Virus record (IMG/VR): IMGVR_UViG_3300047552_000839
Location: 1 to 35,868 of that record
Strand: one strand, 5' to 3'
From: a virus
Length of the DNA stretch: 35,868 nucleotides
A model generated the notes under the pieces. The model was not told where the DNA came from. It ran no database searches and saw nothing but the letters and a program-made list of their open reading frames with translations. How positions within the stretch are numbered: the stretch's first letter is position 1; each line of letters starts with the position of its first letter. Shown one piece after another: positions 1 through 35,868 of the stretch. The translations under genes were made by a program, and so were the position numbers.

Positions 1-146
1 CTTCAGATGCGAGTGACCAAAATGAAAACGCACTATTTGATTGGCTTTTGAGCTTCACGAGATAGGCCGATAGCGCCCCGAAGCTCGAAAGCCATACCGC
101 CCATGCGTAGGAGGTCGGCGGTAGGTCTGGCGGAAAACGCCCTGCA

Positions 147-374
147 TCATTCGGTATCATCGCTAGAATTTAGGATGCATGCATTTATCCCTCTTTCGAT
201 CAGATCCATGCGTGTGATGATGTTTTGGTCTATTTCCTGGCTCCTGTACGTGCCGAGCAGGAACACGGCGCCAGTTGCCAGCCATGCGAGGAAAACAGCC
301 GCCCAAAGCAGTGAGAATTGCCGTCGCGCTTGGTTCAAGTGGCACTCCTGCTGTGTGCAGCGGTTTTCTGTCAT
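147..374 (-). CDS. small single-pass membrane protein, unknown function
   Basis: 75 residues from ATG at 374; a GTG at 377 overlapping the stop of the upstream gene is an alternative start. One hydrophobic segment at about residues 20-42 (rich in L, A, W, V, F) follows a charged, cysteine-containing N-terminus. The tail after it is polar (RSQEIDQN...DLIERGIN...SSDDTE), giving a single-pass layout. It is the last clear gene of the minus-strand block near the left edge. An inner-membrane spanin subunit or accessory lysis protein is possible from position and topology, but the coil-forming periplasmic part is very short for an Rz. No family recognised. Confidence 0.6.
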   Translation of the reverse strand: MTENRCTQQECHLNQARRQFSLLWAAVFLAWLATGAVFLLGTYRSQEIDQNIITRMDLIERGINACILNSSDDTE

Positions 375-376
375 CA

Positions 377-547
377 CTAGATCTTGAGCGATTCAAGATC
401 GACGCCCTGATTCAATTCGCGCTTGAGCCAGTTCGGCGTATGGCCGCGCCCGGTCCACGCCTCTGCGTGGTTTTTCGGATTGCGGTACTTCACCGGCAAT
501 TTATTGCCCTTTAGCGGTGATTCTTCGATTGATCGAACCCTTGCCAT
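377..547 (-). CDS. mini H-NS-like protein (DNA-binding domain only)
   Basis: 56 residues starting at ATG 547, chosen because GAGG lies 5 nt upstream; in-frame ATGs at 565 and 583 have no ribosome site. Residues about 14-56 carry the H-NS C-terminal signature: PVKYRNP, then AWTGRGHTPNWL, then a short helix ending LESLKI. This loop (W-[ST]-G-R-G-x-x-P-x-W) binds AT-rich minor grooves in beta-proteobacterial and Xanthomonas H-NS relatives. The N-terminal oligomerisation helices of about 50 residues found in full-length H-NS are absent, so it should bind DNA but not polymerise. It could compete with host H-NS or mask phage DNA. It lies between two membrane-peptide genes downstream of the lysis cassette. 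Confidence 0.8.
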   Translation of the reverse strand: MARVRSIEESPLKGNKLPVKYRNPKNHAEAWTGRGHTPNWLKRELNQGVDLESLKI

Positions 548-561
548 TTCGCCCTCGTTTG

Positions 562-684
562 TCATACCAAAAAAACGGCCCATGCTGAGCCGACCACGAT
601 AACCGCCGAGATTGCTAGGGTGTCCCACCCGTAGCGATGCCCAGCGAACCAAATCAACGTCCACGCGCCCGTGATTGCCTTCAT
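562..684 (-). CDS. 40-residue membrane peptide
   Basis: Short frame starting at ATG 684, which overlaps the stop of the upstream lipoprotein gene (ATGA), and ending TGA at 562-564. The first half has W, F and L around residues 8-13; the second half is a clear membrane helix (AISAVIVVGSAWAVFLV, about residues 24-40). It ends flush with the helix, so almost nothing projects on the far side. Support is the start-stop coupling with neighbours on the same strand and the strongly hydrophobic composition. Function unknown; a small holin or antiholin-type peptide is possible. Confidence 0.5.
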   Translation of the reverse strand: MKAITGAWTLIWFAGHRYGWDTLAISAVIVVGSAWAVFLV

Positions 685-845
685 CGAACGATCCCCCAAT
701 CGCAAGAAATAACCGCCATGCCGCCATCAATCATTCCCTTTTTTGCGCCTGGTACTTGCTGCCATTGTTCGGCCCATAGCATCCGGCCTGACGATGAACA
801 ATCGACGTGGACGCATCCGCAGAGTAGCAACGCGATCAGGATCAT
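681..845 (-). CDS. small lipoprotein, unknown function
   Basis: 54 residues from ATG 845, which overlaps the stop of the preceding 36-codon gene (ATGA). The N-terminus MILIALLLCGC is a short lipoprotein signal with a lipobox (L-C-G-C, acylated Cys about residue 11), so the product should be an outer- or inner-membrane lipoprotein. The mature part is about 43 residues with W, G and two more Cys and no recognisable domain. A small lipoprotein next to small membrane peptides in a lysis region could be an Rz1-type outer spanin, but another, more proline-rich candidate lies at 1352-1636. A longer start at 896 is possible but has no ribosome site. Confidence 0.55.
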   Translation of the reverse strand: MILIALLLCGCVHVDCSSSGRMLWAEQWQQVPGAKKGMIDGGMAVISCDWGIVR

Positions 846-952
846 GACGCGAGCAGTCCTACACACAGGAGCGCGGCGGTCCATCCGATCATCCATCCGA
901 CCATCGTATACAGTGCGATCCGTGCGGCCTTGAATCGTTGTCTCTTTGTCAT
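842..952 (-). CDS. 36-residue membrane peptide
   Basis: ATG at 952 overlaps the TGA of the upstream HTH gene (ATGA), and its own TGA overlaps the ATG of the lipoprotein gene at 845. The start is basic (MTKRQRFKAARIA), followed by one membrane helix (about residues 14-35, rich in W, G, A, L, V). The positive-inside rule predicts a cytoplasmic N-terminus. The double start-stop overlap is the main reason to believe it is expressed. It may pair with the lipoprotein that follows. No family recognised. Confidence 0.5.
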   Translation of the reverse strand: MTKRQRFKAARIALYTMVGWMIGWTAALLCVGLLAS

Positions 953-1362
953 GACCGATCCACGAAGTGAGTAATCATGTCCTTGCCTGTGCGGCCTTGA
1001 TACCAACATTCCACGGTTCGCTTGCTGACACCGTACCGATCTGCAAGGGCTTTCTGCGAAAACATGGCATTCAATCGGTCGATCATGCGTTGTCTAAAAT
1101 CCCCTGCGGCGATGAGTTCGGGCACGCTGGCCCAGGACATCCGCTTCGCTGCATTCTCGGGTTTCTGATTCGGTTTCGACTGCTGCCAGAAATCGTCTAG
1201 TTTCTGCAATGCCGCCAAAACGTTTCCCATTGCGATGCTGACGCGCTTGACTCGGTTTCGGTGTCCGGTCGGCGTATTCGCCTCGGATGTCACGTCTTGC
1301 CATACTTCATCAAGTCGATCTATTGCGTCCGAAACTTCGTCGGCGTATTTCTCAAAGCGCAC
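949..1362 (-). CDS. HTH-containing protein, possible phage regulator
   Basis: 137 residues starting at a GTG (1362) inside the end of the upstream lipoprotein gene; AGGG lies about 9 nt upstream. The N-terminal two thirds are helical and charged (EKYADEVSDAIDRLDEVWQD...LAALQKLDDFWQQ), suggesting an oligomerising helical bundle. The C-terminus carries a helix-turn-helix-like stretch, about residues 100-125 (SQKALADRYGVSKRTVECWYQG), of the class found at the C-terminus of several other proteins in this phage (12581-13066, 14716-15072, 20593-20934). It sits after the lysis genes, so it may act late. A DNA-binding role is inference from the motif alone. Confidence 0.6.
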   Translation of the reverse strand: MRFEKYADEVSDAIDRLDEVWQDVTSEANTPTGHRNRVKRVSIAMGNVLAALQKLDDFWQQSKPNQKPENAAKRMSWASVPELIAAGDFRQRMIDRLNAMFSQKALADRYGVSKRTVECWYQGRTGKDMITHFVDRS

Positions 1363-1636
1363 GCCCCGATTCCCTTGCCTTGACGTATGCGCGTAGCAGT
1401 GATTTTCCGCCTTCGTCCGCTTCCACTGGTTTCCCTGGTTCGATCGTGATATGCACTACTTGAGGGATTGGTGGAAGCGTACAGAGGCATGGTTTCGGCC
1501 CGATCACTGGATTCTGTACGGGTGCAGGTCCAGCGAGTCGTAAATCTTTCGGTCCTACCTGAACGCAACCAAAAAAACCCGCGCAGAGACACGCGAGAGT
1601 CGCAGCGCGGGCAGTGGTCGCGAGGTAGGAGATCAT
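1352..1636 (-). CDS. proline-rich lipoprotein, candidate outer spanin (Rz1-like)
   Basis: 94 residues from ATG 1636, overlapping the stop of the upstream gene (ATGA). The signal sequence MISYLATTARAATLACLCAGFFGC ends in a lipobox-like FFGC (acylated Cys about residue 24). The mature part is proline-rich (GPAPVQNPVIGPKP...LPPIPQ), as in Rz1-type outer-membrane spanins, which fuse the envelope in the final step of Gram-negative lysis. Position supports this: endolysin, then a small membrane-anchored protein, then this lipoprotein. It is not nested inside another gene as lambda Rz1 is, and a classical Rz partner is not obvious; the 73-residue protein at 1633-1854 occupies that slot. The role is inferred from position, lipobox and composition. 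Confidence 0.6.
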   Translation of the reverse strand: MISYLATTARAATLACLCAGFFGCVQVGPKDLRLAGPAPVQNPVIGPKPCLCTLPPIPQVVHITIEPGKPVEADEGGKSLLRAYVKARESGRAL

Positions 1637-1854
1637 TTAGCGCGTCGGGAGATTAAGCCGATGCCTGCGAGTGCTGACGCGAACAGCCACACGGCGGCCG
1701 GAATCGGTACCGGATCGCATTTCGGCATAGGTGGTTTCGGGTGATGTACTCGTTCGAAAAATATATCGGTCCCCTGGTAGGTCAGGGCTTCACTGACTTC
1801 CATAGCTCCAGCCTGAGCCGAAAACAGGAACGCGATCACAAACAGGTTTTTCAT
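1633..1854 (-). CDS. small secreted protein with VPxPA-CTERM-like sorting tail
   Basis: 73 residues, ATG 1854, with GGGGA about 6 nt upstream and ATGA overlap with the endolysin stop. Three parts are visible: an N-terminal signal peptide (residues 1-17, cleaved near AQAGA); a mature stretch of about 30 residues with a Pro-rich patch (HHPKPPMPKCDP); and a C-terminal sorting-type module. That module is VPIPA at 49-53, a hydrophobic helix at 54-68 (AVWLFASALAGIGLI) and a basic end (SRRAK). This is the layout of PEP-CTERM/VPLPA-CTERM proteins, which exosortases process in biofilm-forming Gram-negatives. The slot, between endolysin and a spanin-like lipoprotein, is where an inner-membrane spanin is expected. 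It may therefore be a surface-sorted protein or a spanin-like protein whose anchor mimics the motif. Confidence 0.6.
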   Translation of the reverse strand: MKNLFVIAFLFSAQAGAMEVSEALTYQGTDIFFERVHHPKPPMPKCDPVPIPAAVWLFASALAGIGLISRRAK

Positions 1855-2306
1855 TCGATTCCCCTTAAAAAGAGTTCTCTTTCAGCTCGACGACGGCGCG
1901 TGAGTCCATGCGATACTTTGCCGCCAGCTTTGTTCCACTTCGTGAATTCATCTGCGGCTTTCGTGTCCTGTCCCTGGTTCAACATCTTGAGCAGGGTTGA
2001 TCCGCGAAACGCGCCGACTCCGACGTTGAAAACGAACGAGGCCAGCGCATCGACTTGTTCTTGTGCGAGTTCGTCCGCGTGAAGGATGTGCTTTTCTGCC
2101 TCGTTCCAGTGCTCTGCGACTTGGTGCTGTAGCAGAATCTCGGCCTCGGCTTGACTGATGGTCAGCGACGGCTTTACCGGCTTTCCGGCTATGCGAGTCG
2201 TTCCGTAGCCGATCGTCCAGACACCCGCAGGGCATTTGTACGCGCGCAGTTTGCACCCCTCGAATTCTCGAATCAGTGCAAGGCCGCGCGTTGATACCTG
2301 GCTCAT
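1851..2306 (-). CDS. endolysin, T4-type lysozyme (GH24 muramidase)
   Basis: 151 residues from ATG 2306, chosen because it overlaps the stop of the upstream gene (ATGA); an in-frame ATG at 2336 would add ten unsupported residues. It cleaves the MurNAc-GlcNAc bond of peptidoglycan at lysis. The active-site region has E16 (FEG), C25 (YKCPAG) and T31 (WTIGYG), with the spacing of T4 lysozyme E11/D20/T26. Cys instead of Asp at the second position is common in phage GH24 enzymes. The C-terminal GLTRRRRAERELFL is the usual family ending. There is no signal or SAR segment, so release should need a holin (candidate at 2548-2769). Confidence 0.93.
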   Translation of the reverse strand: MSQVSTRGLALIREFEGCKLRAYKCPAGVWTIGYGTTRIAGKPVKPSLTISQAEAEILLQHQVAEHWNEAEKHILHADELAQEQVDALASFVFNVGVGAFRGSTLLKMLNQGQDTKAADEFTKWNKAGGKVSHGLTRRRRAERELFLRGIE

Positions 2307-2551
2307 GGCTTCCGTGTCAGCCTTATAGCTGCGCACTCAACAGCGCATAAATTGATCGCTTCCACCAGCGCCTTAGCCATTTCTTCATCTTGTATTTGCA
2401 ACATGACGCCTGGAAAATACTTTCTGCGGCTATCTTCGTTCGAAGGCCAAACAGTTACCGTTCCAATCCCGTCAGAGTCTGGACTGACGTTTAGAAACGT
2501 CCCATCCTGATCGTCGTATATTCTTCGATACACTTCGGTTGTCACGCTCAC
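2303..2551 (-). CDS. hypothetical protein in lysis cassette
   Basis: 82 residues, overlapping its upstream neighbour by 4 nt and the endolysin gene by 4 nt. No signal peptide or membrane segment. It looks like a small soluble alpha/beta protein (VYRRIYDD...TVTVWPSNE...KYFPGVMLQIQDEEMAKALVEAINLCAVECAAIRL), with a helical C-terminal half containing two Cys. No family recognised. Tight coupling to holin candidate and endolysin suggests it is made with them, but lysis control cannot be inferred from sequence. Confidence 0.6.
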   Translation of the reverse strand: MSVTTEVYRRIYDDQDGTFLNVSPDSDGIGTVTVWPSNEDSRRKYFPGVMLQIQDEEMAKALVEAINLCAVECAAIRLTRKP

Positions 2552-2769
2552 TGATTGCGCCTCACGATGTCATCAAGAGATGCCGGGTTAACCTGATTGG
2601 CCGTGATCTCTGCAACGGCTTTGTCCGTTGCTCTGCGAAGTCCGATATAGCCGAGTCCGTTACCGACCATCAGGAATGCCGAGTCAAAGTCATGCAGTCC
2701 TGAGATTGCGCCGATGATTCCGTACAGGATCAAGAGCGCGCCTGCTGTTTTCGTGAGCCAGCCTTTCAT
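2548..2769 (-). CDS. candidate holin
   Basis: 73 residues from ATG 2769, which overlaps the stop of the upstream gene (ATGA); the much longer frame on this strand is spurious beyond this point. Two hydrophobic segments are visible: about residues 7-24 (TAGALLILYGIIGAISGL) and 31-46 (AFLMVGNGLGYIGLR). A polar C-terminal tail follows (TDKAVAEITANQVNPASLDDIVRRNQ). Small size, paired membrane segments, a charged C-terminus and position two genes upstream of a signal-less endolysin fit a holin. The second segment is weak, so a single-pass membrane protein is an alternative. Confidence 0.6.
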   Translation of the reverse strand: MKGWLTKTAGALLILYGIIGAISGLHDFDSAFLMVGNGLGYIGLRRATDKAVAEITANQVNPASLDDIVRRNQ

Positions 2770-3056
2770 TTGGTTTGCTCCTGGCCGATCTTGAACAGTC
2801 GAAACCCAAGCTCGAGCGCCAGGCGCCGGAACGATTCCGACAAGCTCGGGCACGGGTCCTGCGGGTCTTCGCCCCATGCCTTGATCTCGTCCAGAACGCC
2901 ATGCCGTCGCAGTGAATTGGCGTCTGAGTCTGGCGTGCCTTCCTTGAACTTTTTCTCTGCCCAGCGGCCAACAGCGGCGACGACGCGCTCGATGATTTGC
3001 TCTCCGAGGATGTAGTTCGCGAGTTGCGTGAGTAGCCAATAGAGCATTGAGTTCAT
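2766..3056 (-). CDS. first gene of the lysis operon, hypothetical
   Basis: 96 residues starting at ATG 3056 with AGGAG about 8 nt upstream, the best ribosome site in this block. The N-terminus is amphipathic to hydrophobic (MLYWLLTQLANYILGEQIIERVVAAVGRWAEKKF) and the rest is polar and helical (SLSESFRRLALELGFRLFKIGQ). No family recognised; the N-terminal helix could associate with membrane. It heads the operon that continues with the holin candidate and endolysin. The late-type dyad at 3098-3125 lies 41 nt upstream of its start codon. Confidence 0.6.
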   Translation of the reverse strand: MNSMLYWLLTQLANYILGEQIIERVVAAVGRWAEKKFKEGTPDSDANSLRRHGVLDEIKAWGEDPQDPCPSLSESFRRLALELGFRLFKIGQEQTK

Positions 3057-3070
3057 TTGGTGATCTCCTG

Positions 3071-3125
3071 TTTATCGCCTGACCGTAGCTCAAAAAGGTG
3101 AAACGATCCATATGGTTTATTTCAC
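3071..3125 (-). promoter_or_regulatory. putative late promoter of the lysis operon with 28-bp dyad (site 2)
   Basis: A 28-bp imperfect palindrome fills 3098-3125 (11 of 14 base pairs symmetric). Its centre is CATATG and each half begins GTGAAA, half-site GTGAAAYRNWNCAT. A -10-like GATAAA lies on the minus strand at 3071-3076, with no recognisable -35, as expected of an activator-dependent promoter. The site overlaps the stop codon of the Mor-like activator gene and precedes the lysis operon. A second copy at 34828-34855 matches at 22 of 28 positions. Binding by the Mor-like protein is inference. Confidence 0.6.
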
Positions 3126-3367
3126 TCGTCTTCCACGTCTAGGATGTTGATGATTTGCCGCTTCGATAGCCTGTATCGAACTGCCAGCACTTCGATTGTG
3201 AGGCCGGTCTTGTGATCGTTTCTGATCTTCTCGTTCCGGTCGTTGCGCAAGATCGCATCGGCCCTTTGGATGTAGACGAATTGCCCACCAAGGCGCTCTG
3301 CGATTGCGAGCGCGGCAGGTATTCCGGCAATGCTTGCAATTTCACCGAGAGCGCCTGGTAGTTTCAT
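3122..3367 (-). CDS. Mor/C-family transcription activator (late gene control)
   Basis: 81 residues from ATG 3367, overlapping the stop of the preceding membrane-peptide gene (ATGA). It matches the Mor family pattern of phage Mu middle/late activators. The dimerisation part is at about residues 6-40 (LGEIASIAGIPAALAIAERLGGQFVYI, written here only in part), then RNEKIRN (44-50), then a C-terminal HTH (LAVRYRLSKRQIINIL, about 61-76). Mu Mor and C are longer (about 130-140 residues), mostly at the N-terminus. In Mu, C switches on the lysis, head (I), tail (P) and mom promoters. Here the gene is the last of the early operon and a 28-bp dyad overlaps its end. A duplicate dyad sits before the Mu-I-like gene, so this is the likely late regulator. 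Confidence 0.85.
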   Translation of the reverse strand: MKLPGALGEIASIAGIPAALAIAERLGGQFVYIQRADAILRNDRNEKIRNDHKTGLTIEVLAVRYRLSKRQIINILDVEDE

Positions 3368-3486
3368 GAGATTGCCAATGCGTACCCGAAACAGATTCCG
3401 GCGATGAATCCCGCAACCATCGCGAGCGATGAAATCAGGACAACTCCGAGCATTCGGCCCGAGCATTCTTCGTAGTTATCTTCCAT
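3364..3486 (-). CDS. 40-residue membrane peptide upstream of the activator
   Basis: ATG 3486 has AGGAG 7 nt upstream, and its TGA overlaps the ATG of the Mor-like gene (ATGA). The first ten residues are acidic (MEDNYEECSG); the rest is nearly all hydrophobic (about residues 13-39, rich in V, L, I, A, G, F). With an acidic start the predicted topology is N-terminus outside. Since the activator gene has no ribosome site of its own, translation of this peptide probably delivers ribosomes to it. Function otherwise unknown. Confidence 0.55.
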   Translation of the reverse strand: MEDNYEECSGRMLGVVLISSLAMVAGFIAGICFGYALAIS

Positions 3487-3745
3487 TGGATTCTCCTGCA
3501 AGTTTCGCAACGCGCTTCAAAACGAGATACCCGATCAAGTCGAGTTCGGTATCTTCACCGGCATTTGATCCCCTGGCGATGCGTGATAGCTTGTCGTCAA
3601 TTCGGACGTTGATTTGCTCGATTGAATCGGCCCGACTGAATACACGCAGCGGGTTGATCGCAGAATCGCCATAGGCCGAGTTTTTTTGTAGCAGAACGTC
3701 CTTGATTTCGTCGCATACCAAAACGATCAATTCCTGAGTATTCAT
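3476..3745 (-). CDS. MazG-like / nucleotide-modification-associated protein
   Basis: 89 residues from ATG 3745, overlapping the MazG-like gene upstream (ATGA). The pattern KNSAYGDSAINPLRVF..., then NVRIDDKLSRIARG, then GEDTELDLIGYLVLKRVAK resembles the nucleotide-modification-associated domain 1 (DUF1599-type) proteins of phages. These are all-alpha relatives of MazG/dUTPase-type NTP pyrophosphatases: a K-x-x-Y-G-D motif, then a helix with D-K-x-x-R, then E-D-x-x-x-D-L. It may act on nucleotides with its neighbour at 3742-4059. Identification is by remembered motif pattern. Confidence 0.65.
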   Translation of the reverse strand: MNTQELIVLVCDEIKDVLLQKNSAYGDSAINPLRVFSRADSIEQINVRIDDKLSRIARGSNAGEDTELDLIGYLVLKRVAKLAGESNGR

Positions 3746-4059
3746 CGATCATCCCCCGATCCGCCGAGCACTCCGCGATTCTTTCGGTCTGCCAGTTTTT
3801 CGAGATTGGCTTGTGCTATTTCTCCGAGCGGTAAGCCGTACTCGTAGCCGATAAGCGCGATCATCCAGAGGACGTCTCCGAGTTCCTTTCGGAGCTTCAA
3901 TACTTTCTCTCCATCCAAGATGCCGCCCGTGTCCCTGCTTGCCTTGGCAATGATTCCGCAGACTTCGCCAGCTTCCTCTGCGAGTCCGAAAACCGGGTAA
4001 TCCTTGCCGGGGTAGATTGCCGTTTGCGCGGCCCTGATCTGATAGGTGTCAAAGTCCAT
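3742..4059 (-). CDS. MazG-like NTP pyrophosphohydrolase
   Basis: 105 residues, ATG 4059 preceded by GAGGTG 5 nt away. It carries the MazG metal-binding pattern E28-E29-x-x-E32 (LAEEAGEVCG) followed by E59-x-x-D62 (KELGDVLWMIA). Single-domain phage MazG proteins hydrolyse (d)NTPs to monophosphates; proposed roles are housecleaning of damaged nucleotides or lowering alarmone (ppGpp) levels. It lies between SSB and a second MazG-like gene in the replication operon. Substrate cannot be read from the sequence. Confidence 0.85.
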   Translation of the reverse strand: MDFDTYQIRAAQTAIYPGKDYPVFGLAEEAGEVCGIIAKASRDTGGILDGEKVLKLRKELGDVLWMIALIGYEYGLPLGEIAQANLEKLADRKNRGVLGGSGDDR

Positions 4060-4067
4060 GCGTCACC

Positions 4068-4376
4068 TCAAAACGGGATATCGTCGTCTTGGAACTCACC
4101 GGACGGCGTAGAACCGCCACGAGAAGGCGCCATTTCTGACCGTGGCGCCGCGCTTTGCGCTTCCTGACCCCTTGGTTGCGGGTCATACAAATTCGCGAAC
4201 ACACGGGACTCTCCTTCCTTCCGTGGGAATCCTGCGAGGCTCACATAAGCGTCGAGCGTGATGTACTGCCGCCCCTCGTGTTCGTGCAATTGCCCGATGG
4301 TCACGTACCGGCGTTTGGTTTCACCGTCGCGTGTTGTGTATTCGCCGTTGGTCACGACCAAGTTTTTAACGATCAT
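4068..4376 (-). CDS. ssb: single-stranded DNA-binding protein
   Basis: 102 residues, ATG 4376 with GAGG 9 nt upstream. An N-terminal beta-rich domain of about 65 residues (KNLVVTNGEYTTRDGETKRRYVTIGQLHEHEGRQYITLDAYV, cited in part) is followed by a disordered Q/P/S/G linker. It ends in DDDIPF, the classical SSB tail that recruits replication and repair proteins. The OB part is shorter than in E. coli SSB (178 residues total). The start overlaps the end of the VRR-NUC gene by 11 nt. It protects ssDNA during replication and RecT-type annealing. Confidence 0.75.
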   Translation of the reverse strand: MIVKNLVVTNGEYTTRDGETKRRYVTIGQLHEHEGRQYITLDAYVSLAGFPRKEGESRVFANLYDPQPRGQEAQSAAPRSEMAPSRGGSTPSGEFQDDDIPF

Positions 4377-4752
4377 TCAGATATTCCTCGATGATTTGTC
4401 TAGCCTGTTCGAATCCATGCGCGACTTCCGCCGCGTAACCTGCCATCCGTAGCCGCGCGATCCATTCGCGCTGTTCCTTCGAAACCGCCGATGCGGTTGT
4501 TCCTGTCGCTTTCAGTTCGAGATACAGCCCATGCCGAGATCCGCGCGGGATTGCGATGCAAATATCCGGCACTCCGCGCTTTACGCCCTCGTCCTTCATC
4601 CGTGCCGCCACCGCGACGTGTCGGTGCCCGCCGTTCGGGATTGCGTAGGCACTCGGCCACACGTCCGGGTGACTGATTTGTAGCCACGTCATGAGCACGC
4701 ATTGCTCCGTGTGTTCGTCGCGTCTGAATGTGGCTAAGCGTTTCGCTCGCAT
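4366..4752 (-). CDS. VRR-NUC domain nuclease
   Basis: 128 residues from ATG 4752, inside the end of the upstream gene (19-nt overlap). The VRR-NUC pattern is clear: an early Glu in a helix (DEHTEQ), IPNGG, then GVKRGVPDICIAIPRG with the catalytic Asp, then LYLELKATG (E-x-K), then a Q in SKEQREWIARLRMAGY. It is a PD-(D/E)XK nuclease, probably a structure-specific or junction nuclease as in other phages with stand-alone VRR-NUC proteins. Location beside SSB and replication genes agrees with a role in resolving replication or recombination intermediates. Confidence 0.85.
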   Translation of the reverse strand: MRAKRLATFRRDEHTEQCVLMTWLQISHPDVWPSAYAIPNGGHRHVAVAARMKDEGVKRGVPDICIAIPRGSRHGLYLELKATGTTASAVSKEQREWIARLRMAGYAAEVAHGFEQARQIIEEYLNDR

Positions 4753-4991
4753 CGTTTCGCAAAGTCCGGGTAATCCTGCGCAGCACGGAACTTGCCCGAG
4801 CGGAACAACTCGCCGCTGCGAAACTTGATGACGATCGCGGCAGGCTTGCCGAATGCCTGCGACATCTGCGAGATCCACTCGGCAACATCCGGCGATTCGG
4901 TCTTGAGCCGTTCGAACACTGCGCGTTTGCGGTCTGCTTCATTCGGGACCGACGATGCGAACGCGAGAATCCGTTTGTCGATGTCATCCAT
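4734..4991 (-). CDS. hypothetical protein in replication operon
   Basis: 85 residues starting at ATG 4991, four codons inside the end of the P-like gene frame (8-nt overlap). Highly charged and mostly helical (DDIDKRILAFASSVPNEADRKR..., then VAEWISQMSQAFGKPAAIVIKFRSGELF). No membrane segment and no recognised motif. A longer start at 5030 lacks support. Overlap on both sides suggests co-translation with the P-like and VRR-NUC genes. Confidence 0.55.
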   Translation of the reverse strand: MDDIDKRILAFASSVPNEADRKRAVFERLKTESPDVAEWISQMSQAFGKPAAIVIKFRSGELFRSGKFRAAQDYPDFAKRCERNA

Positions 4992-5694
4992 TGCGGAAAT
5001 GCTCTGCGCAGAAAAACTCGGTCGATTCACCCTCGGCGTGCGTTGTCCGTGCGATGGCTCCGCGCTTTCCGCAACCGGGAACAGGGCATTGCTTCATCTG
5101 CCCGCGATGGTGAATCCGTGGCGCGGTCGCCATGATCTGCGCGTGAACCTGCATCGCCTTGTCGAGTCGTGCGTTCCGTTCCTCGGTAGTCGCTGGCGAT
5201 GGTCGAGACAAGATCTCCCGCATGGTCTCGATACAACCGAGTGCAAGCGTGTTGTCCGGGTTGGCTTCAGCCAGGTGCTCGACGTATCCGGCAAGCCCAT
5301 TGACGCGAGGTACGGCGACTTCAGCGATGTGTTCGGCTGTGCGCGTGCGTTCGCCGTTTAGCCGGATGATTGCGTCCGATATTTCCGCCAGCGTTGGCGG
5401 CATTGATGGTTTTGCCTTTGAAGCAATCTCGTATCCATCGATGATTGCGGACGATTCGCAGTGCGCCACTTTCCCGTAGAGTCTGTGCTGCCATGCGTTC
5501 TGGCTAATCCCTTGTCCGTCGAATTGCTTCGTGAACATTGGCCCGTAGTCAGCAACCATGCACCGGAACACCGATCGAACCGACTCGCGGCACGCGTCAA
5601 AATTCCGGGACATCGCATCCTGCGAAAGCGCGCTCTGCGACTGCTGCGGTGTGGTGGACGAATCCAGAACGGCCATTGCGGATTGGTGTGACAT
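4984..5694 (-). CDS. replication protein, lambda P-like helicase loader, with C-terminal zinc ribbon
   Basis: 236 residues from ATG 5694 (AGGGG about 8 nt upstream); an internal ATG at 5613 with AGGA 4 nt upstream is an alternative giving 209 residues. The central part (about residues 40-110: VADYGPMFTKQF..., AWQHRLYGKV, then PTLAEISDAI) has the pattern of lambda P/DnaT-type proteins that load the host replicative helicase at the origin. The C-terminus adds a putative zinc site (CPVPGC ... FFCAEHF, three Cys and a His). It lies directly after the O-like gene with a 98-bp overlap. The P assignment is by pattern and context. Confidence 0.65.
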   Translation of the reverse strand: MSHQSAMAVLDSSTTPQQSQSALSQDAMSRNFDACRESVRSVFRCMVADYGPMFTKQFDGQGISQNAWQHRLYGKVAHCESSAIIDGYEIASKAKPSMPPTLAEISDAIIRLNGERTRTAEHIAEVAVPRVNGLAGYVEHLAEANPDNTLALGCIETMREILSRPSPATTEERNARLDKAMQVHAQIMATAPRIHHRGQMKQCPVPGCGKRGAIARTTHAEGESTEFFCAEHFRNG

Positions 5695-6373
5695 TGCGAG
5701 ACCCCTGTTGCGTGAATTTCAGTTCGTTTCCTACCCATGTGCGCCATGCTGCTGCCCAGTCCTTCATGACTGAGCCCTTTGCGCGGTGGTGGTCAGTGAA
5801 GTGCTGCCACGTTGCTTCGATGTCTCCGCGTGGCAGTCTCTCGGTGTAGAACTGCCGCATTGCGTCGGTCAGTTCGTAATCGTCTGGAATTTGCGTTGCT
5901 CGCTTCTGCGGTATTGCGTTGCGTTTTTCTTTTGCACTCCCGATAGGGAGTGTTTTCTTTATATTCTTTTCTGTATCTGTATCTGTATCTGGGGCGTCAC
6001 ACTGCGTCACGTCTGCGTCACACTGCGTCACGTCCTTTTTTCTATCTCGCCAAGCTCTTGTTCTTTCTGCTGAATTGTCTTCTCGAAGTGGTTGCCGCTT
6101 GTCCCATCCGATGAGCTTGTAACCATCCAAAACGCGCCCATCCATTGCGCTCAGTACCGCTTCGATTTGTTCTTTTTCGACATCTAGAGCACTCGCCAAA
6201 TCTTCTGCGTCACACCGCGTCACACCGCGTTCGTCTGCGTTCGCAGCGTCACACATGAGATGTACGAACAACGAAATAACGAGCGAGATCGGCTGTTTTG
6301 AAAGTCTCGAAATCGTTCGCCACTTCGGATCGTTTGGCATGTCGATCCATAGTCGGACCCATTGATTGGCCAT
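5597..6373 (-). CDS. replication initiator, lambda O-like
   Basis: 258 residues from ATG 6373. The N-terminal part (about 1-105) looks like a winged-helix domain (WVRLWIDMPNDPKWRTISRLS, cited in part). Residues about 112-135 are an unstructured, repetitive linker (DVTQCDADVTQCDAPDTDT) encoded by DNA repeats. The C-terminal third (about 165-215: QFYTERLPRGDIEATWQHF, then W-rich KDWAAAWRTWV) resembles the C-terminal domain of phage replication proteins of the DnaT/O type. As in lambda O, the linker DNA holds iterons next to an AT-rich tract, so the gene probably contains the origin it recognises. Confidence 0.75.
   Translation of the reverse strand: MANQWVRLWIDMPNDPKWRTISRLSKQPISLVISLFVHLMCDAANADERGVTRCDAEDLASALDVEKEQIEAVLSAMDGRVLDGYKLIGWDKRQPLREDNSAERTRAWRDRKKDVTQCDADVTQCDAPDTDTDTEKNIKKTLPIGSAKEKRNAIPQKRATQIPDDYELTDAMRQFYTERLPRGDIEATWQHFTDHHRAKGSVMKDWAAAWRTWVGNELKFTQQGSRNVTPIRNGRSGFVHHTAAVAERAFAGCDVPEF
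5930..6035. other. putative phage replication origin inside the O-like gene
   Basis: Two tandem 21-bp repeats (20 of 21 identical) fill 5994-6035 and contain GCGTCAC at 5994, 6004, 6015 and 6025. Further GCGTCAC copies lie at 6207, 6217 and 6246. Next to the tandem block is an AT-rich tract (about 5950-5993) with three GTATCT units, and a perfect 7-bp hairpin CACTCCC/GGGAGTG at 5935-5952. Iterons beside an AT-rich region within the initiator gene is the lambda ori layout. The function is inferred. Confidence 0.55.
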
Positions 6374-6390
6374 TGGCGTTTACTCGGTCT

Positions 6391-7287
6391 TCATGCTGCT
6401 TCGTCGTCATCGATCAGATCGAACAGGTCGGCATTTCCGCTGCGTGCGTTCTTGAGATTGCGCGCGGCCTGTTCGAAGTATCTGGTTTTGAGTTCAATTC
6501 CGACGAAGCGTCGATTCATCTGCACGGCCACATGTCCCTCCGATCCGATTCCTGCAAACGGCGACAAGATCACGTCGCCCGGATTCGTCCAGAGATCCAC
6601 TCCGCGCCGGATCACTTCGAGCTGTAGCGGGCAGATATGGCGCTCGTCTTCGTGCTCGCGTGCTGATGTGTATTGCAGGGTGTCCGATGGGTTGATATCG
6701 GTCCAGATAGGCGAGGCAATCTGCTGCCATTTCGAGACGGGGTAATCGCCTGGATTGTGCGTCACCCGATCGATGATCTCGCCGGGATTCCGCATCGTGA
6801 TCAGATAGTCGGGTATCCCCTGCCGCGACATACTGGCGTTTCCGCGTACTGTCTTGTGAAGCAATCCGAGCGCCTTGGTGCGCTGCATGGATGTCACGGG
6901 GTCTTTCCATATCACGACTTCAGAGTGATGAATAAATCCATTTTCCTGAAATGCTCGGATCAGATCTCCGCGGAAGTCGCGAAGTCCGATATACCCGTCA
7001 CGCTCCTTGATGGTCGGTAGCAACATGCAGTGAAACGATACGTTGCGACCGGGCTTCATAACCCTGCGCAACTCGGAGATCACGAATCCGAAATGGTTGA
7101 AGAAATCCTCGTAGTTTCGGCAGTTCCCGAGATCGCGCGGACTATTCGAGTACGTATAAAGTGACGCAAACGGAGGCGAAAAGATGGAGTAATCGATACT
7201 CGCATCTGGGATCATCCCGAGCACTTCACAACAATCTCCGTGGTAAAGCGTCCAGTCTTTTCCGTTGGCCTGATTGACTACGTTCAT
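6391..7287 (-). CDS. site-specific DNA methyltransferase (N4/N6 class)
   Basis: 298 residues, ATG 7287, overlapping the helicase stop (ATGA). It transfers a methyl group from AdoMet to an exocyclic amino group of cytosine or adenine. Motif IV SPPF (37-40) comes first. The AdoMet-binding motif I region (DVILSPFAGIGSEG, about 237-250) comes near the C-terminus, the beta-class order. The S-P-P-[FY] form is more usual in N4-cytosine enzymes, but N6-adenine cannot be excluded. No restriction partner is present, so it probably protects phage DNA from host restriction or marks it. It forms a pair with the SNF2-like helicase. Confidence 0.88.
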   Translation of the reverse strand: MNVVNQANGKDWTLYHGDCCEVLGMIPDASIDYSIFSPPFASLYTYSNSPRDLGNCRNYEDFFNHFGFVISELRRVMKPGRNVSFHCMLLPTIKERDGYIGLRDFRGDLIRAFQENGFIHHSEVVIWKDPVTSMQRTKALGLLHKTVRGNASMSRQGIPDYLITMRNPGEIIDRVTHNPGDYPVSKWQQIASPIWTDINPSDTLQYTSAREHEDERHICPLQLEVIRRGVDLWTNPGDVILSPFAGIGSEGHVAVQMNRRFVGIELKTRYFEQAARNLKNARSGNADLFDLIDDDEAA

Positions 7288-8684
7288 GCTGCTACCTCAA
7301 TGTTTTCAGATGCCAACCATGACGGAATGGCAATGCGTTTCTGTGCTGTGTATGCGTTGGTTTCGCGCACCGATCCGAGTACGGATTCACGCACCGCATC
7401 GATCGTTTCTCGTGCAAGCTCCTGCTGCATGGCTTTCGCTGCGGTTTCTTTGCGAGCCAGATTGGCAACGACTGCGCCCTCCGATTCGGCGCAGAAAATG
7501 TGAACGTCAACGGGCTTGGTTTGCCCGAAACGCCAGCATCTGCGAACCGCCTGGTAGTAGGATTCCCATGAGTCGGTCACTCCCACAAAGGCCATGTTGT
7601 GGCACACCTGAAGGTTCAGCCCGAACCCGCAGATTGATGGCTTGCTGATCAGCACGCGCGTTTTGCCATGCGCGAAGTCGAGCAATCGGCGCTCCTTGTC
7701 TTCCACTGAATCAGATCCACGGACCTCCACCGATCCGGGTATGGCCTGCCGTAGTGCATCGCCTTCGGCATTGAGTTCGCACCAAACAAGCCATGTCTCA
7801 TCTGTCGCGTTAACGATCTCGGCACAAGCCGCAACACGTTGAGCAATCGACTCTCGGCGCGCTGTTCTCCGCTCGCTGAGCGTCTGCGCTTCCATAGCGA
7901 ACAACTGCCCGAACAGAACAGGCGACTCGACGGTGTGCTGATGAACGGTGACCGGAGGCAACCGATAGGCTGAGTCATCGTGTCCGAGATCGGCAGGGCT
8001 TCGGATCAGCGCGCCCCACGAAGACACCCATCGCCAGAACTCGCGCCGAGCGTGCTTCTTGAGTCGCCATGTCTGCGTTTCGCCACCGTCATGCACGAAG
8101 AACTCGCAGAGCATTTCAGTGTGCGATCGGACTCCGAGGAACTCCGCGTGGGTGCCGAGTTCGGTCCAGTCGTTCGGAGCTGGGGTTGCGGTGGCGCAGA
8201 GTCGGTACGGAGTGCGCGCAAACGCATCAAGCAACATCTGCAACGTCTTCGATGTTTCATGCTTGATGATGCTCGACTCGTCCAGTACGACGCCGACGAA
8301 CTGCGACGGATCGAACCGATGCAGCCGTTCGTAGTTGGTGATGTTGATGCCGTCCCTAACATCGTCACCAGTGCGGCAGTGCGTGACGGTCACGCCGACC
8401 GATGAGCCTTCTTCTACCGTCTGCTCTGCGACGGCCAGCGGCGCCAGGATCAAGATGCGGCCGCCCGTGTGCTTCACGATGGCATCGGCCCATGCAAGCT
8501 GCATTCGGGTCTTGCCGAGGCCAGTGTCGGCGAAGATCGCACCGCGCCCACGGCGCAACGCCCAGCGAACGAGATCCTTTTGATGCGGGAACAGCCAATC
8601 AGGCAGTGACTCGATCGGTATGCCGTCGAATGATCCGAAAGCCAGCTTTTCCGATAGAAAGCTGTGATAATCTGTCGTTGTCAT
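7284..8684 (-). CDS. SNF2/DEAD-like superfamily 2 helicase
   Basis: 466 residues, ATG 8684 with AGGAGG 8 nt upstream. It is an ATP-dependent DNA translocase or helicase. Motif I ADTGLGKT is at 52-59; motif II is DESS at 135-138 (a variant of DEAH/DEAD); motif III ATATP is at about 164-168. In the second RecA lobe, VLISKPSICGFGLNLQ and QAVRRCWRFGQTKPV supply motifs V and VI. Phages often pair this compact helicase with a DNA methyltransferase, as here (4-nt overlap). Its role could be replication, recombination or access for the methylase. Confidence 0.9.
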   Translation of the reverse strand: MTTTDYHSFLSEKLAFGSFDGIPIESLPDWLFPHQKDLVRWALRRGRGAIFADTGLGKTRMQLAWADAIVKHTGGRILILAPLAVAEQTVEEGSSVGVTVTHCRTGDDVRDGINITNYERLHRFDPSQFVGVVLDESSIIKHETSKTLQMLLDAFARTPYRLCATATPAPNDWTELGTHAEFLGVRSHTEMLCEFFVHDGGETQTWRLKKHARREFWRWVSSWGALIRSPADLGHDDSAYRLPPVTVHQHTVESPVLFGQLFAMEAQTLSERRTARRESIAQRVAACAEIVNATDETWLVWCELNAEGDALRQAIPGSVEVRGSDSVEDKERRLLDFAHGKTRVLISKPSICGFGLNLQVCHNMAFVGVTDSWESYYQAVRRCWRFGQTKPVDVHIFCAESEGAVVANLARKETAAKAMQQELARETIDAVRESVLGSVRETNAYTAQKRIAIPSWLASENIEVAA

Positions 8685-8695
8685 TGGTCGCCCTC

Positions 8696-8920
8696 CTACG
8701 GCGATTGGTGGAAGTGATCCGGCGACGTTTGCCCGTCGTCGGGTTGCGAAACTTTGTCATCGTCTGCGCCTGGTTCGCGCTCGAACTCAGGGCACGTATC
8801 GCGGGCCTGCCGACGCCAGAACAGGCACATCAAAAGGTGCTTGTAATCTGATCCGACGACGTGCAGCGATGAAACGCTGTACTTGCACCAGCGGCATTCA
8901 GCCGTCACGAGAACATCCAC
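8696..8920 (-). CDS. small zinc-ribbon-like protein
   Basis: 74 residues starting at GTG 8920, overlapping the end of the upstream gene by 16 nt. Cysteines in CRWCKYS near the N-terminus and in CLFWRRQARDTCPEFEREPG suggest a four-Cys metal site, followed by an acidic polar tail. The C-x-x-C ... C-P-x-F-E-R-E-P-G pattern is seen in small uncharacterised phage proteins. It ends 11 nt before the helicase start. Confidence 0.6.
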   Translation of the reverse strand: MDVLVTAECRWCKYSVSSLHVVGSDYKHLLMCLFWRRQARDTCPEFEREPGADDDKVSQPDDGQTSPDHFHQSP

Positions 8921-9114
8921 TTTGGAAGTCTCCCGGTTGCGTAATGCTTCTCTCTGTTCTTGGCCGGCTTTGATCCGTCTGCGCTATGTCGTCGCTCGCC
9001 TTCCATGCTGCACGCCGTATGGTCGCCACGCTTCGTGATTTTTCCGCAAATCGCGCAATGTCCACGCCTTGTTAGCTGGTCTTGGCGTGCATTCCATGCG
9101 TCTGGCACTTTCAT
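8905..9114 (-). CDS. small zinc-finger-like protein
   Basis: 69 residues from ATG 9114, which overlaps the stop of the upstream gene (ATGA); the longer frame to 9216 is less likely. It contains C-x-x-C-G-K ... H-x-x-x-C (CAICGKITKRGDHTAC, about residues 19-34), a likely single zinc site, followed by a Lys/Arg-rich tail. A nucleic-acid-binding role is possible. Function unknown. Confidence 0.55.
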   Translation of the reverse strand: MKVPDAWNARQDQLTRRGHCAICGKITKRGDHTACSMEGERRHSADGSKPAKNREKHYATGRLPKWMFS

Positions 9115-9350
9115 AGCAGTCCACGGCCCCCATAAACGCCCGCGTTTGCCTTTGTTCGCCAGTATTCGGCGCGAGCTTCTTTGATCTCGGCCGTCTCCTT
9201 CGGTAGCGGCGCCCATGCGCAGTCACTGCCGTCCCATTGGCCTTTGCAGATAGTCCCGGCCCAGGTCAGAAGGAGTAGGGTTTTGCCGTGCGGAGGCGGC
9301 TGTTCGCTCGGTAAGCGGAGCCGGTACGTTGAATCGGTTTCGACGCTCAT
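9111..9350 (-). CDS. hypothetical protein
   Basis: 79 residues from ATG 9350, with AGG 5 nt upstream, 4 nt after the RHH gene stop. The pattern SEQPPPHGKTLLLLTWAG, then DCAWAPLPKETAEIKEAR resembles small uncharacterised phage proteins with an R-L-P-S-x-x-x-P-P-x-G-x-x-L-L-x-x start. It has no membrane segment despite LLLLTW. Function unknown. Confidence 0.5.
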   Translation of the reverse strand: MSVETDSTYRLRLPSEQPPPHGKTLLLLTWAGTICKGQWDGSDCAWAPLPKETAEIKEARAEYWRTKANAGVYGGRGLL

Positions 9351-9354
9351 GGGC

Positions 9355-9561
9355 CTAGTCCGGGTCCGTTGCGGTTCTATCTGCCGCTCTGCGCTCTGCG
9401 GCAAACTGTTTGCGAGCGTGGTGCTCGATTGCGTGTCGGACCATCTGCCGAATGCACGCGGACTGACTGAGACCGTGCGATTCGGCCATGTCTTTCAGTC
9501 CTAGCCAGTCGGCCCCGGACAAATAGACTTTCACGCAGATATCCTTCTCGTCTGGTGTCAT
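9355..9561 (-). CDS. ribbon-helix-helix-like regulator
   Basis: 68 residues from ATG 9561 (GGAG 8 nt upstream); a TTG at 9573 is a poorer alternative. The pattern ICVKVYLSGADWLGLKDMAESHGLSQSACIRQMVRHAIEHH is cited in part: a short strand (DICVKVYL), then helix A (WLGLKDMAESH), then helix B after GLSQSACIRQMVRHAI. This is the Arc/MetJ/CopG fold, which binds DNA as a dimer through the strand. It is the first gene after the attenuator-like terminator at 9572-9608 and so opens the long replication operon. It may autoregulate it. Confidence 0.7.
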   Translation of the reverse strand: MTPDEKDICVKVYLSGADWLGLKDMAESHGLSQSACIRQMVRHAIEHHARKQFAAERRAADRTATDPD

Positions 9562-9571
9562 GCGATGCTCC

Positions 9572-9608
9572 AAAAAAATCCCGCAGTCTGACTAATCCAG
9601 GCTGCGGG
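9572..9608 (-). terminator. intrinsic terminator / attenuator between cro-like gene and replication operon
   Basis: On the minus strand a perfect 7-bp stem CCCGCAG/CTGCGGG (9602-9608 and 9580-9586) with a 15-nt loop is followed by a run of seven T (9572-9578). It stands after the Cro-like gene and directly before the ribosome site of the RHH gene, so all downstream replication genes depend on read-through. Confidence 0.75.
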
Positions 9609-9665
9609 TAATGGGAGGTAGAACACACCCGGATATTTCCGCGTCCGTGGCGCGCGGCGAAATGG

Positions 9666-9869
9666 TCACGGCGACTCCGTAGCAGTAGGACGGCACCGTT
9701 TAGCGTGTAACGCGATCAGAATGTTGCCGTGGGTCCACTGTGGATCTCGCACGCGCTTCCCGGTCGCCATCTCGTGTACAACCGGCTGACTGATGTCCAA
9801 GGCGCGAGCGATCTCGCCCTGTGTCATGCCAGACTCTAGAATTTCAGTAATAAGCTTTTTCCAGTCCAT
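9666..9869 (-). CDS. Cro-like HTH regulator, probably from a leaderless mRNA
   Basis: 67 residues from ATG 9869. A helix-turn-helix occupies about residues 15-40 (MTQGEIARALDISQPVVHEMATGKR). The rest is a short C-terminal arm, as in small Cro-type repressors. The only good minus-strand promoter (TTGCAA at 9899-9904, TATCAT at 9876-9881) would start RNA at about the A of this ATG, and no ribosome site is present. It is divergent from the larger repressor gene and is the first gene of the lytic replication arm, matching lambda cro. Which of the two proteins keeps lysogeny cannot be proven from sequence. Confidence 0.75.
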   Translation of the reverse strand: MDWKKLITEILESGMTQGEIARALDISQPVVHEMATGKRVRDPQWTHGNILIALHAKRCRPTATESP

Positions 9870-9875
9870 GCGGCG

Positions 9876-9912
9876 ATGATAGTTAAAACTATGTCCCTTT
9901 GCAATAGGCAAA
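9876..9912. promoter_or_regulatory. right-operator-like region and early minus-strand promoter
   Basis: On the minus strand, -35 TTGCAA (9899-9904) and -10 TATCAT (9876-9881) are 17 bp apart. Two dyads lie on them: ATAGTTAAAACTAT (9879-9892) and TTTGC-N5-GCAAA (9898-9912). The words AACTAT and GGCAAA recur in the dyad over the plus-strand early promoter at 10523-10561, suggesting that one repressor controls both. Confidence 0.7.
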
Positions 9913-9959
9913 CCTTTCCGTTCGTGGGTCATGCTGAACCCTCTATAAGGAGGGGATCA

Positions 9960-10292
9960 ATGACGATGACAATTGGTCAGCGAGTGAAGTACGCGAGGGA
10001 AGCGCGCGACATGAAGCAGCACGAGCTGGCGCGGAAGGTCGGCATCCGACAGCCAACGCTAAGCGCGCTCGAAAGCGGCAAGGCTGCGGCAACAAAGCAC
10101 ATCATTCCTATTGCACGCGCGTTGCGGGTCCGTGCTGAATGGTTGCAATACGGAACCGGCGCAATGGAAGCAAGCCCAGACAGGACGGAGAAGGAGGAAC
10201 GCTTGAGACAGGCCGCGTCTGTGGTTGGCGATGACGCGCTAGATCACATAATCGCGCTGGTTGAACAGATGGCGGGCAAAGTCAATACGTAG
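9960..10292 (+). CDS. HTH (XRE/Cro-CI type) repressor
   Basis: 110 residues from ATG 9960, preceded by AAGGAGG about 7 nt upstream; longer in-frame starts lack such a site. HTH_3 domain at about residues 5-65: IGQRVKYAREARDMKQHELARKVGIRQPTLSALESGKAAATKHI, cited in part, then ARALRVRAEWLQYGTG. A short helical tail follows (VVGDDALDHIIALVEQMAG) that may dimerise. It lacks the S24 self-cleavage domain of lambda CI, so SOS induction by autoproteolysis is not expected. It lies in the cI position, divergent from the Cro-like gene and upstream of the second early promoter. Confidence 0.8.
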   Translation: MTMTIGQRVKYAREARDMKQHELARKVGIRQPTLSALESGKAAATKHIIPIARALRVRAEWLQYGTGAMEASPDRTEKEERLRQAASVVGDDALDHIIALVEQMAGKVNT

Positions 10293-10365
10293 TTTCCGAA
10301 GGCATCTCGATCGATACGCGCGATAAAATGACAGCGGGAGGGTGATTTAACCGCTGAGGACTGAG

Positions 10366-10470
10366 GTGACGAGAGAAGACAAGCTGCAACACCTAGCCAA
10401 CCTGATCGAAACATTGACCGATGAACAGCTCGACGCGCTGCTCGATCTGATCTTACCGGACATCCGATAG
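10366..10470 (+). CDS. 34-residue ORF in the rex position
   Basis: GTG start at 10366 with GAGGA about 8 nt upstream, stop at 10468-10470, followed at once by a terminator. The peptide is amphipathic and helical (REDKLQHLANLIETLTDEQLDALLDLILPDIR, cited in part) with a leucine every three to four residues, as in a short coiled coil. It would be co-transcribed with the repressor and so made in lysogens. Function unknown; the length makes it uncertain. Confidence 0.45.
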   Translation: MTREDKLQHLANLIETLTDEQLDALLDLILPDIR

Positions 10471-10481
10471 ATCGCACCTTC

Positions 10482-10503
10482 GCCCGCCATGCGCGGGCTT
10501 TTT
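10482..10503 (+). terminator. intrinsic terminator after the repressor operon
   Basis: Stem GCCCGC/GCGGGC (10482-10487 and 10493-10498) with a 5-nt loop, followed by five T (10499-10503). It separates the repressor transcript from the early promoter at 10533. Confidence 0.85.
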
Positions 10504-10522
10504 CTTGCCCTCAGAAAAAATT

Positions 10523-10561
10523 GGCAAAACTATTGACACCTGCGATAGTTTTGCCTATCGT
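10523..10561 (+). promoter_or_regulatory. strong early promoter inside a left-operator-like dyad
   Basis: -35 TTGACA (10533-10538) and -10 TATCGT (10556-10561) are exactly 17 bp apart. A perfect 11-bp inverted repeat, GGCAAAACTAT (10523-10533) and ATAGTTTTGCC (10545-10555) with an 11-bp spacer, covers the promoter, so bound repressor would block polymerase. It drives the recombination arm, like lambda PL. Confidence 0.85.
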
Positions 10562-10611
10562 ATGACCACGCCTTGCCGAACACGAGCGGGCAGGTGAAGG
10601 GGACGACAGTG

Positions 10612-10627
10612 TTGCCACGGATGGCAA
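10612..10627 (+). other. hairpin in the early plus-strand leader
   Basis: TTGCCA-cgga-TGGCAA, a perfect 6-bp stem with a tetraloop, lies about 50 nt into the transcript from 10533 and 20 nt before the first gene. There is no T run, so it is not a terminator. A nut boxB-like or mRNA-stabilising element is possible. Confidence 0.4.
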
Positions 10628-10648
10628 TAACTCTCGGAGGAACACGAA

Positions 10649-10756
10649 ATGAAAACGAACATTTGGCCCACGCTGGCCGCGATCTGCGCGTCGCTTGCGG
10701 TTTCGGCAATCGTGCTGGTCGATCTGCTCGGCATGATCTCGGAGGGCGCGCGATGA
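10649..10756 (+). CDS. 35-residue membrane peptide, first gene of the recombination operon
   Basis: ATG 10649 with GGAGG about 8 nt upstream; the stop overlaps the next start (ATGA). After MKTNIWP comes one membrane helix (about residues 8-29, L/A/I/V-rich), then MISEGAR. It is the first product of the early promoter, the position of lambda N or of early host-takeover peptides, but nothing in the sequence resembles an arginine-rich antiterminator. Function unknown. Confidence 0.55.
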   Translation: MKTNIWPTLAAICASLAVSAIVLVDLLGMISEGAR

Positions 10757-10965
10757 GAACATCATTCGGAGCGCACGGCATCGCTCGAATCAAGGTCACG
10801 GCGCCTGAGATATACGCCAATGAACTGCCTGGAAAGTACCAGCGAATCTTTTTGTATGACGATGAAGGATACGAGGTTTCAAACATCGTCATTCATCAGC
10901 GGATCGAAGCTGACTCGTTACCAGCATTCGACGGCGCGTATCACCCAGCGGAGGAAGCGGCATGA
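10753..10965 (+). CDS. hypothetical early protein
   Basis: 70 residues from ATG 10753, coupled to both neighbours by ATGA overlaps. Mixed alpha/beta composition (ARIKVTAPEIYANELPGKY, then RIFLYDDEGYEVSNIVIHQRIE) without membrane segments or Cys. No family recognised. Being second in the early operon suggests a host-takeover or recombination accessory role. Confidence 0.6.
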   Translation: MRTSFGAHGIARIKVTAPEIYANELPGKYQRIFLYDDEGYEVSNIVIHQRIEADSLPAFDGAYHPAEEAA

Positions 10966-11138
10966 TCCGATACAACTCCGTCAACATGCCAGGTTATGGA
11001 GATTCCGCAACCTGGCCCGCCTATTCGGGCCATCCGAACGATCCGAGAAACCCCGACGACGGATCGGACGACTTCTTGGACTTGTTCGATGAATTCGAAG
11101 ACATCCGCGAGGACTGCGATGAAACCGATGCCGCTTAG
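10962..11138 (+). CDS. small acidic early protein
   Basis: 58 residues from ATG 10962 (ATGA overlap upstream). The N-terminal half is polar with Tyr, Pro and Gly (MPGYGDSATWPAYSGHP); the C-terminal half is extremely acidic (DDGSDDFLDLFDEFEDIREDCDETDA, cited in part). Strongly acidic small phage proteins often mimic DNA to block host DNA-binding enzymes; this is only a compositional suggestion. It overlaps the next gene by 20 nt. Confidence 0.5.
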   Translation: MIRYNSVNMPGYGDSATWPAYSGHPNDPRNPDDGSDDFLDLFDEFEDIREDCDETDAA

Positions 11139-11262
11139 CTGGCGCCTACTCTCGGACGAGATGAGAGAGCTTGAATGGATTCGTCGGGTCGCAGGATGGA
11201 ACAGCGCGGCCGCGCTCAGGTGGTGGATGGCGCGAACAGAGGATTACCGGGAGATTGAATAA
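11119..11262 (+). CDS. hypothetical early protein
   Basis: 47 residues from ATG 11119, with GAGG 6 nt upstream lying within the preceding gene. Tryptophan-rich and helical (SWRLLSDEMRELEWIRRVAGWNSAAALRWWMART, cited in part). The stop TAA shares its last base with the next ATG. No family recognised. Confidence 0.5.
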   Translation: MKPMPLSWRLLSDEMRELEWIRRVAGWNSAAALRWWMARTEDYREIE

Positions 11263-11522
11263 TGGAAGTGAGCATTACATTAACGCCTGAAGAAGTCGCC
11301 ATGCGTTTTTGGGAAATGGACAACCATGAGCAAGCTCGGTTCTTCAATCGCCTAGCTGAGATTGGAGGGTACAAAACGAGCTTCCAGCTTCAATACCTGA
11401 CAGAGACTGACGGGCTTAGCCTGGCCGGTCGTCGTGTCATGCAGGAGATTGGCGAGTATTCACATTGGGGGCTTACGTGTCGACTAGAACAGGAAACAAG
11501 GCATGAAACGGTTATTTGTTGA
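11262..11522 (+). CDS. hypothetical early protein
   Basis: 86 residues from ATG 11262 (TAATG junction). The sequence ITLTPEEVAMRFWEMDNHEQARFFNRLAEIGG, then FQLQYLTETDGLSLAGRRVMQEIGEY, is cited in part. This is a pattern seen in small uncharacterised phage proteins where a helical region ends with G-R-x-x-M-x-x-I-G-x-Y. It ends 20 nt inside the next gene. Function unknown; soluble. Confidence 0.6.
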   Translation: MEVSITLTPEEVAMRFWEMDNHEQARFFNRLAEIGGYKTSFQLQYLTETDGLSLAGRRVMQEIGEYSHWGLTCRLEQETRHETVIC

Positions 11523-11688
11523 GTCGCTTGTTTGGTTTCTGTCCAGACTCGAAAAGGCAGTCGTGTCTGGTTGGTCGTTTGTCGATTGGCTGGAATCTCC
11601 GACAGAAGCGGACGAGATTGAGATCTTCGTGAGCGGACCGGTTGAACGTCACGAAAACCGCGTGCATTTGCCAAGAAGGTGGAATTGA
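11503..11688 (+). CDS. hypothetical early protein upstream of the exonuclease
   Basis: 61 residues from ATG 11503 (AAGG close upstream), overlapping the previous gene by 20 nt; its stop overlaps the exonuclease start. The N-terminal half is amphipathic to hydrophobic with several Trp (FVESLVWFLSRLEKAVVSGW); the C-terminal half is charged and contains E-I-E-I-F-V-S-G-P-V-E-R. No family recognised. Confidence 0.5.
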   Translation: MKRLFVESLVWFLSRLEKAVVSGWSFVDWLESPTEADEIEIFVSGPVERHENRVHLPRRWN

Positions 11689-12572
11689 TGGACCGAAAAA
11701 CATACATCGGCGGCAGCGACATTGCCGCGATTCTCGGTATCTCGAAATGGAAAACAGCCTACGGATTGTGGCTTGATAAAACCGGCCAGGCCGAGGATGA
11801 ACCGTCAAGCGAACAGCGCGAGCGAGTGCTTGCGCGCGGTAAGCGACTGGAACCCGTAGTGCTCGACATGCTGGCCGAGGAAACTGGAATCGAGATCACT
11901 GCGCGCAATCAGCGATATATCGATGCTGATCTGCCATTCCTTGCGTGCGAGATCGACGCGGAGTCTGGCGATACCAACATCGAGATCAAGACTGTGCATC
12001 CGTTCGCCGCACGCGATTGGGGCGACGAAGGAACGGACGAGATACCCGTGTACTACACCGCCCAGGTCATGCACGGTCTTGCGATTACTCGCCGCCGCGA
12101 GTGCATCGTTGCCGCGCTGATTGGCGCCGATGATCTGCGGATTCATCGCGTTGAATACGACGCGGAAGCGGCCGAACTGATCCGAGACAAGGCGCGATGG
12201 TTCTGGACTGATTGTGTTCTCGGCGGGGTAGCGCCTGAACCTGCAAGTCTTGATGACGTGCGGCGGATGTTCGCCCGTGATACCGGCAGCGAGATTGTCG
12301 CATCCGGCGACGTGAGATCCGCAGTCCTTCGCCTTAAGGGAATATCCGAGCAAGTGAAGATGCTCGAATCGGAAGCTGACGAACTGAAAACCAGCGTGCA
12401 AGCGTACATCGGGACGAATGCCGTATTGATTGGCCTGGATGGCAAAAAGATCGCGACATGGAAAACACAACAGCGGAGCGCACTAGATCAAAAGGCACTT
12501 GCAGCGGCACACCCGGAAATCGTTGAACAGTTCAAGCGCGTGAGCGAATCGCGCGTGTTTCGATTGGCATAG
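11688..12572 (+). CDS. YqaJ/lambda-exo-like 5'-3' exonuclease
   Basis: 294 residues from ATG 11688; GTG 11679 is an alternative. It resects dsDNA ends to give 3' ssDNA for RecT annealing. The YqaJ signature is at the start: YIGGSDIAAILGISKWKTAYGLWLDKTG, cited in part. Catalytic PD-(D/E)XK residues follow: E55 (KRLEP), D90 (CEID), E99-x-K101 (NIEIKT), and a Gln in YYTAQVMHGLAIT. The C-terminal extension of about 100 residues is helical. It is paired with RecT, with an HNH gene inserted between them. Confidence 0.9.
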   Translation: MDRKTYIGGSDIAAILGISKWKTAYGLWLDKTGQAEDEPSSEQRERVLARGKRLEPVVLDMLAEETGIEITARNQRYIDADLPFLACEIDAESGDTNIEIKTVHPFAARDWGDEGTDEIPVYYTAQVMHGLAITRRRECIVAALIGADDLRIHRVEYDAEAAELIRDKARWFWTDCVLGGVAPEPASLDDVRRMFARDTGSEIVASGDVRSAVLRLKGISEQVKMLESEADELKTSVQAYIGTNAVLIGLDGKKIATWKTQQRSALDQKALAAAHPEIVEQFKRVSESRVFRLA

Positions 12573-12580
12573 GCTAAACA

Positions 12581-13066
12581 GTGAGAGTTGAAACAAAAAG
12601 CGGAAAACGAACGCTTGATATTGATGCAAGGCGCGCGTCGTTTATGAAAAAAGTCGATATACAAGACAACGGATGCTGGCGATGGAACGGATCAACGATA
12701 CATAGCGGCTATGGGCAAGCATCAGTGTTAGGACACAGGACTACAGCACACAGAGGCGCATATCTTCTGTTTGTTGGTCATATAACTGACGGCATGGTTG
12801 TTTGTCATTCCTGCGATAACAGGTGGTGCGTAAATCCATCACACATGTGGATCGGAACACAGGCAGATAATATTGAAGACATGAGGAGAAAGGGAAGATC
12901 AAATCAGGTTAAAGGTGAACGTCACGCATCAGCAAAGCTTGCACCACATCAGGTTATGTCAATCAGGACTGATCATAGAGACGTTGCTGTAGTTGCTAGT
13001 GACTATGGAATAGCGAAATGCACCGTTAGAAACATTCAAGCATTGCGTAAATGGAGGCATATATGA
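12581..13066 (+). CDS. HNH homing-type endonuclease
   Basis: 161 residues starting at GTG 12581. HNH_3-type core at about residues 60-110: TAHRGAYLLFVGHI, then VVCHSCDNRWCVNPSHMWIGTQADNIEDM, cited in part, with His/Asn/His and Cys pairs for metal binding. The C-terminus (about 125-160) is an HTH-like tail (LAPHQVMSIRTDHRDVAVVASDYGIAKCTVRNI, cited in part). Its base composition is visibly more AT-rich than the flanking exonuclease and RecT genes, which suggests recent insertion. Its last codons contain the GGAGG ribosome site of recT, so the insertion keeps downstream translation. Free-standing HNH genes spread by cutting alleles that lack them. Confidence 0.88.
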   Translation: MRVETKSGKRTLDIDARRASFMKKVDIQDNGCWRWNGSTIHSGYGQASVLGHRTTAHRGAYLLFVGHITDGMVVCHSCDNRWCVNPSHMWIGTQADNIEDMRRKGRSNQVKGERHASAKLAPHQVMSIRTDHRDVAVVASDYGIAKCTVRNIQALRKWRHI

Positions 13067-13911
13067 GCACTGAACAACTGAAGTCTGCTATATCGCAGAG
13101 CGCAAAGATTGCATCATTGCCAAGAGAAAGGCAGTTCCCAGCACTTCTCGAACAGTTCAAGACGGAGATCGCACGCGCATTGCCGCGACACCTGAACCCG
13201 GATCGCATGGCGCGAATCGCGCTGACGTGCTTTCGGCAGAATCCGAAGCTGGCGCAATGCCAACCGGCGAGCGTCTTCGCGTCGGTGATACAGGCGTCTC
13301 AGCTCGGGCTTGAGCCTGGCCTTCTCGGTCAGTGCTACCTGATCCCGTACAAAGAGGAATGCCAACTGCAAATCGGGTATCAGGGCCTGGTCGATCTCGT
13401 TCGCCGTACCGGCCGCGTGAAGCGCATCGAAGCGCATGTTGTACGTGACGGTGACACATTCACGTATCGCACCGGACTCGAGACGATCTTGGCGCATGAG
13501 CCTGCATTGGATGGCGAACCGGGAGAAATGCGCCTTGCGTATGCCGTCGCAGAGTTCGCAGATGGCGGGTTTCACGTCGAGGTCATGACGCGGCATCAAA
13601 TCGAGTCGATTCGCGATCGGTCTCAGAACGTCCAGAACTCCAAGAAATGGGGAAAGAAGACTCCTTGGGATACCGACACTGAGGAAATGTGGCGCAAGAC
13701 TGTGCTGCGTCGGATCTGCAAGTATCTGCCGCGCTCGCCTGAACTGGCAACTGCCATCGCCTTGGACGAGTCACCGCGGCAGGAATTGAGCGTCGATGAC
13801 GCAATCAATGGCACATGGGCGCCGGTAGTGCAGGAGGAGGAATCGACCGTGCAACATGTCGATACATCAACGGGCGAGATTATCGAAAACGCAAACGGGG
13901 AACCCACATGA
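13063..13911 (+). CDS. recT: RecT-family single-strand annealing protein
   Basis: 282 residues from ATG 13063 (GGAGG 6 nt upstream). It coats ssDNA left by the exonuclease and anneals complementary strands. Family landmarks: ALPRHLNPDRMARIALT near residue 45; FASVIQASQLGLEPG; the central QIGYQGLVDLVRRTGRV; then EMWRKTVLRRICKYLPRSPELATAIALDE. The C-terminal tail is acidic and polar. The length is typical of the family. It completes a lambda Red-type recombination pair with the gene at 11688. Confidence 0.95.
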   Translation: MSTEQLKSAISQSAKIASLPRERQFPALLEQFKTEIARALPRHLNPDRMARIALTCFRQNPKLAQCQPASVFASVIQASQLGLEPGLLGQCYLIPYKEECQLQIGYQGLVDLVRRTGRVKRIEAHVVRDGDTFTYRTGLETILAHEPALDGEPGEMRLAYAVAEFADGGFHVEVMTRHQIESIRDRSQNVQNSKKWGKKTPWDTDTEEMWRKTVLRRICKYLPRSPELATAIALDESPRQELSVDDAINGTWAPVVQEEESTVQHVDTSTGEIIENANGEPT

Positions 13912-14369
13912 AAACCATCGCAATCCTTCTTTTTCTTCTGCTGCTCCTGGCAACAGTCGTACCGGCCCACGCGATCACGCCGGAAGAATTCCAGACGAAC
14001 GGCGCCATTGACGCGTGCTACGTGCAGATGGATTCGCACGGCTCAGTTAAACAGGTCATCTCTGTTCGGTACGGGAGGCCGTACCGCACTCCGCTAGGGT
14101 ATCGGCGGGACGTTTCCGGCGACATGCAACCAACCGATGAACCGCAGTCAACGTACCCTCTATACGGTGTCGCTTCGATGTATCTGCACACCACGAGCGG
14201 AGAGCCTGACATCAGGCTGAATGTAAGCATGAGGATACCGCCGAACGCGACAGACAACGTTCTGTATTTCAACGCTTGGAGCAATCCGGCATGGGAGCGC
14301 GCGGACTGTGGCATGACTGCTGCGGCGCGTGGATCTTCTCGCCATAGCCTATTTGCTCCAATCGACTAA
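13908..14369 (+). CDS. secreted protein of unknown function in the recombination operon
   Basis: 153 residues from ATG 13908, overlapping the recT stop (ATGA). A textbook Sec signal peptide occupies residues 1-22 (MKTIAILLFLLLLLATVVPAHA, cleaved after AHA). The mature part of about 131 residues has two Cys (DACYVQ and ADCGM) able to form a disulfide, and beta-type segments (VKQVISVRYGRPYRTPLGY, IRLNVSMRIPP). It should be periplasmic or exported. In an early, RecT-coupled operon this could protect the envelope, for example by superinfection exclusion. No family recognised. Confidence 0.7.
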   Translation: MKTIAILLFLLLLLATVVPAHAITPEEFQTNGAIDACYVQMDSHGSVKQVISVRYGRPYRTPLGYRRDVSGDMQPTDEPQSTYPLYGVASMYLHTTSGEPDIRLNVSMRIPPNATDNVLYFNAWSNPAWERADCGMTAAARGSSRHSLFAPID

Positions 14370-14719
14370 TGCGCGCAATCGATCACACCGGCAAGGTATA
14401 CGGCGCCAGCGAAGTGCTAGGGCGCGGGCATGATCCGAATACATGGCGCACGCAATGCACGAACTGCGGCACGATCACGGTTCGATCTGCCGCAGGGTTG
14501 CGCGGTATCAAGGCCAATGCTGCTCAATATCGTGGATGCTCGGCTTGCAAGCATACCTATATGGAACGTCGGCCAGGTATGCGCGGGTTTCGTCCACGGT
14601 CGGAAACGAACGAAGGACAAGGCGATATCGGCGTGAAGTGGAAGGACGGCAACGGGTTCGAATCGACCGAGATCGGGCGAATGCAGCAACGATTCTATCT
14701 GAGGATTGGACTGGAATGA
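14369..14719 (+). CDS. zinc-ribbon protein, homing-endonuclease-associated type
   Basis: 116 residues from ATG 14369 (TAATG junction). The first 65 residues follow a pattern common at the N-terminus of phage HNH/AP2-type proteins: GKVYGASEVLGRG, then TWRTQCTNCGTITVRSAAGLRG, then CSACKH, giving a four-Cys zinc site. The C-terminal half (about 70-116) is polar with no HNH residues visible. It may be a DNA-binding remnant or partner of a homing endonuclease. The stop overlaps the next start. Confidence 0.65.
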   Translation: MRAIDHTGKVYGASEVLGRGHDPNTWRTQCTNCGTITVRSAAGLRGIKANAAQYRGCSACKHTYMERRPGMRGFRPRSETNEGQGDIGVKWKDGNGFESTEIGRMQQRFYLRIGLE

Positions 14720-15072
14720 AACGCTGTCCGAAGTGCAAATCGGAAAAGCCGATCTCCGAGTTCCGAATGGTCAGAAACAACCAGGGAAAATGGGTGCATC
14801 ATTCATGGTGCAGTCCCTGCAAGAATGCGGCATGGCGAGAATCACAAAAGGCAAGCAAGGCCGAGGACGGTCGCAAGATTCGACGCCCTGGCCGCGTCGG
14901 TGCCGCATCGCATACGGCAAAGCTGACGGACGATGACGTTCGGATCGTGCGACAGCTTGAGCCGAAGCGGTTGAGGTATTTGGAAGCAGCGCGCGAGGTT
15001 GCAGAGAAATTCGAAGTATCACAGTCCACAATCTTGAAGATCTGGCGCGGAGAGACGTGGACGCATGTTTGA
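14716..15072 (+). CDS. zinc-ribbon plus HTH protein
   Basis: 118 residues from ATG 14716 (ATGA overlap). Residues 4-36 hold two Cys pairs (RCPKCKSEKPISEF ... HHSWCSPCKNAAWRES), as in the metal-binding end of phage EndoVII-like/HNH proteins, but no clear catalytic HNH follows. Residues about 80-118 hold an HTH-like module (YLEAAREVAEKFEVSQSTILKIWRG) like those in three other genes here. A small DNA-binding regulator or decayed endonuclease are both possible. Confidence 0.6.
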   Translation: MKRCPKCKSEKPISEFRMVRNNQGKWVHHSWCSPCKNAAWRESQKASKAEDGRKIRRPGRVGAASHTAKLTDDDVRIVRQLEPKRLRYLEAAREVAEKFEVSQSTILKIWRGETWTHV

Positions 15073-15145
15073 ATATGGCCCCTCCTTGCAACACAAGTGT
15101 ATGGTGACTGGGTATCACCGGGGCCACCATTTACGGAATAATATA

Positions 15146-15352
15146 ATGAAGAAATCCTCTGTCCTGTTGATCGCCCTTCTGACCGGATGCTCAGTACAGT
15201 TCAATTCCTGGGAATTGTTGCAGGCTGATAAGGGGTGCGAATCCCACGGAGGAGTGAGTTTGATCCGGTGGGCAGGATTTGGTTCTGGTTGGAGTTCTAG
15301 GGCGGTCTGCAACGACGGGACCACGTTCATACTGGACATTACCTCACCTTAG
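15146..15352 (+). CDS. small lipoprotein
   Basis: 68 residues from ATG 15146 (weak GGAA upstream). Lipoprotein signal MKKSSVLLIALLTGC has a lipobox LLTGC (acylated Cys about residue 15). The mature part has Cys pairs (KGCESHGG ... SRAVCNDG) and glycine-rich turns. It lies near the end of the plus-strand operon beside the AlpA-like and cargo genes. Phage lipoproteins expressed from prophages often block receptors against superinfecting phages; that role here is only suggested. Between 15073 and 15145 nothing else is seen. Confidence 0.6.
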   Translation: MKKSSVLLIALLTGCSVQFNSWELLQADKGCESHGGVSLIRWAGFGSGWSSRAVCNDGTTFILDITSP

Positions 15353-15476
15353 TAGACCATTACGGGCTTGTGTAGGAATAGGGCCGGTTTGGAATGCCGC
15401 AGTGTAGCGGCGACCCAGAAGGGCGATGGCTTGACCTGTCCTATTCTCAACGATTCGGATGCGGTCCAGAGTTAAA

Positions 15477-15686
15477 ATGGTACGAAAAAAAATGATCAAC
15501 AAACCGACACAAGACGACCGCCTATGGTCGATCACGGATCTCGCCGCATGGCTCCACGTTGCCGATGCAACAGCGTACCGAGTCGCGGCAAGTCCGACGT
15601 TTCCGAAGTCGGTGCGGATCGGAAAGGCGTGCCGCCGCTGGATACCTGCGGAGGTCAAGAAATGGGCAGAGAGGCAGAGGGGTTAG
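15477..15686 (+). CDS. AlpA/excisionase-like DNA-binding protein
   Basis: 69 residues from ATG 15477 (AGAG nearby); ATGs at 15459 and 15492 are alternatives. The fold signature is winged-helix AlpA/Xis: LWSITDLAAWLHVADATAYRVAASPTFPKSVRIGKACRRWIPAEVKKWAER, cited in part. It has an HTH, then a hairpin with F-P-K-x-V-R-I-G, then R-R-W. It binds DNA to bend attachment sites or regulate transcription. It lies 670 bp from the end of the integrase gene on the opposite strand, which fits a recombination directionality factor. Confidence 0.75.
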   Translation: MVRKKMINKPTQDDRLWSITDLAAWLHVADATAYRVAASPTFPKSVRIGKACRRWIPAEVKKWAERQRG

Positions 15687-15688
15687 TG

Positions 15689-16150
15689 ATGGAAATTGAA
15701 ACCAAGAGCGCGAGCTTAGACACGCTCTCAGTCACAATCAGAGCGTTGCATGTCAACGGAAAGCAGATGACGCTTGCCGTATTTCGGCAATTGCCTTGCT
15801 TGTCCTTGTACCTTGAGACTGGGGACATTAACAACGATTTAAGGCACTGGGGTATTGTTCGTTACTTCATTAAGGATGAAGGAAGCGAGTGGGTTGTTGC
15901 TGACTATAATGGCGTTTTGTATCGGTGTGACCTATACCCTGATAATGCAACAGATGAAAGGCTTTTATACATATGCAGGCAAATTGAAGAAATAAAGGCC
16001 GAACAAAAGTCAGCACAAAATTCGGGGCGATATGTATTTGTAGATAAAATACAACTATCTAAATATGAAGAGACTGCTGATATTTGGGAAAAGATTCTCA
16101 AGTCAAGACAAGTACTGCTAAAGCTGCCTCAACTATTCATAGCAGTTTGA
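15689..16150 (+). CDS. AT-rich cargo gene, unknown function
   Basis: 153 residues from ATG 15689, with GAGGGG upstream. The N-terminal part (SLDTLSVTIRALHVNGKQMTLAVFRQLP) looks beta-rich; the C-terminal half is charged and helical (ICRQIEEIKAEQKSAQ, then KYEETADIWEKILKSRQVLLKL). No signal peptide or membrane segment. Codon use shifts to A/T-ending codons, strongly so after about 15900, unlike the surrounding genes. This points to recent acquisition. It lies between the Xis-like gene and the integrase end, a typical site for lysogenic-conversion genes. Confidence 0.65.
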   Translation: MEIETKSASLDTLSVTIRALHVNGKQMTLAVFRQLPCLSLYLETGDINNDLRHWGIVRYFIKDEGSEWVVADYNGVLYRCDLYPDNATDERLLYICRQIEEIKAEQKSAQNSGRYVFVDKIQLSKYEETADIWEKILKSRQVLLKLPQLFIAV

Positions 16151-16157
16151 AGATCAA

Positions 16158-16409
16158 ATGAAACCCGGCCGAAACCTGCAAGTTGGTGATGAAGCGTTGA
16201 CTGATTTTAACCACCCTGGCGGGAAACAAGTGCAGGTCACGATAATTGACCGTTGCGAGAATCAGCGTAGCCAAAGCGGCATCCTGTTCCGAGTCCGTCC
16301 GACATTGCGTAACGGGCGCGAGACGACGTGGTACGATGCCGATTGGTTTTGGCCGGTCAGTCCAACTTCCGCGCAAGTTCTTCGGCCGACTCCCGATAGT
16401 ACGCCATAA
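16158..16409 (+). CDS. hypothetical protein at the convergent junction with int
   Basis: 83 residues from ATG 16158, with GAAG close upstream. It resembles small beta-rich phage proteins with a D-A-D-W-F-W-P ending: KPGRNLQVGDEALTDFNHPGG, then VQVTIIDRCENQRSQSGILFRVRPTLRNG, then TWYDADWFWPV, each cited in part. Its last 53 bp overlap the 3' end of the integrase gene on the other strand. No terminator is visible between the convergent genes. Confidence 0.6.
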   Translation: MKPGRNLQVGDEALTDFNHPGGKQVQVTIIDRCENQRSQSGILFRVRPTLRNGRETTWYDADWFWPVSPTSAQVLRPTPDSTP

Positions 16410-17343
16410 GCGACTTTGGATCTCGATGCCCAGCGATGCGCGCCAATTGCAGCACGTCGAATTTCTTCGAAAGCCGCGTCAACGCCAGTGCGCGGCTATC
16501 GTGAAAGGTCAGTCCGACGATTCCGGCCGCATCTCGAGCGCGACGAAAAAGCGTGTCCCTGGTCCGTGCTCCAACCGTGAAACAGCGTATCGGATCAACT
16601 CCGCGCAACAATCCGAACAGTTCAACCGCGCGACTCGATAGCGGCACGTCCCGAGAGTCGCCGTTCTTGGTCTTTTCTAGGCGCGCCACGCGTCGTAACG
16701 CGTCCACCTGATCCCACGTCAGCGAAAGCAGTTCACCGGCCCGCATGGCCGTTTCTGTCGCCAACAGGAACGCAACGGCGATCTGTTGTTGGTGCGTCGT
16801 GACTGGATACTCTTCGTCGTATCCGAGAGCGATGCAGATGCGCTCGATTTCGTCATCGGTCGGCAGCCTGGTTCGGGCTTTTGGTGCGGGAGGTTTCCGC
16901 ACGTCCCTGATTGGATTCGTCTCGATCAATCGCCATTCTCGCCGCGCGTGTTCGAGTACCGCAGTCAGTAGCGTGATGTCGCGAAGGACTGTCCCGGCCT
17001 GGACGTCTCGCAATCTCCTGTCGCGCCACTGGCCGATGTCTTCCGGCGTGAGTCGTTCGATGTCGATCTCTGCGATTGGATCGCGCGCGATTGCCTCTAG
17101 CCTGATCTGCTCCCACCGGGCGCCGCGCTTGGTGGGCGACACCTCGGCAGCATAGCGCGCCATGACGGACGCGAGCGACGTTCGGCCGCTGCCAGTGATC
17201 GGCTTGCCTGCTTCAATTCGACGCTCAAGGTCTGCCGCCCATGCTTCGGCTTCCAGGCGCCGCGCGAACGAGCGAGATTGAGAGATCCCTCCGCGTCGAA
17301 CTTGCGCGAACCATCGCCTGCCCCTTTTCGAAATCGATGCCAC
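16357..17343 (-). CDS. int: tyrosine-family integrase
   Basis: 328 residues if translation starts at GTG 17343, chosen because AGGA lies 8 nt upstream and the protein then begins ASISKRGRRWFAQVR, the normal start of this family. Longer ATG frames to 17406 run through putative arm sites. It has an N-terminal arm-binding domain (1-50), a SAM-like core-binding domain (about 55-140) and a catalytic domain. Active-site residues are visible: R201 (MRAGELLSLTW), K224 or K226 (RLEKTKNG), H281-x-x-R284 (FHDSRALALT), H306 (AGHRD) and the nucleophile Y315 or Y316 (MAYYR). It integrates and excises the phage at att sites. Confidence 0.93.
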   Translation of the reverse strand: MASISKRGRRWFAQVRRGGISQSRSFARRLEAEAWAADLERRIEAGKPITGSGRTSLASVMARYAAEVSPTKRGARWEQIRLEAIARDPIAEIDIERLTPEDIGQWRDRRLRDVQAGTVLRDITLLTAVLEHARREWRLIETNPIRDVRKPPAPKARTRLPTDDEIERICIALGYDEEYPVTTHQQQIAVAFLLATETAMRAGELLSLTWDQVDALRRVARLEKTKNGDSRDVPLSSRAVELFGLLRGVDPIRCFTVGARTRDTLFRRARDAAGIVGLTFHDSRALALTRLSKKFDVLQLARIAGHRDPKSLMAYYRESAEELARKLD

Positions 17344-17554
17344 TGATGCAATCCTGATGCACGGTCGCACAGGATAATAGGACATGAGAGCGCGAGAGAG
17401 GAACACGCGCGACGTAACGCGCTGATCTGCTACGCGATGAGAGATCGTGACAAGAAGTGAGGAATGGGGATAAAATGCCGCCGTTTCCGACCCTCGGCAC
17501 CAGATACCCGCAGTCTACGCGGCTTTCAAGGCCGAATGATGCAAGGATGATGCA
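17344..17554. other. probable attP region: paired arm sites and tRNA-Leu-like core
   Basis: The heptamer TGATGCA occurs as two pairs, at 17344 and 17355 and at 17537 and 17548. The two copies in each pair are 11 bp apart, about one helical turn, and all are in the same orientation. Between the pairs, 17491-17502 reads CCCTCGGCACCA, identical to the acceptor-CCA end of many proteobacterial tRNA-Leu genes. Together these look like integrase arm sites flanking a core. No other gene is seen between the integrase start and 17561. Confidence 0.6.
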
Positions 17555-17560
17555 ACAGGC

Positions 17561-18313
17561 TCAAGAAACGCCAGGAACGAACGCGCTCGGAACGGTTCCG
17601 TTGTCCGTCTGGCGCTCCATCATCAAACCATCGAAGATGACGGCATTCGCGCCTCCAGATCCGCCAAGCTGCAAGCATACGACGCCAGTAGTGCTGGACG
17701 ATGCCACCATGTCAACGACTGCTGAATAGCGAACCCACACGTCATACGCCGTAGCGGTCGTCAGCGTAGCCGATGTGTAATACGTCCCTCCGCTTGCTCG
17801 TATTCTGAACTTGAATGTCCTGGCGCCTCCCGATGCGGGCCTTGCCCATACGGACAACAGCCATCGGCTATATGGAATCAGAGTCGTGTTGTAGTCTGTC
17901 GCAGAACTGCCAAGGTGCAACGTCTGCGTCGATGCATATGCCAAAATTTCCGTACCTGTTCCAGAAATTGGCCCAGGAGGATACGGCGTCGTGTAGACGT
18001 TGCTACTCGCTCCGTCCCAATATAATGGTATGTCGCCTGTTCCATACGTCGGATCGCGCACGATCGGAGCGTAGATGAACGGCAGGTAATTTTTGCCATC
18101 TCCGCTTCGCCCGGTCGAACTCTCTGCGGTTCCTGCGAGTGTCGGATGCCATTCAGACGCCTGCCCGAGAGCAGCGTCAACGCAGCGATCGCGCCACCAC
18201 GTCACGCGGCCCTCGGTGTCGCCTGGCATTGCCGTGACGGCGGTATATCCTGCCCCTGGCGACGATGCGAACTCGCAAAGAAATCCGGTCGAATCTTGGC
18301 GGTAGAGAGCCAT
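17561..18313 (-). CDS. tail tip or fibre-associated protein
   Basis: 250 residues, sharing the ATG/TAA boundary with the gene upstream at 18313. The middle and C-terminal part (about 120-245) is rich in Ser, Thr, Gly and aromatic residues. It has the pattern of a carbohydrate-binding jelly roll (LLSVWARPASGGARTFKFRIR, then WVRYSAVVDMV, then GVVCLQLGGSGGANAVIFDGLMME, cited in part). The ending ERQTDNGTVPSAFVPG is common in tail-associated sugar-binding modules. It is the most distal gene of the tail operon and ends just before attP. Confidence 0.65.
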   Translation of the reverse strand: MALYRQDSTGFLCEFASSPGAGYTAVTAMPGDTEGRVTWWRDRCVDAALGQASEWHPTLAGTAESSTGRSGDGKNYLPFIYAPIVRDPTYGTGDIPLYWDGASSNVYTTPYPPGPISGTGTEILAYASTQTLHLGSSATDYNTTLIPYSRWLLSVWARPASGGARTFKFRIRASGGTYYTSATLTTATAYDVWVRYSAVVDMVASSSTTGVVCLQLGGSGGANAVIFDGLMMERQTDNGTVPSAFVPGVS

Positions 18314-19071
18314 TACGCAATGATCTCCGAGAATTGCAGCCCGACCTTGTGAATGGTCGACTGTGGGAATTCAACGGCCGATAACTCGTCAATGTTGCAG
18401 AGCATGTTTCGGTCTTCGCGCTTGTTCGATGTATCCGCATCGTCCCAAATAAGCACGTACTCGGAATGCCTGCCGTATGTCCGCATGATACCGCGCCATG
18501 TGTGCGCTTCGTCATCGCTGAGATAATCAAAAGCCCCTTTCAGAGTACGGCGAGGAGTCCGAGCAACCGCGAACCTGGCGCCACCGGACGACTCGGCAAC
18601 GTCGGTGCGGTCTTCGAATCCAAGCTCGGCGCCAAAGCTCAGTCCGTCTTCTGGTTTGAATCGTTGACCGATGAACACGCGGCCGATCTTTGTTGTGCCA
18701 GATCCCGAGTCAAGAGCTAATGATATGCGCCAGTATCGGTGCGTTGATGTTGGGAATGTGAATAAAAACGAAGATCCACCGCCATACGCTGCGGAGCTTG
18801 TAGGAGTAACTATTTCAGTGCTTGTTGAAAAGGCGTTGTCCGAGTATCGGACACTCCACCATGTAATCTGTGGCAAAACGCAGTCAGCAAGGCCTATAAC
18901 TCCGATGTCCTTGGCTGATCCGAGATCGATGTCAAAACTTGTCGCCGTGTATGCAGTCGATGCCTGAACCCCGAAAAATCGGTTTTTGATATTGTTCAGG
19001 TTTGTCCATACTCCGCTCGTGGTAAGCGTGGACGAATCGATCAAATTGCCGTACCCGATAACTGAGCTCAT
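18313..19071 (-). CDS. minor tail protein
   Basis: 252 residues, starting 2 nt after the hub-like gene. Beta-rich: a discoidin-like N-terminal region (ATSFDIDLGSAKDIGVIGLADC, then ITWWSVRYSDN, then YWRISLALDSGSG, cited in part) and a C-terminal part (FEDRTDVAESSGGARFAVARTPRRTLKGAFDYLSDDEAHTWRGIMR, cited in part) typical of tail proteins of Mu-head siphophages. Assignment rests on composition, order and that recalled pattern. Confidence 0.65.
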   Translation of the reverse strand: MSSVIGYGNLIDSSTLTTSGVWTNLNNIKNRFFGVQASTAYTATSFDIDLGSAKDIGVIGLADCVLPQITWWSVRYSDNAFSTSTEIVTPTSSAAYGGGSSFLFTFPTSTHRYWRISLALDSGSGTTKIGRVFIGQRFKPEDGLSFGAELGFEDRTDVAESSGGARFAVARTPRRTLKGAFDYLSDDEAHTWRGIMRTYGRHSEYVLIWDDADTSNKREDRNMLCNIDELSAVEFPQSTIHKVGLQFSEIIA

Positions 19072-19072
19072 T

Positions 19073-20593
19073 TCATCCCCACAACGTCAAGTCTGCCGTG
19101 TTGGCGTCGAGATCAATGTCGATCCCGGTCACAATCATTGTACGCGGCGAAGTGTATCCGATCTCCGAATGCTGAACCGTGACAGTCACGCCGAGATCGA
19201 TCGCACCGGCATAGCTTTCATAATCCATCAGCTTGGCCGTCACGACGTCGCGTCGCGTTCCGAACAGTCCGAGTCTCCGCGTTGCCTCTGCTTGGGATTG
19301 GCTGATTGCCGTGAAATATCCCTCGTGGCGCTGTTCTCGTGCTGTCAGTCGCTGGGTTTTGATCGTCGTGTTCTCTGAAGTCTGGTCGCGTGTTTCATTC
19401 GTGAGCCAACCGACGCGCGACGTGTTCTCCTGCGCGATTCCTGCGAGTTCTGACGTTGCCTGTATGGCGTAATTCCAGTCGCCAGGTATCGTAATTCGCC
19501 ACGGTATTTCCTCTTCCGATGGCTGTCCTTCGATGTCGCGCAGTTGAACAGCGGTCAACGCAGCAACGCTCGTTCCAAAGTCGAACAGTTTCACTCTGAA
19601 CTGATCTGTCAGGTCAAATCCCCACCATGCGCCAACGGTCCCGCATATCCGGTCTATCAGGCTTGCAATCGTTTCGCCTGGCTGAACCACGATACCGAGA
19701 GGACCATTAGACTTCTGTTTGAGAGTGGTGAAGTCGCTCGCATTGTAATCGGTACCGCTGACAAAACTGCGTTGCAAGAGTATGAGTTCTAGAATTCCTG
19801 CCGCTGCGGCATAGTTCGAGTTGGCGATATGCTTGAAAACAGAGCACGTAACTTTTCCGTACGGGGTGCTTCCTAGCCTGAAATAACAGGCGCTGCCGCT
19901 CTGATAAAGCCTAAACGTCCCTGGTGCTGGCTGATTTGAGTACATGTCAGATTCAGTGCTATAGGCGGTCCCTTTTTCGAGATACGCGCCGCCTCCGAAT
20001 ACATTTCGGACGTGCTCTGCTCCTTCGCAACACACTTCATAAATGAGTTTCGATGTGTTCACAAGGACCGGCTGCATGTTCGAAACGATTCCCCAAACGG
20101 CTGGGCGATACTGCCCCTTGATGTCGTCCGGTCGTCCGTCTACGCCGTTCGGTAGGCTGTTGGTCCCGCCATAAACCTTGTCGGAATAAACGTTGTTCAG
20201 TTCCGGCAAACGGTCCCGAATCCGCACCGATACATAGCCAGGCTCAAACGATAGCCCAGCGATACGCGCGATCATGACGGTTGTGAATGTCCCGTATGCC
20301 GCCGCGCTGTCGCCTTTCTTGAGCGTGATCTTTCTGCCGTCGAAGTAATCGTCCCGCATGGCGTTAAGTCCGCCATCTCCGTTTAAGAGTCGGAGTTCTC
20401 CGAACGAAAGCTCGGTCGATGTGCCGCCGACCAAGGACGTGCGGATTGATCGTGAAAACGTGGGCAGCTTTTCGATGCGAGGCTCGTAAATCGTCCCAGC
20501 ATCAACGAATCCATGAGTCGCTACGCGGTACGTGATGACGCCTGATGTTCCCGGGTCGTAGGCTTGAATCTCTGCCGTGTAGATCGTTGCCAT
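19073..20593 (-). CDS. tail hub/baseplate-like protein
   Basis: 506 residues, start overlapping the HTH gene stop by 1 nt. Beta-rich throughout, with an N-terminal domain (TIYTAEIQAYDPGTSG, then YRVATHGF) and a central part containing GQYRPAVWGIVSNMQPVLVN, cited in part. The C-terminus (MIVTGIDIDLDANTADLTLWG) is typical of phage tail proteins that cap the tail tube. It probably forms the hub onto which the tip proteins assemble. No enzymatic motif is seen. Confidence 0.65.
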   Translation of the reverse strand: MATIYTAEIQAYDPGTSGVITYRVATHGFVDAGTIYEPRIEKLPTFSRSIRTSLVGGTSTELSFGELRLLNGDGGLNAMRDDYFDGRKITLKKGDSAAAYGTFTTVMIARIAGLSFEPGYVSVRIRDRLPELNNVYSDKVYGGTNSLPNGVDGRPDDIKGQYRPAVWGIVSNMQPVLVNTSKLIYEVCCEGAEHVRNVFGGGAYLEKGTAYSTESDMYSNQPAPGTFRLYQSGSACYFRLGSTPYGKVTCSVFKHIANSNYAAAAGILELILLQRSFVSGTDYNASDFTTLKQKSNGPLGIVVQPGETIASLIDRICGTVGAWWGFDLTDQFRVKLFDFGTSVAALTAVQLRDIEGQPSEEEIPWRITIPGDWNYAIQATSELAGIAQENTSRVGWLTNETRDQTSENTTIKTQRLTAREQRHEGYFTAISQSQAEATRRLGLFGTRRDVVTAKLMDYESYAGAIDLGVTVTVQHSEIGYTSPRTMIVTGIDIDLDANTADLTLWG

Positions 20594-20934
20594 CAGCCCG
20601 CCCTCTGCTTACAGGCGCCGCGCGTGCTGGCCCATCTGCGCGCGCCTTTTGGTAGGCTGTGGTCGATGTATCGATAAACGGTCTGGTAACTCACCCCGTA
20701 CCGACTCCCGAGAGATCGCAGATTGATGAGCGATCCGATACGCTCTCGAACTACAATAGACCAGTCGTATAGCTCGCGGCACTCGCGCACGCGCGTTCCG
20801 ATCATGCGCCCGTACGTGCGTATTTGGCTTCCGCCGCGTGGCAGATGTTCCGGCGCTGTTGCCATGTATTCCGACTCGAGATCGTCCAGCTTGCGCGTGA
20901 TGTCGTCCATGATCGTTCTGAGCCTTGGACTCAT
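20593..20934 (-). CDS. HTH protein embedded in the tail operon
   Basis: 113 residues, ATG 20934 two nt after the tape measure stop; ATG 20910 is an alternative. The N-terminal half is helical (MDDITRKLDDLESEYMATAPEHLPRGG, then GTRVRECRELYDWSIVVRERIG, cited in part). The C-terminal half carries an HTH-like stretch (LRSLGSRYGVSYQTVYRYID, about 72-91) and a basic end (KGARRWASTRGACKQR). A DNA-binding protein between tape measure and hub is unexpected. It may be a late regulator or a repurposed tail-assembly protein. Confidence 0.65.
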   Translation of the reverse strand: MSPRLRTIMDDITRKLDDLESEYMATAPEHLPRGGSQIRTYGRMIGTRVRECRELYDWSIVVRERIGSLINLRSLGSRYGVSYQTVYRYIDHSLPKGARRWASTRGACKQRAG

Positions 20935-20936
20935 GG

Positions 20937-23900
20937 TCAGATAACCTTCGTCGGCCGGATCTTCGCATCGCGTCGAGCTTGCGCGGTTTCGGCGGCGGTC
21001 GATTCAACGGCCGGGACGATGCGCGAGTTCGCCGCCACTTGGGCCTTGGTCAGAATCATGACTTCCTGTTTGAGTTCCGCGATAGCCTCGGCAATCTTCT
21101 TGTCTCCGTCGCTTAGGGTTGCCTTGGCCTCGGCATTCGAAAGCACGCGCCCGCCACGGTCGAACCAGATAGGCTCGATGCCCTTTTCGGCTACCGTCGC
21201 ATATCCTGGCTTGAGTACGCCACCTGATGCAAAAGACGGAACGTCGGTGTCACCTGCGCCGAGTTGACGGCCGATCTTGTTGAGCTGGCGCAGTTGGCGC
21301 GTGTTCAGAACGCCCAATTGCCGCAAGTGCTCGATCTGCTCGCGTGCGTGCTGCGCGGCCTGTTCCTTCGCGTTGCCGAGTATCCGGTCAAGGTCTTGCA
21401 GCTTCGCAATCGTGGCTTGTTTGAGTGCGTCAATCGCTGGGCTTGAGTCGCCGCTTGTTGCGTTCCGAACAAGTCGATCGATCTCCTTTTCAAGTTTCGC
21501 CATCTGTCGATCCGCTTGCCGCTCGGCCTGGTTGATCTGCCGTTGCGCGGCATTTTCCAGCTTGTCGATCTGCCGTTGCGTCTGCCGCTCGGCCTGGGCA
21601 ATCTGCTTGTCGGCTTGGTTCTGGATCTGGTTGACGGTTTTCTGTGTCTCCCGTTCGACGGCCTGAACTTGCCGATCGGTGTCCCGCTGCATCCGATCTT
21701 CGATCTTCTGCGCGTGGTCGTTTACCTTGTCGATGCGGTCTTGAAAGGTCTTGCGCAGTGCATCGCTGGCGTCCTGCTGCTCCCGCGAAAGGGCGCGCGA
21801 CTCGTCACGGAAAACACGTTGCAGAGCTTTCGATTCTTCGCGCTGCAACTTTTGCAATGCTTCCATCTCGGCTTCTTGCGATTCCTGCAAGGCTTCGATG
21901 GCTGTCTGGATCGGGTCGGTCGGATCGGTCGCAGTTGCGCCAAGCTGCTCGAGTTGCTTCTGTACCGAATCGAAGATGGCCGCGAACTGCGTTCCGCGCC
22001 CGAAGAAGGCCTCGGCCAGGCGCAGATAGGTGTCTGCCGCGCCCGTGACTTTCCCGGCCGCTTCCGGGTCTGTCTTGGCCTTTTGCAACAGGTCCGCGTA
22101 TTGGCTTGCCGCTTCGGCCAACTTGTCTTGTGGCGATAGACTTGAGATGTCGGAGGTCTTGAGTTGCCGCGCGTAGTCCGCAACTTGCGCCAATGCAGAC
22201 TTGAGCGATTGCGCTGCCGACAACTGATCCTGCAAGCCCTTCATGGTCGCGTCCTGGGCCTTGCGCAGTATCTTCTGCTCCTTGTTCTGCGCGTCTTGCA
22301 GAGCTTCCATGCGGAGGTCTTGTGCGTCCGATAACGCGTCTTGCTGGGCCTGCTGCACGTCTTCCAATGACTGCATTGCGGATTCCATCGCGGCCGTTAT
22401 GGCGTCGATGCGGGCTTGCACTTGCGCGCGGTAGGCTTCGATCGCCGCTTGCCCTGCCTGCTCAATGGCGCGGATGCGCTGGTTTCCGCTGCGCTCGGCT
22501 TCGCGTATGGCCTGGTTCGCTGCTTGGTTGATTGCCCGAGTCGTCTCGCGGAGATCGGCATTCAACGCGCGAGTATCGATGCGCAGTTGCTTGTTGATAG
22601 CGCGCTCTGTCTCGCGGAGGTCTTGCCGGATCTCCTGCCGCTGCGGTGCATAGCTCTTGCGAATGTCGCGCTCGATGCGGGCCTTCTCGCGTTCAAGCTG
22701 GCGCGTGAGGATTTCCAAGCGCGCGTTGTATCGGTCCATGATGGCTTGCTGGGCACGGCTTACGAGTTCCACGGTCTTGGCCGGGTCGGTGCCGCCCGCT
22801 TTGATGTAGCGGTTCAAGTCTCCGAGTGCTTCGCGCTGATTTTGACCGGCCAGCTTTGCTATCGCCCGTGGTCCGGTGAGTTCCGCGATCTGCTGCCGTA
22901 GGCTGCGCTGTGCGTCTTCGATGGTCCCGACGATCTGGTCCCATACTTCCTGCATGGTCCGAACGATTGCATCGCCTTGTTCGCGGAGTATACGCGCGCG
23001 CTCCTGGGTGAGTTCCCGTAGTTTTTCCGAGAGCTGGCCCGCGTCGATGTCTGCCGAGTTCTGCGCAATCTGCTTTTGCAGTTCCGCGATCTGGTTGTTC
23101 ATGTTGTCGATGTCGCGCATTTTCGCGGCGACGTCGGCATTGAGCGTTTCGATGGCGCCATTCAGGTAGTCAATCTCACCCATCCATGAGCGCACGTAGC
23201 TTGCGAGCTTGGCGTTACCGGATGCCATTGCCCGATTGATCAAGTCCTGCAACTCGGTGATCCGGCTTTGAGCCTGCGCGATGGTCGCGTATTCGGCCGC
23301 GACTTCGGCTTGTCGTGTCCCGAGAATGCCGCTCAATCGCGAGGATTCGGCTTGCAGCGGAGAGTTCACCTGCTGCTTGGCAAGCGCGGCCTGGTTCTGG
23401 TACTTGGCTTCAATGCCGCCGAGTCGGGCCGATAGGATCGTCTCAAAGTCATCGATGACGTTCTGGATTCGGTCCTTGAAATCTGCGAACGGGTCGGTAT
23501 AGCTGGCGTACTTCTTCTCGAGTTCGTCCGCTGCATCGGATGCCGTTGCGAATGCCTCAGATAGCTTGATGAGTCGTGCGAACAGTTCGGCGCCTGCTTC
23601 CGTGCTGGTATCGATCGACTCGGCCAGGGCGCGGAACCCGTCTTTGCTGGTCGGCATTGCAAGCCCGAGATTCCCGAATTCACGTGCAAGCGAAACGAGT
23701 TCGGTCGAAAGCTGCTCGCCCTGGTTGTAAAAGTTGTCTCTGAACGATTGCAGCGCGTCGAGAAAGTTACTCACGCCGCCCGCCGCGTCTGTCATGGTGC
23801 GATTGAGGTTTTCGAAGTCCAGCCCAAGCCCCTTCAGGATGTCGCGCGATTGCAGGAGATCTTGATAGGTCTGAATCAATTCCTCCGCGCTGCCGACTGC

Positions 23901-26900
23901 CTGATCGATGAATTCCCCGATACCGCTGTTCAATCCTTCGAACGCAACGATTGACTGTCGCACGATCTCGCTTGCAACATCTCCTTGCTTGAAAGTGATA
24001 TCCGAATACTTGATCGCGTTGATACCAAGCGCGTCGAGTTCGGCATTCGCCCGGGTGATGCCTTCCGACACTCTCACCAGCGTTTCGAACATGCCCTCTC
24101 CGACCTTCTGGAATTCTTCAAGGCCGGTAATGTTCAACGCCGCCGCGATCTGGTCCGCGATCTTGGAAAACTGCCCCTGGATCGCCTTTTCCAGTTCTTC
24201 GCCTTTCAGTCCCTTGAGGCTGGTCGTGTCGAACTTGACCACGAACGTTTCGACCATTTTGTTGAATTCTTCGCTCGACGTCCCGAACGCCTGCGATGCT
24301 TCGCGTACCGTGTCCGCAATCGACTTGAACGCCAGCGTGAACTGCTTCTCCGTCTCGCTCGCCATGTCGCCAATCATCGTTTTTGTTGACGATGCGAGCG
24401 TCATTCCGAAAAACTTAACGCTGGTCGTGACATCCGTGAACGTCTTTCCTTCGAACCCGCTCGCAAGGATCTTCTGCAATGCTTGCGGGAATGCGCCGAT
24501 GCCCCAATCGGTGATGGCTTTCGTGGTCTTGAGGAAGATGGCAAACGGGTCCCAGCTAATCGTTTGCTTGGTCCCGAGTCCGCTAACCTGCGCGGGCGCC
24601 ACGTTGCGAATGACCGAGTTGGTCACGCCTGCCATCGCGCTTTCGATGTTCTGCAAGCTGCGCAACATCCCGGCCGAGTAGGCAAGGTCGGTGCTGCTGT
24701 TCTTGGCAACCAATTCGAGCGCGTTCTGTAGGCTGTTCGATTGCGCGGATGCGTCACCGAAAACCGTCCCGCTATTCTTGCGCGACTGCCACGGGGTATT
24801 TGAGATGGCGCCTGCCGGTGGTCCGCTGCTCGTTGCCCCTGCAACTCCGAATCCGATCGCGGCCATCATCGCGGCCATTGCTGCCGCCATTGCGAATCCT
24901 GCGACTGGCACAGTTGCCTGTGCTGCCACGGCTTCCGTTGCTTTCGCCTGCCCTCTGACTGCGGCTTGTGCAACGTCGCTTTGCGTGTGCGCAAGCCCTG
25001 CGACTGCCATCTGTGCATAGTTGGCAAGCGTCAATCCAAGCTCCACGGCACGAAATACCTTCGTGGCGTTCTCCATCGCCTGATAGCCCGACGTTCCCTT
25101 GTCAAAGAAGCTCTGCGCGGCCTGGGTCAGGTTGCCGTAGTTGTTGACCTGCGCGGCGAGTTCCTGATTCATCGCCTGGGCGCGGATCTGCATCTCCTGA
25201 TCGATGCCGCCCCCGGCTTCCCGGTTTGCCTTCAACAGCGCATCGGTGCGCTGCTGGATGTTGTACATGGTGTCCTGATACTGCGCGAGTCCGACGATGA
25301 GCTGCCCGATTGCCGCGCCAGTCTCGCCAAATGCTGCCGCCATGCCGCTCGCTGCGTTCTGAGCTTGCCGAACCATCGCCTCGTAATACTGCCCCGTGCG
25401 CAATACTAGGTCTGCAACGGCTTTTTCGTTCTCTTTTTGAGTCTTTTGTGCCTTCTCGATCTCGTTGATTTGCTGTTTTTTTGAGTTCGCCAATGCCTCG
25501 AACTGTTTCGCCTCGTCCGCTGCCAGTCCTTTCGTGAGCTTATGTAGTTCGGCCTGGTCCGAGAGTAGCTTGTTGCCGGTCTTGAGTGCTTCAATCTGCG
25601 CGTCGAGCTTGGCGAGATATTCGGTGCGTGCTTGTGCAGCGTCCGCGATGGCTTTCGCTTCTTCGATCTGCGCGTCTGCTACTTGCTGCTGAACCTGTAC
25701 CAGTTCACCGGCCCCCTGTACCGCGACAGCGTTGTATTGCTCGGTCAGCGAGGATAGATCGGCTTGCGCCTGCCGCTGCTGATTGGTCAGCGAGATCCGC
25801 TCCGACTCCGTTAGTTGCAAACGATCTGCGGCTGCAATCCGTTGATTGATCCCGGCAAGCTCGGCCTGGGTTGCTTGTTGTTCGATCTGGATTGCGCGTT
25901 GCTTTAGCGCGGTCTGCTGCTGAATCAGTGCGGCTTCTTGCTGTGCTGCACGTTGCAGATAGGCGATTTTCTGATCGCCTTGCATTCCGTTCGCTTCGCT
26001 CTTGGTGAACGCTTCGAACGCCTTGCGCTGCTCTGAGATGATCTGTTCTTCCGTTGCGAGTCGAGACTTCGCGACAGTCTCTTGCGCCTTGGCTGCTGAA
26101 ATCTGCGCGGAGATCAACGAATCCATATCGGATTTTATGGCCGCTATGTTTTCCTTAGCGCCCTTCTCATCGAACAACTCGATGCCGTTCGGGTATTTGC
26201 TTTTCAATTCCCGCGCGGCCTTGTCATAGGCTGCAAAATACTTCTGAGCCCAATTGGCGCCGATGCCGTACCGGGCAACATTGCCTTCGCCGCCGTTGTA
26301 GCCTGCGAGCGTCTTTAACAGGTCGCCATCGTATTTCTTGTAAAGCCGCGCCAGTTCGTCAACTCCGATCTTGATATTTTCGAGCGCGTTTTCTACGTTG
26401 CCCTTGGCCTTCAATCCCTTGTCGGTGATCTGCATGATCCCAACGCCACCATCGTCGCTTCGTGCTGACTGCTTTAGTTGGGATTCGAGCTTGGCAACGG
26501 TCACGGCGATCTCTGCCGGGAGTCCGACTTTCTTGGCATAGTCCGAGATGGCTTGAATGGTCGCCTCTGCCTCTTTGCCAACGTCGGAAATGACATACTT
26601 CGCCTTTCCGAATCCTTCGGCCAGGGTGTCGCCAACAGCGCGCGCGGATTGGTTCGCCTTGGCGTATGCTTCCTGTGCGTCAGATAGTGCCTTCTTGGCT
26701 TCGTTGATTGCCGCCGTGTTCGGCGCACCAAGAAACGATCCCTCTTTCTGCGCCTCGTACAACCGGAGCGCGGCTTGCTGGATGTCGGAAATGGCTTGCT
26801 CTGCAGTCGGAGTCTTGCCGAGTACGCTATCGATCGCGCGCGAGATGTCATTGATGATCGATGCCGCGCCTTTCGACACACCGAGGAAGTTGTTAAGCGC

Positions 26901-27701
26901 GCCGGTCGCGTCGAATACCGAATTACTGAACCGCTGCCAGGCTTGCGCGAACGTGCCGCCCATTGATGCCGCTTGCTGGTCGGTTGCCTCCTTCATCCGA
27001 ACCATCGCATCAAGCCACTGCTCTGATGTGATCTTGCCCTGGTTGACGAGATTCTTCAGTTCCGAGACGGTGAGTCCGAGAGCTTTCGCAACGCCTTGAA
27101 CAAGCGTTGGCATACCCTCGAGCATTGAATTGAATTCTTCCGCGTGAACCACGCCGCTTCCTGCGGCTTGCCCGAACTGCAACATCGCACCGGCCGCTTG
27201 CGCTGCCGATGTCCCGCTGACTTTCAGTTGCTTGGCGATGACGTCCGTGATCGTGAGCAAGTCACGCGCGCTGCGCCCCGTTCCTTCGGTCGCCCTGGCG
27301 AGCTTGGCGTAGAGATCGGCCTGTGCTTCGAGCGCGGTCCCGTTGTTCTGAGCCTGCGCGTAGAGTGCTTGCTGAACTGCCGCGAATTGCTGCGCAGAGT
27401 TGGTAACGAGTTTGAGACGAGAGGCCAGGACATTGGCCCGGTCGCCTATGTCGATCAACGCCTTGGTGTACCCGACAAGAGCTACGCCCGTGAAGAATCC
27501 GCCGAGCTTTGCAGCGGAAATCCCGAGCGTATCGAATGCCCTGCCAGCGGTCCCGGCCGCGCCGGATGTTGCCTTGAGTCCCTTTGCTGCCTTGCCGCTG
27601 GACTGTTCGAGCTTGCCGAGTTCTGAGGATACCGAGGTGATCTCGGTCTTGGCGTTCTTGCCGTCGGCCGTGATCTTGATGCCAAGGGTGATATCGGTCA
27701 T
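20937..27701 (-). CDS. tail tape measure protein with lytic transglycosylase domain
   Basis: 2254 residues, ATG 27701 overlapping the stop of the GT frame (ATGA). It sets tail length and helps DNA entry. The N-terminal TMP region is about 60-270. An SLT-like domain at about 388-495 has catalytic E406 (VAKLES), GIMQIT and LAGYNGGEGNV, which would locally open peptidoglycan. A hydrophobic Ala/Met-rich segment lies at about 924-954. Long Gln/Arg/Glu coiled-coil repeats lie at about 1670-1830 and 2010-2075 (repeated A-E-R-Q-x-x-R-Q-I units). The C-terminal GGVLKPGYATVAEKGIEP is a usual TMP ending. At about 0.15 nm per residue, the rule for siphophages, the tail would be some 340 nm if uncleaved. 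Confidence 0.93.
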   Translation of the reverse strand: MTDITLGIKITADGKNAKTEITSVSSELGKLEQSSGKAAKGLKATSGAAGTAGRAFDTLGISAAKLGGFFTGVALVGYTKALIDIGDRANVLASRLKLVTNSAQQFAAVQQALYAQAQNNGTALEAQADLYAKLARATEGTGRSARDLLTITDVIAKQLKVSGTSAAQAAGAMLQFGQAAGSGVVHAEEFNSMLEGMPTLVQGVAKALGLTVSELKNLVNQGKITSEQWLDAMVRMKEATDQQAASMGGTFAQAWQRFSNSVFDATGALNNFLGVSKGAASIINDISRAIDSVLGKTPTAEQAISDIQQAALRLYEAQKEGSFLGAPNTAAINEAKKALSDAQEAYAKANQSARAVGDTLAEGFGKAKYVISDVGKEAEATIQAISDYAKKVGLPAEIAVTVAKLESQLKQSARSDDGGVGIMQITDKGLKAKGNVENALENIKIGVDELARLYKKYDGDLLKTLAGYNGGEGNVARYGIGANWAQKYFAAYDKAARELKSKYPNGIELFDEKGAKENIAAIKSDMDSLISAQISAAKAQETVAKSRLATEEQIISEQRKAFEAFTKSEANGMQGDQKIAYLQRAAQQEAALIQQQTALKQRAIQIEQQATQAELAGINQRIAAADRLQLTESERISLTNQQRQAQADLSSLTEQYNAVAVQGAGELVQVQQQVADAQIEEAKAIADAAQARTEYLAKLDAQIEALKTGNKLLSDQAELHKLTKGLAADEAKQFEALANSKKQQINEIEKAQKTQKENEKAVADLVLRTGQYYEAMVRQAQNAASGMAAAFGETGAAIGQLIVGLAQYQDTMYNIQQRTDALLKANREAGGGIDQEMQIRAQAMNQELAAQVNNYGNLTQAAQSFFDKGTSGYQAMENATKVFRAVELGLTLANYAQMAVAGLAHTQSDVAQAAVRGQAKATEAVAAQATVPVAGFAMAAAMAAMMAAIGFGVAGATSSGPPAGAISNTPWQSRKNSGTVFGDASAQSNSLQNALELVAKNSSTDLAYSAGMLRSLQNIESAMAGVTNSVIRNVAPAQVSGLGTKQTISWDPFAIFLKTTKAITDWGIGAFPQALQKILASGFEGKTFTDVTTSVKFFGMTLASSTKTMIGDMASETEKQFTLAFKSIADTVREASQAFGTSSEEFNKMVETFVVKFDTTSLKGLKGEELEKAIQGQFSKIADQIAAALNITGLEEFQKVGEGMFETLVRVSEGITRANAELDALGINAIKYSDITFKQGDVASEIVRQSIVAFEGLNSGIGEFIDQAVGSAEELIQTYQDLLQSRDILKGLGLDFENLNRTMTDAAGGVSNFLDALQSFRDNFYNQGEQLSTELVSLAREFGNLGLAMPTSKDGFRALAESIDTSTEAGAELFARLIKLSEAFATASDAADELEKKYASYTDPFADFKDRIQNVIDDFETILSARLGGIEAKYQNQAALAKQQVNSPLQAESSRLSGILGTRQAEVAAEYATIAQAQSRITELQDLINRAMASGNAKLASYVRSWMGEIDYLNGAIETLNADVAAKMRDIDNMNNQIAELQKQIAQNSADIDAGQLSEKLRELTQERARILREQGDAIVRTMQEVWDQIVGTIEDAQRSLRQQIAELTGPRAIAKLAGQNQREALGDLNRYIKAGGTDPAKTVELVSRAQQAIMDRYNARLEILTRQLEREKARIERDIRKSYAPQRQEIRQDLRETERAINKQLRIDTRALNADLRETTRAINQAANQAIREAERSGNQRIRAIEQAGQAAIEAYRAQVQARIDAITAAMESAMQSLEDVQQAQQDALSDAQDLRMEALQDAQNKEQKILRKAQDATMKGLQDQLSAAQSLKSALAQVADYARQLKTSDISSLSPQDKLAEAASQYADLLQKAKTDPEAAGKVTGAADTYLRLAEAFFGRGTQFAAIFDSVQKQLEQLGATATDPTDPIQTAIEALQESQEAEMEALQKLQREESKALQRVFRDESRALSREQQDASDALRKTFQDRIDKVNDHAQKIEDRMQRDTDRQVQAVERETQKTVNQIQNQADKQIAQAERQTQRQIDKLENAAQRQINQAERQADRQMAKLEKEIDRLVRNATSGDSSPAIDALKQATIAKLQDLDRILGNAKEQAAQHAREQIEHLRQLGVLNTRQLRQLNKIGRQLGAGDTDVPSFASGGVLKPGYATVAEKGIEPIWFDRGGRVLSNAEAKATLSDGDKKIAEAIAELKQEVMILTKAQVAANSRIVPAVESTAAETAQARRDAKIRPTKVI

Positions 27702-28449
27702 TTGTCGGCTTTCTCTCTCAGCTTACCGAGCGCTGCGGCTTCCATAATCTGGATGTCCAGAAAGATCTCTTGAGCGCGTTTTCCTTCGTGTCCGTGCGCC
27801 CAAATCACGTCCCGCACACTGCCAGACATCAGCCCTTCGAAGATCAGCGATCCGCCCATCGGCGGCAGGATCTTCCGCCAGTACGTGCCGCAACCGAGGA
27901 ACACGATTACCGAGTCCCAATTTTCCGGCATGACTTCGAACGGTTCTTGTTCGGCCCGCTCGGCTGCGATCGCGTCAGCGAAAACCGACTCAGGTATCCC
28001 CGAGATGGCGCACTGTTCCGCGATCGATTGGCCTTCCTTCGGTGGCGGCTTTGCGGTTGCCCATCGCTCGGCCGCCGCGATCAGTTTCCCTTTTTGGCGC
28101 CTCCACCGAGAGTCGCGGTGAAGAATGCCGAGACGATGGCGCTTGCGGCATTCGGTACAGCGTCCAACAGCGCGAGGACGTTTTCACGGGTGAACGGGAG
28201 ATCTGCCTTGCCGTCCGACACGCCGCGCCAGTCCTTCGCGATCTCGAGCACGTAATCGGTATCGTTTTCGAGCGCATCGCCGTTGTCGGACATGCCTTCG
28301 CTACGCTTGCGGAGATCGTTCAACTCCGATCGCGTGAAACGGGAGAATTGCACATCGAATCGATGCGTCCGACTCGTCCCGGTTTCGGTTACGATCGGAA
28401 CGTCAACGGAATACCAGAAAGGCTCAGTCTTCTTTTGCAGTACGAACAT
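27698..28449 (-). CDS. tail assembly chaperone GT fusion (-1 frameshift product)
   Basis: About 250 residues made when ribosomes slip back one base on GGGAAAC (28084-28090), directly before the stop of the shorter G-type protein. They then continue in the -1 frame to TGA 27698-27700. The added T part (about 128 residues) begins LIAAAERW and ends in KLREKADK; its middle has MPENWDSVIVFLGCGTYWRKILPPMGG, cited in part. In lambda the same arrangement (GGGAAAG) makes gpGT, which together with gpG loads the tape measure before tail tube assembly. The T frame has no good start of its own, which supports the fusion. Confidence 0.85.
28081..28449 (-). CDS. tail assembly chaperone (G-like)
   Basis: 122 residues from ATG 28449 with AGAGGA about 8 nt upstream. 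A small acidic protein between tail tube and tape measure (PFWYSVDVPIVTETG, FDVQFSRFTRSELNDL, then LPFTRENVLALLDAVPNAASAIVSAFF, cited in part), ending GGGAKKGN. It is the unshifted product of the G/GT pair and should be made in excess over the fusion. The 112 bp between its start and the tail tube stop hold no further gene. Confidence 0.85.
   Translation of the reverse strand: MFVLQKKTEPFWYSVDVPIVTETGTSRTHRFDVQFSRFTRSELNDLRKRSEGMSDNGDALENDTDYVLEIAKDWRGVSDGKADLPFTRENVLALLDAVPNAASAIVSAFFTATLGGGAKKGN
28084..28090 (-). other. -1 programmed frameshift slippery site
   Basis: GGGAAAC in the zero frame as G GGA AAC, followed immediately by TGA. It fits the X XXY YYZ rule and differs only in the last base from the lambda G/GT site. 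The -1 frame stays open for 129 codons to the tape measure start. Confidence 0.85.
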
Positions 28450-28561
28450 GATTCAATCCTCTATGTCTCGAAAGGGTTGCCGGTCAGTATCGCCCCAGGA
28501 CCGGCACCGGGTAGACAGCGCGAGGGGAGCGCGCCGCGATTCGGCTAGTGTCTCGCCGTCA

Positions 28562-29746
28562 TTAGAAACAAACGATCCGCATTTCCGTATTGGCTGCGAT
28601 CGGGTTGAGCGTGAACGGGATCGTCCAGATTGCCGTTCCCGTGTCTTCGCCGTCCTGAATGTCGTCAATCGTTACTTTCTCCGCGAAGATCGAAAACCGA
28701 TTGCCTGCGGTCGTCCCGTGGGTAATCAACATCGGATCATTCGAGAGGTTTTCCAAGTAGGTATGAACCGCCTTGTTTGCCACGGTTACGGCGTCAACAA
28801 CGATCTGTCCCTTTGCTTGCCGGTCGGTGATCTTGATCTTGTCCACACCGATCAGTGAGCGCCGCGCGACTGCCACGCCCGCATCGATGTTGACGGACTT
28901 GACGTTAAGGCCGATCGTTCCCGTGCTTGAACCGTTCATGGGCATGTTCATGAAATACCCGAACGTGTTCACGGTATTCACGGCAACCGGATCTTTCCAC
29001 GGGGTAAGGTCGGTGGTGATCGCGCCGCCTCCGTCCGTGGGAGCTGCATAAGTTCCCTGGTAGTCGAAGTTCATCGAAGGCGCTTCGTTCGCGGAAAGGT
29101 TCCACGCGCAATTGCCCTTTGACGAAAGCGACTTGAACAGCAGGGTATCGATGGTCCGGTAAAGCGACGTTCCTTCAAAGCTGGTAGAGATCGGCTTGTA
29201 GAAGTAGAAAGCCGGAATGCTGTACGTGCTCGCCGCTGCCGGGGTCGTTCCACTCCATCCCCAAACCGTGGCGACTTTGGTCGTTCCGTTGTAATCCTTC
29301 ACCCATCCAACTGAGCCGTTGCCAGTTCCGCCCGTTATCGTGATAGGAAGGCCGCAAATGAGGTCGTCAGTTGCGGGCGCACCAACAACCAACGTGATGG
29401 TCGTTGCAGTTGCTGCCTGCGCGGCCCCGGTCAATGCTGCCTGAGTCGCACCAACAAAGCCGCAACCTCGGAGCAGTGCATCCCAGCCAGGCGCAGTGCC
29501 TGCCGTGCCGCTGCCAGCGATGTCGCACGCGAAGGACATCGATGAGCCTTTCTGCACAAGCAACTTCGGAGAGGCGCCGAAATAGTTCCTCAAGTAGTCG
29601 AGCGAGATGGTCTGACCTTCAAGCGTTTTCCCTGTCAACGACCGGAGCAGTACGGCATTCGCAGCGGCCGGGGACGCGTCAACGCCGTCGGTCGTTTCGT
29701 TCTTCGCCAGGAGGGCGACATTTTTGGAAGAAAGTTCGACGCTCAT
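28562..29746 (-). CDS. major tail tube protein
   Basis: 394 residues from ATG 29746 (ATGA overlap with the gp37-like gene). Order (gp36, gp37, this gene, G/GT, tape measure) and composition identify it. The N-terminal part (residues 1-100: NETTDGVDASPAAANAVLLRS..., then FACDIAGSGTAGTAPGWDALLRGCGF, cited in part) is typical of siphophage tube proteins. A Gly/Thr/Ala-rich insert at about 105-170 looks like a decorative Ig-type or loop region. The C-terminal part is again beta-rich (IQDGEDTGTAIWTIPFTLNP). Confidence 0.85.
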   Translation of the reverse strand: MSVELSSKNVALLAKNETTDGVDASPAAANAVLLRSLTGKTLEGQTISLDYLRNYFGASPKLLVQKGSSMSFACDIAGSGTAGTAPGWDALLRGCGFVGATQAALTGAAQAATATTITLVVGAPATDDLICGLPITITGGTGNGSVGWVKDYNGTTKVATVWGWSGTTPAAASTYSIPAFYFYKPISTSFEGTSLYRTIDTLLFKSLSSKGNCAWNLSANEAPSMNFDYQGTYAAPTDGGGAITTDLTPWKDPVAVNTVNTFGYFMNMPMNGSSTGTIGLNVKSVNIDAGVAVARRSLIGVDKIKITDRQAKGQIVVDAVTVANKAVHTYLENLSNDPMLITHGTTAGNRFSIFAEKVTIDDIQDGEDTGTAIWTIPFTLNPIAANTEMRIVCF

Positions 29747-30177
29747 AGCGCATCCTCTAAGTAGGTTGTGTCAAACGAATCCGCCCAGATCAAAGTTCCG
29801 GGATTGGATGGCAAAAGCTGCCCGCCCTGGTAATAGCACTGTCGGTCGCATCCGGTCGGTATCCAGCCGATCAGCACGTCTCGCACACTCCGAACGATTG
29901 CATCAAGCGCATCCGCTGCCTGCATCGCGTTTCCGCTGTAGCGCATACAAATTGCCACCACAAACGAGCACGTCACTTGATGCAGCGCTGGCGCCGCTGC
30001 GATCCGCTGGCTAGGTGCTGCCTTTTCCCTTGCGCCTGTCAGAACGGCCATAGGGACGGCTGGCGGGGTCTTTCCGAGCAACGTGGTCACTGCCTCATCG
30101 ATCGTCGGCGCAAGCTGCACGCGATCATTGAGCGCGGCAACTGTTGAGATCCGCGCGACAATCGGCGCAAGCTGCAT
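29743..30177 (-). CDS. Mu gp37-like head-tail/tail terminator protein
   Basis: 144 residues, ATG 30177 sharing a base with the previous stop. It follows the gp36-like gene as in Mu and its relatives. The sequence has the mixed fold expected of tail terminators (VPMAVLTGAREKAAPSQRIAAAPALHQVTCSFVVAICMRY, cited in part; then AIVRSVRDVLIGWIP; ending LIWADSFDTTYLED). It would cap the tail tube and join it to the head. Confidence 0.75.
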   Translation of the reverse strand: MQLAPIVARISTVAALNDRVQLAPTIDEAVTTLLGKTPPAVPMAVLTGAREKAAPSQRIAAAPALHQVTCSFVVAICMRYSGNAMQAADALDAIVRSVRDVLIGWIPTGCDRQCYYQGGQLLPSNPGTLIWADSFDTTYLEDAL

Positions 30178-30611
30178 CAGTAATCCCCTGCCGCACGCGA
30201 GAACACGCTCGAACTGGATTCGAACGTGGCAGAGTTGCCGGATGTCTCTGCCGGTCCCGATCCATTACCGGCCAGGCCGAGGCTCACTTTTCCGCCTGCG
30301 ATGTCGCGAAGCATGGTCGTTGCCCATTTGTAGTCGTCCTTGATCCGCTCCGGTCGCTCATCGCCTGCCCATAGCCAGTACAGGCAAATCACGCACGCGA
30401 TCTTTACCAACAGCGGCGGGTATGGCGATGCCATCGGCACCGCGACGACTGCGGCAATCCATGCGTAAATCTCATCGTCTGCACGCTCAAGCGATGCAGT
30501 CACCAACGCCGAGTCGATCACTGCCCCGACCGGATCGGTAATCTGCGCAAGCGCGATCGCTCCGTTGTTGCCGAGGTGCTCGATCAGGTCGGACTGGGTT
30601 GCGATGGTCAT
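30177..30611 (-). CDS. Mu gp36-like protein (DUF1320)
   Basis: 144 residues from ATG 30611. DUF1320 pattern: TQSDLIEHLGNNGAIALAQ..., a run of helices with ERADDEIYAWIAAVVAVPM, then PPLLVKIACVICLYWLWAG and the ending DDYKWATTMLRDIAGGKVSLGL, each cited in part. In Mu-like phages this is a head completion or adaptor protein. Ser-rich disordered C-terminus. Normally it follows gp35 directly; here a tailspike gene separates them. Confidence 0.88.
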   Translation of the reverse strand: MTIATQSDLIEHLGNNGAIALAQITDPVGAVIDSALVTASLERADDEIYAWIAAVVAVPMASPYPPLLVKIACVICLYWLWAGDERPERIKDDYKWATTMLRDIAGGKVSLGLAGNGSGPAETSGNSATFESSSSVFSRAAGDY

Positions 30612-30615
30612 GGAA

Positions 30616-32298
30616 TTATTTTGCTACCCACCCGGTATTGCCTGTGCCTGTTTCCTTGATATACAGCGTTGTTCCTGCACCACCATTCGTCCTTAAATAC
30701 AATGAGCCAACATTTGCCGCAATCGCGCCTTCTGGTGTGCCGCTGCCCTGCTTAATCATTACCTCGTTGGAGCCGTCTTGTAACTGTAGCTTTACGCCGT
30801 AGTTTTTCAGGGTCAAATAACTGCCGCCGCTTCCGCTATCTTGTAGCATTGGCCCCCCGGTTCCCGCAGCTTTCCACTGCCGCATTCCTGCATCAAAGCG
30901 GGTTAGTTCAGAACCTGCTGCGTCCTGTGCGATCAACTGCCCTGCAGAGCTTCCGCGTAGCGTTAACGTGCCAGATTGAACGAGCGACATAATAACCGCT
31001 GCAGGGTTTGTTGACTCAGCGGCTGAGCGCAATACCTTAATCAGGGTTGATCCGTCTGCTATAGACGAACCTGGCTGCACAGTAAATGCAGTTGCGTCCC
31101 ACCCCGACATAACGGGCTTGCGGATTGTGGTCGGATAGTTCGAGTCGGGAAACGAAACCGGGCCTAGCTTGCCGATTGATGCTTGTTTTTGCGTAAGAAC
31201 CCTGTTCGGCAGAGACGAATCGCTGCCATTAATATCGCTGATTGATGAAGCGTCATACGCGCTAATGACAAAATTGCTGTTAGCGTTTGCTTCAAAGCGC
31301 ACCGATGCAGTTGTTACGCCGGTCGCATCGTAAAACCCATTTCCGATTAGTACATTCTCGGACGCATAATTAAGCATAATCCCATATTTATACCCGACGA
31401 GTTCTATCAGGTTTCCAGCAATATAGTTTCCTGCAGCAACACCGCTCCCGGTTGTTGGTCTACCGTTGATTTCAATCGCCGCGCCTGCGTTATCTCCGCA
31501 ACTTGACCATACTGTATTATTTATGATGTTTACAGCATTGCAAAATGCCCTTCCGTAGATAGCGCGCCTCAGCTTTGCAAAATAACTATCTTTAATGACC
31601 GTTCCATATCCCTGGAATCCATCATCCCATCCTTGCCCGCCTTCGACCTGATTAGCGCCGCCGAGTATAATTGCGTCCTGATCCCATGCGCTTGATTTAG
31701 ATCCCCAAAAAGCGCACGCATCGATGTTTAGCGTGGCGTTTGTCGTATAAATGAACGGGGTCGACGTTCCTGCGCCGTCTGTAAACGTAAGTCCGCTAAA
31801 CGAAAGTAGATGCAGCGAATTGGATTTGATTTTCCCATACGTATCTGTTGCCCGAAGGTCAAGAACCGATCCGCCAGTTGGAGAAACATTTCGGCCCACC
31901 CAGCGAGCACCCTCGCCAACAAAAGAAATTGGCACAGATTTCTGCGGAGTCGCAGAGTCGCCAGGAATCGTTATGGCTGAATCAACGCGGTATACGCCGA
32001 TAGGAAAATACAAAGTGCCGCCACCAGCGGCATAAAGAGATGCAAGCGCAGAATTGATGATTGACGCGCAATCCGTTGCGCCTGTCGTATCCGCGCCGAG
32101 CGATGCAACATCAAGCGTGGTCGCGCTACCAGAACCGCCAGAACCTACAACATCGTCCCACGATAGTCCGTCACTCCAATACAGTATCCCGCCGATCCAC
32201 GCCGGCCCCACACCATACGCCGCAGCGGTCGGCGCAACTGCCAGCGAGTCGTAGATTCTGGCCTCTCTTGCGGGTAAGCTGCGGTCGGCTTCTGACAT
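30616..32298 (-). CDS. tailspike/receptor-binding protein with beta-helix (pectate-lyase-like) domain
   Basis: 560 residues from ATG 32298. The N-terminal 60 residues form a Ser/Gly-rich attachment region (AWIGGILYWSDGLSWDDVVGS). About 65-330 is a right-handed beta-helix of the pectate-lyase-3 type (LDVASLGADTTGATDCASIINSALASLYAAGGGTLYFPIGVYRV, cited in part, then NIINNTVW and NLIELVGYKYGIMLNYASENVLIGNGFY repeats). The end (GSGTPEGAIAANVGSLYLRTNGGAGTTLYIKETG..., cited in part) is the common phage fibre tip. It probably binds or cleaves surface polysaccharide. Base composition is more AT-rich than the neighbouring head genes, and its place between gp35 and gp36 homologues is unusual, so it looks like an insertion. 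Confidence 0.85.
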   Translation of the reverse strand: MSEADRSLPAREARIYDSLAVAPTAAAYGVGPAWIGGILYWSDGLSWDDVVGSGGSGSATTLDVASLGADTTGATDCASIINSALASLYAAGGGTLYFPIGVYRVDSAITIPGDSATPQKSVPISFVGEGARWVGRNVSPTGGSVLDLRATDTYGKIKSNSLHLLSFSGLTFTDGAGTSTPFIYTTNATLNIDACAFWGSKSSAWDQDAIILGGANQVEGGQGWDDGFQGYGTVIKDSYFAKLRRAIYGRAFCNAVNIINNTVWSSCGDNAGAAIEINGRPTTGSGVAAGNYIAGNLIELVGYKYGIMLNYASENVLIGNGFYDATGVTTASVRFEANANSNFVISAYDASSISDINGSDSSLPNRVLTQKQASIGKLGPVSFPDSNYPTTIRKPVMSGWDATAFTVQPGSSIADGSTLIKVLRSAAESTNPAAVIMSLVQSGTLTLRGSSAGQLIAQDAAGSELTRFDAGMRQWKAAGTGGPMLQDSGSGGSYLTLKNYGVKLQLQDGSNEVMIKQGSGTPEGAIAANVGSLYLRTNGGAGTTLYIKETGTGNTGWVAK

Positions 32299-32301
32299 GG
32301 C

Positions 32302-32499
32302 TTAGACTCGTTCGGTTTTCAGTTGCGGATCGGATTCGATGGCTTCGATGTCCGAGTCGGTCAGAGATTCAAGCGGGAGATCTACCGGCTCAGTCGTGAA
32401 CTGCCGACCGGCACGGCAACGCATTTGCGCGAAGCTCGAAACCCGCAGGATGGTGGGGACATCCGAAGATGCCCCCTTTTCTGGCTTGTTGACAGCCAT
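32302..32499 (-). CDS. Mu gp35-like small head protein
   Basis: 65 residues from ATG 32499, two nt after the major head protein stop. Pattern of Mu gp35/HI1506-type proteins: ILRVSSFAQMRCRAGRQFTTEPVDLPLESLTDSDIEAIESDPQL, cited in part: an F-x-R-A-G-x-x-F-T-x-E-P core and then L-T-D-x-x-I-x-x-I-x-x-D-P. A disordered Lys/Ser N-terminus precedes it. It follows the gpT homologue as in Mu. Confidence 0.8.
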   Translation of the reverse strand: MAVNKPEKGASSDVPTILRVSSFAQMRCRAGRQFTTEPVDLPLESLTDSDIEAIESDPQLKTERV

Positions 32500-32501
32500 G
32501 C

Positions 32502-33377
32502 TTAGATCACCCACGGGGTAACGAGCAGATCCACGGAACCGCGCCAGATGTTGGTCGTGTTGCTGGTGATCTCCGCGTTGAGCAACGTGCGCGCTGCGGA
32601 TTCCAGGCTAGGCGGTACAACCAACAGAGTCGGGCGGATGTTCAGGACGTCGCCGTTGTCTGCCGTGAACGAGGCCATCGCGGCCTTGGCCGTGGCGAAG
32701 TTCGTGGCGTCCAGGGTTTGCTTGCTGGCGTATGCTTGCTGCCACAGTCCATATCCGACGTTGAGCCGTGCGTCCACGCCATAGACGAATTGCTTTCGCA
32801 TGAAGACGTTTTCATCGGTGTCCGACTGCAAGGACTGGAATTTGTAATCCTTGCGCATCTGAACGATGAACGGTCGCAGGCTGCGCGACAGGTCGAGCAG
32901 ATACCAGGCAGTCCCGGAGCCGCCTCCGTAGTTCGAAACGGTTCCGGTCCCGACGGGGTGATCGGTATCGAAAAAATACTGACCGTCGTAGCAGTTGGTT
33001 GTAAATCCCGCCTTCATCAGCGAGAAAACCAACTTATCCCGATGAACCCGTGCATCTTCACCGAGCAGGCGCATGATCGGCGCGTAGATGCCGAGCGTGT
33101 CGTCTTCGATGTCGTTGCGATCGACTACGACGGTATTTTCGAAGTCCTTGTTGAAAATCTGGTAGCTGCCAGCCGAGAGGTTCTGCAATACGCGATCACC
33201 GACCCACTCGCGAAACTGCGTTACCTTGCCCATCCATCCGTAGGTTTCCGACTTGGTGTTGCTCGGAACGGTCATCGCCACCTTGTCCCAATCGGACATG
33301 GCGGCCTCAAAACCCTGTTGGAATAGGGTATTAAAGCCCGTGAACAGGCTAGAGAATGTGCCTTTGTTGATAATCAT
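32502..33377 (-). CDS. major head protein, Mu gpT-like
   Basis: 291 residues from ATG 33377. A clear Mu-T family member: MIINKGTFSSLFTGFNTLFQQG at the start, then WLGK-type GWMGKVTQFREWVGDR, FENTVVVDRNDIEDDTLGIY, FFDTDHPVG in the middle and TLLVVPPSLESAARTLLNAE near the end, each cited in part. HK97-fold capsid subunit. Length is normal for the family (about 300). Confidence 0.95.
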   Translation of the reverse strand: MIINKGTFSSLFTGFNTLFQQGFEAAMSDWDKVAMTVPSNTKSETYGWMGKVTQFREWVGDRVLQNLSAGSYQIFNKDFENTVVVDRNDIEDDTLGIYAPIMRLLGEDARVHRDKLVFSLMKAGFTTNCYDGQYFFDTDHPVGTGTVSNYGGGSGTAWYLLDLSRSLRPFIVQMRKDYKFQSLQSDTDENVFMRKQFVYGVDARLNVGYGLWQQAYASKQTLDATNFATAKAAMASFTADNGDVLNIRPTLLVVPPSLESAARTLLNAEITSNTTNIWRGSVDLLVTPWVI

Positions 33378-33394
33378 CGGTCAGTTCCTCGGGC

Positions 33395-33787
33395 TTAGAT
33401 TTCGACCCAAACGCCAGCCGAATCGACGTCACGAATGACGCCAACAATCGAACGGCCGGTGCTGGTGGTGTAGATGGTCTGATCGTCGTTCGCGTATGCG
33501 GTCGCACCGAGCGATGCTCGAGTGATCGACTCGCCGTTGACGAAGCGGAACACGCCACGTTGAACCTTGACGTTGATCGCTGCGTTCGCGCCTGCCGAGT
33601 TGTCGGCCAACTCCTGCGCGACTCCGACGCATTTCCACGTGGTCGCTGCCGTCATCGGTGCGGCATACGTGGTTCCCGTGCCGACGCCAACCAGGGCGCC
33701 CGCGTAAATCTTGGTGGATGCCGCGACAGGGAACTCGAACTGATTGCCGTCACGGTACGGGGTGCTGCGGTCTGCTGTTAGTGGCAT
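33395..33787 (-). CDS. head decoration-like protein
   Basis: 130 residues, starting directly after the protease stop. Beta-rich pattern of DUF2190/capsid decoration proteins found between protease and capsid genes: FPVAASTKIYAGALVGVG, then KCVGVAQELADNSAGANAAINVKVQRGVFRFVN, then GRSIVGVIRDVDSAGVWVEI, cited in part. It probably trimerises on the capsid surface. Confidence 0.78.
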   Translation of the reverse strand: MPLTADRSTPYRDGNQFEFPVAASTKIYAGALVGVGTGTTYAAPMTAATTWKCVGVAQELADNSAGANAAINVKVQRGVFRFVNGESITRASLGATAYANDDQTIYTTSTGRSIVGVIRDVDSAGVWVEI

Positions 33788-34285
33788 TTATGCGGCCTCC
33801 AGGTTCTTGATGTACGCCTCTCGGCTGATACCGAGCGCGCTGCAAATGGCGAGATCCGCGTCAGTCAACACGGGATCATCGGTCGTGGTCGGCGGCTTTC
33901 CGCCAGTCTGCGAACCGGACAGCGCGGCGATGGGTTGCGCCTTGTCGAGAAACGCTTTCAGCGCGGCGGTATCCTTGGCGCCCAGATCGCGCGCCCAGCT
34001 TTCGAGATTGGCATTCAGCCGACCATCGGCCAGAGCAGGGGTAATCAGGTCGTCAATCTCGCGCTTGGTCAAAGCGGACTGCAAAGCCGCTACCTGATCC
34101 TGCAACGCGGTCAGCGCGGCAACCGGCGCAAACTTGGCCGGATCGGGCGCGGTCGTGGTCGCTGCGGCGATGGCTTCGTCGGCCTTCGTTAGTTTTTCTG
34201 AAACCGCATTGCAAGCGGCGATGATTGCCGAATCTTCGGCATCCTCGGCAATGCCGAGCAGGGCAGTCACTGCGGCGTGCAGCAT
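33788..34285 (-). CDS. nested scaffold protein, Mu Z-like (internal start)
   Basis: 165 residues in the same frame as the protease, from ATG 34285. GAGGTG lies 6 nt upstream, a better ribosome site than that of the full-length gene. It begins MLHAAVTALLGIAEDAED and includes the coiled-coil-like DQVAALQSALTKREIDDL. In Mu, the scaffold Z is made from an internal start of gene I. This reproduces that layout, and the site makes real initiation likely. Confidence 0.65.
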   Translation of the reverse strand: MLHAAVTALLGIAEDAEDSAIIAACNAVSEKLTKADEAIAAATTTAPDPAKFAPVAALTALQDQVAALQSALTKREIDDLITPALADGRLNANLESWARDLGAKDTAALKAFLDKAQPIAALSGSQTGGKPPTTTDDPVLTDADLAICSALGISREAYIKNLEAA

Positions 34286-34804
34286 GGTGGGCACCTCGGG
34301 GGGTTGGTGAAATCTGGAAGCGGCCGCGAGTAGCACGGGTTTCATTCCGTCGATCGCGGGGTTGTTGGTCAGTGCAACGTTGAGCAGATCGGTAGGAGTC
34401 CCGGTCTTCTCGTCATACGTGAAAACTGGCGAGATATACGCGTACTCGCCGGATTCGATCATCTGCTTGGCGCGTTCGGTCCATCGAGCAGCGGCGAACA
34501 TACCAGCATCGTCCCAGCGGAGCGCGCTTGATTCGATCCAGCCAGCGGCCGGGGCTGGCATACCGTTCGTGGCTGCCATCAGGGATTGGTGTTCGTAGTC
34601 CACCACGAGCGCGGTCTTGCGCTTGGCGACTTTCGAGATCAGTGCGGATGCTGCCGCCTGGTCGAGCTTCCACGGTCCAGATCCGCGCATGGCGCCGTGA
34701 GGAACCGAGAAGTCACCGGCAGGGAATACCTGAATCTCCGACTCGGCCTTGGTGCGGTCGAGCGGGAAATGACAAACGGCAAAGGGTTGCGCATGTTTCG
34801 GCAT
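33788..34804 (-). CDS. head maturation protease/scaffold, Mu I-like
   Basis: 338 residues from ATG 34804. The N-terminal protease domain (about 1-165) has the Mu-I pattern: FAVCHFPL..., IQVFPAGDF, KTALVVDYEHQSL (probable catalytic region), PAAGWIESSALRW, GEYAYISPVFTYD and LLNVALTNNPAIDGM. The C-terminal half is a helical, Ala/Gln-rich scaffold. A nested gene starts at ATG 34285. No ribosome site precedes ATG 34804; a hairpin GCAAC-N7-GTTGC (34809-34825) and the 28-bp dyad (34828-34855) lie immediately upstream. It is the first minus-strand gene after the plus-strand island, so it needs its own promoter. Confidence 0.9.
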   Translation of the reverse strand: MPKHAQPFAVCHFPLDRTKAESEIQVFPAGDFSVPHGAMRGSGPWKLDQAAASALISKVAKRKTALVVDYEHQSLMAATNGMPAPAAGWIESSALRWDDAGMFAAARWTERAKQMIESGEYAYISPVFTYDEKTGTPTDLLNVALTNNPAIDGMKPVLLAAASRFHQPPEVPTMLHAAVTALLGIAEDAEDSAIIAACNAVSEKLTKADEAIAAATTTAPDPAKFAPVAALTALQDQVAALQSALTKREIDDLITPALADGRLNANLESWARDLGAKDTAALKAFLDKAQPIAALSGSQTGGKPPTTTDDPVLTDADLAICSALGISREAYIKNLEAA

Positions 34805-34827
34805 ACGCGCAACTTACGACGTTGCAG

Positions 34828-34855
34828 GTGAAACGTTACATATGAAACATTTCAC
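34828..34855. promoter_or_regulatory. 28-bp dyad (site 1) between the I-like gene and the plus-strand island
   Basis: 12 of 14 base pairs are symmetric around CATATG with GTGAAA at each outer end; 22 of 28 bases match the copy at 3098-3125. It ends 23 nt before the protease start codon and 136 nt before the first island gene, so it could control either direction. The Mor-like protein is the likely binder. Confidence 0.65.
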
Positions 34856-34899
34856 CAAGAGCGGATTTTTTCAGCTGAGCATCAGAACATTTTATGGTA

Positions 34900-34953
34900 C
34901 AACTGATAAATAACAGTTGCATTCTTGATCTGAATGTGGGACACTATACCCAC
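34900..34953 (+). promoter_or_regulatory. putative control region of the plus-strand island
   Basis: CAACTG-N8-CAGTTG (34900-34919) is a 20-bp dyad, and GTGGG-N8-CCCAC (34936-34953) a second inverted repeat. TTGCAT (34917-34922) and a CACTAT/TATACC element (about 34943-34950) could form a promoter, but spacing is not ideal. The first island gene begins at 34992 with GGAGAGA upstream. Confidence 0.45.
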
Positions 34954-34991
34954 GCTGACGGATTGGCCTGAAGCGGGAACCGGAGAGAGAC

Positions 34992-35153
34992 ATGAACGCA
35001 ACCATTAACAACCTGAAGAACGGACAGAGCGTAAAAATCAGCGGCGACTCCGCTGTATGGGTTACGGTCGAGAAGAGCGGCAATGGCAAAATCATCCGCT
35101 GGGTTCGGAACACTCCGAACTCGTCGGAAGTTTTCAAGACTGTCAGCCTTTAA
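34992..35153 (+). CDS. island gene 1, small protein
   Basis: 53 residues from ATG 34992 (GGAGAGA 4-8 nt upstream). Predicted small beta protein: SVKISGDSAVWVTVEKSGNGKIIRWVRNTPNSSEVFKTVSL, cited in part. The V-T-V-E-[KR]-S-x-[DN]-G-K-x-[IL]-R-[FW]-V-R-[NH]-T-x-N-[ST]-x-E-V-F-[KR]-T pattern is familiar from small uncharacterised phage proteins. It opens the four-gene plus-strand operon lying between head genes. Function unknown. Confidence 0.7.
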   Translation: MNATINNLKNGQSVKISGDSAVWVTVEKSGNGKIIRWVRNTPNSSEVFKTVSL

Positions 35154-35163
35154 GGGGAAGGAC

Positions 35164-35409
35164 ATGAACGCAACAACACTAAAGGCCGTCTACAACGGCA
35201 AGACATTTACCCGCAAAACAGCGCGCACGTATACGCACGCGGTAGCGTGCACTCACAACCCGCAAAACATGTCATGGAGAGCGACCGACGTAGACGGTAT
35301 TGTTGCATGGTGCGGAAGCCACGCCATTGCTATCAAAGCCCTGCGGCAATACAGCAAACCTCAATTTGGCTTTGCTCACGTTGAAATTGTTCCGGTATCA
35401 GCGACATGA
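35164..35409 (+). CDS. island gene 2, small protein
   Basis: 81 residues from ATG 35164 (AAGGGGAAG just upstream); a longer frame from 35083 overlaps gene 1 and is not supported. The pattern YNGKTFTRKTARTYTHAVACTHNPQN, then SWRATDVDGIVAWCGSHAIAIKALRQY, ending FAHVEIVPV, cited in part, looks like a compact alpha/beta fold. It shares the first codons MNAT with gene 1. Function unknown. Confidence 0.7.
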   Translation: MNATTLKAVYNGKTFTRKTARTYTHAVACTHNPQNMSWRATDVDGIVAWCGSHAIAIKALRQYSKPQFGFAHVEIVPVSAT

Positions 35410-35561
35410 AAATGCCCCACGAATACCGCAAGACTGGGCAGGTCACTTGCTCAGTCTGCGGCAAGGTGACTACCGCCAGACTGAACGTCCCTGGCCCGCG
35501 ATTCTGCGGGTCAACGTGTCGGAGTAGGGCTAGGCGGCAATCTCAGAAGGTGAAGAAATGA
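35406..35561 (+). CDS. island gene 3, zinc-finger-like protein
   Basis: 51 residues, ATG 35406 overlapping the stop of gene 2 and stop overlapping the start of gene 4 (ATGA on both sides). C15-x-x-C18 and C35-x3-C39 (TCSVCGK ... FCGSTCRSRARR) form a likely zinc site, followed by a basic tail (RSRARRQSQKVKK). It may bind nucleic acid and is the only candidate regulator of the island. Confidence 0.65.
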   Translation: MKMPHEYRKTGQVTCSVCGKVTTARLNVPGPRFCGSTCRSRARRQSQKVKK

Positions 35562-35794
35562 AAACAACAGCACAACAGCAGTTCGTCGCAAACATTGAGG
35601 CAATCAAAGATCAGCTTTCCGAGTTACAGAATGCAGTCCATGACTTCCTCTACGTTGATCCTGACTATGTGAATTGGGACAACGTAGGCGATACCGCCGA
35701 GGTTAAACGCAGGATTGGCGATTTGATCTTGTCCCTGACTGACGCAAAGAAACAGTATCCTACCGAAGCTCGTCCCTCAGTCCCGACTCGATAG
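35558..35794 (+). CDS. island gene 4, helical small protein
   Basis: 78 residues from ATG 35558 (GGTGAAGAA upstream). Helical and acidic: QQFVANIEAIKDQLSELQNAVHDFLYVDPDYVNWDNVGDTAEVKRRIGDLI, cited in part; a possible two- or three-helix protein. Its last 35 bp overlap the end of the minus-strand gene entering from the right edge. Function unknown. Confidence 0.65.
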   Translation: MKTTAQQQFVANIEAIKDQLSELQNAVHDFLYVDPDYVNWDNVGDTAEVKRRIGDLILSLTDAKKQYPTEARPSVPTR

Positions 35795-35868
35795 CGTTTA
35801 GCACGTCGTCTTCCCAGTCTCTCGGGAGGTCCACATTACCGGCCTGGTCGATTGGGAGATATGGCCTG
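35760..35868 (-). CDS. C-terminal end of a minus-strand head gene (partial, possibly Mu F/gp30-like)
   Basis: 35 codons before a TAG at 35760-35762, open to the window edge: PYLPIDQAGNVDLPRDW then EDDVLNAIESGLRDELR. It is on the strand of the head operon. The Mu order places the head morphogenesis protein (F) or G just upstream of I, so this is most likely one of those, but the fragment is too short to identify. It converges with, and overlaps, island gene 4. Confidence 0.55.
   Translation of the reverse strand, partial: RPYLPIDQAGNVDLPRDWEDDVLNAIESGLRDELR

Follow-up and report, generated by a model that had tools for sequence, protein, structure and literature searches.

What is the role of four small plus-strand genes that lie within the head operon of a phage and run against it? 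The initial annotation of the window (the whole IMG/VR record IMGVR_UViG_3300047552_000839, 35.9 kb or 35,868 nt) noted that such a site is where anti-CRISPR genes were found in Pseudomonas phages, and proposed an anti-defence or other host-takeover island. All four genes were confirmed as open reading frames of 53, 81, 51 and 78 aa at the positions given in Table 1. We consider it probable (roughly 60%) that the four genes form a mobile accessory (moron) cassette with a promoter of its own, devoted to anti-defence or host takeover.

Table 1. Features of the island and its flanks; positions refer to the window.
Feature	Position	Strand	Remarks
Mu I-like head maturation protease (left flank)	33788..34804	-	Pfam PF10123 (Mu-like_Pro), E 3e-96; phrog_328, 2.5e-103
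30-bp near-perfect palindrome GGTGAAACGTTACAT/ATGAAACATTTCACC (GGTGAAACGTTACATATGAAACATTTCACC) just upstream of gene I	34827..34856	.	same sequence in siblings; not present in the G001 island
Inverted repeat CAACTG-N8-CAGTTG near the left edge of the shared cassette DNA	34900..34919	.	kept in G005; one arm altered in G004; missing in G001
Predicted sigma70-type promoter: TTGCAT, 17-bp spacer ending TGG (extended -10), GACACT	34916..34945	+	recognised by eye; weak relative to consensus
Palindrome GTGGGACACTATACCCAC (GTGGG-N8-CCCAC), candidate operator across the predicted -10	34936..34953	.	single copy in the window
Conserved leader up to the first start codon (cassette anchor A)	34940..35000	+	85% identity with G001 (101 bp) and 93.5% with G002 (62 bp)
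Gene 1, 53 aa, variable cargo	34992..35153	+	replaced in siblings; 65% homologue in L038
Gene 2, 81 aa, variable cargo, family RKTARTYTHAV...WCGr.dLa.K	35164..35409	+	ten relatives, from a variety of viral contigs
Gene 3, 51 aa, constant gene (anchor B), CxxC-x15-CxxxC treble-clef zinc finger (predicted)	35406..35561	+	84-94% aa identity in four islands
Invariant 50-nt block within gene 3	35480..35529	+	no nucleotide change in four islands, including that of the unrelated phage G001
Gene 4, 78 aa, variable cargo; the 3' ends of gene 4 and G overlap	35558..35794	+	another gene in G005, none in G004
Mu G-like virion morphogenesis gene, 3' end (right flank; runs off the record)	35759..35868	-	matches the C-terminus of the 147-aa Phage_tail_S protein in siblings L002/L003/L006

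Insertion site and phage type

The nearest annotated relatives of the left-flank protease belong to the P. aeruginosa D3112 group, with 39-40% identity over the full length (39.6% to D3112 orf33). The right-flank protein is complete in siblings L003 and L006, where it matches Pfam Phage_tail_S (Mu G family; E 3.9e-10) and has a Mu F-like gene upstream, joined in L006 by a Mu portal gene. With Mu-like_Pro on the left, and on the right a member of the Mu G family preceded by F-like and portal genes, both neighbours are head genes and the island is antisense to them. The proposed location between the protease gene and a head gene, opposite to the head operon, is thereby borne out, and so is the identity of the truncated gene at the right edge.

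The gap between G and I has been described as a region of plasticity, RGP G, which carries anti-CRISPR genes (PMC4378225). In D3112 and JBD26 it holds three small ORFs, and two of those in JBD26 match PHROG anti-CRISPR families (I-E and I-F; AcrIE, AcrIF), in agreement with the earlier assignment of the site to the gap known for acr genes. The comparison with the Pseudomonas phages does not extend to orientation, as the gap genes of D3112 and JBD26 lie on the strand of the head genes. In VW-6B, phage Mu, Rhodovulum phage P1 and a Mannheimia phage, a gap of ~180-260 bp with no annotated gene precedes I; the G-I gap therefore resembles a natural boundary between genes at which insertions are tolerated.

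The Mu/D3112-like part of the window is confined to the head module. No transposase was found among the window genes examined, in a record that lacks ~6 kb; a tyrosine integrase is encoded instead (16357-17406), together with RecE (11679-12572), RecT (13051-13911), a replication initiator, a helicase and an endolysin. The phage is temperate; judged by its tyrosine integrase and RecE/RecT genes, it is of the integrase type, and its lifestyle appears not to be Mu-like. The earlier comparison with Mu-like phages was wrong or incomplete as to lifestyle, since this is probably no transposing relative of Mu. Comparison with the sibling contig G005 suggests that the record is an incomplete opened circle, with ~6 kb (portal, F and most of G) missing between its ends (window 1-2600 and 35868).

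Cargo exchange between sibling phages

Two sibling contigs from one metagenome, G004 (000757) and G005 (000625), have flanks 91-95% identical to the window. A BLAST comparison of the window with both revealed only three shared blocks at the site, one extending up to 34953-35000, one at 35405-35537 and one from 35760 on, and the DNA between these blocks is unrelated. G, I, the promoter-leader and gene 3 are retained in both siblings, with genes 1, 2 and 4 replaced by unrelated small genes: in G004, ORFs of 77 and 97 aa precede gene 3 and none follows, and in G005, ORFs of 50 and 69 aa precede it and one of 87 aa follows. By tblastn, this cargo has no homology to genes 1, 2 or 4. Inspection of the same locus in related phages, which the initial annotation had suggested, thus yielded different small genes in each sibling, and genes 1, 2 and 4, being exchanged for unrelated ORFs, are not conserved virion genes. 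On these alignments, the island has two slots, 35001-35404 and 35538-35759, in which the small genes are exchanged and differ from phage to phage.

The overlap is 4 nt between genes 2 and 3 and again between genes 3 and 4, and genes 1, 2 and 4 have purine-rich Shine-Dalgarno sequences. The island ORFs are not due to chance, considering the dN/dS values of gene 3 (see below), the 65% homologue of gene 1 and the ten homologues of gene 2. The gene 1 homologue, the sole relative found, is located in an early-type region of another phage, next to an XRE-type HTH gene and a gene of recombination. The gene 2 family is scattered (L015-L024) and is also found in mycobacteriophages. AF2 modeling of gene 2 (pLDDT 86.6) gave fold matches to many uncharacterised phage proteins, including the 59% identical BFVD entry A0A6J5MSA0, and no significant match to PDB folds. 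For gene 4, the locus search found no relative, and only a weak match to phrog_14596 (8e-5) was obtained. The cargo families represent small accessory phage genes, not virion genes. As a side observation, the gene 2 proteins form a widespread unnamed family of small phage proteins in which the RKTARTYTH motif is invariant.

Every pair of siblings is 94-95% identical across the I flank. The G004 leader is 90.7% identical to that of an unrelated phage, G001, versus 77.8-83.3% to those of its own siblings, and gene 3 of G005 is 93.2% identical to the G001 copy versus ~88% to the sibling copies. Different modules thus have different nearest relatives, which points to recombination between phages.

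Control region and other carriers

The initial annotation had credited the island with its own control region, and this is supported by a leader and a palindrome over the predicted promoter that are conserved in other phages. The predicted promoter has counterparts in five other phage records, with TTGACA as the -35 element in G003. An automatic strict consensus scan did not call the stretch in the window, so the promoter is given here as a prediction. The 18-bp palindrome GTGGGACACTATACCCAC is expected by chance zero times in the window, even with up to three mismatches. The pattern GTGGG-N8-CCCAC was found in six phage records, mostly from one metagenome (the window and G001-G005), with one copy in each, always before a small ORF in G001-G005 and with one arm base altered in G005. 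A sixth match of the relaxed pattern, in L039, is located within a long ORF and was dismissed as chance. The leader corresponds to no known RNA family, has no strong RNA fold and gave no match in the phage or plasmid collections searched.

The 30-bp palindrome nearer to gene I was also considered as an operator of the cassette and was rejected, as it travels with gene I and is missing in G001; it probably belongs to the upstream region of I. It is possibly the operator of the I-T head operon. No link was found to repressor sites elsewhere in the window, where diverged half-site-like matches, at 3097-3111 and 7029-7043, do not exceed the chance level.

G001 (38.5 kb, from the same metagenome as the siblings) shares integrase and lysis genes with the window. 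Its virion is unrelated and P22-like (phrog_156 portal, phrog_283 head proteins), and its structural genes have no match in the window. In this phage the cassette adjoins the integrase gene and consists of the leader, a 63-aa ORF, gene 3 (94%), a 70-aa ORF and a 100-aa ORF. In G002 and G003 the promoter palindrome precedes other small ORFs: the first cargo gene of G002 encodes a BamE-like (BamE-domain) lipoprotein, and in G003 the shared promoter is followed by a single ORF and an apparent terminator, and the 15 kb of this record contain no gene 3. The alignments show two constant parts, the predicted promoter-leader with its candidate operator and gene 3, both of which occur also in a phage with an unrelated virion. 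The presence of these parts in G001, at a different site and among unrelated structural genes, and the discordance of nearest relatives by module characterise a horizontally mobile cassette.

The BamE-like lipoprotein of G002 and one G001 cargo protein that looks secreted by eye, with an N-terminal hydrophobic signal-like segment, suggest the envelope as the site of action for some of the cargo. These two proteins would fit a moron cassette that is mainly active in the lysogen, serving superinfection exclusion, lysogenic conversion or prophage-borne defence and not the inhibition of host defence; the pentapeptide-repeat ORF of the G002 cassette would fit as well, and an own promoter in the opposite orientation suits prophage expression. 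We regard this alternative as credible enough to keep in view, if rather unlikely, given that the window genes on inspection have no signal peptide or membrane segment and match no PADLOC defence model, and that relatives of gene 2 are widespread among phage accessory genes. In the G002 cassette (L012 13900-14674), the pentapeptide-repeat ORF runs off the end of the contig. Pentapeptide proteins can mimic DNA.

Gene 3 as the constant gene of the cassette

Gene 3 was recovered from four islands, mostly from one metagenome, one of them that of the unrelated phage G001 (94% aa identity). Across the four, dN is 0.02-0.06 against a dS of 0.23-0.56, i.e., the gene is under purifying selection. The AF2 model (pLDDT 80.7) consists of a β-hairpin and one C-terminal helix; the positions of C15, C18, C34 and C38 correspond to those of a treble clef, in accordance with the earlier description of a small zinc-finger-like protein. 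The finger reads CxxCGK-x-FCxxxC. The nearest solved folds identified by Foldseek are YacG and FCS/MYM zinc fingers, at E-values of 0.3 or worse, and the best sequence match is a Polyhomeotic-like FCS finger (2l8e; E 0.04). Gene 3 is thus predicted to fold as an FCS/YacG-like treble-clef zinc finger. Weak PHROG matches to an HNH endonuclease family (2e-4) and to a family of no assigned function (5e-5), and a 53% match in L008 to the beginning of an ORF that immediately precedes a terminase-like gene, suggest binding to nucleic acid. No match was found among the sequenced phages searched. A scan of cellular genomes yielded a single weak match of 15 residues in a Lachnospiraceae MAG, which was rejected.

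The fold raises the question of whether gene 3 could be a YacG-like inhibitor of host DNA gyrase, in which case the cassette would serve host takeover and not anti-defence, and gene 3 would be no promoter regulator. YacG is the nearest fold, including the gyrase-bound structure 4tma (probability 0.77-0.90, TMq ~0.6, 25% identity), and pairwise similarity to a YacG sequence spans the whole finger (32% over 31 aa). The Foldseek E-values are weak, the Pfam YacG model gives no match, and other FCS fingers fit too, 2l8e by sequence and 2w0t by fold. YacG inserts a critical tryptophan into GyrB and requires its C-terminal region (PMC10886550). Gene 3 has no tryptophan, and its tail is short, variable and basic; gyrase inhibition is therefore not favoured, and we judge it very unlikely. 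Membership in the YacG family was rejected on the same grounds, with YacG retained as a fold relation.

Within gene 3, a 50-nt block is unchanged at all of its 20 silent-capable sites, versus 18 of 29 variable elsewhere in the gene (permutation P = 4e-5). It contains a CCCGC-N6-GCGGG hairpin that is mildly more stable than shuffles (z = -1.27), and may represent a recombination anchor or a constraint at the nucleic-acid level. The block could also stem from recent recombination, as would suit ordinary mosaic phage DNA in which the leader and gene 3 are mere shared homology, of no particular function, at a place where small ORFs accumulate. The natural G-I gap seen in Mu, VW-6B, Rhodovulum and Mannheimia phages is compatible with this. 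We nevertheless find it highly improbable: gene 3 is under purifying selection in both phage backgrounds, promoter, palindrome, cargo and gene 3 follow one another in this order at unrelated sites as well, and cargo families recur across phages.

The initial annotation had named gene 3 as a possible regulator. This is reasonable for a zinc-finger protein that is also the constant gene of the cassette; that it represses the promoter by binding the GTGGG-N8-CCCAC palindrome is what we infer beyond this. The palindrome may be read by another factor, since G003 carries it and has no gene 3. More tentatively still, and with considerable doubt on our part, gene 3 could found a non-HTH class of Aca-like regulator, in which an FCS/YacG-type treble clef represses its own cassette through the palindrome over the -10. 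If so, the promoter and gene 3 would serve as baits for a family of mobile anti-defence cassettes and, with it, many new inhibitors.

Anti-defence function and proposed mechanism

Profile searches with the island genes, likewise proposed at the outset, gave no match to known Acr, Aca, anti-restriction, defence or toxin families in PHROGs, Pfam, NCBIfam or PADLOC; the JBD26 Acrs, run as a positive control, were picked up by the PHROGs search. In line with the initial annotation, none of the four genes, gene 3 included, showed an Aca-type HTH in these searches. All 12 validated Aca families are HTH-domain proteins (PMC9765179). With no Acr homologue found and a constant gene that is not an HTH protein, the island was not classed as an acr-aca anti-CRISPR locus. 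What stands of the anti-defence or host-takeover proposal is variable cargo at an acr-type site, and the role itself is probable. The island has its own predicted promoter, lies between structural genes and varies among close relatives, which places it among moron cassettes of late-gene regions.

For such an anti-defence or host-takeover cassette, we hypothesize the following course of events. The antisense orientation would allow the cassette's own promoter to be active irrespective of late expression, in the early phase of infection, in the prophage or in both. RNA polymerase would start at TTGCAT-N17-GACACT, and the promoter would be shut when a repressor, for which gene 3 is the first candidate, occupies GTGGG-N8-CCCAC over the -10. 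The cargo proteins would act on host factors, most likely on defence, and cargo could be swapped when the constant parts of two phages undergo homologous recombination, with the assistance of phage recombinases such as the encoded RecE/RecT.

The G-I gap acts here as an accessory hot spot beyond the transposable phages of Pseudomonas, and the 18-bp promoter palindrome and the zinc-finger gene offer two sequence baits for small uncharacterised genes in unrelated phages. Should the cargo inhibit defence, guilt-by-association searches, at present based on HTH Aca genes, would have an additional marker at their disposal. Some ten small genes are named here as candidates for single-gene tests.

Relation to known systems

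The closest parallel is provided by the acr-aca loci of the Pseudomonas D3112/JBD30-group phages (RGP G), which occupy the same site between homologous G and I genes, comprise few small genes and vary in content between close relatives. As in acr-aca loci, a constant small gene accompanies variable cargo and a palindrome lies in the core promoter, here a predicted one; in published aca operons, the core promoter always contains an inverted repeat, which serves as the site of the repressor (PMC9410906). Unlike the Pseudomonas loci, the island is antisense to the head genes and has no known Acr, its constant gene is a predicted treble-clef zinc finger and not the HTH protein Aca1, and the phage is of the integrase type and probably not a transposing one.

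Anti-defence genes of archaeal viruses have a conserved promoter in common (PMC11065993), and the cassette resembles these regulons in that unrelated small genes are joined by a conserved promoter or regulatory sequence. It differs in its bacterial sigma70-like promoter with a palindrome and in being a multi-gene cassette moved between phages, whereas most of the archaeal cases are single genes. Short, packed, dispensable-looking genes with their own promoter inside a late operon are also typical of lambdoid morons and nin-type accessory regions, from which the cassette is set apart by a constant zinc-finger gene and a leader common to phages with unrelated virions. Gene 3 shares the CxxCGK-x-FCxxxC signature and the predicted fold with YacG and FCS/MYM-type treble-clef fingers, and is unlike YacG in having no GyrB-binding tryptophan and no acidic tail and in being a stand-alone phage gene within a cassette. 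In phage Mu, an annotated gyrase cut site lies within the G-I gap (L043 1258-1259), and gene 3 of the island has a gyrase inhibitor, YacG, as its nearest fold, which is probably a coincidence.
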